From Okibacterium sp. HSC-33S16 (lineage in GTDB: Bacteria > Actinomycetota > Actinomycetes > Actinomycetales > Microbacteriaceae): a stretch of DNA of 64,000 nt. Below, one piece after another: positions 1 to 64,000 of this stretch (its first letter is position 1; every line of letters starts with the position of its first letter). Made by a program: the position numbers and the translations under genes. Location: contig NZ_JALJZZ010000001.1 of the NCBI RefSeq assembly GCF_024171565.1, positions 868,001 to 932,000 on the forward strand. Reading direction: 5' to 3'. Under the pieces are notes generated by a model that worked only from the letters and a program-made list of their open reading frames with translations, was not told the DNA's origin and did no database searches.

Positions 1-1
1 C

Positions 2-1246
2 ACCCACTGGTTCCTCCGCACCCTCCGCGATTCGTCCGGAGTCGCCCAACGGCTGACACGGGTGTTGTCGGGCTGCCGCTTCATCGGAGAGCTGCTCGAC
101 CAGATCCCGGAGGCCGCGGCCTGGCTCGCAGATAACAAGGACCTGCACCCGCGCTCGTTGACCGCAATTGAAGACGAGATGCGGGCGATCCTGGCACGAC
201 ACGACACCGACGCGGCGGCCGCGCAGGCCATCCGTCGCGTGCGTCGGCGTGAGATCCTCCGGCTCGCTCTCGGTGGTGTGCTCGGCGTGACCGAGCTCCC
301 CGAGCTGAGCTCGGGGTTGACGGACATCACGACGGCAACGATTCGAGGCCTTCTCCGCCTGATCCGCCGGGCGGACGGGGTCGGCGAGGCAGACCTTGAG
401 TTCGCGGTGATCGGCATGGGACGATACGGGGGAGCGGAACTCGGCTTCGGCTCCGACGCCGACGTCATGTATGTCTATCGGGCCACGCGGCTCGACAACG
501 AACAGTCCCACAAAGCAGCGAACCGCATCGTCTCTGAACTCAATCGCCTGAGCGAAGATCACCGGCTCCCGCTCGACCTCGACATCGGTCTGCGCCCGGA
601 GGGCAAGAACGGCCCGGTTTCCCGCTCGTTGGACTCGTATCGCGCTTATTACGCCCGTTGGTCGTTGACCTGGGAGGCGCAAGCGCTCCTTCGCGCCCAG
701 GGCGTCGCTGGTGACGCAGAATTAATTGCCGATTTCGAGAAGGTCGCCGACGGCATCCGTTATCCCTCCGAAATTTCGGAGGCGGCCGTGCGGGAAGTGA
801 AACGCATTAAGGCTCGGGTCGAGAATGAGCGGCTGCCGCAGGGTGCCGACCCGTCTCGACACGTCAAACTCGGTCGCGGATCTCTCAGCGATGTGGAGTG
901 GTTCGTCCAACTCCTGCAGTTGGAACACGGAGCCCGCATTCCCGGTCTTCGAACGACGAGCACTCTGACGGCGCTGCGTGTTGCCCAGGAGAACGGCCTC
1001 GTTACGGTGGAGAGCGCAGAACGCTTGCGTGCGGCGTGGATCTTTGCATCTCGGTTGCGCTCTGCGATGACGCTGTGGCTGAACAAGACCACAGACGTTC
1101 TCCCCAGCGATCGGATGCAGCTTGACGGCATCGCCCGCGTGCTCGAGTACCCGCCGGGGTCGGCGGCGCAGCTCGAGGAAGATTATCTCGCTGTCACGAG
1201 GCGCGCACGGAGCGTCTTCGAGAAGAACTTCTACGGGAACCCGTAA
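2..1246 (+). CDS. glnE: Glutamine synthetase adenylyltransferase GlnE, C-terminal part (5' end outside window)
   Basis: The reading frame is open from the window edge, so this is the last 414 residues of a protein of roughly 1,000. GlnE attaches AMP to a tyrosine of glutamine synthetase when nitrogen is plentiful and removes it when nitrogen is scarce. The visible part holds the C-terminal nucleotidyltransferase (adenylylating) domain, recognised by GGAELGFGSDADVMYVY at window bases about 431-481, where the two aspartates of the GSDAD core bind metal. The helical tail after it ends in SVFEKNFYGNP. It runs convergently into glnA, its own substrate gene, with 95 bp between the stop codons. Family assignment is firm; the N-terminal deadenylylase half cannot be seen. 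Confidence 0.95.
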   Translation, partial: THWFLRTLRDSSGVAQRLTRVLSGCRFIGELLDQIPEAAAWLADNKDLHPRSLTAIEDEMRAILARHDTDAAAAQAIRRVRRREILRLALGGVLGVTELPELSSGLTDITTATIRGLLRLIRRADGVGEADLEFAVIGMGRYGGAELGFGSDADVMYVYRATRLDNEQSHKAANRIVSELNRLSEDHRLPLDLDIGLRPEGKNGPVSRSLDSYRAYYARWSLTWEAQALLRAQGVAGDAELIADFEKVADGIRYPSEISEAAVREVKRIKARVENERLPQGADPSRHVKLGRGSLSDVEWFVQLLQLEHGARIPGLRTTSTLTALRVAQENGLVTVESAERLRAAWIFASRLRSAMTLWLNKTTDVLPSDRMQLDGIARVLEYPPGSAAQLEEDYLAVTRRARSVFEKNFYGNP

Positions 1247-1299
1247 CGCTCAGCGCTGGCCAGGTCGGTGCAGGAGCGGTCGGAACGCGTTAACCACAA

Positions 1300-1327
1300 C
1301 TGGCCGCACCCCGAAGGGCACGGCCAG
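1300..1327. terminator. Hairpin between convergent glnE and glnA
   Basis: A 7-bp perfect stem (CTGGCCG/CGGCCAG) with a 14-nt loop lies between the two convergent stop codons. It has no T-run on either side, so it is a weak candidate for a shared bidirectional terminator. Confidence 0.4.
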
Positions 1328-1341
1328 TAGTGATGCGGGTC

Positions 1342-2766
1342 TTAGACGCCGTAGTAGAGCTCGAACTCGAACGGGTGCGGGCGCTGCGCGAGCGGCTTGA
1401 TCTCGTGCTCACGCTTGTAGTCGATCCACGTCTCGATCAGGTCGCGTGTGAACACGTTGCCCTGCAGGAGGAAGTCGTGGTCGGCTTCGAGGGCCTGGAG
1501 TGCGCCTTCGAGTGACGACGGCACCTGCGGGATGCTCTTCGCCTCTTCGGGGGGCAGCTCGTAGAGGTCCTTGTCGACGGGCTCGTGCGGCTCGATGCGG
1601 TTCTTGATTCCGTCGAGGCCAGCCATCAGCTGAGCGGCGAAGGCGAGGTACGGGTTACCCGAGGCGTCGGGGGCGCGGAACTCAATGCGCTTGGCCTTAG
1701 GGTTCGTTCCGGTAATCGGGATGCGGATCGATGCTGAGCGGTTACCGGCGGAGTACACCAGGTTGACCGGAGCTTCGAAGCCGGGCACGAGCCGGTGGTA
1801 GCTGTTGACGGTCGGGTTGGTGAACGCGAGCACAGCAGGGGCGTGCTTGAGCAGGCCACCGATGTACCAGCGGGCAACGTCGGACAGTCCGCCGTATCCG
1901 GCCTCGTCGTAGAACAGGGGCTGTCCGCCGTTCCAGAGGGACTGGTGGACGTGCATACCCGAGCCGTTGTCGCCGAAGAGCGGCTTCGGCATGAAGGTGG
2001 CCGTCTTGCCCCACTGGTGGGCGGTGTTCTTGACGATGTACTTGAACTTCAGGATGTCATCGGCGGAGTGGGTCATCGTGTCGAACCGGTAGTTGATCTC
2101 ACCCTGGCCTGCGGTGCCAACTTCGTGGTGGCTGCGCTCGAGAATCAGGCCGGCGTCGGAGAGCTTGAGGCAGATGTCGTCGCGCAGGTCAGCGTGCTGG
2201 TCGACCGGGCTGACGGGGAAGTAGCCACCCTTGTACGGCGTCTTGTTGGCGAGGTTTCCGCCGGGCTCTTCACGTCCGGAGTTCCAGGCGCCTTCGCTGG
2301 AGTCGACCGAGTAGGAGCTGGAGTGCTGGTTGATCTCGTAGCGTACGTCGTCGAAGATGTAGAACTCTGCCTCAGGCGCGAAGAACGCGGTGTCAGCGAT
2401 TCCCGTCGAAGCCAGGTACTTCTCAGCCTTCTTGGCCACCTGGCGCGGGTCCTTCGCATAGATCTCGCCATTACGGGGGTTGTAGATGTCGAAGATGATG
2501 ATGAGCGTGCGCTCGATGCGGAACGGGTCAATGTACGCCGTCGTCACATCGGGGATCAGCTGCATGTCCGACTCGTGGATGCTCGCGAATCCCCGGATCG
2601 ACGATCCGTCGAACAGCTGTCCGACCGTGAAGAACTCCTCGTCGACTGTCGATGCCGGGATGTTGAAGTGCTGCTGAACACCGGGAAGATCGGTGAATCG
2701 GATGTCGACGAACTTAACGTCGGTGTCCTTGATGAACTTAAGCACCTCGGATGAATCGCTGAACAT
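1342..2766 (-). CDS. glnA: Glutamine synthetase, type I
   Basis: This 474-residue cytoplasmic enzyme condenses glutamate and ammonia with ATP to glutamine. It is the usual length for bacterial GSI; the dodecameric assembly is known from the family. [10 protein letters not shown] and the later NRSASIRIP are GSI active-site signatures. DLYELPPEE near residue 402 is the tyrosine site that GlnE adenylylates, placing the protein in the regulated GSI-beta class. I chose the ATG giving [11 protein letters not shown] because it has the family length and a GGAG Shine-Dalgarno 9 nt upstream. An upstream in-frame start would add 14 unconserved residues. The upstream gap carries a complete GlnR-type operator, so transcription should respond to nitrogen. 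Confidence 0.97.
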
Positions 2767-2839
2767 ATGGAGAACTCCAAAAGAAGGTTGGTACCGAGAA
2801 GACTGCAACCTGCAGCCTCTTGAAGGGTATGCACCCGGG

Positions 2840-2877
2840 GTTACCCGCCAGTGACACCCATGTTTCTGGCATGTTAC
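2840..2877 (-). promoter_or_regulatory. GlnR-type operator upstream of glnA
   Basis: Read on the minus strand, the region is GTAAC-N6-GAAAC-N6-GTCAC-N6-GTAAC. This is the GTnAC-N6-GAAAC-N6-GTnAC-N6-GAAAC layout known for the actinobacterial nitrogen regulator GlnR, with exact 6-bp spacing throughout and only the last half-site degenerate. It sits 74 bp before the glnA start. A TACCCT that could be a -10 lies about 10 bp downstream of it. The operator also lies beside the -10 of the divergent RDD gene. No glnR gene is in the window. Confidence 0.8.
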
Positions 2878-2892
2878 ACGTCTCGTGGCCCG

Positions 2893-2898
2893 TAGGAT
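2893..2898 (+). promoter_or_regulatory. -10 element TAGGAT, likely leaderless promoter of the RDD gene
   Basis: TAGGAT fits the actinobacterial TANNNT consensus and ends exactly 6 nt before the ATG, so transcription would begin at or next to the start codon. There is no Shine-Dalgarno sequence. Confidence 0.5.
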
Positions 2899-2904
2899 TT
2901 AACA

Positions 2905-3333
2905 ATGCCTGCGAACACCCGACCTCCAGCTTCATCCGGCGACATTGCGCCGAGCCGATACCCGGGGGAGCGTCTGGGGCTTCCCGAGCGTGGGCAGCAC
3001 AGCGTTGCCCGTGCGGGACGTCGCATCGGCGCGCTCGTCGTGGACTGGGGATTGGCCATGCTGGTGTCGGCGATGTTCTTCAGCTCTGAAGCTTGGGCGA
3101 ACACCGCACTTTTCGCGATCATGCAGATCGTTTTCCTGCCCACACTCGGCGGAAGCCTCGGCCACCGCCTCTGGGGGCTGCGGCTCATCCGTGTGACGGG
3201 TGGCTGGGTGGGAGCGTGGCGGCCGCTCGTACGCACGCTTCTGCTCGTGATCGTGGTGCCCGCGCTGGTCTGGGATTCAGACCAGCGCGGTTTCCACGAC
3301 AAGGTGGCGGGAACGGTACTTATCCGCGCCTGA
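2905..3333 (+). CDS. RDD family membrane protein
   Basis: This 142-residue protein has the RDD-domain arrangement: an N-terminal amphipathic stretch with an Arg-Arg pair (ARAGRRIGALVVDW, about residues 36-49), then hydrophobic segments near residues 43-60, 65-80 and 105-122, with the LGHRLWGLRLIR loop between them. The RDD family is found in many bacterial membranes; members have been linked to ion or sodium/proton exchange but most are uncharacterised. The N-terminal 35 residues are proline- and serine-rich and probably cytoplasmic. It is divergent from glnA and shares its promoter region, so the GlnR operator might also affect it. No specific substrate can be assigned. Confidence 0.85.
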   Translation: MPANTRPPASSGDIAPSRYPGERLGLPERGQHSVARAGRRIGALVVDWGLAMLVSAMFFSSEAWANTALFAIMQIVFLPTLGGSLGHRLWGLRLIRVTGGWVGAWRPLVRTLLLVIVVPALVWDSDQRGFHDKVAGTVLIRA

Positions 3334-3356
3334 GAGGGTGTGCGGCTCAGGAAAAG

Positions 3357-4067
3357 TTACCTGGCGCGCTGCGGCTTCACCTTGAACGGGTCGACACCCT
3401 TCGGAATGGGAAGTCCGGTGGAGCTGAGCGAGGACAGACGGTTCATTACCGCGAGGGTCTCAGGCTTGGTCAGGGTCGGCTTCACCTTGCGGACCGAACG
3501 AGTGAGCTTGTAGAGCGGCACAGAGTCCTCGTCCGGACCAACGAACAACACGGTAACCGGGACGTTCGGAAGAACGCGGTTCACCTTACGCTTTTCGTCT
3601 TCAACGAGACGCGATGCGCGCGAGCGTGGGCCTTCTCCGACCAGAACGACACCGCCGCGACCGACCGCGCGGTATACGGCATCCTGCGTCTTCGCGTTTG
3701 CATTTACGGGCATTTCGCTACCCTGCCATCCACGCGGAAGCGAGCTGCGGAACACCGCCCCCACAGCACCAGGCTGACCGGAGATCTGGCTGTATGCGGC
3801 TTTTTCGGCTTTGCGGCCGAGGATAATCATGGCCGCGAGGATACCGGCGAGGACGCCTGCGATGATCCAGAGGACCATGCCGAAGACGCTGCCGCCGGAG
3901 ATCAGGAAGGCGAGCACGACGGAAATCGCAATGCTTCCGACGAATCCGAGGAGGATCCACCAGACAGCTGTCTTGTCGTAGCGGCGGGTCATTTGGAACA
4001 CCTGCCACATTTGCTTCAAGCGGCCTGGTTCCTTCGCAGCCTTAGCTGGCTTTTCTTTGCGTGCCAT
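3357..4067 (-). CDS. DUF4191 domain-containing membrane protein
   Basis: This 236-residue protein belongs to the actinobacterial DUF4191 family, which has no assigned function. After a Lys/Ala-rich cytoplasmic N-terminus come two hydrophobic segments (about residues 35-58 and 63-84), then a soluble C-terminal domain of about 150 residues rich in basic residues (VEDEKRKVNRVLPNVPV and SVRKVKPTLTKPETL). The start codon gives the usual MARKEKPAK-type beginning. In many actinobacteria this gene lies close to glnA and the lipoate synthesis genes; here glnA is close but lipA/lipB are not in the window. It is convergent with the RDD gene, with 23 bp between stops. Confidence 0.85.
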   Translation of the reverse strand: MARKEKPAKAAKEPGRLKQMWQVFQMTRRYDKTAVWWILLGFVGSIAISVVLAFLISGGSVFGMVLWIIAGVLAGILAAMIILGRKAEKAAYSQISGQPGAVGAVFRSSLPRGWQGSEMPVNANAKTQDAVYRAVGRGGVVLVGEGPRSRASRLVEDEKRKVNRVLPNVPVTVLFVGPDEDSVPLYKLTRSVRKVKPTLTKPETLAVMNRLSSLSSTGLPIPKGVDPFKVKPQRAR

Positions 4068-4248
4068 GCCTTCAAGGATACCGGCATCCGGACCCCTCGA
4101 ATGTGCCGGACTGCGCGCTCACCGCGAACGGGCATTTCCTGAACTGTTCCCTGACCGCCGCGGGTTGCTCACAACAGACCGGGGCGCGTCACGGGGCTCA
4201 GAGTGTGTCTGGAACAATCTCAGGCACGGGCCGCGAAAGGCGACGAAC

Positions 4249-5700
4249 GTGAAGAATCCTGGGCCGGCAACGGCGGCGGTAGCATCTCTCCCCGAGACAG
4301 AGTTGTGCGGCTTTCGGCTCGTACGGATTATCAGCCACAACGCGACAGTAACGTCGTGGGTGGCCAGCCCAAGTGGCCACGGCACCGGGCACGATCCGGA
4401 GGACGCGACGCCCCTCGAAGGATCTGTGACGCTGAGCAGGTTCACAGAGGTCGGCGCCGCCGCCATTCCGCCCGCCATGCTGAGCGTTTCGTCGTCGTTT
4501 CTGCAGCGAGCCCTCGACGTGGCGACCGACGGCAGCGGTGCCGTGGTGCTGATCACCGAGCGAACGCACGGTACCCTCGCGGAGCTGTTCGACCTGCGGA
4601 CAGCGGTGCGCCTGGGGGAGGCGGTGACGATCCTCGCTCCCGTGGCGGCGGGTATCCATGCGTTGCATCGTGAGGGATATACCCACGGCGGCCTCTCACC
4701 CGCCACTGTGGCGTTCACATCGGATGGCCGACCGCTTGTGACGCTGCTCTCGGACACCATGTCTTCTGCACCAGCCTGTACCGAGGAGAGTGACCTCGCA
4801 GACCTCAGGAAGCTCATCAGCCTCGTGCTCGGTCGGAGTGACGCCGCAGGGAGCGAGCCGGTCGAGGCGCTCCTCCGCTGGCTCGAGCGAAGCGACGCCC
4901 CTCGGCTGACACCCGACTTTTTCACCCAACTCGACCTGCGGCTCTTTGCACTCGCGGAGCCCGCGCCCATTTCGTTCGCAGCAGAGTCGGCCGACGTGAG
5001 AACTCGTGCGGAATCACCGGTGGCTGCGTTCCACATTCTGCGGGAGCGCACACGAGAAGACCGAGGGACAGCGGACGCCGGCGATCGAGTACCGCGGTTC
5101 CTCGCTGGACTCGGATCCTGGGCGGAGGCCGTGGGTGGTTTCTCGATGAGCGACAACCTCAGATCGCGATTCGCCGGTATTGGGGGCTGGCTCGCCCGCA
5201 CTCTTCGGGGGCGGGCAGCGGTCCTCATTGTCGGAACGGCGGTTGCCATGGTGGCGGTGTGGGGCGGTCTTGCGCTTGTGCCGGCTGCCGACACACCCAC
5301 GAACGCCGCCGATCGGGGGAGCAATGTCGAACCTGTAGCGAACGTCGCAGCGACGAACGCGGAGACAACGGCAATTGAGTCGGACGACCCGATCCCCGCG
5401 CTCGTGGGTTTGCTTGCCCTGCGATCCCGTTGCCTGCAGAGCGGCAACGATGGGTGCCTGAATATCGTGGACGAACCCAACTCTGCGGCCGAGGCAACGG
5501 ACCAGCACGCAATGGATGTGTCTGGCGAGACGTTTCTCCCGTTGCCGATCGAGCCGGCCCAGGCGGAGCTGCTGCAACGCACCGGGCATGCTGCGCTTTT
5601 TCGGGTTAAGCCCGGCGGCAAAGAAAGCCAGCCGGTGCTCGTCCTCATCATGAAGACGACCACCGGCTGGCGGGTCCGGGACCTTGCGGTGCCGGGATAA
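4249..5700 (+). CDS. Membrane-anchored protein kinase-like protein, probable pseudokinase
   Basis: The protein has 483 residues when started at the GTG preceded by GAAAGG at 9 nt. Residues about 20-235 look like a degenerate Ser/Thr protein kinase domain. GYTHGGLSP (residues 143-151) stands where active kinases have HRDLKP, so the catalytic aspartate is missing. No DFG motif follows (VTLLSD instead), and the glycine loop and lysine cannot be recognised. One transmembrane helix lies at about 323-344, followed by a roughly 140-residue domain that should be outside the cell. Such an arrangement fits a sensor or scaffold rather than an enzyme. It is convergent with sucB, with only 9 bp between stops. 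The kinase assignment rests on the HxxLxP motif and layout, so it is moderate. Confidence 0.65.
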   Translation: MKNPGPATAAVASLPETELCGFRLVRIISHNATVTSWVASPSGHGTGHDPEDATPLEGSVTLSRFTEVGAAAIPPAMLSVSSSFLQRALDVATDGSGAVVLITERTHGTLAELFDLRTAVRLGEAVTILAPVAAGIHALHREGYTHGGLSPATVAFTSDGRPLVTLLSDTMSSAPACTEESDLADLRKLISLVLGRSDAAGSEPVEALLRWLERSDAPRLTPDFFTQLDLRLFALAEPAPISFAAESADVRTRAESPVAAFHILRERTREDRGTADAGDRVPRFLAGLGSWAEAVGGFSMSDNLRSRFAGIGGWLARTLRGRAAVLIVGTAVAMVAVWGGLALVPAADTPTNAADRGSNVEPVANVAATNAETTAIESDDPIPALVGLLALRSRCLQSGNDGCLNIVDEPNSAAEATDQHAMDVSGETFLPLPIEPAQAELLQRTGHAALFRVKPGGKESQPVLVLIMKTTTGWRVRDLAVPG

Positions 5701-5709
5701 CTGTTGTTG

Positions 5710-7149
5710 CTAGATGCCCAGGTCAGCTTCGAATGCGCCTGCCTCAAGACGGTTCTTGACCGCAACAAGGTAACCAGCGGCATCCGCACCATCAACGATG
5801 CGGTGATCGTACGACAGTGCAAGGTAGACCATTGAGCGGATAGCGATTGCTTCCTGGCCGGCAGCCTTCACCACGATGGGACGCTTGACGACAATGCCCG
5901 TTCCGAGGATCGCCGATTGCGGCAGGAACACGACAGGGGTGTCGAAGAGGGCGCCACGCGAACCGGTGTTTGTCACCGTGAAGGTGCCACCGGAGAGCTC
6001 GTCTGGCTTGAGCTTGTTGGCGCGGGTGCGCTCGGCGAGGTCCGCAATCTGAGCGGCAGTCTCGGCGATGTTCAGGTCAGTTGCGCTGCGCACAACCGGC
6101 GTGAGCAGTCCGCGCTCGGTGTCAACCGCGATCGAGATGTTCTCGTGGTCGGGGTAGACGATCGAGTCGCCGTCAACGGTGGCGTTGATCACGGGGAACG
6201 CGGTCAGTGCCTCGGCAGCTGCCTTCACAAAGAACGGCAGGAACGACAGCTTGTTGCCGGTCTTCGAGAGGAAGTCAGCCTTAACCTTGTCGCGAAGCGC
6301 CGCGATGTTGGTGACGTCGACCTCGATCACCGTGGTGAGCTGAGCGGAGGTCTGCATCGACTGTACGGCGCGCTCGGCGACGACCTTGCGCAGGCGAGAC
6401 ATCGGCTGCGTGGTTCCGCGCAGCGGCGAAATCTCGAGCGGTGCAGCCTTGGCAGGTGCCGTCGAAGCGGATGCTGCCTGGCCGGCCTGCAGGACGTCTT
6501 CCTTGCGAATGCGGCCGCCGACACCGGTGCCGGTGATTGTCGACAGGTCGACACCCTGCTGGTTGGCGAGGCGACGCACGAGAGGAGTGACGTATCCGCC
6601 ACCGAGCGACTCGCCAACGGCGGGAGCGGACGGCTGTGCTGCCGGGGCAGCAGGAGCGGGCGCGGGAGCCGAAGGTGCTGCCGGGGCAGGGGCCGGGGCG
6701 GCAGGCGCCTGGGCGGCGGGAGCCGGCTCGGGAGCTGCGGGAGCGGGCGGTGCTGGAGCATCGGCGGGTGCCTCAGCGGGAGCTGCTTCAGCTTCCTCCG
6801 GAACCTCGGTCGACGGCTGAACCGACGGCGACTCTTCTTCCTGTGCCTCGGCTGCGGGCTCTTCCGACTCGGCCTCAGCGGCCGGTTCGGCGTCGCCAGC
6901 CGGCGCCGATGAACCGTCGCCGATCTTGACGAGGGCTGTACCGACCTCTACCGTTTCGTCTTCCTGAACGAGGATCTCTTCGATAACCCCGGCAACCGGC
7001 GATGGGATCTCGGTGTCGACCTTGTCGGTCGATACCTCGAGTAGAGGCTCGTCGACTTCGACGCGATCCCCGACGTTCTTCAGCCAGCGGGTGACCGTAC
7101 CCTCGGTGACACTCTCGCCGAGTGCCGGAAGGCTTACGGATTCTGACAT
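5710..7149 (-). CDS. sucB: 2-oxo acid dehydrogenase E2 (dihydrolipoamide acyltransferase; SucB/DlaT type)
   Basis: This 479-residue E2 core subunit transfers acyl groups from lipoyl-lysine to CoA in a 2-oxoacid dehydrogenase complex. It has one lipoyl domain (residues 1-80, lipoylated Lys43 in STDKVDTEI) and an Ala/Pro-rich swinging linker of about 95 residues (84-178). The peripheral-subunit-binding domain follows (about 187-222, GRIRKEDVL), then the catalytic domain ending in SYDHRIVDGADA with His449 and Asp453 as catalytic pair. A good AAGGAGA ribosome site precedes the start. lpdA lies 71 bp upstream on the same strand, so E2 and E3 are made together. In actinobacteria this protein is usually annotated as succinyltransferase but serves pyruvate dehydrogenase; which substrate it uses here is not decided by sequence. 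Confidence 0.93.
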   Translation of the reverse strand: MSESVSLPALGESVTEGTVTRWLKNVGDRVEVDEPLLEVSTDKVDTEIPSPVAGVIEEILVQEDETVEVGTALVKIGDGSSAPAGDAEPAAEAESEEPAAEAQEEESPSVQPSTEVPEEAEAAPAEAPADAPAPPAPAAPEPAPAAQAPAAPAPAPAAPSAPAPAPAAPAAQPSAPAVGESLGGGYVTPLVRRLANQQGVDLSTITGTGVGGRIRKEDVLQAGQAASASTAPAKAAPLEISPLRGTTQPMSRLRKVVAERAVQSMQTSAQLTTVIEVDVTNIAALRDKVKADFLSKTGNKLSFLPFFVKAAAEALTAFPVINATVDGDSIVYPDHENISIAVDTERGLLTPVVRSATDLNIAETAAQIADLAERTRANKLKPDELSGGTFTVTNTGSRGALFDTPVVFLPQSAILGTGIVVKRPIVVKAAGQEAIAIRSMVYLALSYDHRIVDGADAAGYLVAVKNRLEAGAFEADLGI

Positions 7150-7220
7150 GACCTTGTCTCCTTTGAAACCAATTCTTGCTATGTGAGCTTAGTAACGAAC
7201 GCGCCCGCGGCGGGCGAGAA

Positions 7221-8594
7221 CTAAAGTGCGTGCAACGGCTTTCCTGCAAGAGCGAGGAACGCTTCGCCGAGTGCTTCGCTCTGGGTGGGGTGAGCGTGGA
7301 TGAGAGGAGCAAGGTCCTCCGGGTACGCTTCCCAGTTCACCGCGAGCTGGCCTTCGGTGATGAGTTCTCCGACTCGGGCACCGATCATGTGGACGCCGAC
7401 GACGGGACCGTCGATGACCCGGACGACCTTGACGTTTCCGGTCGTGCCGATGATCTCGCTCTTGCCGTTGCCGGCGAGGTTGAAGTCGTATGCCTTGATC
7501 TTGTCGGCGCCGTACTGCTCAGCAGCCTTCGCTTCGCTGAGACCAACAGAGGCGACCTCGGGGTCGCAGTAGGTGACCTTCGGGATGTTGACGTCGGGGA
7601 TCAGAACGGGCTTGAGGCCCGCAATTTCCTCAACAGCGAAGATGCCCTGCTGGAATCCGCGGTGTGCGAGCTGGAGGCCGGGAACGATGTCGCCGACTGC
7701 GTACAGACCCGGGATGTTGGTCTCGAGGCGCTCGTTGGTGATGACAAAGCCACGGTCCATGGTGACGCCGACCTCTTCGTAGCCGAGGTTGGCCGTCGAC
7801 GGTCCGCGACCGACGGCGACGAGAAGAAGCTCGGCCTCAATCGTGGTGCCGTTCTCGAGGGTGACGACAACGCCGGACTCGTCCTGGGTGACCGACTGGA
7901 AGCGAATTCCCAGCGAGTAGTTGATGCCGCGCTTACGGAACGCGCGCTCAAGGCCCTTGCTGATCGACTCGTCCTCGTTGGGAACCAGGTGGGGGAGCGC
8001 CTCAATGATCGTGACATCGGAGCCGAAGGACTTCCAGACGCTTGCGAACTCAACACCGATGACGCCGCCACCGAGCACTGCGACCTTCTTGGGGACGAAG
8101 TCCAGCTGAAGTGCGTGCTCGCTCGTGATGACGCGGCCGCCGATCTCCAGTCCAGGAAGCGAACGGCTGTACGAGCCGGTGGCGAGGATGACGTTCTTAC
8201 CGGTCACCGTCGTGTCGCCCACCTGAACGGTCGTCGGGGAGGTCAAACGGCCTTCACCCTCAATGACCGTGATGCCGCGGGCCTTGATCAGTCCCTGAAG
8301 ACCCTTGTACTTCTTGGCGACAATGCCTTCGCGGTACGTGGTCACGCCAGCAATGTCGATGCTGTCGAAAGTCGCATTGACACCGTACTTCGACGACTCG
8401 CGGGAGACGTCAGCAACTTCAGCGGAATGCAGAAGGGCTTTGGTTGGAATGCAGCCGCGGTGGAGGCAGGTGCCACCGAGCTTGTCTTTCTCTACAAGTC
8501 CGACGGTGAATCCGAGTTCGCTCGCGCGCAAAGCCGCTGCGTAACCACCACTTCCACCACCGAGAATGACGATGTCAAAATTCTGCTCCGACAC
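7221..8594 (-). CDS. lpdA: Dihydrolipoyl dehydrogenase (E3)
   Basis: This 457-residue flavoprotein re-oxidises dihydrolipoyl groups of 2-oxoacid dehydrogenase complexes with NAD+. The FAD-binding GGGSGG lies at residues 12-17. The redox-active disulfide is GGTCLHRGCIPTK (Cys43 and Cys48), the NAD-binding loop is VLGGGVIGVE, and the second FAD motif is GLYAVGDIV. The C-terminal HAHPTQSEALGEA contains the His/Glu pair that acts as base. The GTG start follows GAGGGAG at 8 nt. It lies between pepA and sucB, all on the minus strand. Confidence 0.96.
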   Translation of the reverse strand: MSEQNFDIVILGGGSGGYAAALRASELGFTVGLVEKDKLGGTCLHRGCIPTKALLHSAEVADVSRESSKYGVNATFDSIDIAGVTTYREGIVAKKYKGLQGLIKARGITVIEGEGRLTSPTTVQVGDTTVTGKNVILATGSYSRSLPGLEIGGRVITSEHALQLDFVPKKVAVLGGGVIGVEFASVWKSFGSDVTIIEALPHLVPNEDESISKGLERAFRKRGINYSLGIRFQSVTQDESGVVVTLENGTTIEAELLLVAVGRGPSTANLGYEEVGVTMDRGFVITNERLETNIPGLYAVGDIVPGLQLAHRGFQQGIFAVEEIAGLKPVLIPDVNIPKVTYCDPEVASVGLSEAKAAEQYGADKIKAYDFNLAGNGKSEIIGTTGNVKVVRVIDGPVVGVHMIGARVGELITEGQLAVNWEAYPEDLAPLIHAHPTQSEALGEAFLALAGKPLHAL

Positions 8595-8689
8595 TGAGTT
8601 ACTCCCTCGTGCATCTGGTTCATGCGTAAGTCGCCTCCCTGGGTCGGGCAGGCAACGCTCTAGGGCCTTTTACCGCCCATACGACCTTA

Positions 8690-10192
8690 CTACGGGCGAG
8701 AAAACTCTTCGGCCACTCGCACGAGCGTCCGAACAGCAACTCCGGTCGGGCCGGTGCCCGTGAATCCGTAGGGTGACTCACCGTTCGTACCGGGTCCAGC
8801 GATGTCAAGGTGCGCCCACGGAATGGACGGGGCGTCGTCGTCGGTGCCGATCTTGCCGATGAACTCCCGCAGAAACAGTCCGGCGACGAGCATCCCGCCG
8901 GAGCGGTTGCCCACCTTGGCATTGGCGAGGTCTGCAACTTCCGAGCGCAGCAGGCTCCGAAGCTCCTCCGCGAAGGGCATGGGCCACATCGTCTCTCCGA
9001 CGCCCTTTGCTGCGTCCAGAACCTGGCCGACGAGAGTCTCGTCTCCCATCACGCCGGTGTATCGGTTCCCGAGGGCGACGACCTGGGCACCGGTGAGGGT
9101 GGCGACGTCGATGATGGCGTCGGGCTGTTCGGCACTTGCCGCGACGAGTCCGTCGGCCATCACCAGTCGGCCTTCGGCGTCGGTGTTGGTCACTTCAACT
9201 GTCGTGCCGTTAGAGATCGTGAGCACATCGCCCGGGCGGATCGCCGTACCTGACGGCATGTTCTCCGCGATGCACATCCACGCGGTGACGCGAACGTCGA
9301 GGCCGAGCTCTGCAACGGCCCGAACAACGGCGAGAACCGTCGCGGCGCCGATCATGTCGTCTTTCATACCGAGCATCGATGCGGCCGGCTTGAGGCTCAA
9401 CCCACCGGTGTCGAACGTGATGCCTTTGCCGACGAGCGCGATGTGCCGCGCGGCATTCGCAGGGGAGTATGCGAGTTTGACCAGACGCGGAGGGCGACTC
9501 GAACCCTGGCCGACCCCGAGAATTCCGCCGAAGTTGTCACGGCGCAGGGCTTCTTCGTCCCACACGGTGATGTCGACAGGCAGATCGCGAACGGATGCCT
9601 CGGCTGCGGCAGCGAGGGACTCCGGGTACAGATCGTTCGCTGGAGTTGCCGCGAGGTTCTTCACGTCCGCCACCGCGCTGGCGATGACGCGAGCGCGAGC
9701 AATCGCGGCCGTTGTCTCCTCAGAATCGGCGAGGACCGCATCTGTGAGTACGGTGACGGTGCTGACCGGGGCCTTCTGGCTGTCGAGGGATGTCCCCTTG
9801 TAAGCGGTGAATGAGTAGGCACCGAGTGCGGCGCCCTCGAGCGCTGCGGCCAGTCCGGCGGCATCGTTCAACGGCAAAGCCAGCGCGACACTCGCGGATC
9901 CAGCGAGCTGGCGGATGGCAGAGCCAGCTGCAGTCCTCAGTGCGTCGGAAGTGACCTCGCTGCCGAGCCCGATGATGGCGATACTTCCTGCGGTCCCAGT
10001 GCCGGGGATACGCACAAGCTGGTCGGCCGAACCGGTCACGCCGATCGCCTCCAGCGAGTTCGCGAGATTCTCAAATCCTTCCGGCGCCAGAAGTTGCGGA
10101 CCTCCGCGTTTCACCGTCGCGCCCACAACGAGAACGTCGGCGGAGATGGTGGTAGCGGAGGACGAGGAAACGAGGAGTTCAAGATCAGCCAT
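8690..10192 (-). CDS. pepA: Leucyl aminopeptidase (peptidase family M17)
   Basis: This 500-residue cytoplasmic metallo-aminopeptidase removes N-terminal residues, with broad preference including leucine. The C-terminal catalytic domain carries the two-metal site: VGKGITFDTGGLSLKP (Lys256 and Asp261) and NTDAEGRLVMAD (residues 336-347, with the bicarbonate-site arginine). The variable N-terminal domain covers about the first 170 residues, and the length is normal for the family. The start follows a TAGCAT -10 by exactly 6 nt, so the mRNA is probably leaderless. It may be the first gene of a pepA-lpdA-sucB transcript, although the 96-bp gap before lpdA could hold another promoter. Confidence 0.95.
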   Translation of the reverse strand: MADLELLVSSSSATTISADVLVVGATVKRGGPQLLAPEGFENLANSLEAIGVTGSADQLVRIPGTGTAGSIAIIGLGSEVTSDALRTAAGSAIRQLAGSASVALALPLNDAAGLAAALEGAALGAYSFTAYKGTSLDSQKAPVSTVTVLTDAVLADSEETTAAIARARVIASAVADVKNLAATPANDLYPESLAAAAEASVRDLPVDITVWDEEALRRDNFGGILGVGQGSSRPPRLVKLAYSPANAARHIALVGKGITFDTGGLSLKPAASMLGMKDDMIGAATVLAVVRAVAELGLDVRVTAWMCIAENMPSGTAIRPGDVLTISNGTTVEVTNTDAEGRLVMADGLVAASAEQPDAIIDVATLTGAQVVALGNRYTGVMGDETLVGQVLDAAKGVGETMWPMPFAEELRSLLRSEVADLANAKVGNRSGGMLVAGLFLREFIGKIGTDDDAPSIPWAHLDIAGPGTNGESPYGFTGTGPTGVAVRTLVRVAEEFSRP

Positions 10193-10198
10193 TACTTC

Positions 10199-10204
10199 AT
10201 GCTA
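10199..10204 (-). promoter_or_regulatory. -10 element TAGCAT, likely leaderless promoter of pepA
   Basis: On the minus strand TAGCAT is followed by 6 nt and then the pepA ATG. No Shine-Dalgarno lies between them. Confidence 0.5.
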
Positions 10205-10300
10205 GACGCTGAGCCCCTTGAGCCCCGTGAACCCTGTGGCTGTTCGCTCTGGGCGCTCTCCGTCCCGGGGTGGGAAGGGAGTTCACGATCAGGCTCCGAT

Positions 10301-10306
10301 TAGAGT
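10301..10306 (+). promoter_or_regulatory. -10 element TAGAGT of the PAC2 gene
   Basis: TAGAGT is followed by 6 nt (GGAGAC) and the ATG. The position predicts a leaderless transcript. GGAG is also present, but it lies between the -10 and the expected start site and may not be transcribed. Confidence 0.5.
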
Positions 10307-10312
10307 GGAGAC

Positions 10313-11257
10313 ATGAGCGTTACCGGCGACCTGTTCGAGCTGACCCCAGCGGCCTCTGCCGTGCCGATGGGGCTGGATCTCGTGATCGCGCTGACCGGGT
10401 TCTCCGACGCGGGTGGGGCGGCGGGACAGTTCAACGAGTATTCGCGACAGGCCGTGACGAGTGAACCGATCGCCGTCTTCGAGAACGACTTGCTGCTTGA
10501 CTATCGAGCACGTCGGCCGATCATCTACTTCAATGAAGACCGCCTGACGGAATACACCCCGCCGGTTCTCCAACTGTCGCTTGCTCAGGACGACCTGCAT
10601 CAGCCGTTCCTCATGCTGACCGGGTACGAACCAGATTTTCTGTGGGAGCGCTTCGTGCGCGACATTATCGGTCTGATCGAGCGATTCGGAGTGGCCCGAA
10701 CGACATGGGTCCACGCCATTCCGATGCCCGTGCCGCACACGCGGCCCATCGGCGTCACGGTGAGCGGTACTCGCGAAGACCTCATTGAGGGACTCAGCGT
10801 GTGGCGGCCGCACACTCAGGTGCCGTCCAACGTCCTTCACCTCCTGGAGTACCGGTTGACCGAACTCGGCTCGGACGTTGCCGGCTTCGCGCTCCTGATT
10901 CCTCACTATCTCGCCGATACTGAGTTCCCATCAGCGGCCCTCGCCACCATTGACAGCATCAGCGCGGCGACCGGGCTTATTCTGCCGACCGACGAACTCC
11001 GCGAGGAGGGACGAGACTTCGTGTCGCGCATCGATGAGCAGGTTCAGGGCAACGAGGAGCTGCGGCGCCTCGTCGGAACGCTCGAACAGCGCTACGACGC
11101 GTACATGGAAAACAACTCGTTGAAGTCGCCACTCATGGATTCGGAGGGGGCTCTGCCGAGCGCGGATGAGATCGCCGCGGAACTCGAGAAGTTCCTGGCC
11201 GGGCGTAAAGGACCCGACGAGGGAACAGGATCGATGGGTCCTGGCGCACGACCCTGA
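10313..11257 (+). CDS. PAC2 family protein
   Basis: This 314-residue protein belongs to the PAC2 (proteasome assembly chaperone 2-like) family, common in actinobacteria and archaea. Typical features are the N-terminal DLVIALTGFSDAGGAAGQF, the central LTGYEPDFLWERF, the alternating beta/alpha body to about residue 230, and a charged helical C-terminus (FVSRIDEQVQGNEELRRLV). The bacterial members have no proven function; the archaeal/eukaryotic relatives help assemble proteasomes. No proteasome gene is in this window. The last 25 residues are Gly/Pro-rich and probably disordered. The MFS gene follows after 22 bp but has its own leaderless promoter. Confidence 0.85.
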   Translation: MSVTGDLFELTPAASAVPMGLDLVIALTGFSDAGGAAGQFNEYSRQAVTSEPIAVFENDLLLDYRARRPIIYFNEDRLTEYTPPVLQLSLAQDDLHQPFLMLTGYEPDFLWERFVRDIIGLIERFGVARTTWVHAIPMPVPHTRPIGVTVSGTREDLIEGLSVWRPHTQVPSNVLHLLEYRLTELGSDVAGFALLIPHYLADTEFPSAALATIDSISAATGLILPTDELREEGRDFVSRIDEQVQGNEELRRLVGTLEQRYDAYMENNSLKSPLMDSEGALPSADEIAAELEKFLAGRKGPDEGTGSMGPGARP

Positions 11258-11267
11258 CCCTACGGCG

Positions 11268-11273
11268 TAGGCT
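11268..11273 (+). promoter_or_regulatory. -10 element TAGGCT, likely leaderless promoter of the MFS gene
   Basis: TAGGCT-N6-GTG. The same hexamer at the same distance precedes parE, ruvA and the AI-2E-family gene in this window. Confidence 0.55.
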
Positions 11274-11279
11274 TAACGG

Positions 11280-12596
11280 GTGAATTCCCGCAAATCTTGG
11301 TTCGTCTTTTGGGTGGGAGTCATCGCGTACATCGCTGCCGTCATGCAGCGATCGACCCTTGGAGTCGCCGGCGTTTCAGCCGTTGATCGATTCGATGCGT
11401 CCGCCTCAGCTCTGAGCGCCCTCGCTGTTGTCCAGTTGATCGTGTACGCCGCTCTTCAGGTGCCCATCGGTGTCCTCATTGACCGGCTGGGACCACGCGT
11501 GCTCATCCTGAGCGGGCTCTCGCTGATGGTGGCGGGCCAAGTGGTTCTCGCATTCGCTCCGAACATCGGTATTGCGGTCGTCGGGCGGGTGTTGGTGGGC
11601 GCCGGCGACGCAGCCATCTTTGTGTCCGTTATGCGACTGGTGACGTCCTGGTTCTCCGGGCGCACGGTTCCGCAACTGTCCCAGTGGATGGGGAACCTCG
11701 GCCAAGCTGGCCAGATTCTGTCGGCTATTCCGTTCGCGTTTGTGCTGCACCAGACCGGGTGGACGAGCGCGTTCCTCGCGGCAGCAGCCTTTGTGGCTCT
11801 CTCCCTGGTACTGTCGCTCGCCGTCATCCGCGATCGTCCGGCGGACTCAACCGAGCACCCTCGCGTGGCAACCATGCGCGAGGCCATGAGGGAACTCCGG
11901 GCGGCATTCGCGCGACCGGGAACCCAGCTCGGTTTCTGGGCGCACTACTCGACGCAGTCCTCCGGCACCGTTTTCTCACTGCTCTGGGGCTACCCGTTCA
12001 TGGTCTACGCCATGGGACTCGACGAGAGTCTCGCTGCGTCGATGCTGCTCGTCGTGGTGGCGTCCGGTGTGATCGTCGGACCGATCCTCGGCCTGCTGTC
12101 TGCCCGTTACCCGTACCGGAGGAGCAATCTCGTTCTCGGGATTGTTCTGGTCATCGGCATCACCTGGGCTGTGTTCCTCGCCTGGCCCGGGGTGCCACCG
12201 CTGTGGCTGCTGATCATCCTTCTCGTTGTTCTCGGCGCCGGTGGGCCCGGTTCGCTGATCGGGTTCGATTTCGCCCGGACCTTCAACCCCGTTCGCGTGC
12301 TCGGGGCTGCGAATGGAGTGGTCAACGTCGGGGGCTTCCTGGCGAGCTTTGTCATGATGTACTTCGTCGGCCTGCTCCTCGACCTGCAAGCGTCACCGGG
12401 AGCCGGCACTGAGGAGCTGTACAGCATCTCGGCGTTCAAAGTTGCCTTCCTCGTCCAATACCTCGTCATTGGGTTCGGTGTGGTCATGCTTCTCGCCGCT
12501 CGGAGGCGCACCCGGCGGAGGATTGTTCTCGACGAGGGAATTGAAGTGGGGCCTCTGTGGGTTGCAGCTATGGAGAAGATTCGTCGCCGTCGCTGA
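11280..12596 (+). CDS. Major facilitator superfamily transporter
   Basis: This 438-residue integral membrane protein has about 12 hydrophobic segments. The loop after the second helix reads GVLIDRLGPRVLIL, the MFS signature between helices 2 and 3, and GRVLVGAGDAAIFVSVMRLV resembles the conserved helix 4-5 region of the nitrate/nitrite and organic-anion porter branches. The C-terminus is cytoplasmic and basic (ARRRTRRRI; MEKIRRRR). The substrate cannot be read from sequence. The GTG start is fixed by the TAGGCT -10 six nt upstream and the N-terminal MNSRKSWFVFWVG, where a membrane helix begins. Confidence 0.88.
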   Translation: MNSRKSWFVFWVGVIAYIAAVMQRSTLGVAGVSAVDRFDASASALSALAVVQLIVYAALQVPIGVLIDRLGPRVLILSGLSLMVAGQVVLAFAPNIGIAVVGRVLVGAGDAAIFVSVMRLVTSWFSGRTVPQLSQWMGNLGQAGQILSAIPFAFVLHQTGWTSAFLAAAAFVALSLVLSLAVIRDRPADSTEHPRVATMREAMRELRAAFARPGTQLGFWAHYSTQSSGTVFSLLWGYPFMVYAMGLDESLAASMLLVVVASGVIVGPILGLLSARYPYRRSNLVLGIVLVIGITWAVFLAWPGVPPLWLLIILLVVLGAGGPGSLIGFDFARTFNPVRVLGAANGVVNVGGFLASFVMMYFVGLLLDLQASPGAGTEELYSISAFKVAFLVQYLVIGFGVVMLLAARRRTRRRIVLDEGIEVGPLWVAAMEKIRRRR

Positions 12597-12659
12597 TGGT
12601 CGCTTCGTTCGGACATCCGGTCAAGGCAGCCGTTGGCGGGCTAGTGGACTAAAACGTGG

Positions 12660-12665
12660 CATAAT
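12660..12665 (+). promoter_or_regulatory. Possible -10 (CATAAT) of sigA
   Basis: GTGGCATAATGATAG in the 224-bp gap before sigA contains CATAAT/TAATGAT, the most A/T-rich hexamer there. No convincing -35 lies 16-18 bp upstream. The leader to the chosen ATG would be about 150 nt. Confidence 0.3.
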
Positions 12666-12820
12666 GATAGTAAGGACCCGTTCAGGTTCCCATGGTGTGC
12701 ACGTTGCGAAACGCACACGCCGCGGGGGACTTGACATGGGTCCTAGTAATGTCCGAAAACAATCTGGGCCCACGAGCGGGTTCTGGCGACATCCCAGCTC
12801 AGGGACTGAAAGGTGCTCTT

Positions 12821-14101
12821 ATGGCCACCAAGGCCGCACAAACTTCGGCAGAAGAAGAACAGACCGCTGTCGCAACGGCAGCGGTGAAGGCTCCGGCCGT
12901 CAAAAAGATGACCGCAGCAGCGAAGGCAAAGGCGGAGAAGGCCGCGGCAGCAGCCGCTGAAGCGCCCGCCAAGGCCGCCCCCGCAAAGCGGGGCGCAAAG
13001 AAGAAGGCCACCGACGACGTGGAGGAGGCCGCCCTGGCGCCTGACGTCATCGAAGACGACCACGACGACGAAGACGACGCGAAGAAGAGCACGATCGCCA
13101 CCGAGGCACTGCCTCAGGGTGCGCTCGTCCTCTCCGCGACCGACGACGAAGATGAAGTTCCGGTTTACTCGTCAGCGATCACTGGCGCAACAGCCGACCC
13201 GGTCAAGGACTACCTGAAGCAGATCGGAAAGGTTGCGCTCCTCAACGCGGCTGAAGAGGTCGAACTTGCGATGCGTATCGAGGCCGGCCTGTTCGCCGAG
13301 GACAAGCTGTCTCAAATGGACGACGCTGCAAAGCGCACCCAGCTGGGCCGCGAGCTGACCTGGGTTGCCAAGGACGGCGCGCGCGCGAAGAGCCACCTGC
13401 TCGGAGCAAACCTCCGCCTCGTCGTCTCCCTGGCGAAGCGCTACACAGGCCGTGGGATGCAGTTCCTTGACCTGATTCAGGAAGGGAACCTGGGCCTCAT
13501 CCGCGCCGTCGAGAAGTTCGACTACACGAAGGGCTTCAAATTCTCGACCTACGCAACGTGGTGGATCCGTCAGGCAATCACCCGCGCGATGGCCGACCAG
13601 GCCCGCACCATTCGTATTCCGGTGCACATGGTCGAGGTCATCAACAAGCTCGCCCGCGTCCAGCGGCAGATGCTGCAGGATCTGGGCCGCGAGCCCACCC
13701 CTGAAGAGCTCAGCCGCGAACTGGACATGACCCCTGAGAAGGTCATCGAGGTGCAGAAGTACGGACGCGAGCCCATCTCGCTGCACACCCCGCTTGGCGA
13801 GGATGGCGACAGTGAATTCGGAGACCTCATCGAGGACACCGAGGCGGTCGTTCCTGCCGACGCCGTTGGTTTCACGATGTTGCAGAAGCAGCTCGAAAGT
13901 CTCCTCGACTCGTTGAGCGAACGCGAGGCCGGAGTAATCCGGATGCGCTTCGGACTTGGCGACGGCATGCCGAAGACTCTCGACCAGATTGGCGACACCT
14001 TCGGCGTCACGCGCGAACGTATCCGCCAGATCGAATCGAAGACCATGGCCAAGCTGCGCCACCCGTCCCGCTCGCAGTCTCTTCGGGACTACCTTGAGTA
14101 A
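12821..14101 (+). CDS. sigA: Principal RNA polymerase sigma factor (SigA/RpoD/HrdB type)
   Basis: This 426-residue housekeeping sigma-70 factor directs RNA polymerase to -10/-35 promoters. The first about 115 residues are a Lys/Ala-rich, then acidic (DDHDDEDDA) extension typical of actinobacterial SigA. Region 1.2 follows ([16 protein letters not shown]), region 2 ([52 protein letters not shown], for core binding and -10 recognition), region 3 ([14 protein letters not shown]) and region 4 ([19 protein letters not shown], the -35 helix-turn-helix). The ATG chosen has GAAAGG 7 nt upstream; an earlier in-frame ATG has no ribosome site. Its stop codon overlaps the start of murT. Confidence 0.96.
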
Positions 14102-15389
14102 ACCGACGGGTCTTCATTACGTCCTTCCCATCCTCGCCGGCCGTGTGACGCGCTTCGCCACACGGCTGCGCGGCGGTGGCAGCGCGATGCCCGGTGTCGT
14201 GGTGCAGAAGCTTGCTCCGCACATCATGCGGGATGTCGCATCACAGCTGCCGTACGGCGTTGTTTTTGTCCTCGGATCGAACGGTAAGTCGACAACGACG
14301 AACTTGCTCTCGGCGATCATGCGTGAGCACGGTCTTCGGGTCTTCACCAACCCGTCTGGGGCGAACATGCCGCAAGGCATCGCCTCAGCGATCCTGGCGG
14401 AAACCAGCCTGACCGGTCGCATGGATGCTGACATCGCGATCCTGGAGATCGACGAGGGCTACGGTGCCGTCATTGCGCGGCAGCTCAAGCCGGCGACCGC
14501 CGTCATCCTGAACCTCCTCGTTGACCAGATCTACCGTTTTGGTGAGCCGGACAAGGTCGCTCAGATGTTCCGCGGGATCGCCGCTGAGATCACTTCCTCG
14601 ATCGTTCTGAACCGCGACGATAACTTCCTCGGCAAGCTCGGCAGCGAGCTCGAGGCGGAAGGTCGCCTTCAGGTCGAGTACTTTGGTGCGACGCCAGAGG
14701 TACAGGCCTCCGCGCCCCACGGCCAGGTATCCGCTCGGGATTTCAGCGACGTCGCAGCCGCCGCATCGCGCGAGGCTGCTGCTGAGGTCGTCCATGCGGA
14801 CGGATACGACGCTCGGATCTCCTGGGCAGGCACCGTGTACGACATTCGCATGCCGTCACGCGGTTTGCACTATGCCGTCGACATCGCAGCAGCGTTCACT
14901 CTCGCCGCCCGCAACCTGGGTGACAAGTTCGACATCCAGCGGGCGATCACCGCTGTGCAGACGACCAAGACCGTTTACGGTCGGGGAGAAATCCTCCAGG
15001 TCAATGGCGTTGAGGTCGAGATCCTCATGTTGAAGAACCTCGCAAGCCTGCAGCTGAACCTCGATTACCTTCAGGAGACTCCCGAGTCAGTTCTGTTCGC
15101 GTACGACGAGTCGAGTAAAGACCCGTCCTGGTTGTATGCGGCGGATCTCAGCAAGCTTGACCACGTCGACGTCATCTCGGGGCCAAAGGGCGCTTTCGTT
15201 GCGCTCCGGCTGGCATACGAAGGCAAAGATTTCGGCGTGATTGAGCCCGACATCACGAAGGCAGTCCAACGGATGCTCGACGGGCCACGGCCCACGAGCG
15301 GACGTCACACCTTCTTCCTCGACTACGACCAGATGATGGCTACCCGCCGCTATCTGGGCTACAAAGACCTGGAAGCGGGTGCAGCATGA
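14094..15389 (+). CDS. murT: MurT-like Mur ligase (DUF1727) lacking the zinc ribbon
   Basis: This 431-residue protein is homologous to MurT, which with GatD amidates the alpha-carboxyl of D-Glu in lipid II. The ATP loop is GSNGKST (61-67). The ligase centre is LEIDEG (118-122) and [13 protein letters not shown] (140-152), and the C-terminal DUF1727 domain covers about 300-425. It contains no cysteine: the Cys4 zinc ribbon known from S. aureus MurT is replaced by a cysteine-free Ala-rich stretch (about 200-250). The usual DGRD-x-SW loop is shortened to SSKDPSW (340-346). I chose TTG because the family N-terminal helix begins right there ([15 protein letters not shown]). The TTG overlaps the sigA stop by 8 bp; GTG at 14145 and ATG at 14187 would cut into that helix. 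It overlaps gatD by ATGA. Confidence 0.85.
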
Positions 15390-16120
15390 CAATCTCGGTT
15401 CTGGAACTTTATCCCGCTCACCTGTCGCTGAACGGTGACGTTGGCAACCGAACGGCACTGGTTCGCCGAATGCGTCTGGCGGGCATCGACGTCGCGGAGC
15501 ACGCTTACCACCCGGGCGATACGCTGCCGGACACCCCGGACATCGTCACCATCGGAACAGGCACCTCGAGCGCTCAGCGTTCGCTTGCCTCGGACATCGC
15601 ACGGCTCGCTCCGCTCCTGGCCGAGTGGTCTGAGGCTGGTGTCGTGATCTTCGCGGCCGGTGCGGGGTTCCATCTTCTCAGCGCCTCCGTGCGGTTCGGC
15701 GCTGACGAGGTTATCCCTGGCGCGGGCGTCTTCGCGGGAAGTGCAGACGCATCCCGACCACGCATCATTACCGAGGCCTTCGCGGTCGAGAGCGACTTCG
15801 GCCTGCTGATCGGTACCGAAAACCACACATCGGTCTTTGTGGGTCGTCCCGATCAGAAGCCGATCGGACGCGTACGCCACGGCGTCGGCAATGGTGACGG
15901 GACGGACGGGGCTGTCGTCAACAACAGCTTCGGTACCCATCTTCATGGTCCCGCACTCGTTCTCAACCCCTCACTGGCCGACCACTTGATCGGTCTGGCG
16001 ACCGGACGGGCAGGTGTTGATTACGTCAGGAGCGGTGAGCACGATGCCCTCGATAAGACGGTGGAGCTGGCTCGATCGATCCTTATCAACAAGCTGCCGT
16101 CCAGCGGACAGAAGTCCTGA
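15386..16120 (+). CDS. gatD: GatD-like class I glutamine amidotransferase homolog without catalytic cysteine
   Basis: This 244-residue protein lines up along its whole length with GatD, the glutaminase partner of MurT: GDVGNRTALVRR (18-28), IGTENHT (142-148) and SFGTHLHGP with the conserved His187. The nucleophile position is changed. Active GatD has ICGGYQFLG, while here FAAGAGFHLLS (89-99) puts Gly92 where Cys94 of S. aureus GatD stands. The protein has no cysteine anywhere, so it cannot work as a cysteine glutaminase. The GGGSDREQ motif of active enzymes is altered too (GTGTSSAQ). Start and murT stop overlap as ATGA, implying equal synthesis. A strong terminator follows. See the findings for a possible role in group B peptidoglycan. 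Confidence 0.88.
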   Translation: MTISVLELYPAHLSLNGDVGNRTALVRRMRLAGIDVAEHAYHPGDTLPDTPDIVTIGTGTSSAQRSLASDIARLAPLLAEWSEAGVVIFAAGAGFHLLSASVRFGADEVIPGAGVFAGSADASRPRIITEAFAVESDFGLLIGTENHTSVFVGRPDQKPIGRVRHGVGNGDGTDGAVVNNSFGTHLHGPALVLNPSLADHLIGLATGRAGVDYVRSGEHDALDKTVELARSILINKLPSSGQKS

Positions 16121-16137
16121 CACACTGCGCAACGAAA

Positions 16138-16170
16138 AACGCCGCCCGAAAAATCGGGCGGCGTTTTTTT
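16138..16170 (+). terminator. Rho-independent terminator after gatD
   Basis: A perfect 12-bp stem (AACGCCGCCCGA paired with TCGGGCGGCGTT) with an AAAA loop is followed by a T-run. It is the clearest intrinsic terminator in the window and ends the murT-gatD unit. Confidence 0.92.
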
Positions 16171-16186
16171 GATGGGATTCAGCGGG

Positions 16187-16432
16187 TTACGCTCGCTGGT
16201 CCTCGAGAAGTCGGGCTGACTCGTCGTGCCAGCTGTGGGCGATCTCGCTGAGCTTCTCCTGGTACTTCTTCCCGTGGTGTGCGCAGAACAGCAGTTCACC
16301 GCTGTTCACGACCACGCGGATGTACGCCTGTGCGCCGCAGCTATCGCAGCGGTCTGCCGCGGTCAGCTGTGGCTCGAGCGTGTCCACGGTGCCGGTCTCT
16401 CCTCGGACGGTACCGTTTTCTCCCTGTGACAT
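16187..16432 (-). CDS. Small zinc-finger-like protein (DUF7455 family)
   Basis: This 81-residue protein has CDSC (Cys29, Cys32), then LLFCAHHG (Cys50 with His52/His53), a likely zinc-binding knuckle, followed by a charged helix KKYQEKLSEIAHSWHDESARLL. It matches the small actinobacterial family that often sits near sigA and topoisomerase genes. The function is unknown; a role in binding nucleic acid or RNA polymerase would be inference. AGGAGGAGCTC before the ATG is one of the best ribosome sites in the window. It is convergent with gatD and shares the terminator region. Confidence 0.8.
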   Translation of the reverse strand: MSQGENGTVRGETGTVDTLEPQLTAADRCDSCGAQAYIRVVVNSGELLFCAHHGKKYQEKLSEIAHSWHDESARLLEDQRA

Positions 16433-16609
16433 GAGCTCCTCCTGACCTCGCGTTTTGACCCAATTGCCTTGTTACCCAATGAAACCACGTGAAGCCGAGA
16501 ATCTTCCTTTTGCCAGGGGTATTTCGCTGTCCGCGTAGATTGTGCGGCACGTGGTTGCGGAAAGAGCCTTCGGCCCGTGTCTTTGGGGCACTTCGTCGGT
16601 GGCCATCTA

Positions 16610-16615
16610 TAGGCT
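16610..16615 (+). promoter_or_regulatory. -10 element TAGGCT, likely leaderless promoter of parE
   Basis: TAGGCT-N6-GTG, within TATAGGCT. No Shine-Dalgarno precedes the GTG. Confidence 0.55.
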
Positions 16616-16621
16616 TGCGAG

Positions 16622-18703
16622 GTGAGTTCTGACTATTCCGCCCGCCATCTTTCCGTGCTCGAGGGCCTCGAGGCGGTACGCAAGCGCCCCGGAATGTATA
16701 TCGGGTCGACGGACTCCCGGGGACTCATGCACTGCCTGTGGGAGATCATCGACAACTCGGTCGACGAAGCCCTCGGCGGACACGGCGACCACATCGACGT
16801 CGTGCTTCACTCCGACGGCAGCGTCGAAGTCCGCGACCGCGCCCGTGGCATCCCCGTCGACATTGAACCGAAGACGGGGCTCAGCGGCGTTGAGGTCGTC
16901 TTCACGAAGCTGCACGCCGGCGGTAAGTTCGGGTCGGGTTCATACGCGGCCTCCGGTGGGCTGCACGGCGTCGGTGCGTCCGTCGTAAACGCCCTCAGCG
17001 AGCGCCTTGATGTCGAGGTGGACCGCGACGGCAAAACCTGGGCCATGTCCTTCCACCGCGGTGAGCCGGGCATCTTCGATGACAAGGGCAAAGAGCCCAG
17101 TCCGGATGCCACATTCACTCCATTCGAATTCGGTAGCGAACTGCGCGTCGTCGGCAAGGTGAAGAAAGGTGTCACCGGCTCTCGTGTGCGCTACTGGGCG
17201 GATCGACAGATCTTCACCAAGGGCGCCGAGTTCCAGATGGAGGACCTCGTGGGTCGGGCCCGGCAGACAGCGTTCCTCATCCCGGGTCTGGCACTCACAA
17301 TCGATGACCGCCGGTCGCCGGAGGGCACCTCCCACCTCTTCCAGTACGAGGGCGGAATCTCCGAGTTTGTTGAACACCTCGCCACTGACACCCCGGTGAC
17401 CGACGTGTGGCGGCTCCAGGGGTCCGGAACATTCACGGAGACGGTTCCTGTTCTCAACGACCACGGTGCGATGGTGCCAACCGAGCTCGAGCGCACCTGC
17501 GAGGTCGACATCGCCCTGCGCTGGGGCACCGGTTACGACACCGTCTCGAAGAGCTTCGTGAACATCATTGCGACGCCGAAGGGCGGTTCGCACCAACTCG
17601 GTTTCGACCAGGGCCTGCTCAAGGTCCTGCGCCAGCAGGTCGAAGCCAACGCGCGCCGGCTCAAGGTCGGCAACGACAAGCTCGAGAAAGACGACATTCT
17701 CGCTGGCCTCACCGCCGTGCTGACCGTTCGCCTGCCCGAGCCGCAGTTCGAAGGGCAGACCAAAGAGGTGCTTGGCACGCCCGCGGCCCGCAACATCGTG
17801 TCTGCCGTCGTCACGAAGGCGCTGAAAGAGCGCTTCGCCTCGTCGAAGCGTGACGACAAGGCGCAGACGGCCCTCGTGCTCGACAAGATCGTCTCCGAGA
17901 TGAAGTCGCGCATTTCCGCGCGCGCACACAAGGAGACCCAGCGGCGAAAGAACGCTCTGGAGAGTTCAACCCTCCCGGCAAAGCTCGTCGACTGCCGCTC
18001 CAACGACGTCGCAAACAGCGAACTGCTCATTGTGGAGGGCGACTCCGCACTGGGCACCGCGAAGAATGCACGCGACAGCGAGTACCAGGCCCTTCTCCCG
18101 ATTCGTGGGAAGATTTTGAACGTCCAGAAGGCATCCGTTTCAGACATGTTGTCCAATAGCGAGTGTGCATCAATCATTCAGGTGATCGGTGCCGGCTCCG
18201 GACGAAGCTTCGATCTGAGCGCGGCCCGATACGGCAAGGTCATTATTATGAGCGACGCGGATGTCGATGGCGCGCACATTCGCACGCTTCTGTTGACGCT
18301 GTTCTTCCGGTACATGCGACCGATGATCGCGGAGGGGCGGGTCTTCGCCGCCGTTCCGCCGCTCCACCGGGTGATCGTGATCAATCCTGGGTCCAAACCC
18401 AACGACACGATTTACACCTACTCGGAGCAGGAACTGCACGCGGTGCTTGCCGACCTGAAGAAGAGGAACAAGCGGTACATGGAGCCGATCCAGCGGTACA
18501 AGGGCCTGGGTGAAATGGATGCCGACCAGCTGGCGACCACCACCATGGACCGGCGCCACCGCACACTGCGTCGAGTGCAGGTGCCCGATGCCGAGCAAGC
18601 TGCGCACGTGTTCGAGCTGCTCATGGGCAACGATGTTGCGCCGCGCAAGGAATTCATCATCGACAGTTCCGACCGGCTCAACCGGGATCGGATCGACGCG
18701 TAG
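16622..18703 (+). CDS. parE: DNA topoisomerase IV subunit B (GyrB/ParE family)
   Basis: This 693-residue ATPase subunit of a type IIA topoisomerase should separate linked daughter chromosomes together with the parC product downstream. The GHKL ATPase contains EIIDNSVDEALGG (Asn and Glu for Mg-ATP), RDRARGIPVDI and the lid GLHGVGASVVNALS. The transducer lies at about 230-400. The Toprim domain has VEGDSALGTAKNARD and IIMSDADVDGAHIRTLLL (the DxD metal site). The C-terminus has RYKGLGEMDADQL. I call it ParE rather than GyrB because of its pairing with a GyrA-type subunit here and the sigA neighbourhood known in actinobacteria; gyrB is expected elsewhere beside dnaA/recF. Confidence 0.9.
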   Translation: MSSDYSARHLSVLEGLEAVRKRPGMYIGSTDSRGLMHCLWEIIDNSVDEALGGHGDHIDVVLHSDGSVEVRDRARGIPVDIEPKTGLSGVEVVFTKLHAGGKFGSGSYAASGGLHGVGASVVNALSERLDVEVDRDGKTWAMSFHRGEPGIFDDKGKEPSPDATFTPFEFGSELRVVGKVKKGVTGSRVRYWADRQIFTKGAEFQMEDLVGRARQTAFLIPGLALTIDDRRSPEGTSHLFQYEGGISEFVEHLATDTPVTDVWRLQGSGTFTETVPVLNDHGAMVPTELERTCEVDIALRWGTGYDTVSKSFVNIIATPKGGSHQLGFDQGLLKVLRQQVEANARRLKVGNDKLEKDDILAGLTAVLTVRLPEPQFEGQTKEVLGTPAARNIVSAVVTKALKERFASSKRDDKAQTALVLDKIVSEMKSRISARAHKETQRRKNALESSTLPAKLVDCRSNDVANSELLIVEGDSALGTAKNARDSEYQALLPIRGKILNVQKASVSDMLSNSECASIIQVIGAGSGRSFDLSAARYGKVIIMSDADVDGAHIRTLLLTLFFRYMRPMIAEGRVFAAVPPLHRVIVINPGSKPNDTIYTYSEQELHAVLADLKKRNKRYMEPIQRYKGLGEMDADQLATTTMDRRHRTLRRVQVPDAEQAAHVFELLMGNDVAPRKEFIIDSSDRLNRDRIDA

Positions 18704-18716
18704 TAGTCGTGGCAGT

Positions 18717-18748
18717 CGAAAGGCGGCGGAGAAATCCGCCGCCTTTCG
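18717..18748. terminator. Bidirectional terminator between convergent parE and parC
   Basis: A perfect 14-bp stem CGAAAGGCGGCGGA/TCCGCCGCCTTTCG with a GAAA tetraloop fills most of the 63-bp gap between the two stop codons. The symmetrical A/T edges suit termination in both directions. Confidence 0.85.
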
Positions 18749-18766
18749 TGCTACTGCCTGCGTGAA

Positions 18767-21244
18767 CTACACCCAGATTTCTCGACCGAAGTAGCCGATG
18801 ACGCTGTCGATGGCGGTTCCGGAGGCATCACGCTTCGCGGGGATCTCAGGAAGGGTGCGTGCGGAGCCGTCGGGCCCGATGGCCATGGCGGGGGAGGCAC
18901 CAACCCAGGCGAGGGCGAGCATGTCTTCGCCCTTGAGGAACGTATGGGTTCGAACTCCGCCGGTGGCGCGACCCTTGGCGGGGTATTCCGAGAAGGGAGA
19001 GACCTTGACCCGACCGGGGTCCGTTCCGGGGATGGTCGCCGAGCTGACCGACACTGTTGCGACCGAGATTTCCTCGCTGGGATCGACGGCACCAAAGAAG
19101 ATGACGTGGCTGTCACCGGAGAGGTTCATGCCAGCCATGCCGCCAGCCGGCCGTCCCTGCGGGCGAACCGCAGACGCAGGGAAGTGCAGCAGCTGCGCCC
19201 CTGAGCTCACGAAGACGAGTTCGGCGGACTCGGGCGCCTGCACAGCACCGACCACCTCGTCCTTGGGCTTGAGGCCGATCACTTCGAAGTCAGGCTTGTT
19301 GGGCCAGTCGCCCGGGCTGACACGTTTGACGATGCCCTGCCGTGTGCCGAGCGCGATGGGGTCCGAGCTCTCGAGTGACACCAGCGCAAGCACGCGCTCG
19401 GCCTTGTTGGGTAGCGCAAGGTAGTCGGCGATCTTGACGCCGGCGCCCATTTGCAGCGAGTTGGTAGGAACAACGGGCAGGTCGACGGGGCTGAAGCGCA
19501 CAAGGCGCCCGAGTGACGTCACGGCACCGATTTCTGCGCGCGAGGTCGTGTCGAGCGTCGACAGGATGGCGTCGTGTTTGGTGCGGCGACGAACCCGACC
19601 GTTTGGCGGGCTCTCGTCGCCGTCGGCGCGTTCCGTTGTGTCCATTCGCAGGGCACGCCCGGTCGCCGACAGGTACACCCGGCACGGAGTGTCAGCGACC
19701 TCGAGCTGTGCGGACTGGCGCTTCGCTGATGCGGTGGCGATGCTCGGTCGGGCTTCGGTGAGGAGCGTGCGCCGCGGAGTACCGAATCGCTCCGCAACGT
19801 CGGCAAGTTCCAGGGAGACCTGCTTGCGAATGAGAGCTTCGCTGGCCAGCAAGGCTTCAAGTTCGGCGATCTCGGCCTTGAGCTTGTCGCGCTCGGTCTC
19901 CAGCTCGATCCGCGAGAATCGGGTCAGTCGACGCAGTCGCAACTCGAGGATGTACTCGGCCTGCAGCTGCGACAGGTCGAAGACCTCGATCAGCCGGGTC
20001 CGAGCCTGGTCGGTGTCGTTGCTCGCGCGGATGACCTGGATGACCTCGTCGATGTCGACGATGGCGATGAGCATCCCCTCAACCAGGTGCAGCCGCTCGC
20101 GCCGCCGTGCGAGGCGATAAGTGGAACGGCGGGTGACGACCTCAATGCGGTGGTCGACGTAGACCTGCAGCAGTTCCCGCAGACCAAGAGTCTGCGGCCC
20201 ACCGTCGACGAGCGCGACGTTGTTGATGCTGAATCCGTCTTCGAGCGGGGTGTAGCGGTACAACTGCTCGAGGACGGCTTCGGGGCTGAACCCGGTTTTG
20301 ATGCCGACAACGAGGCGCAGTCCGTGTGTGCGGTCCGTGAGATCCGTGACATCCGAAATGCCACTCAATTTTTTGTTGGTGACTCCGTCCTTGATCTTCT
20401 CGATGACCCGTTCCGGACCGACGAGGTAGGGCAGTTCGGTGAAAATAAGTCCGGTCTTGCGCGCGGAGAGGCTCTCGACCGAGACCTTGGCGCGTGTCTT
20501 GAAGCTGCCGCGGCCGGTCGCGTAAGCGTCCTTGATTCCGGCCAGCCCAACGATGGTGCCGCCGGTGGGGAGATCAGGACCCGGGACGAACTCCATCAGG
20601 TCGTCGAGAGTGGCGTCGGGATTCGACAGCAGGTGCCTCGCGGCGCCGATGACTTCGACGAGGTTGTGCGGCACCATGTTGGTGGCCATGCCGACGGCGA
20701 TTCCGCTGGCACCGTTGACCAGAAGGTTGGGGAAAGCGGCCGGGAGAACCTCGGGCTGGGTCAGCTGGTTGTCGTAGTTGGGAATGAAATTGACGACGTC
20801 CTCGTCGAGCCCGTCGGTCATGGCGAGGGCAGCCGCGTCGAGGCGCGCCTCGGTGTACCGCGCGGCAGCCGGGCCGTCGTCGAGCGACCCGAAGTTGCCG
20901 TGCCCGTCGATGAGGGGGACGCGCATGGTGAATGGCTGTGCAAGGCGCACGAGAGCGTCGTAGATAGCACTGTCACCGTGCGGGTGAAGCTTGCCCATCA
21001 CTTCACCGGTGACACGAGCGCTCTTAACGTGCCCACGCTCGGGACGGAGACCCATTTCCGTCATCATGTAGAGGATCCGCCGCTGGACCGGCTTGAGGCC
21101 GTCCCGTGCGTCGGGGAGGGCCCGTGAATAGATCACCGAGTAGGCATACTCGAGGAACGAGCCCTGCATTTCGGTGGAGACGTCGACGTCCTGGATACGC
21201 TCGGTGAAGGGTTCGGGAGTTGCTGCAGTTTTCTTCGGGGTCAT
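18767..21244 (-). CDS. parC: DNA topoisomerase IV subunit A (GyrA/ParC family)
   Basis: This 825-residue subunit cuts and rejoins DNA. The winged-helix domain carries [21 protein letters not shown] and the catalytic tyrosine in [28 protein letters not shown] is the region where quinolone-resistance changes occur. The tower and coiled coil (about 380-500) end in [17 protein letters not shown]. The C-terminal beta-pinwheel begins near 510; it lacks the clear GyrA-box QRRGGKG, which fits ParC rather than GyrA. The ATG chosen gives [12 protein letters not shown] with CGAGAAA nearby; an upstream ATG adds 20 residues without a ribosome site. Confidence 0.9.
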
Positions 21245-21331
21245 TCGGCGTTTCTCGGGCAGGGAAGGGGAAATGGCGGATGCCGTTCGGGCAATCGGTC
21301 GCATCGGCGACTGTGTGCCAGACTTGGCCCG

Positions 21332-22471
21332 ATGGCCACAATGCTACCCACCGACAAAGCAGGCGCCCGGAGCCTTGCCGACGTTCTGCCGAATTCGGTC
21401 GCTGCGCTCCAGGGAAAAAGCAACGATTTGTCGCTTCCTTCGGTGGAATCTGTCGTCGTTGTTGTTGTCGATGGCTTAGGCCGCGCTCAGCTGCAGGCTC
21501 GGGCCGGACATGCGCGCTTTCTGACGGCCACGAAGAGCGACGCACTAGTCAGCGTTTTTCCATCAACGACCGCAGCCGCGCTGGCCAGTTTTGCAACCGG
21601 AACGTTGCCCGGCCGGCACGGCCTCGTCAGCTACCGCGCCCTCGATGCCGACAACGATCGGGTCGTTAACCAGCTCAGCGGCTGGGACGAGCTCATGGTT
21701 CCGGAGACCTGGCAGCGCGAACGTACGGTGTTCGAGACGGCCGGTGATGAGGGAGTCCTCTCGTTCGCCATTGGGCAAGCAAAGTACGCAACCTCAGGCT
21801 TCACCCGAGCCATCCTTCGGGGTGCCCGCTACGTCTCGGCGAACAGCCTCTCAGAGCGCCGAGCAGCGGCGGTCAAGATTGCACGGGAATACCCGGGCTC
21901 GCTGACGTATCTCTACATTCCCGAACTCGATAAGGCGTCGCACCAGTACGGTTGGGAATCCGATCAGTGGCTATCGGCACTCGAGGCTGTCGACGCCGAG
22001 GTCCAGCGGCTGAGTACCGAGCTGCCGCCTCGCACGGGCCTCCTGGTGACCGCCGATCATGGCTCGGTGGATGTGCCTGCGTCGAGTCAGATCCTGTTCG
22101 ATACGGTGCCCGAACTGGTCGACGGGGTTCGCCACGTCGGTGGGGAGCCGCGATCCCTGCAGTTGTACCTCGAGCCTGGGGCCACCGCGGAAGACCGAAG
22201 CGCCTTGGCTCGCGTCTGGGAGGAAAGCGAAGGTGAACGTGCCTGGGTCTCGACACGCGAGCAACTGGTCGAATCAGGCCTGTATGGCGACGTGGCCAGC
22301 GAGGTTCTACCCCGCATTGGCGATGTGGTTATTGCCGCGCGCAAGCGAGTGGTGTACTACGATTCCCGTCCGGCCGACCAATCCGCTCGTCGGATGATCG
22401 GCCAGCACGGTTCGGTGACGCACGACGAACGTTCCATACCGCTGATCCGCCTCGGCGCCTTCCGGCGCTGA
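21332..22471 (+). CDS. Alkaline phosphatase-superfamily phosphodiesterase/nucleotide pyrophosphatase-like protein
   Basis: This 379-residue protein has the metal site of the nucleotide pyrophosphatase/phosphodiesterase branch. [10 protein letters not shown] provides the first Asp. [15 protein letters not shown] provides the nucleophilic Thr. [14 protein letters not shown] gives the Asp/His pair, and VTADHGSVD the final Asp-His. There is no signal peptide or membrane segment, so it is probably cytoplasmic. The natural substrate is unknown. It is divergent from parC, 87 bp apart. The start is uncertain between two ATGs 9 bp apart, neither with a ribosome site. Confidence 0.85.
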
Positions 22472-22549
22472 GGCTGAGGCTGACGCTGCGGAGTTATTCG
22501 CCTAGCGTCGGCTTTCGTAACGAGTCGGTCCCCTTTGCCCTGGTCTCTG

Positions 22550-22555
22550 TAGGTT
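22550..22555 (+). promoter_or_regulatory. -10 element TAGGTT, likely leaderless promoter
   Basis: TAGGTT-N6-ATG. It supports the ATG used for the following gene over a GTG six bases earlier. Confidence 0.5.
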
Positions 22556-22561
22556 GTGGGC

Positions 22562-23251
22562 ATGTACATCTCCGATCGCGACCCAGACGACTTTCTTCCA
22601 CCCCAGACGATCGACGACGTGGCCAAACTTTTCAGCCTTCCAGTGATGTCTCTCATTCCTCAACTCTCTGTGGAGGAGCAGCCGATTCCCTCAACCACCG
22701 GGTCCTCCTCAAACGGCGGCGCGATGACCTTGGATAGCGTGGCACTCTCTTACACGCTCTGGCGAAATCCTTCTGATCGCAAAGACCCTGCGAACCTCGC
22801 CGACCTTGCCGATTCGGTGCGCGACGCGATCGACGCCGACCCTGTCAGGCCGCTACCCGAATGGATGCTGAAGCAGCGTGAGGTGATGCGATATCCGATG
22901 TTGTGGGAGGCCGTCATGACGACTCGTGCGTCAGAGGAGGGCTGGCAGACGCCCGAGTCCACACTCGTCGGGCATGTCAATCACATCCTGACGAACAGTT
23001 TCCGCGAGCTGCGCGTGGTTGGCGGCTTCCCAGGCGAGCTGCGTTCCCCGGCCGCCGAGCGCCACATCGAGGCTGTCACCGTTCCCATCGATGGCGCCGA
23101 CGTGGCTGGCATGCGCATTGACACTGACCCGCATGTATATGCTGTCGGCGCCGCGCTGAATGACCGAATACTCACAGCGGTCGTCGCGCGGGAGTATCTC
23201 CCTTACGTCTCTCTGGCGTTCACGACACGTGAAATGGCTTCCGAGTCTTGA
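22562..23251 (+). CDS. Unrecognised protein, 229 residues
   Basis: I do not recognise this protein. It has no signal peptide, no membrane segment and no cysteine. The N-terminal third is acidic and Ser/Pro-rich (YISDRDPDDFLPPQ; PSTTGSSSNGG). The rest looks folded: TLWRNPSDRKDPANLADL, a Trp-containing helix PEWMLKQREVMRYPMLWEAV, TPESTLVGHVNHILTNSFRE, and a C-terminal beta-rich part (VTVPIDGADVAGMRIDTDPHVYAVGAALNDRILTAVV split over about residues 175-215). Codon use is like that of its neighbours, and the leaderless promoter suggests a real expressed gene. It stands alone between the phosphodiesterase and sepH. Confidence 0.7.
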   Translation: MYISDRDPDDFLPPQTIDDVAKLFSLPVMSLIPQLSVEEQPIPSTTGSSSNGGAMTLDSVALSYTLWRNPSDRKDPANLADLADSVRDAIDADPVRPLPEWMLKQREVMRYPMLWEAVMTTRASEEGWQTPESTLVGHVNHILTNSFRELRVVGGFPGELRSPAAERHIEAVTVPIDGADVAGMRIDTDPHVYAVGAALNDRILTAVVAREYLPYVSLAFTTREMASES

Positions 23252-23537
23252 ACACGGCGTCGCGCTCAGACGGCGTTGAAGTGCGTCGATAGCTGAGACC
23301 TCAGCGGGAACCTTTAGCGCCACACAGACCGGCACGGGAACCTATTCGAGAAAGTCCGGCCCCACCTCGGCGATTGCATGCAAGTCGGATTTCAACTCTT
23401 CACGAGAACGCGACGGCGATCGTGCCCTCACCCGACTTACTGATCCCCCGACAGTTCACTGAAAGATGGCAGGCATCAAATGGCGATCATAGAACGTCGC
23501 CGCAAAGGTGAGAGGCACAGCTGAGCCGGCCCGCCGG
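23252..23537. other. Intergenic stretch of 286 bp with no supported gene
   Basis: No reading frame with a credible start and ribosome site is present. The only structure seen is AGCCGG-CCCG-CCGGCT at 23524-23539, overlapping the sepH stop codon, which could help terminate sepH. Confidence 0.5.
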
Positions 23538-24584
23538 CTAGTCTTCGTCGGTTCGCGCTCCGAAGACAATTTCGTCCCAGGACGGCATCGCTGTGCGACC
23601 GCGCTTGCTGCTTCCACGCGACGACGTCACGGGAACCTCAGCCGGAGGAGTCGGGGTGTCTTCCTTGTGTTCGGCTGCCGGTGTTTCCATGAGGCGGGGT
23701 ACCTGGGCGGTCTCCGCCTGCGCCTCATCGGTGTGTGCTGACTCTCGTTCCCCGCGGCGTTTCCGCAGCGCCTCGAGCAGGTCCGCCGTCTGGTTCGACT
23801 GTGACGACGATCCGGAGTCGTGCGCGCGGTTAATCGCGGCAGCGGCGGCGGCCTTCGAAGACGCCTGGGGGCGGCCGATGGCCGAAATGTCAATCGTCGG
23901 CGACAGGTCGAGGCTGTCGTCCGAGCTGTCGCGGAAGTTGAATGCTCCACTGTCGAATCGGCTGTCATCGGGACGAGAGTCGTCACGCTCGACGGCGCGG
24001 AGCCGTGGAATCAGGCCGTGCTGAGGGAGCTCGCCCTGTTTCGAGAGCGTCACCGCTTCGCTGTTCATTGGAGCGAGCGCCTGCTTCTTGGGCTCGAAGC
24101 TCCAGCGCGCATCGTGCTCGATGTCATTGGACGTGAAGGAGAGCTTGACGACCCAGCCGCCGGTTGATTCCTTCCAGCTGGTCCAGCGTTCCTCAGAGGC
24201 GCCGAGCGATTCCAGACGCGCCCGAATGGCCGAACCAAAGGTGTCGTCGTCATCGTCGCGCGTGGGGTCGACCGTCGTGAGGACGTGAACGCTCAGCGCC
24301 GCCCCCACGATGTGCTCACGTTCGGCGAGCACAGGACCTTCGAAGCGCTGCACATACTCAAGGTCAGCACCGGTGATGTCGGCGACTTCCTCGGCAGACA
24401 ATCCCGACCGGATGTTCGCCTGCACATCGCGCGGGCTCGGCTTGGGACCCTGCGTGGGCTCCTTGCGGCTCCGACGCACATGGGACTGCAGAACCTCGTC
24501 GATAACGAGACGAAAACGCTCGCCGCTTTCGGTCGCGGCAATGAGTGCGCCGTCCTCGACGCCAATGACTTTCAAATCGTGCAT
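23538..24584 (-). CDS. sepH: Septation protein SepH
   Basis: This 348-residue protein matches SepH, the actinobacterial division protein that binds FtsZ and promotes its assembly. The conserved N-terminal DUF3071 domain includes MHDLKVIGVEDGALI and a helix-turn-helix-like part (SPRDVQANIRSGLSAEEVADITG, about 60-85). The C-terminal half is long, acidic and low-complexity. It ends in a short conserved basic motif SSKRGRTAMPSWDEIVFGA, typical of the family's FtsZ-binding tail. The ATG chosen matches the family and has GAGAGG at 9 nt; an upstream start adds 12 residues. It is divergent from the DUF4193 gene. Confidence 0.9.
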   Translation of the reverse strand: MHDLKVIGVEDGALIAATESGERFRLVIDEVLQSHVRRSRKEPTQGPKPSPRDVQANIRSGLSAEEVADITGADLEYVQRFEGPVLAEREHIVGAALSVHVLTTVDPTRDDDDDTFGSAIRARLESLGASEERWTSWKESTGGWVVKLSFTSNDIEHDARWSFEPKKQALAPMNSEAVTLSKQGELPQHGLIPRLRAVERDDSRPDDSRFDSGAFNFRDSSDDSLDLSPTIDISAIGRPQASSKAAAAAAINRAHDSGSSSQSNQTADLLEALRKRRGERESAHTDEAQAETAQVPRLMETPAAEHKEDTPTPPAEVPVTSSRGSSKRGRTAMPSWDEIVFGARTDED

Positions 24585-24785
24585 GATCAACTGCCTCTCA
24601 GGCTGTGATTTGTTATCCAAATGGTGTCACGTGCCGCGGCATTTCCGTGGGAATAACGCGGGCGTGCCGCAGGTTCCACACCGTGTCGCATCTTGAAGCG
24701 ATAACCCGGTTTGCTATTCGATCGAGATTGATGCAAACTGTGGCCGCCGAAAGCGATCGGAAGACAACACAAGAAGTGGATAGAC

Positions 24786-25079
24786 ATGGCAACGGATTAC
24801 GACGCCCCCAGGAAGACCGACGACGATTCAGAGTCGATTGAGGCCCTCAAGGAGCGCGTGCCAGACAAACTGTCTGGATCTGTCGGCGACGAAGACGCCG
24901 ACAACCCCGGCGGTTTTGACCTGCCGGGTGCCGACCTTTCGGACCTCGATCTTGACGTCGTCGTTCTGCCTCCGCAGGCCGACGAGTTCACCTGCGTTGA
25001 GTGCTTCCTCGTGAAGCACCGCTCACAGATCGATCACGAATCGAAGCTCGGACCGGTCTGCCTGGAGTGCGCAGCCTAA
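24786..25079 (+). CDS. DUF4193 domain-containing protein
   Basis: This 97-residue acidic protein belongs to the actinobacterial DUF4193 family. The N-terminal half is Asp/Glu-rich. The C-terminus has four cysteines in two pairs (CVEC at 70-73, CLEC at 92-95), a probable zinc ribbon. The function is not known. Its stop codon overlaps that of the convergent DUF3093 gene by 4 bp, so no room remains for a terminator. The divergent sepH start is 201 bp away. Confidence 0.88.
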   Translation: MATDYDAPRKTDDDSESIEALKERVPDKLSGSVGDEDADNPGGFDLPGADLSDLDLDVVVLPPQADEFTCVECFLVKHRSQIDHESKLGPVCLECAA

Positions 25080-25537
25080 TTCTCGACGGGAACATCTGGC
25101 CGTTGCGATCGCAAGATCGCAGCGGCCAGTTCTGTTGGATGACGTGTTGACAGGAGCCAGTACGGTGTTGGATCCGCAGGGTCAGCGATACCAACCTTGA
25201 CGACACCGCGGATGCCGCCACGAATGACCAAAAATGCGGTGACGTTCAATCGTTGGCCGCGTTCCAGAGCAGCCTCGTCACCGTCGAACGGGACAACGTC
25301 ACCGATCAGGGACACCGGAATTCGAGCCCGGCCGGCGGACAGCTCTCCGTCCTGAACGGCGAGGACAGGGGCGCCGTAGATGAACAACGCCACGCAACCC
25401 GCGTACAACACGATGCCGGTCAGCGCACCGGCGAGGACGGAAAGCGGAGCAAGCACAAGCAGGCTCGCAGGGATGACGAGCGCTGACGCTATCAGGATCC
25501 AGGTGGCTGGCCACAAACGTTCGCGATATTCGGCCAT
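25076..25537 (-). CDS. DUF3093 family membrane protein
   Basis: This 153-residue protein has the DUF3093 layout: a short YRERLWPATW N-terminus, two hydrophobic segments close together (about 10-30 and 33-55) forming a hairpin in the membrane, then a soluble beta-rich domain (ARIPVSLIGDVVPFDGDE; TAFLVIRGGIRGVVKVGI). It ends in DPTPYWLLSTRHPTELAAAI, the most conserved part of the family. No function is established. I chose the ATG giving MAEYRERLWP; another ATG lies 12 bp upstream. It is divergent from dut with a 38-bp gap. Confidence 0.88.
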   Translation of the reverse strand: MAEYRERLWPATWILIASALVIPASLLVLAPLSVLAGALTGIVLYAGCVALFIYGAPVLAVQDGELSAGRARIPVSLIGDVVPFDGDEAALERGQRLNVTAFLVIRGGIRGVVKVGIADPADPTPYWLLSTRHPTELAAAILRSQRPDVPVEN

Positions 25538-25563
25538 GTCTCTTCTCATCCAGACTTCTGCAC

Positions 25564-25569
25564 TACCCT
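25564..25569 (+). promoter_or_regulatory. -10 element TACCCT, likely leaderless promoter of dut
   Basis: TACCCT-N6-GTG in the short divergent gap between DUF3093 and dut. No Shine-Dalgarno is present. Confidence 0.45.
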
Positions 25570-25575
25570 CGACAC

Positions 25576-26034
25576 GTGACCGAAAGCGTAGACGTACTCA
25601 TTGTCGCCCCGGAACTGCCCGTGTATGCCCACCCAGGCGATGCGGGCGCTGATCTCAAGTCTACTGAAGACCTGACCTTGCAGCCCGGGCAGCGGGCCAT
25701 GGTCGGCACCGGCGTATCGATCGCACTTCCCGACGGGTTTGTCGCCTTCGTCGTTCCGCGCTCAGGCCTCGCGTCCAAGCACGGCATCACCATTGTGAAC
25801 TCGCCCGGCACCGTAGACGCCGGCTACAGGGGTGAGATCCGGGTGACGCTGCTCAACACGGACAGCACCGAGGCCTACTCAATCTCAGCGGGCGACAGGA
25901 TCGCCCAGATGATAGTTATGCCCGTCTCGAAAGCACGATTCGTGCCGGTCGAAACCCTTCCCGGGAGTCTTCGCGGCGCCAACGGATTCGGCTCGACCGG
26001 CTACGACACGATTCAGACAGGAGCTCAGGTATGA
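25576..26034 (+). CDS. dut: Deoxyuridine 5'-triphosphate nucleotidohydrolase (dUTPase)
   Basis: This 152-residue homotrimeric-type dUTPase hydrolyses dUTP to dUMP and pyrophosphate, keeping uracil out of DNA and feeding thymidylate synthesis. All five family motifs are present: AGADLKS (metal Asp), PRSGLASKHGI, GTVDAGYRGEI (catalytic Asp), RIAQMIV, and the C-terminal RGANGFGSTGYD that closes over the nucleotide. The gene starts the run dut-DUF3710-DUF3159, with ATGA overlap to the next gene. Confidence 0.96.
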   Translation: MTESVDVLIVAPELPVYAHPGDAGADLKSTEDLTLQPGQRAMVGTGVSIALPDGFVAFVVPRSGLASKHGITIVNSPGTVDAGYRGEIRVTLLNTDSTEAYSISAGDRIAQMIVMPVSKARFVPVETLPGSLRGANGFGSTGYDTIQTGAQV

Positions 26035-26738
26035 GTAAGAAGAAAAAGGACACCGCCGCTGAGGTTCAGGCTGACGCCACCGATGAGTCGGCCGCCGTGT
26101 CGCCAACCACGGGAGTGACGGATGTCGTCGCTACCGACGTTGAGGACGCAGACGTCCTCGACATTTCGAAGTCTGCCCCCGATGACCGCGCGACCGAGGG
26201 ACCGTTCGACGAGTCAGAAGCGAACCCGGTCCGTCCGTACATTGACCTCGGCGGAGTGAAGATCCTCCCGCGTGAAGGACTTAACCTCCGGCTTGAGGTG
26301 GAGGAGAGCACTAAACGCATCGTTGCCGTCGGGCTCGACTATGCCGGCTCGACACTCCAGATCCAGCCGTTCGCGGCACCGCGGAGCACCGGGCTGTGGC
26401 ACGAGACCCGTGAGCAGATCCAGGAGCAGATCGCTCGCCAGGGCGGAACCGTCACCGAGCGCGATGGCGTCTTCGGACCCGAGCTGCTCGCTGAAGTCCC
26501 CGTCGTATCCGGTTCAGACGGATCGGCTGGCACCCGCGTGGCGCGCTTCGTCGGTGTCGACGGTCCCCGGTGGTTCCTCCGCGGCGTGATTGCCGGAGAA
26601 GCTGCGACCAATGATGAGGCCGCCGCCCAGGTCGAAGACCTGTTCCGCAGCGTCGTTGTGGTGCGCGGTTCGGCGCCAATGCCCCCGCGTGACCTCATTC
26701 CCCTGGTGATGCCGCCAACCGCGGCTCCCACGGACTAA
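26031..26738 (+). CDS. DUF3710 domain-containing protein
   Basis: This 235-residue soluble actinobacterial protein has no assigned function. The first 60 residues are Lys-rich, then acidic and low-complexity. The DUF3710 domain begins at NPVRPYIDLGGVKILPREGL and contains LQIQPFAAPRSTGLWHETREQI and RFVGVDGPRWFLRGVIAG. It ends in the conserved MPPRDLIPLVMP. It is usually found next to dut, as here. The start overlaps the dut stop (ATGA, GGAG 7 nt upstream), and the stop shares one base with the next start (TAATG), indicating translational coupling of all three genes. Confidence 0.9.
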   Translation: MSKKKKDTAAEVQADATDESAAVSPTTGVTDVVATDVEDADVLDISKSAPDDRATEGPFDESEANPVRPYIDLGGVKILPREGLNLRLEVEESTKRIVAVGLDYAGSTLQIQPFAAPRSTGLWHETREQIQEQIARQGGTVTERDGVFGPELLAEVPVVSGSDGSAGTRVARFVGVDGPRWFLRGVIAGEAATNDEAAAQVEDLFRSVVVVRGSAPMPPRDLIPLVMPPTAAPTD

Positions 26739-27502
26739 TGGCGGAGCTGCCGGACGAGGCGCCAGTCGGCTCCGCCGAAACAGCGCCAAACGCCGCGTCC
26801 CCGAGACCCGAGCCGGAGACGTCCGCGGTCGTTGGCGCCGCCATCGCTGATGCTGCACGCAAATCGGGGCTCAACGCCCTGGCACAAGCGGACCGGCCGA
26901 ACGGTCACGTCATCTTGGAAGCGATGGGTGGCATCCGCGGCATTATTGAAGCTGTCCTGCCCGGGCTGCTCTTCCTGGTGGCATACACCCTCACCACGGA
27001 TCTCGTTATTTCTCTGGCGGTATCCGTCGGTGTCGCCGCGATACTCACCGTCGCCCGGCTTATTCAGAAGACCCCGGTAGCCAGTGCCATTGGTGGGCTC
27101 ATCGGTGCTGTTGCCTCAGCGATTCTCGCCCTCGTCACCGGGCGACCGGAAGACAACTTCGTTCTGGGCTTTGTCACCAACGGCGCCTACGCGGCTGTTC
27201 TCCTCGCCTCCGTGCTCGTGCGCTGGCCGCTCATCGGTGTCATCGCCGGCTACCTCATGAGCGACTCAACAGCGTGGAAGAAGGACGGCGCGAAACGCCG
27301 GACCTTCGTTGTTCTGACGCTCTGCTGGGCCGGGATGTTCATCGCCCGGCTGGCCGTGCAGCTGCCGTTGTACTACGCGGGCAACGTGGAATGGCTCGCA
27401 GCCACGAAACTGTTCATGGGACTTCCGCTCTACGCGCCCCTCCTCATACTGACGTGGCTCGTCGTGCGCGCGTTGTACCGAAAAAGTCCCGCCGCCTCCT
27501 GA
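26738..27502 (+). CDS. DUF3159 domain-containing membrane protein
   Basis: This 254-residue protein belongs to the actinobacterial DUF3159 family. After about 55 cytoplasmic residues it has about six hydrophobic segments between 65 and 245. The family motifs DNFVLGFVTNGAYAAV, SDSTAWKKDGAKRRTF, LAVQLPLYYAGNVEWL and the closing GLPLYAPLLILTWLVVRAL are all present. No transport substrate is known. It is translated from a TAATG junction with DUF3710, the last gene of the dut unit. Just after its stop codon begins the regulatory region of acnA. Confidence 0.88.
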   Translation: MAELPDEAPVGSAETAPNAASPRPEPETSAVVGAAIADAARKSGLNALAQADRPNGHVILEAMGGIRGIIEAVLPGLLFLVAYTLTTDLVISLAVSVGVAAILTVARLIQKTPVASAIGGLIGAVASAILALVTGRPEDNFVLGFVTNGAYAAVLLASVLVRWPLIGVIAGYLMSDSTAWKKDGAKRRTFVVLTLCWAGMFIARLAVQLPLYYAGNVEWLAATKLFMGLPLYAPLLILTWLVVRALYRKSPAAS

Positions 27503-27507
27503 TAGAG

Positions 27508-27527
27508 TTATCTCGACATCAAGATAA
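27508..27527. promoter_or_regulatory. Imperfect palindrome upstream of acnA, candidate operator
   Basis: TTATCTCGACATCAAGATAA is an inverted repeat with AAGATA/TATCT arms (16 of 20 positions symmetrical). It lies about 140 bp before the acnA start. Its position and symmetry suggest a dimeric regulator site; the regulator is not known to me. Confidence 0.5.
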
Positions 27528-27564
27528 ATTGGTCACAGGCGCCCCCTCCGGCGATGCCTCATAG

Positions 27565-27583
27565 TTAGGCAAACCTTGCTAGA
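27565..27583. promoter_or_regulatory. Weak DtxR/IdeR-like iron box upstream of acnA
   Basis: TTAGGCAAACCTTGCTAGA agrees with the 19-bp DtxR/IdeR consensus at about 11 positions, mainly in the left half (TTAGG) and centre (CCT). Iron control of an iron-sulfur enzyme would make sense, but the right half is poor. Confidence 0.3.
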
Positions 27584-27663
27584 AAATCTGCCGTTGGGGA
27601 ACCCAAGATTGACCCAAGGCAGGCGATCGTGTCAGTGCCTGTGCCAACGAAGGAGAAGGCAAC

Positions 27664-30474
27664 GTGTCTACCGTTAATAGCTTCGGGGCGAAGAACACAC
27701 TCACAGTCGGTGGCACCGACTACGAGATCTTCCGTCTCGACACCGTCCAGGGCTACGAGAAGCTGCCGTTCAGCCTCAAGGTCCTCCTCGAGAACCTGCT
27801 CCGCACCGAAGACGGAAAGAACGTCACGGCTGAGCAAATTCGCACCCTCGGCAACTGGAACCCGGCTGCCGAGCCCGACACCGAGATTCAGTTCACACCG
27901 GCCCGCGTCGTCATGCAGGACTTCACCGGTGTGCCCTGCATCGTTGACCTCGCGACCATGCGTGAAGCCGTCGCCGAGCTCGGGGGAGACCCGACCAAGA
28001 TCAACCCGCTCGCGCCGGCCGAGCTGGTCATCGACCACTCGGTGATCGCCGACCTCTTCGGCACCGAAGACGCACTCGAGCGCAACGTCGAAATCGAGTA
28101 CGAGCGCAACGGGGAGCGTTACCAGTTCCTCCGCTGGGGCCAGACCGCCTTCGAAGACTTCAAGGTCGTCCCGCCGGGAACCGGCATCGTGCACCAGGTC
28201 AACATCGAGTACCTGGCGCGCGTCACATACACCCGCACCGTCAACGGAGCCCTCCAGGCCTACCCGGACACGCTGGTTGGAACCGACTCGCACACGACCA
28301 TGGTCAACGGACTTGGTGTGCTCGGCTGGGGCGTCGGCGGCATTGAGGCAGAGGCGGCCATGCTCGGCCAGCCAGTGTCGATGCTCATCCCGAAGGTCGT
28401 CGGCTTCAAGCTGTCCGGCTCGATCCCGACCGGTGTCACCGCAACAGACGTCGTACTCACCATCACCCAGCAGCTCCGCAAGCACGGCGTTGTCGGCAAG
28501 TTCGTCGAGTTCTACGGCGACGGTGTTGCCGAGGTTCCGCTCGCCAACCGCGCCACTATCGGAAACATGAGCCCCGAGTTTGGCTCAACCGCAGCGATGT
28601 TCCCCATCGACGACGTCACGCTCGACTACCTGCGCCTCACCGGCCGCAGCGAAGAGCAGGTCAAGCTGGTCGAGGAGTACTCCAAGGTCCAGGGACTCTG
28701 GCACGACCCGTCGGTCGAGCCCTCGTTCAGCGAATATCTCGAGCTCGACCTCTCGACGGTTGTCCCGTCGATCGCCGGCCCGAAGCGTCCGCAGGACCGT
28801 ATCGAGCTCAGCGCGGCCAAGTCGCAGTTTGAGGTCGACCTCAACAACTACGCTGACGTCACCCACGACCTGGTCGACCTTGAGGTCAGCGAGTCGTTCC
28901 CGGCATCCGACCCGCCCTCGAACACTCCGGAGAGCGAGCACAGCCACCACTCCCACTCGCACGTGAGCCACGCGCCGTCGACGGCCTCCAAGCCAACCGA
29001 CGTCACGCTCGACGACGGATCGACATTCACGCTGGACCACGGCGCGGTCACCATCGCGGCCATCACGTCCTGCACCAACACGTCAAACCCGTCGGTCATG
29101 CTCGCCGCCGGCCTGCTGGCCCGCAACGCGGCGAAGAAGGGCCTCAAGGCCAAGCCGTGGGTCAAGACCACGCTCGCCCCCGGGTCGAAGGTTGTCACTG
29201 ACTACTACGCCAAGGCCGGGCTCACCGATGACCTCGAAGCCCTCGGCTTCTACACGGTCGGATACGGCTGCACCACCTGTATCGGAAACTCCGGTCCTCT
29301 CGCCGAAGAAATCTCAGCCGCGATCAACGAGAGCGACCTCGCTGTCACGGCGGTCCTCTCCGGTAACCGCAACTTCGAGGGTCGCATCAACCCCGACGTG
29401 AAGATGAACTACCTGGCCAGCCCGCCCCTGGTCATCGCGTACGCGCTGGCTGGATCGATGAACTTCGATTTCGAAACGGATGCCTTGGGCAAGGACAGCG
29501 ACGGAAACGACGTTTTCCTCAAGGACATCTGGCCCGATTCCGCTGAGGTTCAGGCGACGATCGACGGATCAATCGACACCGATATGTTCACGCACGAATA
29601 TGCATCCGTCTTTGAAGGAGATGAGCGCTGGCGTTCACTTCCCACACCGGCCGGAAGCACCTTCGACTGGAACCCGGAGTCGACCTACGTCCGGAAGCCT
29701 CCGTACTTCGAGGGCATGACCATGGAGACCACCCCGGTGGCTGACATCACCGGCGCTCGCGTCCTCGCGAAGCTCGGCGACTCGGTGACCACCGACCACA
29801 TCAGCCCCGCCGGTTCCATCAAGGCCGACAGCCCCGCTGGTCGCTACCTCACCGAGCACGGCATCGAGCGTAAGGACTTCAACTCCTACGGCTCGCGTCG
29901 CGGAAACCACGAGGTGATGATCCGCGGTACGTTCGCGAACATCCGTCTCAAGAACCAGTTGCTCGACGGCGTCGAGGGTGGCTACACCCGCGACTTCACG
30001 CAGCCGGACGCGCCCGAGTCGTTCATCTACGACGCGTCGCAGAACTACCAGGCCGCCGGCACCCCGCTGGTGATCCTCGGTGGCAAGGAGTACGGTTCCG
30101 GTTCGTCGCGTGACTGGGCAGCGAAGGGCACCAGCCTTCTCGGGGTCAAGGCCGTCATCACCGAGAGCTTCGAGCGTATTCACCGCTCGAACCTGATCGG
30201 AATGGGCGTTGTCCCGCTGCAGTTCCCCGCCGGCGAAAGCTGGGAAAGCCTGGGCCTCGATGGCACCGAGTCGATCAGCATCAAGGGGCTCGAGGAGCTC
30301 AACGCGGGCACCACCCCGAAGACGGTTCACGTCGTCGCTGAGCCGACCGAGCACTCGCCCGAGGGCAAGCAGCCGGTCGAGTTCGACGCCGTTGTGCGCA
30401 TCGACACACCGGGTGAAGCGGACTACTACCGCAACGGCGGCATCCTGCAGTACGTCCTGCGGAGCCTCGTCTAG
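27664..30474 (+). CDS. acnA: Aconitate hydratase
   Basis: This 936-residue [4Fe-4S] enzyme interconverts citrate and isocitrate in the citric acid cycle. The cluster ligands are Cys470 (SCTNTSN), Cys536 and Cys539 ([11 protein letters not shown]). The N-terminal signature [23 protein letters not shown] and the C-terminal swivel domain with [16 protein letters not shown] are present. Unusually, the linker before the first cluster cysteine holds a histidine-rich patch (six His in residues 426-436). GGAGAAGG precedes the GTG start. The gene stands alone with its own 161-bp regulatory region and is followed by a long hairpin. Confidence 0.95.
28939..28971 (+). other. Histidine-rich insert in AcnA
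   Basis: Codons 426-436 encode [11 protein letters not shown], six histidines in eleven residues, inside a Ser/Pro/Thr-rich linker of about 30 residues. Such patches bind transition metals; whether this one does is inference. Confidence 0.7.
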
Positions 30475-30497
30475 CAAAACCAGAGCACGAGCTCTCA

Positions 30498-30541
30498 CGC
30501 TGCCCCTGAGCGATTCCAACCGGAAACGCTCAGGGGCAGCG
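30498..30541 (+). terminator. Long perfect hairpin between acnA and dxs
   Basis: A 15-bp perfect stem (CGCTGCCCCTGAGCG with its complement) and a 14-nt loop begin 24 bp after the acnA stop. No T-run follows; instead TAGAGT, a possible dxs -10, begins 3 bp later. It is probably an acnA terminator or mRNA-stabilising structure. Confidence 0.55.
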
Positions 30542-30543
30542 CG

Positions 30544-30549
30544 TAGAGT
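30544..30549 (+). promoter_or_regulatory. Possible -10 (TAGAGT) of dxs
   Basis: TAGAGT fits TANNNT and lies 52 bp before the dxs ATG, leaving a leader of about 45 nt with its own ribosome site. The -35 region would fall inside the preceding hairpin. Confidence 0.4.
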
Positions 30550-30601
30550 GGGGCGGGTCGACTGCACGAGTGTCGGCGGACAAAGGTATGAGGGAGTTCG
30601 A

Positions 30602-32557
30602 ATGGGTCTTCTTGAGTCGATCCGAGGTCCACGCGACCTTGATGCCCTCTCGAAGGATCAGCTTGTCCAACTGGCCGCGGAGATTCGAACCTTCCTGGTC
30701 AGCGAGGTGTCGCGCACAGGGGGACACCTCGGCCCCAATCTCGGCGTCGTTGAACTGACGCTCGCGATTCACCGCACGTTCGACTCGCCGCATGACGCTG
30801 TCGTGTTCGATACCGGCCACCAGTCATACGTCCACAAGCTTTTGACCGGGCGCCAGGACTTCGAGAAGCTCCGGGAGCGCGGCGGACTCGCCGGATACCC
30901 GCAGCGCAGCGAATCTCCCCACGACATTGTCGAGAGTTCCCACGCGTCGAGCTCCCTGAGCTGGGCGGACGGAATCTCCCGGGCCTTCGAGATGACCGGC
31001 CAACTGGACCGCTCAGTCGTCGCTGTTGTCGGCGATGGCGCGCTAACCGGCGGGATGACCTGGGAAGCCCTCAACAACATCAGCGACGACAACACCCGTC
31101 GCCTCATCATTGTCGTCAACGACAACGGCCGGTCATACGCCCCGACAATCGGCGGCATGGCACGGTTCCTCAACACCGTTCGCACGCGTCCGGCCTACAA
31201 AGACCTCTACCTCACGAGCCGGCGCATGTTTGACCGCCTGGGCGGGCCCGGCCGTGCCCTCTACCGCGGTGTGCGCGGCGGAACACACGGGTTCCTCAGT
31301 CGGTTCAGCAACAACGAGGCGCTCTACTCCAATCTCGACATCAAGTACATCGGTCCTGTGGACGGACACGACGTCAACGCGATGCTCGAGGCACTCGAGC
31401 AGGCGAAGAGCTACGGCGCCCCTGTGATCGTTCACGCGATCACCCAGAAGGGCAAGGGTTACGCTCCCGCCGTCGACGACGAGGCTGACCAGTTCCACGC
31501 GGTCGGAAAGATCGACCCGATCACCGGCGAGCCCATTTCTTCGAGTAGCGGCCAATCCTGGACAGGTGTGTTCAGCGACAGCCTGGTTTCCCTCGCTGAA
31601 CAGGATGAGAAAATCGTCGGCGTGACCGCCGCCATGCTGCGCCCAACCGGCCTGCACAAGTTCGCCGAACGGTTCCCCAACCGCGTCCACGACGTCGGCA
31701 TCGCCGAGCAGCATGCCGCCACAAGTGCAGCCGGCCTCGCCTTCGGCGGCCTGCACCCCGTCGTGGCGATCTACGCGACCTTCATAAACCGCGCCTTTGA
31801 CCAGGTGCTCATGGACATCGCGCTGCACAAAGCCGGGGTTACCTTCGTCCTCGACCGTGCGGGAGTCACCGGCCCTGACGGCCCCTCGCACCATGGAATC
31901 TGGGACCTCGCAATTCTTCAGCTGGTCCCCGGCATCCGTCTTGCCGCACCGCGTGACGCCGAACGCCTGCAGGAGGAGCTCGCGGAAGCCGTCGCCGTAG
32001 ACGACGCCCCAACCGTCTTGCGCTTCCCCAAAGGCAACGTTCTCCCGACGATCCCGGCTCTCCGCCGAACGGCAGACAACGTCGATGTGCTCTACGAGAG
32101 CGCGAAGCCTGACGTTCTCATCGTCACGGTCGGTCCGATGGCCGAGATCGGGCTCGATGTAGCTCGCCGCCTCGAAGCCCAGGGCATCGGAGCGACCGTC
32201 ATCGACCCGCGGTGGGTCGTGCCGGTACCGACGAGCGTCATCGAACTGGCCCGTACCCACCGCCTCGTCATCTCGATCGAAGACGGCATCCGCGTCGGCG
32301 GAATCGGCACGCGCATCCGTCAAGACCTGCGGAGCGCAGGAGTGGATACGGCCGTTGACGAGCTGGGGCTGCCAGACTCCTTCATCGCACACGCGACCCG
32401 CGAGCAGATTATGAGTGACGCGGGCCTCACTGGCCAGCAGATCGCCCGCGACGTCGTGGCTCAGGTTCTCGGCAGCCGAATTCCGGTTGCCCGTCCGGTC
32501 CCGTCGGACGAGGATCGCGAGCCGGCAGAACACCGTTCGGGCGGCGAGCAGGCTTAG
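30602..32557 (+). CDS. dxs: 1-deoxy-D-xylulose-5-phosphate synthase
   Basis: This 651-residue thiamine-diphosphate enzyme joins pyruvate and glyceraldehyde 3-phosphate, the first step of the non-mevalonate isoprenoid pathway. Key parts are SRTGGHLGPNLGVVELT with the proton-transfer His, VVGDGALTGGMTWEALNN (GDG...NN ThDP/Mg motif), the middle domain VGIAEQHAATSAAGLAFGG with the catalytic Glu, and DRAGVTGPDGPSHHG. The C-terminal transketolase-like domain follows. The ATG has GAGGGAG upstream; the reading frame extends further 5' but without family similarity. The C-terminal 25 residues are acidic and variable. Confidence 0.95.
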   Translation: MGLLESIRGPRDLDALSKDQLVQLAAEIRTFLVSEVSRTGGHLGPNLGVVELTLAIHRTFDSPHDAVVFDTGHQSYVHKLLTGRQDFEKLRERGGLAGYPQRSESPHDIVESSHASSSLSWADGISRAFEMTGQLDRSVVAVVGDGALTGGMTWEALNNISDDNTRRLIIVVNDNGRSYAPTIGGMARFLNTVRTRPAYKDLYLTSRRMFDRLGGPGRALYRGVRGGTHGFLSRFSNNEALYSNLDIKYIGPVDGHDVNAMLEALEQAKSYGAPVIVHAITQKGKGYAPAVDDEADQFHAVGKIDPITGEPISSSSGQSWTGVFSDSLVSLAEQDEKIVGVTAAMLRPTGLHKFAERFPNRVHDVGIAEQHAATSAAGLAFGGLHPVVAIYATFINRAFDQVLMDIALHKAGVTFVLDRAGVTGPDGPSHHGIWDLAILQLVPGIRLAAPRDAERLQEELAEAVAVDDAPTVLRFPKGNVLPTIPALRRTADNVDVLYESAKPDVLIVTVGPMAEIGLDVARRLEAQGIGATVIDPRWVVPVPTSVIELARTHRLVISIEDGIRVGGIGTRIRQDLRSAGVDTAVDELGLPDSFIAHATREQIMSDAGLTGQQIARDVVAQVLGSRIPVARPVPSDEDREPAEHRSGGEQA

Positions 32558-32579
32558 GCCCAGCGCCATCCGGGTGGCG

Positions 32580-32585
32580 TAGTCT
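32580..32585 (+). promoter_or_regulatory. Possible -10 (TAGTCT) of the AlaDH/PNT-family gene
   Basis: TAGTCT fits TANNNT and predicts transcription from about base 32592, inside the start of a hairpin that occupies most of the leader. Confidence 0.4.
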
Positions 32586-32588
32586 TCG

Positions 32589-32616
32589 AGAGCGAGCGCA
32601 ACGGTGTTCTCGCTCT
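32589..32616 (+). promoter_or_regulatory. Leader hairpin abutting a ribosome binding site
   Basis: AGAGCGAG pairs with CTCGCTCT over a 12-nt loop. The 3' arm is directly followed by AAGGAG and, 4 nt later, the ATG. Such placement could limit ribosome access, but it could also be fortuitous. Confidence 0.35.
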
Positions 32617-32626
32617 AAGGAGACTC

Positions 32627-33799
32627 ATGACCGAGAGGTCAGATCACGCAGCGTCCGGAACCGATGCTCCCACTCTGGGAATTTTGGCGACGTCACGCAA
32701 GAAGCACGAGCGACGCCTTCCCATCCATCCGCTGCACTTTGAACGGATCGATGACGACCTGCGCGCTCGGATCGTTCTCGAGTCGGGATACGGCGAGCGG
32801 TTCGGCGTTTCAGACGACAGGTTGCGGGAGTTGGTTGCGGGGGTCGTTCCGCGGGCGGACGTTCTCGAGCGCGCCGACATCGTGCTCCTCCCGAAACCAC
32901 GGGCCGCCGACCTCACCGAACTTCACGAAGGCCAGACGCTGTGGGGCTGGCCACACTGCGTGCAGGATCGGGGACTTACCCAGGTGGCGATCGACCGGCG
33001 GCTGACCCTCATCGCCTTCGAAGCGATGAACCACTGGAGCAAGGAAGGCAGCTTCGCTCTCCACGTCTTCCACAAGAACAATGAGCTCGCCGGGTATGCC
33101 GCCGTGCTTCACGCTCTCGAACTGACCGGGTCCACGGGTGACTACGGGCGACGGCTCGACGCGGTTGTGATCGGTTTCGGAGCGACTGCACGAGGGGCGG
33201 TGACCGCTCTCAACGCGCTCGGTGTGCACGACGTCACCGTGCTGACGAGCCGGGACCGGGCGGCGGTGAACGCTCCGATCCACTCGGCCACCATCGTGCA
33301 GTTCGACCAGGACGACTCCGGTTCGTCGCCGTCAGCGGTTCTGACCGAGGAGGGGAGCAAACCGCTCGCCGACTTCCTTGCCCAGCACGACATCGTCGTG
33401 AACTGCACGCTCCAGGACCCCAACAACCCGGCGCTCTACCTGCGAACAGCTGATTTGGCCCTGTTCGTTCCGGGCAGCCTCATCGTTGACGTCTCCTGTG
33501 ACGAGGGAATGGGCTTTGAATGGGCTGCGATGACCACGTTCGACGGCCCGCTGAAGACCGTCGGCGATCACATCAGCTACTACGCGGTCGACCACACGCC
33601 GTCCCTGTTGTGGAACTCGGCGACGTGGGAAATCAGCGAGGCGCTCATTCCGTTTCTCCGCACGGTAATGGACGGGCCAACCGATGACGACCAGAACGAA
33701 ACGATCCGCCGCGCTGTTGAGATCAGGGACGGTGTCATCCAGAACCCGGCGATCCTCGCCTTCCAGCATCGCGCGGCCGACTACCCGCATCCGTCCTAA
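32627..33799 (+). CDS. Alanine dehydrogenase/PNT-family dehydrogenase (N5-(carboxyethyl)ornithine synthase-like)
   Basis: This 390-residue protein has the two-domain fold of alanine dehydrogenase and transhydrogenase alpha subunits. The N-terminal part (LGILATSRKKHERRLPIHPLHF; VLLPKPRAADL; GQTLWGWPHCVQ) binds substrate. The Rossmann part has VVIGFGATARGAVTAL. It ends with DVSCDEGMGFEWA, YYAVDHTPSLLWNSATWEISEAL and DGVIQNPAILAFQHR. Close actinobacterial relatives are annotated as N5-(carboxyethyl)ornithine synthase or alanine dehydrogenase; the true substrate of this branch is unproved. AAGGAG lies directly upstream. Confidence 0.8.
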   Translation: MTERSDHAASGTDAPTLGILATSRKKHERRLPIHPLHFERIDDDLRARIVLESGYGERFGVSDDRLRELVAGVVPRADVLERADIVLLPKPRAADLTELHEGQTLWGWPHCVQDRGLTQVAIDRRLTLIAFEAMNHWSKEGSFALHVFHKNNELAGYAAVLHALELTGSTGDYGRRLDAVVIGFGATARGAVTALNALGVHDVTVLTSRDRAAVNAPIHSATIVQFDQDDSGSSPSAVLTEEGSKPLADFLAQHDIVVNCTLQDPNNPALYLRTADLALFVPGSLIVDVSCDEGMGFEWAAMTTFDGPLKTVGDHISYYAVDHTPSLLWNSATWEISEALIPFLRTVMDGPTDDDQNETIRRAVEIRDGVIQNPAILAFQHRAADYPHPS

Positions 33800-33816
33800 A
33801 ACGCCCTCACACGACA

Positions 33817-33845
33817 GAACGCCCAGCCGATATGGCTGGGCGTTC
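33817..33845. terminator. Bidirectional terminator between the AlaDH/PNT gene and fadB
   Basis: A perfect 12-bp stem GAACGCCCAGCC/GGCTGGGCGTTC with a GATAT loop lies in the 61-bp gap between convergent stop codons. Confidence 0.8.
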
Positions 33846-33860
33846 CGTCGTTACTTCTGA

Positions 33861-35996
33861 CTACCGGATGCCACGGATCTGTGGGTCATGGAAGGTGCCT
33901 CCAAAGACACGTTCGCTGGCCCCGGTGCGATCGAGGTACGGCGTCACGCCGCCCATGTGGAACGGCCAGCCCGCGCCGAGGATCATGCACAGGTCGATGT
34001 CTTCCGGTGCTTCAACCACGTGATCTTCGAGCATCCGGTGGATTTCATCGGCCAGGCCGTCCTCGAGACGGCGCAAAATGACATCCGCCGTCAAAGGATC
34101 CTTCCCGCCGGAGACGATCTTCAGGGCTCCCTTATCGAAGCCCTTCACCTTGCCCTTGGCATCCTTCTCGAGAAGGGTGCCGTACTCGGCGAGCTTGTGC
34201 AGGTTCTCGCTGCGGTAGAACCGCTCAGGGAACGCGGCGTGGTGGGTGTCGAGCACGTGCGCGCCGACCTTGAGGCCGACCAGGTCGAGCAACTGCGACG
34301 GCGGCATTGGCAGTCCCAGGGGAGCGAGGGCCTCATCGACCGTGGCGAAGCTCGTGCCGGAGTCGACAGCGAACATCGCCTCGCCGAGAACCTTGGCGAG
34401 CACACGGTTGACCACGAACCCTGGGGTGTTTCGGGTGATCACGGCGTTCTTGCGCAGGTTCTTCGCGGTGGACATGGCCGTCGCGAGTGCTTCGTCTGTC
34501 GTCTTCGGGGTCTTGACCACCTCGATGAGCGGCATGACCGCGACGGGGTTGAAGAAGTGGAATCCGACGAGCCGCTCCGGGTGGGCGAGCTTCGCGCCGA
34601 TGTCCTCGACCGAGAGGGACGAGGTGTTGGTGGCAAGGATCGCGGTCTCGGAGATGTACTGCTCCACGTCGGCGAAGACGTCCTGCTTCACACCGAGTTC
34701 CTCGAACACGGCCTCGATGACCCAGTCGCAGTCGGCGAAGTCGCGCTTGTCCGTTGTGCCCGAGATGAGAGCATTCAGTCGGTTGGACTCGTCGGGGGAG
34801 ATGCGCTTCTTGGCGAGGAGGCTGGCGATCTCACCGCGAATGTACTCGAGGCCCTTGTCGACCCGACCCTGATCAAGGTCGGTGATGACAACCGGGACCT
34901 GCAGGCGACGCACAAAGAGCAGTGCAAACTGGCTCGCCATGAGACCGGCACCAATCACACCGATCTTGGTGACTTTCTGTGCGAGGGCCTTGTCTGGCGC
35001 TCCGGCCGGGCGCTTGGCGCGACGCTGCACAAGGTTGAACGCATAGTTGCTCGCGTGGAACTGGTCGCCGGTCGAGAGTTCGGCGAGGGCGACGTCCTCA
35101 CGCTCGAAGCCTTCCGCCCGTGTTCCGCTCTTTGCTGCCTTGAGCAGGTCGAGCGCGAGATACGGCGCGCGGGGGACGGTACCGATCTTCGACTCGAGCA
35201 TCTTGCGGGCGATGCCGATGGCCGCGTCCCACTTGACGAGCCGCTCGACCTTGCCGGGCTGGTTCTTACGACTCACCTTCGTGGCGCCACTGAGGACCGA
35301 GCCGGCCCAGCGAAGCGAATCTTCGAGGAAGGTGGCTGCCGGGAACATAGCGTCGGCAATGCCGAGCTCGAACGCGTCGGGGCCTTTGAGCATCCGGTTC
35401 ATCTTGAGCGGATTCTCAACGACAACCTTCAGCGCGTTCTCAATGCCGATGAGGTTCGGGAGCAGATATGCGCCGCCCCAACCGGGGATAAGGCCGAGGA
35501 AGACCTCCGGAAGCGCGATGGCGGGTGCCGAGGCGTCGATCGTACGGTAGGTCGCGTGGAGGCCGATTTCGAGACCGCCTCCGAGCGCCAGGCCGTTGAT
35601 GAAGACGAACGATGGCACACCGAGCTCATTGAGCTTGTTGAAGACGAAGTGCCCGAGCTGGCCGAGGAGAACCGCCGATTCGCGCGACGTCACTTCGCTC
35701 ACCTTGCTGAGGTCAGCACCTGCGGCCAGAATGAACGGCTTGCCGGTGACAGCAACCGCGTCGATCTCCTTGCGGGCCGCTCGTTCCTTCTGCCCGTCGA
35801 GGACAGAGCCGAGCTCCAGCAGGGTAACCGGACCAAAGGTGTTCGGCCGCGTGTGGTCACGGCCGTTGTCGAGCGTGATCAGCGCGATGACCCGACCGTC
35901 GGGGAGGGGCACATCACGGACGAAGGAGTGAGTGACGACCTCATCGACGCTCATGTCGACGAGAGGGGAGAAATCGAGAGTGGAGTAATCGGTCAT
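33861..35996 (-). CDS. fadB: Fatty acid oxidation multifunctional subunit (enoyl-CoA hydratase / 3-hydroxyacyl-CoA dehydrogenase)
   Basis: This 711-residue beta-oxidation enzyme hydrates enoyl-CoA and oxidises 3-hydroxyacyl-CoA with NAD+. The N-terminal crotonase domain (to about 300) has AAGADLSKV (oxyanion hole), NGLALGGGLEIGLHATYR and LPEVFLGLIPGWGGAYLLP with the two catalytic glutamates. The dehydrogenase domain follows with GVIGAGLMASQFALLF (NAD loop), VIEAVFEELGVKQ, ATNTSSLSVEDI and the signature VGFHFFNPVAVMPLIEVV; a C-terminal dimerisation domain completes it. The chosen ATG lies 5 bp after the fadA stop; both form one operon, fadA first. Confidence 0.92.
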   Translation of the reverse strand: MTDYSTLDFSPLVDMSVDEVVTHSFVRDVPLPDGRVIALITLDNGRDHTRPNTFGPVTLLELGSVLDGQKERAARKEIDAVAVTGKPFILAAGADLSKVSEVTSRESAVLLGQLGHFVFNKLNELGVPSFVFINGLALGGGLEIGLHATYRTIDASAPAIALPEVFLGLIPGWGGAYLLPNLIGIENALKVVVENPLKMNRMLKGPDAFELGIADAMFPAATFLEDSLRWAGSVLSGATKVSRKNQPGKVERLVKWDAAIGIARKMLESKIGTVPRAPYLALDLLKAAKSGTRAEGFEREDVALAELSTGDQFHASNYAFNLVQRRAKRPAGAPDKALAQKVTKIGVIGAGLMASQFALLFVRRLQVPVVITDLDQGRVDKGLEYIRGEIASLLAKKRISPDESNRLNALISGTTDKRDFADCDWVIEAVFEELGVKQDVFADVEQYISETAILATNTSSLSVEDIGAKLAHPERLVGFHFFNPVAVMPLIEVVKTPKTTDEALATAMSTAKNLRKNAVITRNTPGFVVNRVLAKVLGEAMFAVDSGTSFATVDEALAPLGLPMPPSQLLDLVGLKVGAHVLDTHHAAFPERFYRSENLHKLAEYGTLLEKDAKGKVKGFDKGALKIVSGGKDPLTADVILRRLEDGLADEIHRMLEDHVVEAPEDIDLCMILGAGWPFHMGGVTPYLDRTGASERVFGGTFHDPQIRGIR

Positions 35997-36001
35997 CGCG
36001 G

Positions 36002-37198
36002 TTACTTCTTTCCCTTCCAGTTCGGGTTTTCCCAGATAACGCTTCCGCCCTGGCCGAGGCCAACGCACATCGCGGTGAGGCCGTAGCGCACGTCCGGGCG
36101 TTCAGCGAACTGCGCTGCCAGCTGGTTCATGAGCCGCACGCCGGACGCCGCGAGCGGGTGGCCGACCGCAATGGCTCCGCCCCACTGGTTGACGCGTGGG
36201 TCGTCATCGTCGATTCCAAAGTGGTCGAGCAGGGAGAGGACCTGGATGGCGAACGCTTCGTTGAGCTCGAATAGCCCGATGTCATCGATCGTCAGCCCGG
36301 CCTTCCGCAGCGCCTTTTCGGTCGAGGGGACGGGGCCGATGCCCATGATCTCCGGCTCCACTCCGGCAAACGCGAAGCTCACCATGCGCATCTTGGGCTT
36401 CAGTCCGAATTCCTTGACGGCGGATCCACCGGCCAGGAGGCTCACGGTCGCTCCGTCGGTGAGCGGAGAGGCGGTGCCTGCCGTGACCCGGCCGTGGGGA
36501 CGGAACGGAGTCTTGAGGTTCGCGAGTCCCTCCATGGTCGTCTCGGGACGGGTTCCTTCGTCGCGGGTCGCAAGGCCCCAGCCCGCCTCGCTCTTGATAG
36601 CGACCGGAATGAGGTCCGGCTGGATCTTGCCTGCGTCGTATGCGGCCTGCAGCTTGTGCTGGCTGCGCATACCGAAGCGGTCTGCCCGCTCCTTGGTGAG
36701 GTGCGGGAAGCGGTCGTGGATGCGTTCCGCCGTCTTTCCCATGTCGAGGGCGTCGGCCGAAACGAGCTTTTCGGTCAGGAAACGCGGGTTCGGGTCTGCG
36801 TCGGCGCCGAGCGGGTGGCGACCCATGTGCTCAACACCACCAGCGATCGCGAAGTCGTACGCCCCGAAACCAATCGCGCTGCCGACCTGGGTTACCGCGG
36901 TCATCGCGCCGGCGCACATGCGGTCGATGGCATAGCCGGGCACCGACTGCGGCAGGCCGGCGAGGAGCGCCGTGGTGCGGCCAAGCGTGAGTCCCTGGTC
37001 ACCCTGCTGCGTCGTCGCCGCAATGGCGACCTCGTCGATGCGGTCCTTGGGAACGTCAGGGTTGCGCTCGAGCAGCCCGATCATTGCCTTGACGACCAGA
37101 TCGTCTGCGCGGGTGTTCCAGTACATGCCTTTTTGTCCGGCGCGACCGAAGGGGGTCCGCACTCCATCAACAAAAAAGACGTCAGCTATTTCGGCCAC
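36002..37198 (-). CDS. fadA: Acetyl-CoA C-acyltransferase (3-ketoacyl-CoA thiolase)
   Basis: This 398-residue thiolase cleaves 3-ketoacyl-CoA in the last step of beta-oxidation. The acyl-accepting cysteine is in GYAIDRMCAGAMTAV. The central loop is AGTASPLTDGATVSLL. The C-terminal NEAFA, GGAIAVGHPLAASGVR (catalytic His) and MCVGLGQGGS (second catalytic Cys) are present. The GTG start has GGGAGG at 4-5 nt. It is cotranscribed with fadB, making a two-subunit trifunctional complex likely. Confidence 0.94.
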   Translation of the reverse strand: MAEIADVFFVDGVRTPFGRAGQKGMYWNTRADDLVVKAMIGLLERNPDVPKDRIDEVAIAATTQQGDQGLTLGRTTALLAGLPQSVPGYAIDRMCAGAMTAVTQVGSAIGFGAYDFAIAGGVEHMGRHPLGADADPNPRFLTEKLVSADALDMGKTAERIHDRFPHLTKERADRFGMRSQHKLQAAYDAGKIQPDLIPVAIKSEAGWGLATRDEGTRPETTMEGLANLKTPFRPHGRVTAGTASPLTDGATVSLLAGGSAVKEFGLKPKMRMVSFAFAGVEPEIMGIGPVPSTEKALRKAGLTIDDIGLFELNEAFAIQVLSLLDHFGIDDDDPRVNQWGGAIAVGHPLAASGVRLMNQLAAQFAERPDVRYGLTAMCVGLGQGGSVIWENPNWKGKK

Positions 37199-37271
37199 TT
37201 TGCCTCCCAATCATCGGATACGTGTCGATCCTAGGAGCGGCAAAAATCGCCGCCGCATCCTTTGACTCTTC

Positions 37272-38471
37272 CTACGAGTCGTTTTTCTCCAGATCGGATG
37301 CCGCTTGGTTACCTTCTACAAAGGCATCCACGATCGTCTGTGCAGTAGCTTCAATTTGCCACGCCCGTGCACCGAGATCGCGCAGTGCGTCACCCATCGC
37401 CGCGGTGCTGAGCGGCTCCGGTGGAGTCCATGCGACACGACGGAGCGTCTCGGGCGTCAGGAGGTTCTCGAGGGGAAGTGAGAGCGACTCGGCCGTGGTG
37501 GTCAGAGCGGTCCGTGCTGCCTTCAGCCGGGCGTCAGCCTCGGGGTTGCGCTCCGACCAGCTCCGCGCCGGTGGAAGGGTGTCGCTGGCTGCCGGGCGAA
37601 GGGGTGGAAGATCGTCGGTGGTGAGGCCGCGTTCAACGGCGTTCCACCACACGTCCAGATCGGTGCGGCTTGCACGGCCCTTGAAATCCCGCATGGCGGC
37701 GAGTGCTGCACTCGACCGGGGCTGCGCTTTGACGACTGCGACGAGCGATGCGTCCGGAACCAACCGGCCGGGTGCGATGTCGCGTGCCCGCGCCAGCGCG
37801 TCGCGGGCCAGCCATAATTCCCGTGCAACGGCGAGGCTGCGGGCACCGCGAACACCGTGCAGACCGGAGAGACGACGCCACGGATCCTGCCGGTTGACCT
37901 TGGGCTGACGCAGCCGGGTGGCTTCAAACTCCTCGGCCGCGATCCGTTCCTTACCCGAATCGACGATCATGTCGGCGAGTTTGTCGCGCACGTCGACGAG
38001 GAGCTCAACATCGAGGGCGGCGTACTCGAGCCACGATTCGGGCAGCGGTCGGGTCGACCAGTCGGCCGCGGAATGCTCCTTGGCGAGGTGAATGCCGAGA
38101 AGTTCCTCGACCACCGCGCCGAGTCCAACCCGGGACAAGCCGAGCAGGCGACCAGCCAGTTCGGTGTCGAAAACCCGTGTGGGGTCCAGTCCGACCTCGC
38201 GCAGGCAGGCCAAATCCTGGCTGGCCGCGTGGATGATCCACTCCTCGTCGCGAATGACGTCGTTGAGGGCGTCGAACCGACCGATGGCTGGCGGGTCAAA
38301 GAGAAACACCCCTGCTCCGCGCCGGAAGATCTGAATCAGGTACGCCCGTTGCGAGTAACGGTATCCGCTTGCGCGTTCAGCGTCGACGGCGATCGGGCCG
38401 TGTCCGTTCTGAATCTGGGTGATGGCGTCGAGGTAGTCGGCCTCGGTATCGATAACGGAACGGTCAGTCAC
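37272..38471 (-). CDS. rnd: Ribonuclease D (DEDD 3'-5' exoribonuclease with HRDC domain)
   Basis: This 399-residue nuclease trims the 3' ends of tRNA precursors and other small RNAs. The DEDDy acidic residues are visible: AVDAERASGYR (Asp, Glu), HAASQDLACL (Asp) and YAALDVELLVDV (Tyr, Asp). HRDC-like helical domains follow (WRRLSGLHGVRGARSLAVARELWLARD split over about 205-235; LARARDIAPGRLVPDASLV). The C-terminal 130 residues are less conserved. The GTG start overlaps the DUF3000 stop by 8 bp, so the two genes are coupled. Confidence 0.93.
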   Translation of the reverse strand: MTDRSVIDTEADYLDAITQIQNGHGPIAVDAERASGYRYSQRAYLIQIFRRGAGVFLFDPPAIGRFDALNDVIRDEEWIIHAASQDLACLREVGLDPTRVFDTELAGRLLGLSRVGLGAVVEELLGIHLAKEHSAADWSTRPLPESWLEYAALDVELLVDVRDKLADMIVDSGKERIAAEEFEATRLRQPKVNRQDPWRRLSGLHGVRGARSLAVARELWLARDALARARDIAPGRLVPDASLVAVVKAQPRSSAALAAMRDFKGRASRTDLDVWWNAVERGLTTDDLPPLRPAASDTLPPARSWSERNPEADARLKAARTALTTTAESLSLPLENLLTPETLRRVAWTPPEPLSTAAMGDALRDLGARAWQIEATAQTIVDAFVEGNQAASDLEKNDS

Positions 38472-39060
38472 GTGCCGTCCTGCGGGTTGATAACAGGGTT
38501 ACACCTTCGGTTGTTGGCGGAAGCCCGGCGAGCATGCACAGCAGCTCACCCCAGCCTTCGACGTGCGATGACACGTCGTCTTCGAGGGGCGTCCACGACG
38601 CCCTCAACTCGATCTGGGCGCCGTCAGGCTGTTGGGCCAGTTCGCCGAACCCGGTCGAGAGAATCTTGGTGGCAGTACCCGATGGGGCTGCGTACTTCGC
38701 GCCTCGTGCGTTGAGCGCGTCCACGAGCCACGACCAGGCCACCTCGGCGAGGAACGGGTCGAGCCCGATCTCGGTTTCCAGTGGCGCCTGGGCAAAACAG
38801 ACGATCCGGAATGGGCCACCCCAGGCCTCCGGTTCGGCGGGGTCGTAGAGCAGGATGAACCGGCCAGTGCCGAGCTCTGAGTCTGCACCGTGCCGGGTCG
38901 GAGTCACGTCGGCAGCGAGGGCCACCGCGAACGGCGCGAGGTTTCCGGGAGCCGGAATCTCATGCACGCTCAGTTCGGTACGCGCCCGAGCGTCGCGGAC
39001 GGAGGCCAGTGCGCGCGCGAACGGCGCTGGGAGCTCCGCGTCTGTTGGTCTGTCAGCCAC
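38464..39060 (-). CDS. DUF3000 domain-containing protein
   Basis: This 198-residue soluble protein belongs to the actinobacterial DUF3000 family, whose function is unknown. Typical parts are FARALASVRDARARTELSVHEIPAP (split over about 14-40), LAPFAVALAADV, GRFILLYDPAEPEAWGGPFR, and EVAWSWLVDALNARGA. It is consistently found upstream of RNase D in actinobacteria, as here. The GTG start stands exactly 6 nt after a TAGTCT -10, suggesting a leaderless DUF3000-rnd transcript. Confidence 0.88.
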   Translation of the reverse strand: MADRPTDAELPAPFARALASVRDARARTELSVHEIPAPGNLAPFAVALAADVTPTRHGADSELGTGRFILLYDPAEPEAWGGPFRIVCFAQAPLETEIGLDPFLAEVAWSWLVDALNARGAKYAAPSGTATKILSTGFGELAQQPDGAQIELRASWTPLEDDVSSHVEGWGELLCMLAGLPPTTEGVTLLSTRRTARD

Positions 39061-39066
39061 GATTGC

Positions 39067-39076
39067 AGACTAGAGT
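39067..39076. promoter_or_regulatory. Overlapping divergent -10 elements (AGACTAGAGT)
   Basis: On the minus strand TAGTCT (39072-39067) is followed by 6 nt and the DUF3000 GTG. On the plus strand TAGAGT (39071-39076) precedes the hydrolase ATG by 9 nt. The two hexamers share the central TA, so only one polymerase could open the site at a time. Confidence 0.45.
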
Positions 39077-39085
39077 TACTTGCCA

Positions 39086-40279
39086 ATGAAACGACACAGC
39101 CACGCCGTCGAGCCGGCCACACGACCCCGACAACAGGCGCTACGGGTGTCATACGCAGCCGCAGGTTTTGTGGTGACGGTAGCGACAGCATCCGTTTTCT
39201 TCGTCTCTGCTGTTGCACGCCGCGTGGTGACGCCGGCGAAAAAGCGGGCGCAGGATACCGATGTGCGTGCGCTCAACCGTGCGGACGGCACCGTTACTCT
39301 GAGCCGGACCCCCGACACTTCGCTTCCGGGTCGATATGGACTCTGGTTCGGCGCAGACGACCGTTACCTCCAACTGGGGCCGATTGTGGACCAGGACGCC
39401 TCAACGGTGACCCGGGTGTTGGACACGCCGACGAGCGAGCTGGTCGGGCTTCCGGACGCGGGGCCGGCGACGTTCAGCGGGTGGTACTACTCGCGGCCCG
39501 AGCAACTTGGTCTGCCGTTCAGCGAGACGGTCATTGAGACGACGCCGGGGCCTGCGCCCGCCTGGCTGTTTCCGGCCGACGAGGATTCGGGCCGCTGGGT
39601 CATCGGAGTGCATGGTCGAGGAACCACCCGCAGCGAGTGCCTGCGTTCAGTGCCGGTCCTGCACGACGCCGGATGCACGAGCCTCTTGATCTCCTACCGG
39701 AATGATGGCGACGCACCGCCGAGCGCCGACGGACTCTACGGGCTGGGCGACACTGAGTGGCAGGACGTTGAGGCCGCGATCGAGTTCGCGACCGCACACG
39801 GGGCAACTTCAATCGTCCTGATGGGCTGGTCGATGGGCGGAGCCATTTCGCTTCAGACGTCACTCCGATCGGCGCTGGCCGACCGGATCACCGGGATCAT
39901 CCTCGAGTCGGCCGTCGTCGACTGGGGGAGTGTGCTCGAGTTTCAAGCGGACGCCGGCAGGATTCCGGTGTTCGTGCGCCGTGCAGCCATCGCGGCGATC
40001 AGCAACGGCTGGGGCAAATCGCTGACCGGTCTCGACACGGTGGTCAACTTCACGGCGCTCGACATGGTCGAACGGTCGGGAGAGCTGACCAAACCCATGC
40101 TGGTGCTGCACAGCGACGACGACGGGTTCGTTCCCGCCGACGCCGCGCGTGAGCTCGCGATTCGCCGCAGTGACCTGGCAACCTTCGTGCCGTTCCGCAC
40201 GGCCCGGCACACGAAGCTCTGGAACTTCGATGAGCCGCGCTGGACCACGGCGATCCGCGACTGGCTCGCCGGCAACTGA
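39086..40279 (+). CDS. Membrane-anchored alpha/beta hydrolase
   Basis: This 397-residue protein has an N-terminal membrane segment (about 22-43, AAGFVVTVATASVFFVSAVA) and then a hydrolase domain. The nucleophile elbow is LMGWSMGGAIS. WVIGVHGRGTTRSECLR provides the oxyanion region. The acid and base are probably in LHSDDDGFVPADAA and TARHTKLWNFD. The family includes serine esterases and peptidases; no substrate is evident. The ATG is preceded by a TTG 6 bp earlier, and no good ribosome site separates the choices. It faces sufE convergently with 6 bp between stops. Confidence 0.85.
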   Translation: MKRHSHAVEPATRPRQQALRVSYAAAGFVVTVATASVFFVSAVARRVVTPAKKRAQDTDVRALNRADGTVTLSRTPDTSLPGRYGLWFGADDRYLQLGPIVDQDASTVTRVLDTPTSELVGLPDAGPATFSGWYYSRPEQLGLPFSETVIETTPGPAPAWLFPADEDSGRWVIGVHGRGTTRSECLRSVPVLHDAGCTSLLISYRNDGDAPPSADGLYGLGDTEWQDVEAAIEFATAHGATSIVLMGWSMGGAISLQTSLRSALADRITGIILESAVVDWGSVLEFQADAGRIPVFVRRAAIAAISNGWGKSLTGLDTVVNFTALDMVERSGELTKPMLVLHSDDDGFVPADAARELAIRRSDLATFVPFRTARHTKLWNFDEPRWTTAIRDWLAGN

Positions 40280-40285
40280 CCGGCG

Positions 40286-40723
40286 CTATCCGGCGAGGCG
40301 CTCAGTCAGCTGGCGTTTCGTGCGTCGCAGCATTCCGTTCATGCCGTTGAGCCGCAACGGCGACACGACCTTGGAGAGTCCGAGCATCTGCGGGAAGTCG
40401 TCGGGGATGGCCAGCACCGCGGCCGGACTCAACCCTTCGACGGCTTGGGCCAGAATGCTCGCGAAGCCGCGCGTTGTCGGCGATTCGCGGGGTGCGGTCG
40501 CGTGCAGGTGCACCCGATCGGACTCGACGTCGACAAAGATGTACACCGGTGACTGGCACTCGACGACCCGCTCGAGTAACTCGGGGGAGTCGGCATACTT
40601 CGCGGGCAAGTCGGGTAATTCCTGAGAGAACTCGAGAAGGAGCTGGAGCCGCAACTTCTCATCGAGTTCGAGGAAGTCGTCGCGGATCTCGGCCACTTGG
40701 TCGGGCAGTGCGCTGTCAGTCAT
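40286..40723 (-). CDS. sufE: SufE family sulfur-acceptor protein
   Basis: This 145-residue protein takes sulfur from a cysteine desulfurase or other donor for Fe-S cluster assembly. The acceptor cysteine is in [14 protein letters not shown], and the family core ([53 protein letters not shown]) is complete. The start ATG overlaps the stop of the sulfurtransferase gene by 8 bp (ATGACTGA). The arrangement hints that the rhodanese-type enzyme supplies sulfur to SufE, which is inference. Confidence 0.9.
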
Positions 40724-41636
40724 GGTGAGATCCGCCTCGGGAGGCCAGGTCGCCGGGTTCGGTGCCCACGGCAATGGGCACGCGCACGGCGCTGCCCCAC
40801 TCGGTCCAGGAGCCGTCGTAGTTGCGCACGTTCTCGAAACCGAGCAGGTGGTGCAGAACGAACCAGGTGTGGCTAGAGCGTTCACCGATTCGGCAGTATG
40901 CCACGACCTCGTCACCGTCGGTCAGGCCGGCGCCGTCGCGGTACACGGAGTTCAGGTCCTCGAGCGGTTTGAAGGTGCCGTCAGCAGCGACAGCCTGCGA
41001 CCAGGGCACGTTCTTGGCGGTCGGAATGTGGCCAGCGCGAAGCGCTCCTTCTTCGGGATAGGCGGGAGCCGTTGTGCGTTCGCCGCTGTATTCCTCGGGG
41101 GAACGGACGTCGATCAACGGCTTGCCGAGGTGCGCGAGCACGTCTTCCTTATACGCGCGAACGACAGAGTCGTCTCTCTCGACGACTGGATATTCGGTTC
41201 GAGGCCGCACCGTGGCATCCGTTGTCAGCGGACGCTCATCGGAGATCCACTTGTCACGCCCGCCGTCGAGCAGCCGCACGTCGGCGTGCCCGAACAGAGT
41301 GAACACCCAGAGGGCGTAAGCGGCCCACCAGTTGTTCTTGTCTCCGTAGATGACGACGGTGTCGTCGCGGGCGATGCCCTTGCCACTCAGCAGTTCGGCG
41401 AACGCGGCGCCGTCGATGTAATCGCGCTGCACCGGGTCGTTGAGGTCGGTGTGCCAGTCGATCTTGACCGACCCGGGAATGTGGCCGATCTCGTAGAGCA
41501 GAACGTCTTCGTCAGATTCAACGACGACGAGTCCGGGCGAACCCAGGTGCTCTTCGAGCCAGTCAGCAGTGACCAGGCGCTCGGGGTGGGCGTACGACGC
41601 AAACTTTGAGCTCGACGAGTCGTGTTCGACAGTAAT
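40716..41636 (-). CDS. sseA: Thiosulfate sulfurtransferase with apparent ATT start codon
   Basis: This 306-residue tandem-rhodanese protein moves a sulfane sulfur via Cys in [15 protein letters not shown]. The N-terminal rhodanese domain is inactive as usual ([17 protein letters not shown]). The family begins M-[ST][17 protein letters not shown]. Here the codon at that methionine is ATT (minus strand, 41636-41634), preceded at the proper distance by GGAGGT. The only upstream ATG in frame would add 51 residues without similarity and lies across the zapE start. So either ATT is used, as in infC, or the base is an error. It is coupled by an 8-bp overlap to sufE. Confidence 0.85.
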
Positions 41637-41782
41637 GAGGTACCTCCGGTAGATGACCCGCGGCGTTCCGGGCGCGCCACGCGGGGGATTAGGCTGGAAA
41701 CTCGGCTCCCTGAGCGAATTTACGCACGATTGCGGCTGAAGTCTTTGGCGCCGTAAGACTTCGACACACGAGGTATTCTCCC

Positions 41783-42823
41783 ATGACAAACTCCACGTCT
41801 TCTGCTCGCGTCAGCATCGCTGACCGCAATCCAGAAACTACCGGTGCCGAAATTGCCGCCAGTTTGACGCCGCCCCGTCAATTCGCGGATGCCAGCTTCG
41901 ACAGCTACCGCCCCGACGCCGCGTTCGCCTCCCAGCAGGAGGCCGTCGAGCTGTTGAGTGCCTTCGCCGGCAGTTGGGGCGTGACGAAATCATCTGGCGG
42001 GTTCTTCGGTCGCAGGAAGAAGGCGCCAGACGTGAAACCCGGTGTGTACCTTGACGGCGGATTCGGTGTCGGAAAGACGCACCTGCTCGCCGCTCTCTGG
42101 CACGCCGCTCCCGGTCCGCGCAAGTATTTCGGCACCTTCATTGAGTACACCGCGTTGGTCGGGGCGCTCGGCTATGCGAACGCCGTTGAGTCGCTCCGCG
42201 GGTCAACTCTGCTCTGCATCGACGAATTCGAGTTGGACGACCCGGGCGACACCATGATGATGACCCGCCTGCTGACCGAGCTCGTTGCATCGGGAACCCG
42301 CATCGCAGCCACCTCAAATACACCCCCCAACGCGCTCGGCGAAGGCCGATTCGCCGCGGCCGACTTCCTGCGCGAGATTCACGCGATGGCCGACCACTTC
42401 ACTACGCTACGAATCGACGGCGAGGACTACCGACGACGCTCGATGGAAGGGCACGCCGAGGCACTCGACGAGAGCGCGTACGACGTCCGCATCAGCACGG
42501 CAATCGATTCGGGTCAAACGGTCTCGGAGGACACCTTCGACACCGTGATCGAGCACCTGGCCGGTGTGCACCCGTCGCGGTACATCAAACTGCTCGCGGG
42601 CATCGACGCCATCGGACTGCGCGACGTGCACGAGTTGCAGTCGCAAACCGAAGCGCTGCGGCTGGTGGCGTTCATCGACCGCGTCTACGACGCCCAGATC
42701 CCGATCTACGCCACCGGACTCCCGCTCGATGAGGTGTTCGGTGGTGACATGCTCTCGGGTGGCTACCGCAAGAAGTACCTGCGGGCGATGTCCCGCATGA
42801 TTGCGCTGACACGGGGTTCCTAG
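41783..42823 (+). CDS. zapE: Cell division protein ZapE (AFG1-like ATPase)
   Basis: This 346-residue AAA-type ATPase belongs to the ZapE/Afg1 family; in E. coli it acts on the Z-ring during division. Walker A is [15 protein letters not shown] and Walker B is [11 protein letters not shown]. The sensor region is [19 protein letters not shown], and the C-terminal part has [16 protein letters not shown] and [14 protein letters not shown]. In actinobacteria it lies next to the sulfurtransferase gene, as here, divergently. A GAGG lies 9 nt before the ATG. Confidence 0.9.
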
Positions 42824-42829
42824 CGCCGC

Positions 42830-42876
42830 GTAACACGCTATTTACACAGCTAGACGGCTCGTAACAGTCCTGAAAC
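42830..42876 (+). promoter_or_regulatory. Two GlnR-type boxes upstream of amt
   Basis: GTAAC-N6-TTTAC (42830-42845) and GTAAC-N6-GAAAC (42861-42876) lie on the coding strand, 31 bp apart start to start. The second is a perfect GlnR half-operator; the first has one degenerate half. They lie 114-160 bp before the ATG and begin just after the zapE stop. Confidence 0.7.
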
Positions 42877-42989
42877 ATCGAATGCACCGCGTCGGAAATC
42901 TCCGAAGCGCATGCTGATTCCATACCGACAAGCGCCCAGCGCGTCAGTCTCGGTCAGCCCGATGCACTCGAGAGAACTAAGGACACGAT

Positions 42990-44222
42990 ATGGACACCGG
43001 CAGCATTGCCTGGGGGATCACAGCGACAGCGCTCGTACTGGTGATGACCCCCGGAGTCGCATTCTTCTACGGCGGCCTCGTCAAAGCGAAGAGCGTCATC
43101 AGCATGATGATGATGAGCTTCGGGGCGCTCGGCCTCATCAGCGTGCTGTGGATCCTCTACGGATTCAATATGAGCGCCGTCGCAAGCCCCACAGCGTTCG
43201 CCGGCAACCCCTTCTCCGACTTCGGGCTCACCGCCCTGTCGCAGGGTGAGTCAGGCAACACCGACCTCCTCGGCGCCACCTACGGAGCCACATTCGCGAT
43301 CATCACCGTCGCACTGATCTCCGGAGCGATCGCCGACCGCGCCAAATTCGGTTCGTGGATGATCTTCGCGGGCATCTTCGCGACCATCGGTTACTTCCCG
43401 ATCGCGGCCTGGGTCTGGGGCGGCGGCTGGATCATGAACCTCGGCACGACGCTCTTCGGGGAAGACGCCGGCATCGCGGTCATCGACTACGCCGGCGGAA
43501 CTGCGGTCCACATCAACGCTGGTGCAGCCGCACTTGCCCTCGCCCTGGTCCTCGGTAAGCGTGTCGGCTTCCAGAAGGGCATTCAGAAGCCCCACAACGT
43601 TCCGCTCACGCTCCTCGGAGCGTCCATCCTCTGGTTCGGTTGGTTCGGATTCAACGCCGGTGCTGAATGGCTCAACGGACTCGAGAACGTCGGCCTCATC
43701 GTCGTCAACACCTTGGGGGCAACGGCAGCGGCCATCATCGGCTGGCTGATCATTGAGAAGTTCAAGGATGGCAAGGCTACGAGCGTCGGAGCCGCATCGG
43801 GCGCTGTCGCTGGCCTCGTCGCCATCACGCCGGCCTGTGCGAACCTCACCCCGGGTTGGGCTCTGGTCCTCGGCGTTCTCACCGGAGCGGTTTGCGCCCT
43901 GGCCGTCGAACTGAAGTTCAAGCTCGGCTTCGATGACTCGCTCGATGTTGTGGGCATCCACCTCGTCGGCGGTCTGGTCGGAACCCTGTTCCTCGGCTTC
44001 TTCGCCACCGAAACCGGACTCTTCCTCGGTGGCGGGTTCGAGCAGCTCGTCGTCCAGGTGATCGCGGCAGCTGCCGTCCTTCTCTACTCCTTCGTGATCG
44101 CATTCGTCGTTGGCCTTGCCATCCAGAAGACATTGGGCTTCCGGGTGAAGAACGAAGACGAGATCGCCGGAGTCGACACGAGCGTCCACGGCGAAGAGGG
44201 ATACGCCCTCGAGGTCGTCTAA
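42990..44222 (+). CDS. amt: Ammonium transporter
   Basis: This 410-residue, 11-helix Amt/MEP/Rh channel brings ammonium into the cell. The pore histidines known from AmtB are in AVHINAGAAALALAL and GIHLVGGLVGTLFLG. The N-terminus ITATALVLVMTPGVAFFYGGLVKAK and the DYAGGT signature are typical. The cytoplasmic tail carries KNEDEIAGVDTSVHGEEGYALE. No glnK or glnD follows; the gene is alone and ends at a terminator. GlnR boxes upstream link it to glnA. Confidence 0.95.
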   Translation: MDTGSIAWGITATALVLVMTPGVAFFYGGLVKAKSVISMMMMSFGALGLISVLWILYGFNMSAVASPTAFAGNPFSDFGLTALSQGESGNTDLLGATYGATFAIITVALISGAIADRAKFGSWMIFAGIFATIGYFPIAAWVWGGGWIMNLGTTLFGEDAGIAVIDYAGGTAVHINAGAAALALALVLGKRVGFQKGIQKPHNVPLTLLGASILWFGWFGFNAGAEWLNGLENVGLIVVNTLGATAAAIIGWLIIEKFKDGKATSVGAASGAVAGLVAITPACANLTPGWALVLGVLTGAVCALAVELKFKLGFDDSLDVVGIHLVGGLVGTLFLGFFATETGLFLGGGFEQLVVQVIAAAAVLLYSFVIAFVVGLAIQKTLGFRVKNEDEIAGVDTSVHGEEGYALEVV

Positions 44223-44247
44223 CCTCCCGCGCTTCGCGTCACGCAAT

Positions 44248-44275
44248 CGGGATGCCACCGTATGGTGGCATCCCG
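44248..44275 (+). terminator. Terminator after amt
   Basis: A perfect 12-bp stem CGGGATGCCACC/GGTGGCATCCCG with a GTAT loop, followed by TTTCG, lies 26 bp after the stop. Confidence 0.8.
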
Positions 44276-44357
44276 TTTCGCTTGTCCGCACGCAACACTC
44301 CGGTGGTTACGATGGGCCAAAAGGTGCACCCGCACCGCGACGGTGTGAGGAGGCTCC

Positions 44358-44861
44358 ATGACGAGGTTCGGCACCATTATCCGTTCCGTGTTGTCGTCCC
44401 TGACCACGCGAGGCTCCTCTGCTGTTCGTCATTCGGATGAGCCCGGGCGATTCGGCGAAGCTGGGACGGTTGAGGTCGACCCAGCCACGATCGGTCCGGT
44501 CCGCATGACGTATGTTCCGTCCACCGACGGTGATCCCGACCCCGGCGAGATCGTCTGGACCTGGGTCCCGTTTGAAGAGCGCGACGGCCGAGGTAAAGAC
44601 CGACCGGTGCTCATCGTTGCCGAGGAGCCTGGTGGAGCGCGTCTGGCGGTCCAACTGACATCGAAACACCACGATGATTCACCGGACTACGTTCCCATCG
44701 GCAGCGGACCGTGGGATACGCGGGGGCGCTCCAGCTGAGTCAACGTCGCCCGGGTATTTCGTATCTACCCCTCCGGGATGCGTCGCGAGGCGGCTGCTAT
44801 CGACCGGTCGGCATACGAGCGCGTCGCAGCCGTGCTTCGGAACGTCTATGGCTGGCGCTGA
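44358..44861 (+). pseudogene. PemK/MazF-like protein gene interrupted by an in-frame TGA
   Basis: The first 126 codons encode a PemK/MazF-type fold (DPDPGEIVWTWVPFEERDGRGKDRP split over about 55-78; PVLIVAEEPGGARLAVQLTSK; DYVPIGSGPWDTRGRSS). TGA at 44736-44738 then stops translation. The same frame continues with VNVARVFRIYPSGMRREAAA and RSAYERVAAVLRNVYGWR, the usual family C-terminus, where relatives have Trp (SWVN). One base change, TGG to TGA, explains this. GGAGG precedes the ATG, and no antitoxin gene adjoins. It is either a broken gene, a read-through gene or a sequence error; the truncated 126-residue protein lacks the last helix. Confidence 0.75.
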
Positions 44862-44890
44862 TTCGGTGCAAACTCAAGAGCTAGCTTCAC

Positions 44891-44896
44891 TACAAT
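44891..44896 (+). promoter_or_regulatory. Possible -10 (TACAAT) of the EEP-family gene
   Basis: TACAAT is a near-consensus -10. It predicts transcription from about 44903, leaving roughly 30 nt of leader that includes GGGGGA before the proposed ATC start. Confidence 0.45.
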
Positions 44897-44934
44897 TATG
44901 CATCCGCACTTTCGCCTGACCCGGGGGACAGCTC

Positions 44935-45639
44935 ATCAGAATCGTCAGTTACAACCTTCGAAAGCACGCTGCCAGTGCCGAACTCGTTGACATCGAGCGC
45001 CTGTACGACGTGGATGTCCTCTGCCTGCAGGAAGCAGACGCTGTGCTCCTGCCTGAGACGGTCGGGCATCTGCGGCTCGCCGACGCGACAAAAGCAAACC
45101 GCCTGGGGCTCGCGATATATGTCAACGACGAGCGTTTCACCATCGGCGACACAACGGCTTTCGAACTCAAGAAGTCCATGCACGACCGCCTGTTTTCGCC
45201 AGCGAATGAGAGGCTCATCGCGTCTCGGCTGTATGACAAGGAGGCGGACCGGGAAATTCTCATCGCGTCCTTCCACGCCGCACCACTCACCGCTCCTAAT
45301 TCGCTGCGACGCAAGCAGATCTCGACGGCTCACCGAGAGCTTGGATCGCTTGCGGCCGGAGTTCCAACGGTGATGGTCGGGGACTTCAATTACCCGGTCT
45401 TCAAGAACAACTTGCGGCGACGGATCCAGGAGATGGGCTACGAGCTCTCGCTGAGCAACGCGCGTACCTACAGCAGATACAAAATATTCCGCGGACACTT
45501 TGACTTCGTCACGTCCGTGAACATGGGTATAGACGACGTGAAGACGCTTCCGCGAGGAGCGTCCGACCACCGGCCGATCCTCGTGACGACGAGCTATCTC
45601 AGCACCGGTGCCGAGCCTCGACAAGAACAACGTTCCTGA
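44935..45639 (+). CDS. Endonuclease/exonuclease/phosphatase-family protein with apparent ATC start codon
   Basis: This 234-residue protein has all EEP-fold motifs: IRIVSYNLRKH (Asn), DVLCLQEAD (metal Glu), VMVGDFNYP (Asp/Asn) and GASDHRPILV (Asp-His). It could cut DNA or hydrolyse a phosphodiester. The frame is closed by TGA at 44917, and no ATG, GTG or TTG lies between that stop and the first motif. The codon where relatives have Met is ATC, with GGGGGA 6 nt upstream. A GTG at 45010 would remove the conserved YNLRKH strand and is unlikely. There is no signal peptide. Confidence 0.75.
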   Translation: MRIVSYNLRKHAASAELVDIERLYDVDVLCLQEADAVLLPETVGHLRLADATKANRLGLAIYVNDERFTIGDTTAFELKKSMHDRLFSPANERLIASRLYDKEADREILIASFHAAPLTAPNSLRRKQISTAHRELGSLAAGVPTVMVGDFNYPVFKNNLRRRIQEMGYELSLSNARTYSRYKIFRGHFDFVTSVNMGIDDVKTLPRGASDHRPILVTTSYLSTGAEPRQEQRS

Positions 45640-45784
45640 GTACGCTTTCGAAAATGTGAGACAGTTTCATGACCAACTCGCAATGATGCGTTAGTTCTTC
45701 TGCCCCAACTCTCCTGCCCCGGCGTCACCACAGCGATGGCCTCTGGCTGCTCTGGTCTATTTCAGATGCAAAGGGAGTAATGAA

Positions 45785-46939
45785 GTGAAAAAATTAGCAA
45801 TCACCGCGGTGACAGCCGCTGCCGTCCTGGTAACAGCCGCCGTTGCAGCGCCGGCGTCAGCCGCACCGGCACCGCCGATCAGCATTTCGCAGAGCACTTT
45901 GGCCACCGGCCTGTTCAGCCCGCTCTCGCTCGCCGTCGACAGCGGCGGAGTCTCTTATGTCACGCAGAACTTCATCGGCGTTCTCACGCGGGTGAACCCG
46001 GACAAAACCACATCCACCGTCGCGAGCGCGCCGGGGGAGGAGATCAGCGCGGTATCCACTCGAAACGGAACCGTCTACTACGCTCAACTCGCTCAAGACC
46101 ACTCAAATGCGTTCCTGATGAGTGTGACCGGACAGGGTGCACCCGTTCAAGTTGCGGATCTCTGGGCTCACGAGAACACAACCAACCCCGACGCCTCCAA
46201 CACCTACGGATTCGTTGGCCTTCCGCAGTCCTGTCTCGACCAGTTTGATCCGGCAAGTCCAATCGGGCCGCCGGTATACACCGGTATCGTTGACACCCAC
46301 CCGTACGCCTCAGTTGCCACGGCCGCTGGCGTCTATGTCGCCGATGCAGGTGCGAATGCCATCCTGCGCGTTGGGTATGACGGATCAGTGACGACAACCG
46401 CTGTCCTGCCTCCCACCGCGCCAACCACCGTAACGGCGGCAATCGCCACTGAGTTTGGGTTCCCAGCCTGTTCTGTGGGCAGTTCCTATCGCTTCGAGGG
46501 TGTTCCGACCGATGTTGAGGTAGGCCCCGACGGCTGGCTCTATGTCACGTCGCTTCCCGGCGGCCCGGAAGACGCAAGTCTGGGCATGCGCGGGTCCGTC
46601 GTCAAAGTGAACCCCTCGACCGGGCAGCTTCGTACCGTCGCTACCGGCTTCGTTGGCTCGACTGATCTTGCGGTGTCGCAACAGACCGGTGCGATCTTTG
46701 TCACTGAGCTGTTCGGTGGCCCTCGAGGAACCGGCCAGGTTTCGGTGGTGCTTCCGTGGGGTGGCAAGCCAGTCGCGGCATTGCCGGTGACGTCGCCCGC
46801 AACGATCGAACTGGTGGGCACCAGCATTTACGTCACAAGGGACGCATTCGTTCCGGACGAAATGGGCGCTCCCCAACCGATCGGCAAGCTCACGAAGGTA
46901 ACGGTGTCGAGCCCTCTCCTGAAGAAGTATCTGGGCTGA
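45785..46939 (+). CDS. Secreted ScyD/ScyE family protein
   Basis: This 384-residue protein has a Sec signal peptide (KK, a hydrophobic stretch TAVTAAAVLVTAAVAAPASA, cleavage after about residue 27). The mature part is a probable six-bladed beta-propeller of the ScyD/ScyE family, with repeating blade motifs: PLSLAVDSGGVSYVT, GVYVADAGANAILRV, PTDVEVGPDGWLYVTSLPGGPED, and STDLAVSQQTGAIFVTELFGG. Two cysteines (SCLD, PACS) may pair outside the cell. The family name comes from a cyanobacterial scytonemin cluster, but most members have no known role. GGGAG precedes the GTG. Confidence 0.85.
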   Translation: MKKLAITAVTAAAVLVTAAVAAPASAAPAPPISISQSTLATGLFSPLSLAVDSGGVSYVTQNFIGVLTRVNPDKTTSTVASAPGEEISAVSTRNGTVYYAQLAQDHSNAFLMSVTGQGAPVQVADLWAHENTTNPDASNTYGFVGLPQSCLDQFDPASPIGPPVYTGIVDTHPYASVATAAGVYVADAGANAILRVGYDGSVTTTAVLPPTAPTTVTAAIATEFGFPACSVGSSYRFEGVPTDVEVGPDGWLYVTSLPGGPEDASLGMRGSVVKVNPSTGQLRTVATGFVGSTDLAVSQQTGAIFVTELFGGPRGTGQVSVVLPWGGKPVAALPVTSPATIELVGTSIYVTRDAFVPDEMGAPQPIGKLTKVTVSSPLLKKYLG

Positions 46940-47024
46940 GCATGTGATGCCCTCTGAGGGCCGCACCGGGCGTATCAACGTCTCGGGGCGGCCCTCTCGC
47001 TTTTCGCGATTAGGCTCGTCTCTC

Positions 47025-47420
47025 ATGAGTCTTACCGCCTTCTCCGCTGAGCCATATGCCCTGCTCACGACCTTCCGCGCTTCGGGCGAGCCCGTCGGAA
47101 CGCCCGTCTGGGTCGTGGAAGGTCTGGGGGGACTGCTCGTGACCACATCCGGCGCATCCGGTAAGGTGAAGCGGATTCGGCGTAACCAGGCCGTCACACT
47201 CACACCGTGCGACGTTCAGGGATCCATCGCCGAGGGCGCTCGGACCCTCGTCGGCCGAGCTTCTGTCCATGAGGATGCCGAGAGCCGCGTTGTGATCGAC
47301 GCGGCCCTCGAACGCAAGTACGGCCTTCGGTACAAGGCGATCAAGGCTGCCGGCAAACTTCGCCGCTCGGCCTCTGAATCGGTCGTGGTCAGAATCGTTC
47401 CCGAAGTTCTAGCTGGATGA
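47025..47420 (+). CDS. PPOX-class F420-dependent oxidoreductase-like protein
   Basis: This 131-residue protein has the split-barrel flavin-reductase fold. GEPVGTPVWVVEGLGGLLVTTS (split over about 20-42) and the basic cofactor-phosphate loop ASGKVKRIRRNQAVTLTPCD are typical of the short actinobacterial PPOX/F420 family. LERKYGLRYKAIKAAGKL follows. The exact cofactor (F420, FMN or haem) and substrate are not determined by sequence. TAGGCT lies 8 nt before the ATG. The 3' end overlaps the convergent phosphotransferase gene by 12 bp. Confidence 0.8.
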   Translation: MSLTAFSAEPYALLTTFRASGEPVGTPVWVVEGLGGLLVTTSGASGKVKRIRRNQAVTLTPCDVQGSIAEGARTLVGRASVHEDAESRVVIDAALERKYGLRYKAIKAAGKLRRSASESVVVRIVPEVLAG

Positions 47421-48305
47421 GTCCGAGAGGATTTCGCCAATCGTGCGTACTGCCGTCTGGACGAACGCCGGGTTCGATTCCTCGTAGTAGGGGATGATGA
47501 GCGCCGCTTGGTGCAGCGCGTACCCGCGGGCGCGGTCCCATGTCGCATCATCGACGTCGAGCGCCTCACGAAAGTCTCGGCGTCCGTCCGGACCGAAGAC
47601 ACTCCACGCGGCGATGACATCCGCTGCGGGATCACCGATCCCCGCACCACCCCAGTCGATGATGCCTGCGATTTGTCCCTGAGCGGCCAGGATGTTTGGC
47701 CGAAGCAAATCTGTATGAATCCACACACTCGGGCCTGACCAGGCCGGAGTCCGCACCAGCTGATCCCACTCCGCAGTGAGTCGTGAGATATCGAGTTGCT
47801 CACCGTCGCTCACAGCAGCTGACGCCACTATCGACTCGCGCGTCACCGCGTCGAGGTCCTGAAGCGGCCGGCGTCCGGCGGGCGGTGCTCCGTCAGGTGG
47901 CACACGACGTAACTCGCGGATGAACGCAGCCAGGTATCGAGCGGCGGCGAGTTCGTCGACTATCGCATCATCGGCGTACGGAGTGCCATCGAGCCACTCG
48001 TATACCGCCCACGGCGCCGGAAAGTCTGCTGTGGGACTACCGACGAACGCGACGCGCGGAATCCGCACGCTGAGGTGACCAGCGAGGAAGGGGAGCCAAC
48101 GCACCTCTCGCTCGAGATCGTCGCCCCAGCGGTCCATCCGCGGCAAGCGAACGAGGTGCTTTTCGCCGAGTCGAAACACGGCATTCACCGTTCCGGTTGA
48201 GTGAAACTCCCGAAGTTCCTGGTGCGAAGCCCGTGGGAACTGTGTGGCGATAAGCCGACGGACCAGGTCAGCCGTGATCGAGATCTCTCCCTCGTGCATG
48301 CTCAT
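47409..48305 (-). CDS. Aminoglycoside phosphotransferase (APH)-family kinase
   Basis: This 298-residue protein has the APH kinase fold. VWIHTDLLRPNILAAQGQ carries the catalytic Asp (HxDLxxxN form), and GIIDWGGAGIGDPAADVIAAW is the metal-binding motif. The N-terminal lobe includes KHLVRLPRMDRWGDDLEREVRWLP. The family phosphorylates antibiotics, but also choline, homoserine, fructosamine and others, so resistance must not be assumed. The start is one of two ATGs six bases apart. Its stop overlaps the PPOX gene by 12 bp. Confidence 0.85.
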   Translation of the reverse strand: MSMHEGEISITADLVRRLIATQFPRASHQELREFHSTGTVNAVFRLGEKHLVRLPRMDRWGDDLEREVRWLPFLAGHLSVRIPRVAFVGSPTADFPAPWAVYEWLDGTPYADDAIVDELAAARYLAAFIRELRRVPPDGAPPAGRRPLQDLDAVTRESIVASAAVSDGEQLDISRLTAEWDQLVRTPAWSGPSVWIHTDLLRPNILAAQGQIAGIIDWGGAGIGDPAADVIAAWSVFGPDGRRDFREALDVDDATWDRARGYALHQAALIIPYYEESNPAFVQTAVRTIGEILSDSSS

Positions 48306-48420
48306 GCCTGCCCACCGTTATGCGCCGACCGGGATTTTCACTGGTGATGCGAGAAGCGCGTGATTCCATTGTGCCGAAAGCAGTGCTCAAAGCGCGACCG
48401 TCGAACGCACGGAGAAACGA

Positions 48421-48449
48421 AGAAGGCTCGCGGATACCGCGGGCCTTCT
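48421..48449 (-). terminator. Hairpin after tRNA-Val(CAC)
   Basis: A 13-bp stem with one G-T wobble (AGAAGGCYCGCGG type) and an ATA loop lies 3 bp beyond the tRNA 3' end on the minus strand. It is a probable terminator for the tRNA. Confidence 0.6.
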
Positions 48450-48451
48450 AC

Positions 48452-48527
48452 TGGTGGGCGATACCGGACTCGAACCGATGACCTCTTCCGTGTGAAGGAA
48501 GCGCGCTACCAACTGCGCCAATCGCCC
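48452..48527 (-). tRNA. tRNA-Val (CAC)
   Basis: On the minus strand the acceptor GGGCGAT pairs with ATCGCCC. The anticodon stem-loop is CTTCC-TTCACAC-GGAAG with anticodon CAC (reads GUG). The T-loop TTCGAGT is normal. The 3' CCA is encoded, unlike in the other three tRNA genes nearby. Confidence 0.95.
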
Positions 48528-48650
48528 GCATCGAACTGACGAAAAGTTCTCAACGACGTCTTATGTTAGCCGACTGCGAGACGTCCTGCGCACCATCGGG
48601 GTGTGGCATCCGCTTTTCGGAAAGGGGATCGAAATCCTTTCGCGCTCGAT

Positions 48651-48680
48651 TTGTTTTCTCGGGGAAACATCTTGTAGAGT
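48651..48680 (+). promoter_or_regulatory. Promoter of the tRNA-Gly/Cys/Val group
   Basis: TTGTTT, an 18-bp spacer and TAGAGT form a plausible -35/-10 pair about 52 bp before tRNA-Gly. Confidence 0.5.
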
Positions 48681-48732
48681 CTTCAACGCACGCAGAAATG
48701 CGAGTAGCAAAGCCGGTAGAGATACAGGCAAT

Positions 48733-48804
48733 GCGGATGTGGCGCAGTGGTAGCGCATCACCTTGCCAAGGTGAGGGTCGCGAGTTCGAATCTCGTCATC
48801 CGCT
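48733..48804 (+). tRNA. tRNA-Gly (GCC)
   Basis: GCGGATG pairs with CATCCGC, discriminator T. The anticodon stem-loop is TCACC-TTGCCAA-GGTGA with anticodon GCC (reads GGC). T-loop TTCGAAT. No encoded CCA. Confidence 0.95.
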
Positions 48805-48815
48805 CGAGTGTTTGG

Positions 48816-48857
48816 GGTCAGTCTCACGACTGACCACGGCATGTGGGCAAACCCACA
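48816..48857 (+). other. Two spacer hairpins between tRNA-Gly and tRNA-Cys
   Basis: GGTCAGT/ACTGACC (48816-48835, 6-nt loop) and TGTGGG/CCCACA (48842-48857, CAAA loop) stand side by side in the 56-nt spacer. They may guide tRNA processing. Confidence 0.4.
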
Positions 48858-48860
48858 CGC

Positions 48861-48931
48861 GGTGGCGTGGCCGAGAGGCGAGGCAGCGGCCTGCAAAGCC
48901 GTCCACACGGGTTCGAATCCCGTCGCCACCT
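48861..48931 (+). tRNA. tRNA-Cys (GCA)
   Basis: GGTGGCG pairs with CGCCACC, discriminator T. The anticodon loop CTGCAAA gives GCA (reads UGC/UGU). T-loop TTCGAAT. No encoded CCA. Confidence 0.95.
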
Positions 48932-48961
48932 CACACACTCTGTAGTAAAATGAATGACCTT

Positions 48962-49033
48962 GAGCGATTGGCGCAGCGGTAGCGCGCTTCCCTGACACGG
49001 AAGAGGTCGCTGGTTCGATCCCAGTATCGCTCA
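48962..49033 (+). tRNA. tRNA-Val (GAC)
   Basis: GAGCGAT pairs with ATCGCTC, discriminator A. The anticodon stem-loop CTTCC-CTGACAC-GGAAG gives GAC (reads GUC/GUU). T-loop TTCGATC. No encoded CCA. Confidence 0.95.
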
Positions 49034-49038
49034 CAGAA

Positions 49039-49066
49039 GAAGCCCGGACAGAAATGTCCGGGCTTC
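49039..49066 (+). terminator. Terminator after tRNA-Val(GAC)
   Basis: A perfect 12-bp stem GAAGCCCGGACA/TGTCCGGGCTTC with a GAAA tetraloop, followed by GTTCGTTT, begins 6 bp after the tRNA. Confidence 0.8.
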
Positions 49067-49176
49067 GTTCGTTTCAGACGGATGTTTTCACACTCATGTC
49101 CGGTCGAGCCAGTCGGCGGCGTCCGACGCCTTCACGGATGCGCCGCCGACCGGCTCACGGTTCAATGCTTTCCGGC

Positions 49177-50352
49177 TTACGGCTTCAGCACCACCTTGAT
49201 GCAGCCGTTCTCTTTCTTTTGGAACATGTCGTACATCTCAGGCGCTTTGTCGAGAGGAACGCGATGCGTGACGAGGTCTTCAACGCCGAGTGGATCCGTT
49301 GGGTCTTCCACGAGGGGAAGCAGCTCGTCGCGCCAGCGCTGGACGTTGCACTGGCCCATTCGGATGCCCACCTGCTTGTCGAACAGTGTTTTCATGGGGA
49401 AAGGATCGGCTTCGCCCGCATACACGCCGCTCAGCGACACGGTACCGCCGCGACGAACTGAGTCGAAGGACGCGTAGAGCGCGGCCATACGGTCCAGGCC
49501 CGCTGTGTCCATCATCTTCTTAGCCAGGGCGTCTGGCAGAAGTCCCACGGCGCCTTGAGCGAATGCTGCGCCCGGGCTGCCGTGGGCTTCCATACCGACT
49601 GCTTCCACGACTGAGTCGACTCCGCGGCCTTCCGTTGCGTCGCGGAGTTGCTCAACGACGTCATCGGTCAGATCAAAGGTTTCGACGCCGTACCGCTCAG
49701 CCATGGCTCGGCGCTCGGGCACTGGCTCTACAGCGAGGACGCGGTGGCCAAGGTGTTTGCCCACTCGCGCCGCGAACTGGCCCACCGGTCCGAGCCCCAT
49801 GACAGCGAGGATGCCGTCATCGGGGAGATCGGCGTACTTCACGCCCTGCCACGCAGTCGGAAGGATGTCGCTGAGGAACAGGTATCGATCATCAGGCAGG
49901 TCATGACCGACTTTGGTGGCGTTGAAGTCCGCGAGCGGAACGCGGAGTCGTTCCGCCTGGCCGCCGGGAACTGAACCGTAAAGCTCGGTGTAGCCGTACA
50001 AAGTGGCTCCCGTACCTGTGTCGGTGTTCTGGGTGGTCTCACACTGCGAATGGAGGCCGCGCGAGCACATGTAACAGTGCCCGCACGCGATGACGAATGG
50101 AATCACGACCCGGTCGCCGGGGGAGAGACGTGTGACCGCTGACCCGACTTCCTCGACGACACCCATGGTCTCGTGGCCGAGAATGTCACCCTTATTAAGG
50201 AATGGGCCGAGCGTCTCGTAGAGGTGCAGGTCTGAACCGCAGATGGCAGCGGATGTCACGCGGATTACCACATCCGTTGGTTCCTGAATTGTCGGGTCCG
50301 GAACTGTCTCGACGGATACTGAACGTTTTGCTTGCCAAGTAAGTGCCTTCAT
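49177..50352 (-). CDS. Zinc-dependent alcohol dehydrogenase (MDR family)
   Basis: This 391-residue medium-chain dehydrogenase has the catalytic zinc site in AAICGSDLHLYE (Cys) and ILGHETMGVVEEVG (His, Glu). The structural zinc lobe is CGHCYMCSRGLHSQC, with four cysteines. The Rossmann loop is VMGLGPVGQFAARVGKHLG, followed by an acidic residue (AVEPV) that favours NAD+. The length and inserts match the glutathione-independent formaldehyde dehydrogenase/threonine dehydrogenase-like branch; the substrate is not proved. The ATG has AAAGGGGAC upstream. It is divergent from the AI-2E-family gene. Confidence 0.88.
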   Translation of the reverse strand: MKALTWQAKRSVSVETVPDPTIQEPTDVVIRVTSAAICGSDLHLYETLGPFLNKGDILGHETMGVVEEVGSAVTRLSPGDRVVIPFVIACGHCYMCSRGLHSQCETTQNTDTGTGATLYGYTELYGSVPGGQAERLRVPLADFNATKVGHDLPDDRYLFLSDILPTAWQGVKYADLPDDGILAVMGLGPVGQFAARVGKHLGHRVLAVEPVPERRAMAERYGVETFDLTDDVVEQLRDATEGRGVDSVVEAVGMEAHGSPGAAFAQGAVGLLPDALAKKMMDTAGLDRMAALYASFDSVRRGGTVSLSGVYAGEADPFPMKTLFDKQVGIRMGQCNVQRWRDELLPLVEDPTDPLGVEDLVTHRVPLDKAPEMYDMFQKKENGCIKVVLKP

Positions 50353-50441
50353 GTCCCCTTTGTACCCAGAGGGAGAGGACGGCGTCCATACCTTGACGAT
50401 GCCAGCCCATGCAAGTACCGTGGCGCGATTGATCCCCAAAC

Positions 50442-50447
50442 TAGGCT
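50442..50447 (+). promoter_or_regulatory. -10 element TAGGCT, likely leaderless promoter of the AI-2E-family gene
   Basis: TAGGCT-N6-ATG without a Shine-Dalgarno. Confidence 0.55.
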
Positions 50448-50453
50448 GGTGCC

Positions 50454-51590
50454 ATGAGAACCGACACCGACCCAGAACGCCCGCCGCTTCGCACATTGTG
50501 GACCGATCGGCTGGGCACAGTCGGCACTCGCAGTGTTCAGATTCTCGCCATACTTGCTCTCGCAGCGGTGGCGGTGCTCGGCATGATCCAACTCAAGCTG
50601 GTGGTCATTCCAGTGCTCATTGCCATCGTCATCGCAGCGGCCGCCGCGCCGGTCATCGGCTGGTTGCGGCGATTTATGCCACCGATCCTTGCGGCGTGGG
50701 TGGCGCTCCTCAGCGGAATCGTAATCTTCGGCGGAGTGGTGACGCTCATTGTGTTCGCCGTGAGAGGGCAGTGGGACGACCTCTCATCGTCGGCGCTCAA
50801 GGGCATAGACCAGCTCTACGACTACCTGATCAACGGTCCGCTGCCCATCGATCAGAAGCAGATCGAAGACGCACGGGATGCTGTGATTGATTTCGTCACC
50901 AGCGCCCAGTTCGGCTCGGGTGCGCTTGCCGGTGTTTCGGCTGCTGCCAACATCATCACAGGCGCGGTGCTCGTGATTGTTATCCTGTTCTTCTTCCTTA
51001 AGGACGGCGACACCATCTGGGAGTTCTTCCTCCGTCCGTTCCGGGGAGAACATCTCGCGCGCGGTCACCGGATCGGCCACACAGCCGTCCGGGTTCTCGG
51101 TGGCTACGTTCGGGGAACCGCGATCATCGCTTTGGTGGACGCGTTCTTTATTGGCCTCGGCCTGGTGATCCTGGGAGTTCCGCTGGCACTACCGCTCGCT
51201 GTCATTGTCTTCGTCGCAAGCTTCGTGCCGCTCGTTGGCGCCACCATCGCGAGTGGCCTTGCTGCCCTCGTCGCTCTTGTCGGGACGGAGAACGGCCCGG
51301 TCGTCGCACTCATCGTCATCGCTATCGCCATCGGGGTCAACCAGCTTGAGGGAAACTTCCTCCAGCCCGTGGTGATGGCGCAGTCGCTGAAGCTTCACCC
51401 ATTGGTCATCTTGGTCGCGTTGACGGCGGGAACAATCGTTGCCGGCATCATCGGTGCTGTGCTTGCTGTGCCGATCGCCGCGGTTTCCTGGGCGATCATC
51501 AAGGTGTGGAAGTCCCCGCAACCGACCCCTGCTCCGGTGGTGCCGAATCCTCGCCGGAAGAAGAAGATGACACCGCGTCCCTCGGCGTAA
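50454..51590 (+). CDS. AI-2E family transporter (permease)
   Basis: This 378-residue membrane protein has the AI-2E (PF01594-type) layout: paired N-terminal helices (about 25-45 and 48-80), a long soluble part (RGQWDDLSSSALKGIDQLYDY), and five or so helices. The family signatures LFFFLKDGDTIWEFF, GYVRGTAIIALVDAFFIGLGLVILGVPLALPLA (split) and GVNQLEGNFLQPVVMAQSLKLHPLVILVAL (split) are present. Members move varied small molecules or act as Na+/H+ antiporters; signalling-molecule export is only one possibility. Its Lys/Pro-rich tail overlaps the convergent hydrolase gene by 92 bp. Confidence 0.85.
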   Translation: MRTDTDPERPPLRTLWTDRLGTVGTRSVQILAILALAAVAVLGMIQLKLVVIPVLIAIVIAAAAAPVIGWLRRFMPPILAAWVALLSGIVIFGGVVTLIVFAVRGQWDDLSSSALKGIDQLYDYLINGPLPIDQKQIEDARDAVIDFVTSAQFGSGALAGVSAAANIITGAVLVIVILFFFLKDGDTIWEFFLRPFRGEHLARGHRIGHTAVRVLGGYVRGTAIIALVDAFFIGLGLVILGVPLALPLAVIVFVASFVPLVGATIASGLAALVALVGTENGPVVALIVIAIAIGVNQLEGNFLQPVVMAQSLKLHPLVILVALTAGTIVAGIIGAVLAVPIAAVSWAIIKVWKSPQPTPAPVVPNPRRKKKMTPRPSA

Positions 51591-52350
51591 CGAGAGGAAG
51601 CCGAGCGGCAAATCGAGTGATTTCATCGGCCACAGCTGTGCTCGCCGTGTGCTGAACGACGTGTCCGGATCCTGGGATGGATACCACCCGGGCCCCGGGC
51701 GAACGGCGTGCCAAGGCACGTGCCCATCCCTCCGGCGCGACGGGGTCTTCCGCGCCCCGCACGACAAGAACCGGCACGTCAACATGGGGAAGGTGCTTCT
51801 CGATGCGGTAGGTAAGCATCGCCGGCAGTTCGCTCAGGTACCACCGGATTCCACTGCGCAGGTAGTCGGTGGCCACGATCCAGTTCGAACTGACACTCTC
51901 GTGAAGGCCGTCGCGGGCGAGGCGCAGCCCTTGGCGCAGGGCGGTCGGCGCCCGCTCGTCAACAACGGGCCCGATCAGAACCAAACCTTCGGTGGGCAGT
52001 CGGCGCGCGGTCTCGACGACGATTTGGGCACCCATCGAGTGCCCCACCAGAATCGGGGCGTCGCTACCGATGTTTTCCAGGTAGTCCGCCACCAGAGCTC
52101 CGAACGCTTCGACGCTCAACCGTCGGCGTGGTCGCTTGTTCGGGCCGAAGCCAGGAAGATCCAGAGCAATGACCCTGGTGGATCTCGCCAGTTCCTCCGC
52201 AAGTCTCCGGAAGTAGCGTGACGACACCCCGATGCCGTGGACAAGCACCACGGGCGGGAGACAGGTCGGTTGTGACGGTTCCCAGTGGCGCGCCGTCATG
52301 ACCAGGTCATCGCGTACGTACGTGGTTACGACGGGTTGTGGCAACGTCAC
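51499..52350 (-). CDS. Alpha/beta hydrolase
   Basis: This 283-residue cytoplasmic hydrolase has PVVLVHGIGVSSRYF (oxyanion), ILVGHSMGAQIVVE (nucleophile Ser), VRGAEDPVAPEGW (acid) and IPGSGHVVQHT (His). I start it at the GTG giving MTLPQPVVTTYVRD because that GTG overlaps the stop of the upstream lysoplasmalogenase-like gene by 4 bp (GTGA), a coupling signal; a longer frame exists. The C-terminal Ser/Glu/Pro-rich tail (about 30 residues) is encoded opposite the end of the AI-2E-family gene. Confidence 0.85.
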   Translation of the reverse strand: MTLPQPVVTTYVRDDLVMTARHWEPSQPTCLPPVVLVHGIGVSSRYFRRLAEELARSTRVIALDLPGFGPNKRPRRRLSVEAFGALVADYLENIGSDAPILVGHSMGAQIVVETARRLPTEGLVLIGPVVDERAPTALRQGLRLARDGLHESVSSNWIVATDYLRSGIRWYLSELPAMLTYRIEKHLPHVDVPVLVVRGAEDPVAPEGWARALARRSPGARVVSIPGSGHVVQHTASTAVADEITRFAARLPLVTPRDAVSSSSSGEDSAPPEQGSVAGTSTP

Positions 52351-53042
52351 GCCCGACGCCCCGCGCTTTCCTGCACGACGAGCCCACTGCTGGGTGTGAA
52401 CCGGTCCTGCAGGCCCCACGCGATGAGCGCCTGGCCTGCAATGTAAGTCACCATGATCAGGAAGCCTGCCTCAGGAAGCTCGATGGTTTCAACGAACTTA
52501 TTGACGGCCAGTATCGAGTCCGACATGAGGAACAGAATGGCACCGGAGATTACCCGAGGCGAGCACCTCGTGGCGACGATGGCCATGGTGGCGATCACCA
52601 CGCCGTACCCGATCACCGGGAGCAAGAGAGCATCGAGGTGAGGCACGAGAACACCCATGAGCACGCCAAACCAGGCCACGAAGATGAGGCTCCACCACTG
52701 CGGTCGCGACCGGATGGCGGCGCGAGCAAAGGCGGCGATGTACACCAGGTGTGCGACCAAAAATGCGGAGAGGCCAGCAATGAAGGGACCGTTGCCGTCG
52801 CCCAGTAGCGCGACATCACCGATCGTGCTGAAGATCAAGGCCACCGTGAGCAGAAGCCCGACGCGTCCGAAACGGGGTCGCGCGGTGAGGATCGCAGCGA
52901 TCGCCAGCACCGGCATCAGGAACGGCTTCGTCCAGAGAGACACAGTGTCCCACTCGGCGAGTAGCGCGATCAGGTGGATGACGCTGAGGGCGATGAAAAC
53001 GGTGATCGCCGTGATCCTCACACGGCCAGGCGCGTCGCTCAC
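52347..53042 (-). CDS. Lysoplasmalogenase-like membrane protein (YhhN/TMEM86 family)
   Basis: This 231-residue protein has about eight closely spaced membrane helices. It carries the YhhN/TMEM86 signature TKPFLMPVLAIAAIL, then FSTIGDVALLGDG (the family's conserved Asp) and GAILFLMSDSILAVNKF. Characterised animal members hydrolyse the vinyl ether of lysoplasmalogens; the bacterial substrate is uncertain. The GTG chosen has GAAGGAA 6 nt upstream; upstream TTG/GTG codons would add up to 15 residues. It is coupled to the hydrolase gene downstream. Confidence 0.85.
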   Translation of the reverse strand: MSDAPGRVRITAITVFIALSVIHLIALLAEWDTVSLWTKPFLMPVLAIAAILTARPRFGRVGLLLTVALIFSTIGDVALLGDGNGPFIAGLSAFLVAHLVYIAAFARAAIRSRPQWWSLIFVAWFGVLMGVLVPHLDALLLPVIGYGVVIATMAIVATRCSPRVISGAILFLMSDSILAVNKFVETIELPEAGFLIMVTYIAGQALIAWGLQDRFTPSSGLVVQESAGRRA

Positions 53043-53169
53043 GAGCACTTCCTTCTCTTCGGTCGGTGCGTTCACTCTAGAGGTCAACGGTGCACAGCTG
53101 CGCGCGCACGGTGGATGACTCTCGCAACGCTAAAGTTGAAGAGTCTTACTACTTAGAGGAGCAAATCAC

Positions 53170-55137
53170 GTGTCTGACGGATTCGAGAGATTCACCGATC
53201 GGTCCGTTGTCGCCATGCGCGTCAACGGCGAGTTGAAAGATCTCGCGACGACGATCACCGACACCGATGAGGTTGAGGCAGTCACAATCGACTCGACGGA
53301 CGGCCTCAATATCCTCCGACACTCGGCTGCGCACGTACTTGCCCAGGCCGTGCAGAAGGTGAACCCCGACGCAAAGCTCGGTATCGGTCCGCCTGTCACA
53401 GACGGTTTTTACTACGATTTCGACGTTTCGGAAGCCTTCACCCCTGAGGATCTCAAGGCACTGTCGAAGGAGATGGACCGGATCATTCGCTCCGGCCAGC
53501 GCTTCGTGCGCCGTGTCGTCACCGACGCCGAAGCCCGCGAAGAACTGGCGAACGAGCCGTTCAAGCTCGAGCTGATCGGCCTCAAGGGCGGGTCCGCCGA
53601 CGGTCAGGACAACGAGAACGTTGAGGTCGGTGGCACCGAACTCACCATCTACGACAACGTGAACCCGAAGACGGGTGAGACCGAGTGGAAGGACCTCTGC
53701 CGCGGTCCTCACCTGCCGAACACGCGCATGATCGGCAACGGGTACGCGCTCACGCGCGTCGCGGCCGCCTACTGGCGTGGGTCGGAAAAGAACCCGCAGC
53801 TTCAGCGGATCTATGGCACGGCGTGGCCAACGAAAGACGAGTTGCGCGCCTACCAGGCTCGGCTCGAAGAGGCTGCCAAGCGCGACCACCGCAAGCTCGG
53901 TGCCGAGATGGACCTCTTCAGCTTTCCCGACGAAATCGGTTCGGGCCTTGCCGTTTTCCACCCCAAGGGTGGAATCATCCGTTCAGAGATTGAAAATTAT
54001 CTCCGCGAGCAGCTGATCGAGAACGATTATGAACTCGTCAACACGCCCCACATCACCAAGGGGCAACTATTCGAGACCAGCCAGCACCTCAACTGGTACC
54101 GGGACGGGATGTTCCCGCCCATGCACCTTGATGAAGAAACGGATGCCGATGGCAACGTGACAAAGATGGGCCAGGACTATTACCTGAAGCCCATGAACTG
54201 TCCGATGCACAACCTCATCTACCGTTCGCGCGGGCGCAGTTATCGCGAACTCCCGCTTCGGCTCGCGGAGTTCGGAACGGTCTACCGGTACGAGAAGAGC
54301 GGCACCCTGTCGGGGCTCACCCGCGTGCGCGGCCTGACCCAGGATGACGCTCACATCTACGTGACGCAGGACCAGATCAAGGATGAGGTCGCCCGCCAGC
54401 TGGCCTTCGTTCTCGAAACGCTTCGCGGATACGGACTCGACGACTTCTACCTCGAACTCTCCACGAAGGATCCCGAGAAATTCGTTGGATCCGATGAGGT
54501 GTGGGAGACCGCAACCCAGACGCTTCGCGAAGTTGCACTCGACTCGGGCCTGGAACTCGTCAGCGACCCGGGTGGGGCGGCGTTCTACGGCCCGAAGATC
54601 TCGGTGCAGGCGCGCGACGCCATCGGTCGTACCTGGCAGTTGTCGACCGTGCAGCTCGACTTCAACCAGCCGGAACTGTTCGAGCTCGAGTACACCGGAG
54701 CCGACGGATCGCGTCACCGCCCGGCCATGATCCACCGTGCATTGCTTGGTTCGGTCGAGCGCTTCTTCGCCATCCTCCTCGAGCACTACGCCGGTGCATT
54801 CCCGGTCTGGTTGTCTCCGGTCCAGGTCATGGGTATCCCCGTGGCCGAGGACTACGCGCCGTACCTCGATGAGATCGCCGCGAAACTCAAGCGCCGAGGC
54901 GTGCGAGTGCAGGTTGACCACAGCGACGACCGCATGCCTAAGAAGATCCGCACGCACACGAAAGCCAAGATCCCGTTCCAGCTCATCGCCGGGGAGGACG
55001 ACCGGGCAAACGGTGCAGTGAGCTTCCGGTTCCGCGACGGCACCCAGCTCAACGGGATTCCGGTGGACGAAGCGATCGAGAGGATCGTGTCGTCGATCGA
55101 GTCTCACGCGCAGGTATCGACGGCATGGCTCGACTAG
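53170..55137 (+). CDS. thrS: Threonine-tRNA ligase
   Basis: This 655-residue class II aminoacyl-tRNA synthetase charges tRNA-Thr. The TGS domain is short (about 40 residues versus 60-70 in E. coli). It is followed by the editing domain with [13 protein letters not shown] (HxxxH at 51-55). The catalytic core has motif 2 [33 protein letters not shown] (split), the zinc ligand [12 protein letters not shown], and motif 3 near [20 protein letters not shown]. The C-terminal anticodon-binding domain runs from about 560. GAGGAG is 8 nt before the GTG. No T-box leader is visible. It overlaps the HIT gene by 13 bp. Confidence 0.96.
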
Positions 55138-55736
55138 GCCTCGACGACTACGCCGACGAGGAGTCGGCCTTCGGGCACCCGACGGCCGCTCCCGGCGTCG
55201 GCGTTGAATCAGCCGCCCATCTCGCCGGTGTTCCCGACGAGTTCCAACGGCTGTGGACACCGCATCGGCTCGTGTATATCCAGCACGGGCAGCAGCCGGA
55301 CGAGCATGAGTGCCCGTTCTGCCACGCCCCTAAGATGCCCGACGAAGATGCACTCATCGTTGCGCGGGGGACGCATGCGTTCGTTTTGCTCAACCTCTTC
55401 CCGTACAACAGCGGTCACCTCCTGGTGTGCCCGTATCGTCATATTCCGACGTACGATTTGGCAACCCCCGAGGAAGTCGCTGAAATTGGTGAGCTGACTC
55501 AGACCGCCATGAGAGTCGTTCGCACCGTGTCGCGAAACGACGGCTTCAATATCGGGATGAATCAGGGTGTCGTCGCGGGGGCCGGGATCGCGGGCCACCT
55601 CCACCAGCACATCGTCCCTCGATGGGCGCAGGATGCCAACTTCTTGCCGATCATTGCGAAGACGAAGGCCCTCCCACAGCTACTCGGCGACGTGCGGCAG
55701 GCTCTGGCAGACGCCTGGCCCGCTGCCGACGCGTAA
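55125..55736 (+). CDS. HIT-domain nucleotide hydrolase/phosphorylase (Ap4A phosphorylase-like)
   Basis: This 203-residue protein has the histidine triad [10 protein letters not shown] and the upstream [17 protein letters not shown]. The N-terminal CPFCHAPK supplies two zinc-type cysteines, and [27 protein letters not shown] (split) completes the nucleotide fold. The mycobacterial homolog in the same place after thrS is an Ap4A phosphorylase, so a role in diadenosine tetraphosphate breakdown is likely. The overlap with thrS fits, because synthetases make Ap4A. Confidence 0.9.
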
Positions 55737-55811
55737 CTACGCCCGCGCCGGGGTCAAGACCGGCCACTTCCCGAGGGCTACTCCCGATAGAACAACCTAG
55801 GATTGAGCATT

Positions 55812-56714
55812 ATGACGAACAGCACCGCCACAGGCGAACAGGGCTCCAACCGCGTTAAGCGCGGACTTGCAGAAATGCTGAAGGGTGGCGTCATCATGGA
55901 CGTCGTCACCCCGGAGCAGGCGCGAATCGCCGAGGACGCCGGAGCGGTCGCCGTGATGGCGCTTGAACGCGTTCCCGCCGACATTCGCTCGCAGGGCGGT
56001 GTCGCCCGCATGAGTGACCCCGATCTGATCGAAGCGATTATCGCCGAGGTGTCTATCCCGGTGATGGCGAAGGCTCGGATCGGGCACTTCGTTGAGGCTC
56101 AGGTGCTTCAGGCCCTCAACGTCGACTACATCGATGAGTCTGAGGTGTTGAGCCCGGCTGACTACGTCAACCACATCGACAAGTGGGGCTTCAACGTTCC
56201 CTTCGTCTGCGGTGCCACCAACCTGGGCGAAGCGCTCCGCCGCATCAACGAGGGTGCCGCGATGATTCGCTCCAAGGGCGAGGCCGGAACGGGCGATGTC
56301 TCGGAGGCGACCAAGCACATCCGCAAGATCAAGAGTGAGATCGCCCAGCTGACGTCCATGTCGAAAGACGAACTGTACGTCGCAGCCAAGGAGCTTCAGG
56401 CGCCGTATGAACTCGTCGCAGAGATCGCCGAAACCGGAAAGTTGCCCGTCGTGCTGTTCACAGCGGGTGGAGTAGCCACGCCGGCTGACGCCGCCATGAT
56501 GATGCAGCTCGGCGCGGACGGAGTCTTCGTCGGCTCCGGCATCTTCAAGTCGGGAAGCCCCGAGAAGCGCGCAGCGGCCGTGGTCAAGGCGACAACCTTC
56601 TACGATGACCCCGCCGTCATCGCCGAGGTGTCACGCGGTCTCGGAGAGGCGATGGTCGGCATCAACGTTTCAGACCTCGCGGCACCGCACCGCCTCGCTG
56701 AGCGTGGCTGGTAA
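55812..56714 (+). CDS. pdxS: Pyridoxal 5'-phosphate synthase subunit PdxS
   Basis: This 300-residue TIM barrel makes PLP from ribose 5-phosphate, glyceraldehyde 3-phosphate and ammonia supplied by Pdx[39 protein letters not shown] (Schiff-base Lys) and [13 protein letters not shown] (second catalytic Lys) are complete, and the phosphate loop [18 protein letters not shown] is present. I use the ATG nine bases after a TTG. TAGGAT lies 8 nt before this ATG. The last 11 bp overlap pdxT. Confidence 0.96.
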
Positions 56715-57303
56715 CGGCGCGCCGACGGTAGGCGTTCTTGCCCTGCAGGGCGACTTCAGGGAGCACGCGAATGTTCTTCGCGGACTGGGCGCGGACGTCA
56801 CTCTCGTGCGCAGGCCGGAGGAGCTTGCGGCGGTCGATGGACTGGTGATCCCCGGAGGCGAATCCAGTGTGATGGATAAGCTTTCGCGGACCTTCGGGCT
56901 GGCTGAGCCGCTCAAGGAAGCAATCGATGCTGGCCTGCCGGTCTACGGCACGTGTGCGGGGCTCATCATGCTCGCGGACACCATCGTTGATGGAATTCGC
57001 GGGCAGCGCTCACTCGGTGGGCTCGATGTTGCCGTGCGAAGGAATGCCTTCGGTTCTCAAGGTGATTCCTTCGAAACGGACCTCGACGTGCCTGCCTTAG
57101 GCTGGCATCCGCTTCACGCCGTTTTCATTCGCGCACCCATCGTGGAGTCGGTCGGCCCACGCGCCAAGCCGCTTGCTGCGCTCACTGACGGTCGGGTCGT
57201 CGCGGTCGAACAGGGCAACCTTCTCGGCACCTCATTTCACCCCGAAGTGACCGGGGACACCCGGTTCCACGAGTACTTTCTCGCGAAGGTACGCGCCGCA
57301 TAA
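56704..57303 (+). CDS. pdxT: Pyridoxal 5'-phosphate synthase glutaminase subunit PdxT
   Basis: This 199-residue class I glutamine amidotransferase releases ammonia for Pdx[24 protein letters not shown], the nucleophile in [12 protein letters not shown], and the His-Glu pair in [11 protein letters not shown] form the full triad. This is a useful contrast to the GatD homolog in the same window, which lacks its cysteine. The GTG start lies inside the end of pdxS, indicating translational coupling. Confidence 0.95.
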
Positions 57304-57370
57304 CCGAAATCCAGCGCTTGACGCGGCAGTGATTTAGAATGGGGCGGTTACAGATCCAGTAAGGGAGCAC

Positions 57371-58132
57371 ATGTCCGGTCACTCCAAGTGGGCAACGACG
57401 AAGCACAAGAAGGCGATCACCGACTCGCGCCGTGCCAAAGCGTTCGCAAAGCTCATCAAGAACATCGAGGTCGCCGCAAAGATGGGCGGCGCCGATCTGT
57501 CCGGCAACCCGACGCTGGTTGACGCGATCCAGAAGGCCAAGAAGACGTCGGTTCCGAACGACAACATCGACCGCGCCGTCAAGCGTGGTGCCGGGTTGTC
57601 CGGCGAATCGGTCAACTACACGACGATCATGTACGAGGGCTACGCCCAGAACGGCGTCGCCCTTTTGATCGAATGTCTCACCGACAACAAGAACCGTGCT
57701 GCGGCCGACGTTCGCACCCTGATGAGCCGCAACGGCGGCACCATGGGCGACCCGGGAAGCGTCGCGTACAACTTCGCCCGCAAGGGCATCATCGTCGTGC
57801 CAGCCGCGAACACCACCGAGGACGACATCCTGGCTGCGGTGCTCGACGCTGGCGCAGAAGAAGTTGTCAACGAAGGCGAAACGTTCGAGGTCATCACCGA
57901 GCCGTCGGACCTCGTTGCGACGCGGACCGCGCTGCAGGAAGCCGGCATTGACTACGACTCGGCAGACGCCGCATTCGTGCCGAACCTCAAGGTGGAGGTT
58001 GACGCCGAGACCGCTCGGAAGATCTTCAAGCTCATCGATGCCCTCGAAGACTCGGATGACGTGCAGAACATCTACAGCAACTACGACCTCTCACCCGAGG
58101 TTCAGGCTGAGCTCCAGTCCGAAGACGACTAA
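57371..58132 (+). CDS. yebC: YebC/PmpR family protein
   Basis: This 253-residue protein begins with the family signature [25 protein letters not shown] (first about 25 residues). The three domains continue with [34 protein letters not shown] and [12 protein letters not shown]. It is named a transcriptional regulator in many genomes; recent work on relatives supports a ribosome-associated role at proline-rich stalls. GGGAGCAC precedes the ATG, and TAGAAT at 57335 may be its -10. It is followed after 3 bp by ruvC, the order usual in actinobacteria. Confidence 0.94.
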
Positions 58133-58135
58133 GCA

Positions 58136-58708
58136 ATGACGGTGCGGGTGCTCGGCATCGATCCTGGCCTCACCCGCTGCGGTGTCGGGGTCGTCGATGT
58201 CGAGCCCAACCGGACCGCGGTGCTCGTGCACTATTCCGTCGTTCGGAGTGACGCGAGTGCCGACATTGATCAGCGGCTGCTGGTCATTGGGCGGGGGATT
58301 GACGCCGCTCTCGACGAGTTCGCGCCTGATGCCGTCGCTGTCGAGCGAGTCTTTGCCCAGCACAACCTGCGGACCGTCATGGGGACGGCGCAGGCTTCCG
58401 GCCTTGCCCTGCACGCGGCCGCGAAACGGGGACTGCCGGTCGGACTGCACACCCCATCGGAAGTGAAAGCGGCGATCACCGGCTACGGCAACGCGGAGAA
58501 GAAGCAGGTGCAGACCATGGTTGCTCGTGTACTCGGTCTCGCTGAGCTGCCCCAGCCCGCTGACGCAGCAGATGCTCTCGCCCTGGCGATCTGCCACGCC
58601 TGGCGAGGCGGGGTTCGAGCGCCGGCTGCTGCCGGTGGAGGCTCGGGCCTTACACCCGCGCAAGCCGCGTGGGCGCGCGCTGAGAAGGCGGCGCGCCGCC
58701 GCGTCTAA
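58136..58708 (+). CDS. ruvC: Holliday junction resolvase RuvC
   Basis: This 190-residue endonuclease cuts Holliday junctions made during recombination repair. The four acidic metal ligands are placed in [36 protein letters not shown], and the C-terminal [16 protein letters not shown] (two Asp). [12 protein letters not shown] is typical. The C-terminus has a basic tail of about 25 residues. It begins 3 bp after the yebC stop, so it is almost certainly cotranscribed with it. Confidence 0.95.
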
Positions 58709-58752
58709 CCCGGCCGTCGCGTGGCGATCCCCGTCGTGTCGGACCCGCAACG

Positions 58753-58758
58753 TAGGCT
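58753..58758 (+). promoter_or_regulatory. -10 element TAGGCT, likely leaderless promoter of ruvA-ruvB
   Basis: TAGGCT-N6-GTG in the 56-bp gap after ruvC. It suggests ruvA-ruvB can be transcribed independently of ruvC. Confidence 0.5.
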
Positions 58759-58764
58759 GGGTCC

Positions 58765-59397
58765 GTGATTTCAAGTGTGCGCGGAACCGTGCTGTCTGCC
58801 GTGGGCAGCAGCGTCATCATTGAGGTGGGTGGCATCGGCTACGCCGTTCAGGTCACGCCTGAACACTCGTTGGCGCTGCGCGTGGGTGACCAGGCGCTCA
58901 TCCATACGAGTCTCATCGTCCGCGAAGACTCGCTGTCATTGTTCGGCTTCGAAACGACGGAGCAACTTCACGTCTTCGAACTGCTGACCGGGGTGACCGG
59001 AGTGGGTCCGAAGTCGGCGCTGGGCGTGCTGTCCGTTCTCGGACCGGGCCAAATCGCCGCAGCCGTCACCTCCGAGGACGACAAGGCGTTCCGCAAGGTG
59101 TCGGGTATTGGCCCGAAAACAGCGAAGCTCATCGTTCTGTCGCTCACCGGAAAGCTCATCGCCACCGCGCCGGCTGAGGCACCCCTCGCCGTTCCCGCCG
59201 CGGGGGAGAGCGTTGTCGTCGCCCTCGTGGGTCTCGGCTGGAGCGAAAAGGTGGCCCTTCAGGCCGTCGAGGACGTGCTCAATTCTCATCCGGACGCTCA
59301 AACGGCACCCGTGCAGACGGTGCTCCGGCTCGCGCTCGCACAACTCGGCCCGGCCCAACACAGTGCGCAAACACGGACGGCCGAGGCTCGCCCATGA
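58765..59397 (+). CDS. ruvA: Holliday junction branch migration protein RuvA
   Basis: This 210-residue protein is the junction-binding tetramer that positions RuvB. The N-terminal OB domain ([22 protein letters not shown], split) is followed by two helix-hairpin-helix motifs ([37 protein letters not shown]). The flexible linker and the C-terminal domain that contacts RuvB ([21 protein letters not shown]) complete the usual length. The start overlaps nothing, but the stop overlaps ruvB as ATGA. Confidence 0.95.
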
Positions 59398-60419
59398 CCG
59401 ATGTTGATCTCACGACGCCCGAGCCCATCTCCGAGGCCGAGCTCGTCTTCGAGGGCGCACTTCGTCCGAAGAGCCTGGAAGAATTCGTGGGCCAGTCGAA
59501 GGTCCGCGGTCAACTTCAACTCCTCCTGCAAGCGGCCAGCATTCAGGGCCGAACACCGGACCACATTCTGCTGGCGGGACCTCCCGGGCTTGGCAAGACA
59601 ACGCTGGCGATGATCGTGGCGCACGAGAGCAACAAACCGCTCCGTATGTCCAGCGGTCCCGCTATCCAGCACGCTGGCGACCTCGCCGCCGTCCTGTCCA
59701 GCCTGGTGCCGGGTGAGGTCCTCTTCATTGACGAAATTCACCGGATGGCCAGGTCGGCCGAAGAGATGCTTTACCTCGCGATGGAAGACTTCCGCATCGA
59801 CATCATGGTGGGTAAGGGGGCGGGGGCAACCTCAGTTCCCCTGGATCTGGCGCCGTTCACGCTGGTCGGAGCAACGACGCGGTCGGGCATGCTTCCCAAC
59901 CCGCTCCGCGACCGATTCGGTTTCACCGCTCACCTCGAGTTCTACGACGAGTCCGAACTCGAACAAGTGCTGCATCGCGCCGCACGGATGCTGGATTTCG
60001 ACATCGACCGGAACGGGCTCGCAGAGATTGCTGGCCGTTGCCGGGGGACACCCCGAATCGCGAACCGCCTGCTCCGGCGCGTGCGCGACTACGTTCTCGT
60101 GCACGGCACCGATGCAAATCTCGCTGCCGTTCAGTCCGCTCTCACTCTCTACGACGTGGATGAGCTCGGGCTCGATCGCCTCGACCGTGCCGTGATGGAG
60201 ATCATGCTCACCCGTTTCGGCGGCGGACCAGTTGGACTCAATACCCTCGCGGTCTCTGTGGGGGAGGAAGCCGACACCATTGAGAGCGTTGTGGAGCCGT
60301 TCCTCGTGCGGATAGGCCTCATCACCAGAACCCCTCGTGGACGCGTCGCCACACCGCAAGCGTTTGCGCATTTCGGCGTTCCGAACCCTCAGGGTTCTTT
60401 CCTGCCCGGTGTTCTATAA
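59394..60419 (+). CDS. ruvB: Holliday junction branch migration ATPase RuvB
   Basis: This 341-residue AAA+ motor drives branch migration. Walker A is [16 protein letters not shown], Walker [10 protein letters not shown] and sensor 1 [11 protein letters not shown]; the arginine finger lies in PLRDRFG. The C-terminal winged helix has [21 protein letters not shown]. The length is normal. It is coupled to ruvA by ATGA. Its stop codon lies inside TATAAT, a probable -10 of yajC. Confidence 0.96.
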
Positions 60420-60420
60420 T
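60415..60420 (+). promoter_or_regulatory. -10 element TATAAT for yajC-secD-secF
   Basis: A perfect TATAAT overlaps the ruvB stop codon, 69 bp before the yajC ATG. No strong -35 is visible. Confidence 0.55.
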
Positions 60421-60488
60421 TCAAGCTGGTCTATCGACCGTTTCCCCTCCCATGCGGCTTTGTCGCTGCGAAAGGTTCTATCCCTCTT

Positions 60489-60884
60489 ATGGATCCATTA
60501 ACCATCGGAATGCTGGTCATCCTGGCCGTCCTCATCTTCTTCATGTTCCGCAACGGACAGAAGCGCAAGAAGGACCAGGAGGCCCTGCTCTCGAAGGTTG
60601 TGCCAGGCGCCGACGTCATGACGACGTTCGGACTGTTCGGAACCATCCTCGAAATGGATGACGACACGAACAAGGTTCTCCTCGAAACGAGCCCAGGAAC
60701 CGTCCTCACCGTCCACCGTCAGGCGATCGCCAAGGTCGTCGAAGACGAGCCCGTCGTTGCAGCAGACGATGCTGACGTCACCGTCATCGACGACACCCAG
60801 GTTGAGCCGGCACCGGGTCTGCCGACCGAGTTTGACGCGTCGACCGACGTCGCCGATTCACGTGACAAGAGGGCTGACCAGTAG
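60489..60884 (+). CDS. yajC: Preprotein translocase subunit YajC
   Basis: This 131-residue single-span membrane protein associates with SecDF. The N-terminal helix is TIGMLVILAVLIFFMFRNGQKRKKD (about residues 4-28). The cytoplasmic domain has VVPGADVMTTFGLFGTILEM and LTVHRQAIAKVVED, and the tail of about 45 residues is acidic. It is the first gene of the yajC-secD-secF group, with a 95-bp gap to secD that contains a strong hairpin. Confidence 0.9.
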   Translation: MDPLTIGMLVILAVLIFFMFRNGQKRKKDQEALLSKVVPGADVMTTFGLFGTILEMDDDTNKVLLETSPGTVLTVHRQAIAKVVEDEPVVAADDADVTVIDDTQVEPAPGLPTEFDASTDVADSRDKRADQ

Positions 60885-60923
60885 TCTCTCTGAGCAGGTA
60901 GTCACCAAGCAGTAAACCAGAAG

Positions 60924-60956
60924 CGTTTCGCGCCGCCATTGTGGCGGCGCGAAACG
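60924..60956 (+). terminator. Long perfect hairpin between yajC and secD
   Basis: A 15-bp perfect stem (CGTTTCGCGCCGCCA with its complement) and a TTG loop. There is no T-run, and a same-direction gene follows, so it may be a partial terminator or an mRNA processing/stability element setting the YajC:SecD ratio. Confidence 0.5.
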
Positions 60957-60979
60957 GTCAGAGAAAGCTGAGTACGTAG

Positions 60980-62701
60980 TTGGCAAAGTCGAAGTCGACG
61001 CCGATCCGTAGAGCGAGTCGCTCACTGGTCTGGCTTGGCGTAATCACCCTCGCGCTCTTCGGCATTCTCGCCGGCGGTGTGATTTGGGGTAACGCCACCT
61101 GGGCCCCCAAGCTCGCACTGGATCTCGAGGGCGGCACGCAGATTATCCTGCAGCCGAACGTCCAGGAGGGTGAATCGGTCTCGGCTGAGCAGTTGAACCA
61201 GGCCGTGTCGATCATCCGACAGCGCGTCGACGCGTCGGGTGTCTCCGAGGCTGAGGTCAACACTGAGGGCAGCAACGTCGTCGTTTCCATCCCCGGCGAA
61301 GCCGACGAAGAAACTCGTAACCGCATCGAAGCGTCAGCGAAGCTCGAGTTCCGGCCTGTTCTTGTCGCCAGCCAGCCCGCCACCACTTTTGTTGGGGAAG
61401 ACGGAAACGAAACCCCGTATCCGACTCCCGACCCGTCGCTGCCGGACACCCCGGCCACTGAGCCGACAAATGCCAGCGACCTCGCTTGGGTGACCGAAAA
61501 ACTCCAGGCCGAGTTCCAGGCCTTCGACTGCAACGCTCCGCTCGAGGCCGGCACTGTTCAGCCCGCGGACAAGCCGATCGTCGCGTGCGAATCTGACGGC
61601 AGCGTCAAGTACATCCTCGGACCTGTTGAGGTCGAAGGTTCACGAATCTCCGATGCCACCAACGGGATGCAGACGACCCAGACCGGTGCAACCACCGGTG
61701 CGTGGGTTGTCAACCTCGAGTTCGACGGCAAGGGCACCAAAGAGTTCGCGGCGGTCACGCAGCGCCTCAACGCCCTCGAAAGCCCGCAGAACCAGTTCGC
61801 CATCGTCCTGGACAACCAGGTGATCTCGGCACCACAGACCAATACGGTCATCTCCGACGGCAACGCCGAGATTTCCGGAAACTTCACGCAGGAGTCATCG
61901 AAGTCCCTCGCCGACCAGCTGAAGTATGGGGCGCTCCCGATCAGCTTCCAGGTGCAGAGCTCCGACCAGATCTCGGCCACCCTCGGATCGGCGCAGCTGC
62001 AGATCGGCATCATCGCCGGCATCATCGGCCTCATCCTCGTCGCGATCTATACCCTGTTCCAGTACCGCCTGCTCGGCTTCGTCACGATCGCGTCCCTCGT
62101 CGTCGCGGCGGTGCTGACCTACCTGGTGATCGCGATCCTGTCCTGGCGCAACGGCTACCGCCTGTCCTTGGCAGGTGTGGCGGGCCTCATCGTCGCGATT
62201 GGGTTTACGGCCGACTCGTTCATCGTCTACTTCGAACGTATTCGAGACGAACTTCGAGACGGCCGTGGTCTTGAGTCCGCGGTTGAAGCGGGTTGGAAGC
62301 GCGCCAAACGCACCATTTACGCCTCCAAGGGCGTCAACCTTCTCGCCGCTGTCGTGCTCTACGCACTCGCTGTCGGCAACGTGAAGGGCTTCGCGTTCAC
62401 CCTCGGAGTCACGACGATCATCGACGTCCTTGTTGTGCTGATCTTCACCCACCCGACCCTGCAGCTCCTCGCACAGACCCGCTTCTTCGCCAGCGGTCAC
62501 CGGCTCTCCGGCCTCGACCCGAACGCGCTCGGTGCCGTGTACCGCGGCCGTGCGCAGTTCCGGGCACCGCAGGCCGCAGTTGCGGGTAAAGCAACGAAGT
62601 CCAGCCGTGAGGCCGCCAAACGGCAAACCATCGCAGAACGCAAGCAGGCTGAACTGGTCGCCGCTGGCGCCGGTAAGAAGTCCGAGGAGAAGAAGTCCTA
62701 A
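60980..62701 (+). CDS. secD: Protein translocase subunit SecD
   Basis: This 573-residue membrane protein uses the proton gradient with SecF to complete Sec export. There is one N-terminal helix (about 18-36) and a large external P1 region (about 40-330) with LALDLEGGTQIILQ and RVDASGVSEAEV. Five helices from about 335 follow, with the family motif VAIGFTADSFIVYFERIRDELRDGR (split), where the conserved Asp-x-x-Ile-x-x-Phe-x-Arg lies. The C-terminal Lys/Ala-rich tail is cytoplasmic. The start is TTG, with GAAAGCTGAG as a weak ribosome site. The stop and the secF start share a base (TAATG). Confidence 0.95.
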   Translation: MAKSKSTPIRRASRSLVWLGVITLALFGILAGGVIWGNATWAPKLALDLEGGTQIILQPNVQEGESVSAEQLNQAVSIIRQRVDASGVSEAEVNTEGSNVVVSIPGEADEETRNRIEASAKLEFRPVLVASQPATTFVGEDGNETPYPTPDPSLPDTPATEPTNASDLAWVTEKLQAEFQAFDCNAPLEAGTVQPADKPIVACESDGSVKYILGPVEVEGSRISDATNGMQTTQTGATTGAWVVNLEFDGKGTKEFAAVTQRLNALESPQNQFAIVLDNQVISAPQTNTVISDGNAEISGNFTQESSKSLADQLKYGALPISFQVQSSDQISATLGSAQLQIGIIAGIIGLILVAIYTLFQYRLLGFVTIASLVVAAVLTYLVIAILSWRNGYRLSLAGVAGLIVAIGFTADSFIVYFERIRDELRDGRGLESAVEAGWKRAKRTIYASKGVNLLAAVVLYALAVGNVKGFAFTLGVTTIIDVLVVLIFTHPTLQLLAQTRFFASGHRLSGLDPNALGAVYRGRAQFRAPQAAVAGKATKSSREAAKRQTIAERKQAELVAAGAGKKSEEKKS

Positions 62702-63711
62702 TGGCAAGCCTCACCACATTCGGCAACGACCTGTTCACGGGCAAGCGCTCGTTCAACTTCGTCGGCAACCGCAAAATCTGGTTCAGCGTCGCGATCGTCC
62801 TCGTTCTCGCGTCGATCCTGGTTCCCATCGTCAAGGGCGGGTTCAACCTCAGCATCGAGTTCACCGGTGGTTCGCAGTTCACCATCAACTCGGTCGAGGA
62901 CACCAATCAAAATAAGGCCACGGATGCTGTCGCCAGCGTCGTTCCCGACGCCGTATCGAAGGTCACCACGGTTGGTGAATCCGCAATCCGGGTCCAGACC
63001 AACCAGCTGACCTCTGCAGACACCAATGACGTCACCACGGCTCTCGCCGAGGCGTTCAACGTACCGGAGTCGGAGGTCACGACGTCCTTCATCGGTGCTT
63101 CCTGGGGGCAGGATGTCACCCGCCAGGCGCTCTCGGGACTTGTGATCTTCCTCGTCTTGGCGTTCATCACGATGGCGATCTACTTCCGTACGTGGAAGAT
63201 GTCCGCTGCCGCCATGATTGCGCTTCTCGACGTTCTCGTCATCACTCTCGGCGTGTACGCGCTCAGCGGCTTTGAGATTAGCCCCGCCGCCATCATCGGA
63301 TTCCTCACCATCCTGGGCTACTCGCTCTACGATACGGTTGTGGTGTTCGACAAGATTCGGGAGAACACAACCGAAGACGGCGACAACGCTCCACGCACCT
63401 TTGCTGAGAGCGTAAACCTCGCCGTCAACCAAACGCTTGTGCGCTCGATTAACACGTCAGTTGTCGCGGCGCTCCCCGTCGGGTCGATCCTCATCATCGG
63501 AGACTTCCTGCTCGGCGCCGAGACCCTGCGCGACATTTCACTGTCACTGTTCGTCGGTATTCTCGTGGCCACTTACTCGACGATCTTTGTTGCGGCTCCG
63601 CTCTATGCGCTCTTCCGCCAGAACGAACCGGAGATCAAGAAGCGCGACGCTCGCGTCCTCGCGGCGCGCGCGCGTGCTGCTTCAGACGATGCGGTTGTCC
63701 CTGCGGTCTAG
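62701..63711 (+). CDS. secF: Protein translocase subunit SecF
   Basis: This 336-residue partner of SecD has an N-terminal helix (about 23-42), an external domain with GGFNLSIEFTGGSQFTI and five further helices. The SecF signature GYSLYDTVVVFDKIRENT is complete, as is NQTLVRSINTSVVAALPVGSI. Its ATG overlaps the last base of secD, so both are made in step. The tail is short and basic. Confidence 0.95.
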   Translation: MASLTTFGNDLFTGKRSFNFVGNRKIWFSVAIVLVLASILVPIVKGGFNLSIEFTGGSQFTINSVEDTNQNKATDAVASVVPDAVSKVTTVGESAIRVQTNQLTSADTNDVTTALAEAFNVPESEVTTSFIGASWGQDVTRQALSGLVIFLVLAFITMAIYFRTWKMSAAAMIALLDVLVITLGVYALSGFEISPAAIIGFLTILGYSLYDTVVVFDKIRENTTEDGDNAPRTFAESVNLAVNQTLVRSINTSVVAALPVGSILIIGDFLLGAETLRDISLSLFVGILVATYSTIFVAAPLYALFRQNEPEIKKRDARVLAARARAASDDAVVPAV

Positions 63712-63756
63712 AACCGTTCCGGAACGCGGGATAATGGAAGCTTCGGAGGTGAGCGA

Positions 63757-64000
63757 ATGACGGAGACACAATCGTCGAGCGCGTCCCTTCGACGCCTGGT
63801 TCCGCGAATTTTTTCGAAGGCGCAGCCAGCCGGTGCCGTAGACCGGCTTGTGCGCACCGCACGCCTGCACCATCCGAAGGCCGACCTCGCGGTCATCGAG
63901 CGCGCGTACATCGTCGCCGAGCGCGCGCACCGCGGCCAGAAGCGGCAAAGCGGTGAGCCGTACATCACTCACCCTGTCGCCGTCGCACAGATTCTCGCTG
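63757..64000 (+). CDS. relA: RelA/SpoT-family (p)ppGpp synthetase/hydrolase, N-terminal fragment
   Basis: The first 81 codons are in the window; the gene runs off the end. [26 protein letters not shown] is the start of the HD hydrolase domain of long RSH proteins (the His of HRGQ and of HPVAVA are metal ligands or lie next to them). The position after secF is standard in actinobacteria, so this is the bifunctional Rel that makes and breaks (p)ppGpp. GGAGGT lies 6 nt before the ATG; GATAAT at 63730 may be a -10. Confidence 0.93.

Follow-up and report, generated by a model that had tools for sequence, protein, structure and literature searches.

The stretch of Okibacterium sp. HSC-33S16 DNA analyzed here, 64,000 nucleotides long and referred to as the window, contains murT- and gatD-like genes in a slot bordered by an rpoD/sigA-like and a parE/gyrB-like gene (Table 1). 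The two genes are adjacent and co-oriented, share an ATGA overlap, and coincide exactly with the region (14094-16120) that the earlier note had assigned to a MurT/GatD pair, an assignment with which the domain and structure matches agree. The first product matches Mur_ligase_M (1.7e-10) and, under the cut-off of 25, MurT_C (20.8 bits), and it combines the Mur ligase middle domain, P-loop Lys, and acceptor Asn/Asp-Glu that served as our criterion. The second matches GATase_3 (1.1e-13). The nearest solved structures are the MurT/GatD chains of S. aureus and S. pneumoniae. Against the NCBIfam lipid II isoglutaminyl synthase models (NF045635/NF045636), the window MurT scores 108.7 bits for a cut-off of 800, while the best GatD model gives 66.4 bits for a cut-off of 450 and another 58.5 for 400; this failure carries little meaning alone, because 198/198 genomes of the order, active-type ones included, miss the GatD cut-off. 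Structure prediction without an alignment returned mean pLDDT values of 33 and 43. The window genome encodes five further Mur_ligase_M proteins.

Table 1 Features of the murT/gatD-like locus, in window positions
Feature	Position	Strand	Remarks
rpoD/sigA-like sigma factor gene	12692..14101	+	Left slot border
murT-like gene	14094..15389	+	431 aa; TTG start inside rpoD 3' end; ORF and domain matches
MurT P-loop (around residue 65)	14274..14300	+	In 145/145 typed MurTs
MurT V143	14520..14522	+	S. pneumoniae Arg135, at opening toward GatD; role from PMC6085368
MurT D343	15120..15122	+	S. pneumoniae Asp355 / S. aureus Asp349, facing GatD site; alignment, roles from literature
gatD-like gene	15386..16120	+	244 aa; ATG start; pseudo-glutaminase
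GatD N16	15431..15433	+	S. pneumoniae Tyr30 channel plug; alignment, role per PMC6085368
GatD G92	15659..15661	+	Catalytic Cys position (S. aureus Cys94, S. pneumoniae Cys107); alignment
GatD R126	15761..15763	+	S. pneumoniae Arg142, glutamine capture; alignment, role from literature
GatD H187	15944..15946	+	Catalytic His; alignment
parE/gyrB-like gene	16622..18703	+	Right slot border

The window pair shares with the lipid II isoglutaminyl synthase MurT/GatD of S. aureus and S. pneumoniae its gene order, domain families, eight ATP/acceptor residues, the GatD Arg, and the MurT Asp facing GatD, but lacks the catalytic Cys, the GGG oxyanion signature, the plug Tyr, and the gate Arg135. Alignment of S. 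aureus LTICGGYQFL with window FAAGAGFHLL replaces Cys94 by Gly92, and neither window protein contains a single cysteine, bearing out the earlier claim that this GatD lacks the ammonia-producing site. Either of the changes C94G and C94S abolishes Gln-driven amidation by S. aureus GatD. The oxyanion signature reads GTG where GGG is expected. The channel-plug position is Tyr in 64/64 active-type rows and Asn in 53/71 rows of the Cys-less types I and II, and the Arg126 equivalent is retained in 70/71 of the latter. Residues at the Cys position vary among Cys-less GatDs (G, A, S, T, N, H). The catalytic His, without use once the Cys is gone, is yet retained in 27/48 type I and 22/23 type II rows (49/71 in total), which counts against the reading favored below.

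The MurT partner keeps its ATP/acceptor site. Eight ATP/acceptor positions (equivalents of MurT K59, N85, E110, D112, E113, N132, R140, and R304) are invariant across the 145 typed MurTs, and the second P-loop position is Ser in 70/73 type I/II and Thr in 65/65 active-type proteins. The gate position, by comparison, is Arg in 65/65 active-type and 0/73 type I/II MurTs. The Asp343 position is retained in 73/73 type I/II MurTs and lost in 7/7 of type III, in which His replaces the GatD Cys. Lys321, near a putative ATP-ribose loop, is Gln in 25/25 type II proteins, a further point against the favored reading. We rejected loss of the Zn ribbon as a special trait, because 37/65 active-type MurTs likewise have no Cys in that region. 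MurC-MurF share with the window MurT the Mur_ligase_M domain and, as proposed here, acyl-phosphate amide chemistry with an amino-acid nucleophile. They differ in that the window protein has a MurT_C-like C-terminus and lacks the N-terminal UDP-binding domain, since its P-loop already begins at residue 61 (residues 61-69), leaving a stretch that we take to be too short for such a domain.

We sorted 120 genomes of the window's family (f1, most likely Microbacteriaceae) by MurT/GatD type and slot content. A Cys-less type I/II pair occurs in 75, a non-homologous CofE-like ligase in 16, a separately derived His-for-Cys pair (type III) in 7, and odd variants in 3; 12 carry an active-type pair only and 7 none of these, so that a candidate slot ligase is missing from 19/120. 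Loss of the Cys is a trait of the clade, beyond what chance would give: the residue is absent from 76/90 aligned GatD rows of f1. It is retained in 50/50 rows from nine other families of the order (0/50 lost), at 41/41 class loci outside f1, and in 84/84 examined genomes outside f1; class-locus motif matches were judged by eye, and four loci missed by the regular expression (L269, L273, L285, and L294) were read separately. Type I/II pairs are confined to f1 among the genomes examined. When six candidates were scored in each of 296 class genomes, scores of at least 560 bits occurred only in f1, and the best score outside it was 414. The type I/II MurTs form a single clade (local support 100, in a tree that drew on 113 of 147 rows). 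Pairwise dN/dS is 0.06-0.31 for GatD (15 Cys-less pairs) and 0.01-0.20 for MurT (14 type I/II pairs). Because these MurTs form one clade and GatD dN/dS stays in this range, loss of the Cys is not decay, and Cys-less GatD is, as judged from substitution rates, under purifying selection.

An rpoD-parE setting was not seen for active-type pairs. Either rpoD or parE adjoins 65/76 Cys-less GatD rows, compared to 0/64 Cys-containing rows, 31 of which are short 3.7-kb stretches. New here is the observation that a CofE-like ligase occupies the same rpoD-parE slot in f1 genomes without MurT: all 16 strong carriers lack MurT, and 13 of them hold the gene in this slot. Co-occurrence of CofE-like protein and MurT across the 120 genomes is 1/17 (G053) versus 13.9 expected, and MurT/GatD and the CofE-like gene exchange at the same slot inside two genera (g79 and g85). 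Outside f1, the CofE-like domain forms part of a fusion with an AsnB-type protein, and genomes with this fusion lack GatD (overlap 0/15, 5.3 expected). With the CofE equivalog model, whose cut-off is 180.7 bits, proteins from the f1 slot reach about 30, and searching the PDB with a CofE-like profile returned zero matches. We propose for the CofE-like protein a ligase activity on the same carboxyl as MurT. CofE (F420-0:L-glutamate ligase) and the AsnB-type/CofE-like fusions would share this task with MurT/GatD, one or other partner of which they exclude; they have no homology to MurT. ATP-grasp ligase and racemase-like genes often adjoin the CofE-like gene, the latter in 8/13 CofE-like slots read. 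Wall genes are not the sole occupants of the slot, which holds an amino-acid ABC transporter in G049 and extra genes of other kinds in G111. It is empty (gap 10-706 bp) in 11/11 active-only f1 genomes read, of 12 in total.

In group B peptidoglycan the cross-link starts at the alpha-carboxyl of D-Glu, and this type of link is a hallmark of Microbacteriaceae in taxonomy; the open-licence literature searched yielded no assignment of the enzyme that starts the bridge. We favor, with moderate confidence, the reading that the window pair, derived from the lipid II amidase MurT/GatD, ligates an amino acid to the D-Glu alpha-carboxyl in making group B peptidoglycan. Since the ammonia-making part is lost and the slot is exchanged with an unrelated ligase, the pair probably joins an amino acid to glutamate. 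MurT would activate the D-Glu alpha-carboxyl of the lipid-linked precursor in an ATP-dependent manner as an acyl phosphate, as is also proposed for the known enzyme. With GatD stripped of its Cys nucleophile, GGG signature, and channel-plug Tyr, ammonia would no longer be produced, and the attack would come instead from the amine group of Gly or of a bridge diamino acid, depending on species, starting the 2->4 bridge. GatD would be kept as partner, and its former glutamine pocket, whose capturing Arg is retained, may bind the amino acid. The missing nucleophile, kept ATP/acceptor site, altered gate, clade restriction, purifying selection, and CofE-like slot exchange are shown at the sequence level; we infer the substrate, the reaction, and the role of the pocket.

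Experiments on the S. aureus enzyme point both ways. In vitro its MurT added Lys as MurE does (data not shown in the paper; PMC3266927), which favors a ligase, whereas Gln was the sole donor that GatD/MurT accepted apart from NH3 at high pH (PMC3266927), which does not. Alternatively, GatD could be just a scaffold, with MurT still forming D-isoglutamine from free ammonia: at pH 8.5, S. aureus MurT paired with GatD C94G can use NH3 to amidate lipid II (PMC3266927), and muropeptides of C. michiganensis, a B2gamma species, include amidated D-Glu (PMC9603630). We regard such an ammonia-fed amidase as unlikely, given that the gate Arg135 and plug Tyr are altered together with the Cys and that the pair swaps with a member of the CofE family of amino-acid ligases, in some cases near racemase-like genes and a diaminobutyrate transaminase. 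Moreover, G054 and G066 carry both an active-type and a Cys-less pair, which would make a second amidase superfluous in these two genomes. It is comparably improbable that the pair ligates an amino acid to another target, whether a later bridge residue, a different stem carboxyl, or a non-wall carboxylate. The substrate is deduced solely via MurT homology, unrelated genes occupy some slots, and CofE itself works on a cofactor (PMC10861534), but the eight MurT ATP/acceptor residues are unaltered and the CofE-like/AsnB-type fusion excludes GatD outside f1 too. A decayed or purely regulatory pseudo-enzyme, to which the variable Cys position and the loss of His in part of type I might point, is highly improbable in light of the dN/dS values, the invariant MurT active site, and the retained GatD Arg126.

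The ligase reading agrees with the earlier note's proposal of a repurposed pair for the group B bridge in that the dead site is widespread in f1, under purifying selection, and unseen in 84 outside genomes, and in that the slot genes (CofE-like, ATP-grasp, racemase-like, and two diaminobutyrate transaminases) fit a bridge amino acid. As the sole system, however, the pair was drawn too narrowly, given the 16/120 f1 genomes with a non-homologous ligase and the 7 with a His-for-Cys pair. The note had also named group B species with an active GatD that amidates lipid II as contrary evidence. Canibacter oris (L196), the single named Microbacteriaceae relative, touches on this point, since its pair is of the active type and its slot is empty; its peptidoglycan type was not found. 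The active-only f1 genomes with an empty slot may be group B as well, which would be adverse to the ligase reading.

More tentatively, group B peptidoglycan may have arisen through two disarmings of D-Glu amidation machinery, the disarmed ligases using amino acids and being exchanged as rpoD-parE cassettes. In one disarming, MurT/GatD would have lost the GatD Cys, with an independent repeat in type III (Cys to His), leaving dead GatD as the amino-acid-holding subunit; in the other, the AsnB-type/CofE-like fusion would have shed its AsnB half to give a lone CofE-like ligase. The cassettes traded would include racemase genes, a second ligase of the ATP-grasp type, and genes for diaminobutyrate synthesis, and such exchange in one slot would account for the bridge diversity of the family. 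The finding supplies candidate genes and a locus for the bridge-starting step. If correct, it would reveal a path from a glutaminase-dependent amidase to an amino-acid ligase, and the same wall chemistry by two unrelated enzyme families would echo the way in which folate and F420 glutamylation converged (PMC10861534).

The window genome gives no hint of its own bridge residue, because a single alanine racemase is encoded there and neither the ATP-grasp nor the CofE-like search gave a match. The racemase-domain count is at least two in 43/49 type I versus 4/26 type II genomes (Fisher p 7e-10). Since type I forms one clade and type II comes close to doing so, this amounts to about one independent contrast, and we do not claim that the two types correspond to Gly and D-amino-acid bridges. 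D-diaminobutyrate forms the bridge of B2gamma peptidoglycan (PMC9603630), and a diaminobutyrate transaminase lies in the slots of G020 and G057, the G020 copy scoring 602 bits against a cut-off of 552.

The window's overlapping murT-like and gatD-like genes encode proteins with the Pfam domains Mur_ligase_M, MurT_C (sub-threshold) and GATase_3, whose nearest solved structures are MurT/GatD of S. aureus and S. pneumoniae. Both match the NCBIfam isoglutaminyl synthase models with scores far under the cut-off, which for GatD is reached by none of the 198 order genomes searched. Gly92 occupies the position of the catalytic cysteine in GatD, and neither protein contains a cysteine anywhere, bearing out the earlier note's claim that this GatD lacks the ammonia-producing site. 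The pair accounts for the only MurT_C match in the entire window genome, which has one alanine racemase domain; searches of this genome for ATP-grasp and CofE-like matches found none.

Genes of the window's pair with its borders, and sets of stretches (L numbers) read from compared genomes; the slot is the gap between the rpoD-like sigma gene and parE, and f numbers are families
Feature	Position or stretches	Remark
Sigma factor gene	12692-14101	left border of the pair
murT-like gene	14094-15389	overlaps gatD-like gene
gatD-like gene	15386-16120	overlaps murT-like gene
parE	16622-18703	right border of the pair
Type III MurT/GatD, in slot	L118, L120, L208, L215, L216, L218, L225	7 genomes
CofE-like fusions read	L316-L327	12 non-f1 genomes, families f6, f12, f18

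Loss of the cysteine is confined to the window's family (f1) among the genomes compared. GatD is matched in 90 of 120 f1 genomes, and the cysteine column, aligned for 90 of 96 places, reads Gly 55, Ala 14, Ser 3, His 2, Asn 1, Thr 1 and Cys 14. Nine further families of the order give Cys in 50/50 rows, taken from 50 of the 65 genomes outside f1 that have a match. Across the class beyond f1, MurT is matched in 123 genomes, and the 41 of these that were read all have the cysteine and the motif RDQ[LM]DR; seven of the 41 are order genomes again, and the distinct non-f1 genomes total 84. A profile of 37 Cys-less MurTs, run on 296 class genomes with six candidates scored per genome, reached at least 560 bits only in f1, the best non-f1 score being 414. 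We infer that f1 is Microbacteriaceae from the position of Canibacter oris, assigned to that family by PMC8165742 and placed among f1 genomes in both the MurT and parE trees.

Motifs and matches sort the 120 f1 genomes into Cys-less type I (49, the window's type, counting truncated G038 and divergent G015), type II (26), type III (7), odd (2), G053 (1), CofE-like (16), active-type only, with the GatD cysteine kept (12), and neither (7, including G005 with its weak MurT match only). In a FastTree phylogeny of 113 of 147 MurT rows, with 34 active-type non-f1 rows left out, motif types I and II form one Cys-less clade (support 100), and type III forms a clade apart, near which there is a long-branch warning. 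Type III GatD reads THNALEV, with His replacing the Cys, in 6/7 genomes (the seventh is unmatched by the search motif), and Leu replaces the catalytic His in 7/7; the type III MurT insertion region holds three to four cysteines.

Residue roles were mapped from the S. pneumoniae MurT/GatD, as described in PMC6085368. Across 145 typed MurT rows, the equivalents of K59, N85, E110, D112, E113, N132, R140 and R304 are invariant, and that of D136 is Asp or Glu. Arg135, which adjoins the opening towards GatD, is kept in 65/65 active-type and 0/73 type I/II rows, and Asp355, which faces the GatD site, in 73/73 type I/II and 0/7 type III rows. The K321 equivalent is Gln in 25/25 type II rows, and Gly takes the place of Asn322, which may contact the ribose, in 7/7 type III rows. 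In GatD, the plug position Tyr30 is Tyr in 64/64 active-type rows and Asn in 53/71 type I/II rows. In types I and II the oxyanion signature GGG has its central Gly substituted, the catalytic His is retained in 49/71 rows, and Arg142, said there to capture glutamine, is kept in 70/71. On this mapping, the donor nucleophile is gone, the pocket's capturing Arg is still there, and the chemistry of acceptor and ATP seems unimpaired. For 14 close type I/II pairs, dN/dS is 0.06-0.31 in GatD and 0.01-0.20 in MurT; the corresponding values for the sole type III pair are 0.27 and 0.33.

According to PMC3266927, MurT/GatD acts on bactoprenol-bound precursors, probably by an acyl phosphate route; C94G abolishes Gln use while NH3 use remains, binding of GatD is still important, and the MurE reaction with lysine is feasible for MurT in vitro (data not shown there). 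C94S is likewise dead (PMC6113224), and D-DAB joins D-Glu to D-Ala in C. michiganensis (PMC9603630). Amidated D-Glu, also reported for C. michiganensis in that paper, counts against an amino-acid ligase. The simplest account of these published facts on MurT/GatD, C94G/C94S, the MurE reaction and D-DAB combined is that an amino acid would replace ammonia as nucleophile on the activated D-Glu. As a precedent, Micrococcus extracts with ATP reportedly attach glycine to the D-Glu of lipid intermediates. Among the matches listed from open-licence literature, titles and abstract starts yielded no assigned enzyme for the D-Glu α-carboxyl step that starts the bridge, and a search of that literature for MurT/GatD in Microbacteri- found nothing.

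rpoD or parE lies beside 65/76 Cys-less rows, 0/14 active-type f1 rows and 0/50 non-f1 rows. Stretches of just 3.7 kb account for 9 of the 11 flankless Cys-less rows, the true exceptions being L101 and L119, and for 31 of the 64 Cys-containing rows. In stretches from five related type I genomes (L097, L103, L106, L109, L110), parE beside the pair faces the other way from the slot order of other genomes. Among f1 genomes without an aligned or found type I/II pair, the sigma gene was located in 42/43 and 40 stretches were read. Active-type-only genomes have an rpoD-parE gap of 10-706 bp in 11/11 read (G061 left out), that of Canibacter oris being 74 bp; 12 of 15 empty-slot genomes fall within one parE-tree group of 13 that includes Canibacter oris. 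This group weighs against the amino-acid reading, as do the 12 active-type-only genomes and the 7 with neither system.

In other genomes the slot holds a CofE-like protein (~231-238 aa, PF01996), strongly matched in 16 f1 genomes. Of these, 15 were checked: 13 have the gene adjoining rpoD, including G020, where it is one gene off, and G044 and G094 carry it on a different contig. Racemase-like genes occur in 8 of 13 CofE-like slots read, and a diaminobutyrate transaminase lies next to the CofE-like gene in G020 (L239) and G057 (L223), the latter identified solely by likeness to the diaminobutyrate-2-oxoglutarate transaminase of G020. An ATP-grasp protein (PF14397) is matched in 20/120 f1 genomes (14/16 CofE-like, 4/7 type III, 2/2 odd, 0/75 type I/II, 0/12 active-type only); where present, it could add a second bridge residue.

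CofE-like proteins and MurT exclude each other almost completely. Among the 120 f1 genomes, 17 have the former and 98 the latter (E 1e-20 or better), with one overlap (G053, outside the slot) against 13.9 expected (hypergeometric p 4e-14, uncorrected for relatedness). Beyond f1, 184 order genomes include 15 with CofE-like and 65 with GatD matches and no overlap against 5.3 expected (p 0.001, likewise uncorrected, the second, larger sample being assumed to contain the first). On the parE tree the CofE-like label requires 14 changes, 6 forced by starred branches, and swaps occur within two genera: G255 versus G079, G171, G269 and G309 in g79, and eight CofE-like genomes versus G106, G228 and G283 in g85. 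Nine genomes without MurT have five Mur_ligase_M proteins, one fewer than the six in G000, so the absence of MurT is real.

Outside f1, the CofE-like domain forms the C-terminus of a larger protein (810-933 aa) in 12/12 read (of 27 places), an assignment that rests on our own profile (E 1e-40 to 1e-59), since Pfam matches this part in one of 5 fusions, under cut-off. Pfam finds an AsnB-type part in 4/5 fusions scanned (absent in L325), and an N-terminal Cys and SGGLDS, which we take as AsnB signatures, are both present in 8/12, missing in four f12 genomes. These fusions tie the domain to a glutamine amidotransferase in relatives, whereas it stands alone in f1, paralleling the f1 MurT with its dead glutaminase. 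The CofE-like protein and MurT may modify the same carboxyl.

Two slots count against a dedicated wall locus: that of G049 (L235, 3.0 kb) lacks a ligase and, judged from translations only, seems to encode the binding protein, permease and ATPase of an amino-acid ABC transporter, and that of G111 holds three genes of other kinds beside its type III pair.

G053 carries a divergent MurT with a Cys-rich insertion and a Cys-less GatD outside the slot (L305, ~2606-5514, minus strand), together with a weaker CofE-like match (G053:C1:613697-614389); its slot contains two racemase-like genes. The f1 genome G051 (L304) has an empty slot and neither MurT nor a CofE-like gene, and encodes two over-cut-off ATPgrasp_ST proteins within a polymer-like cluster elsewhere.
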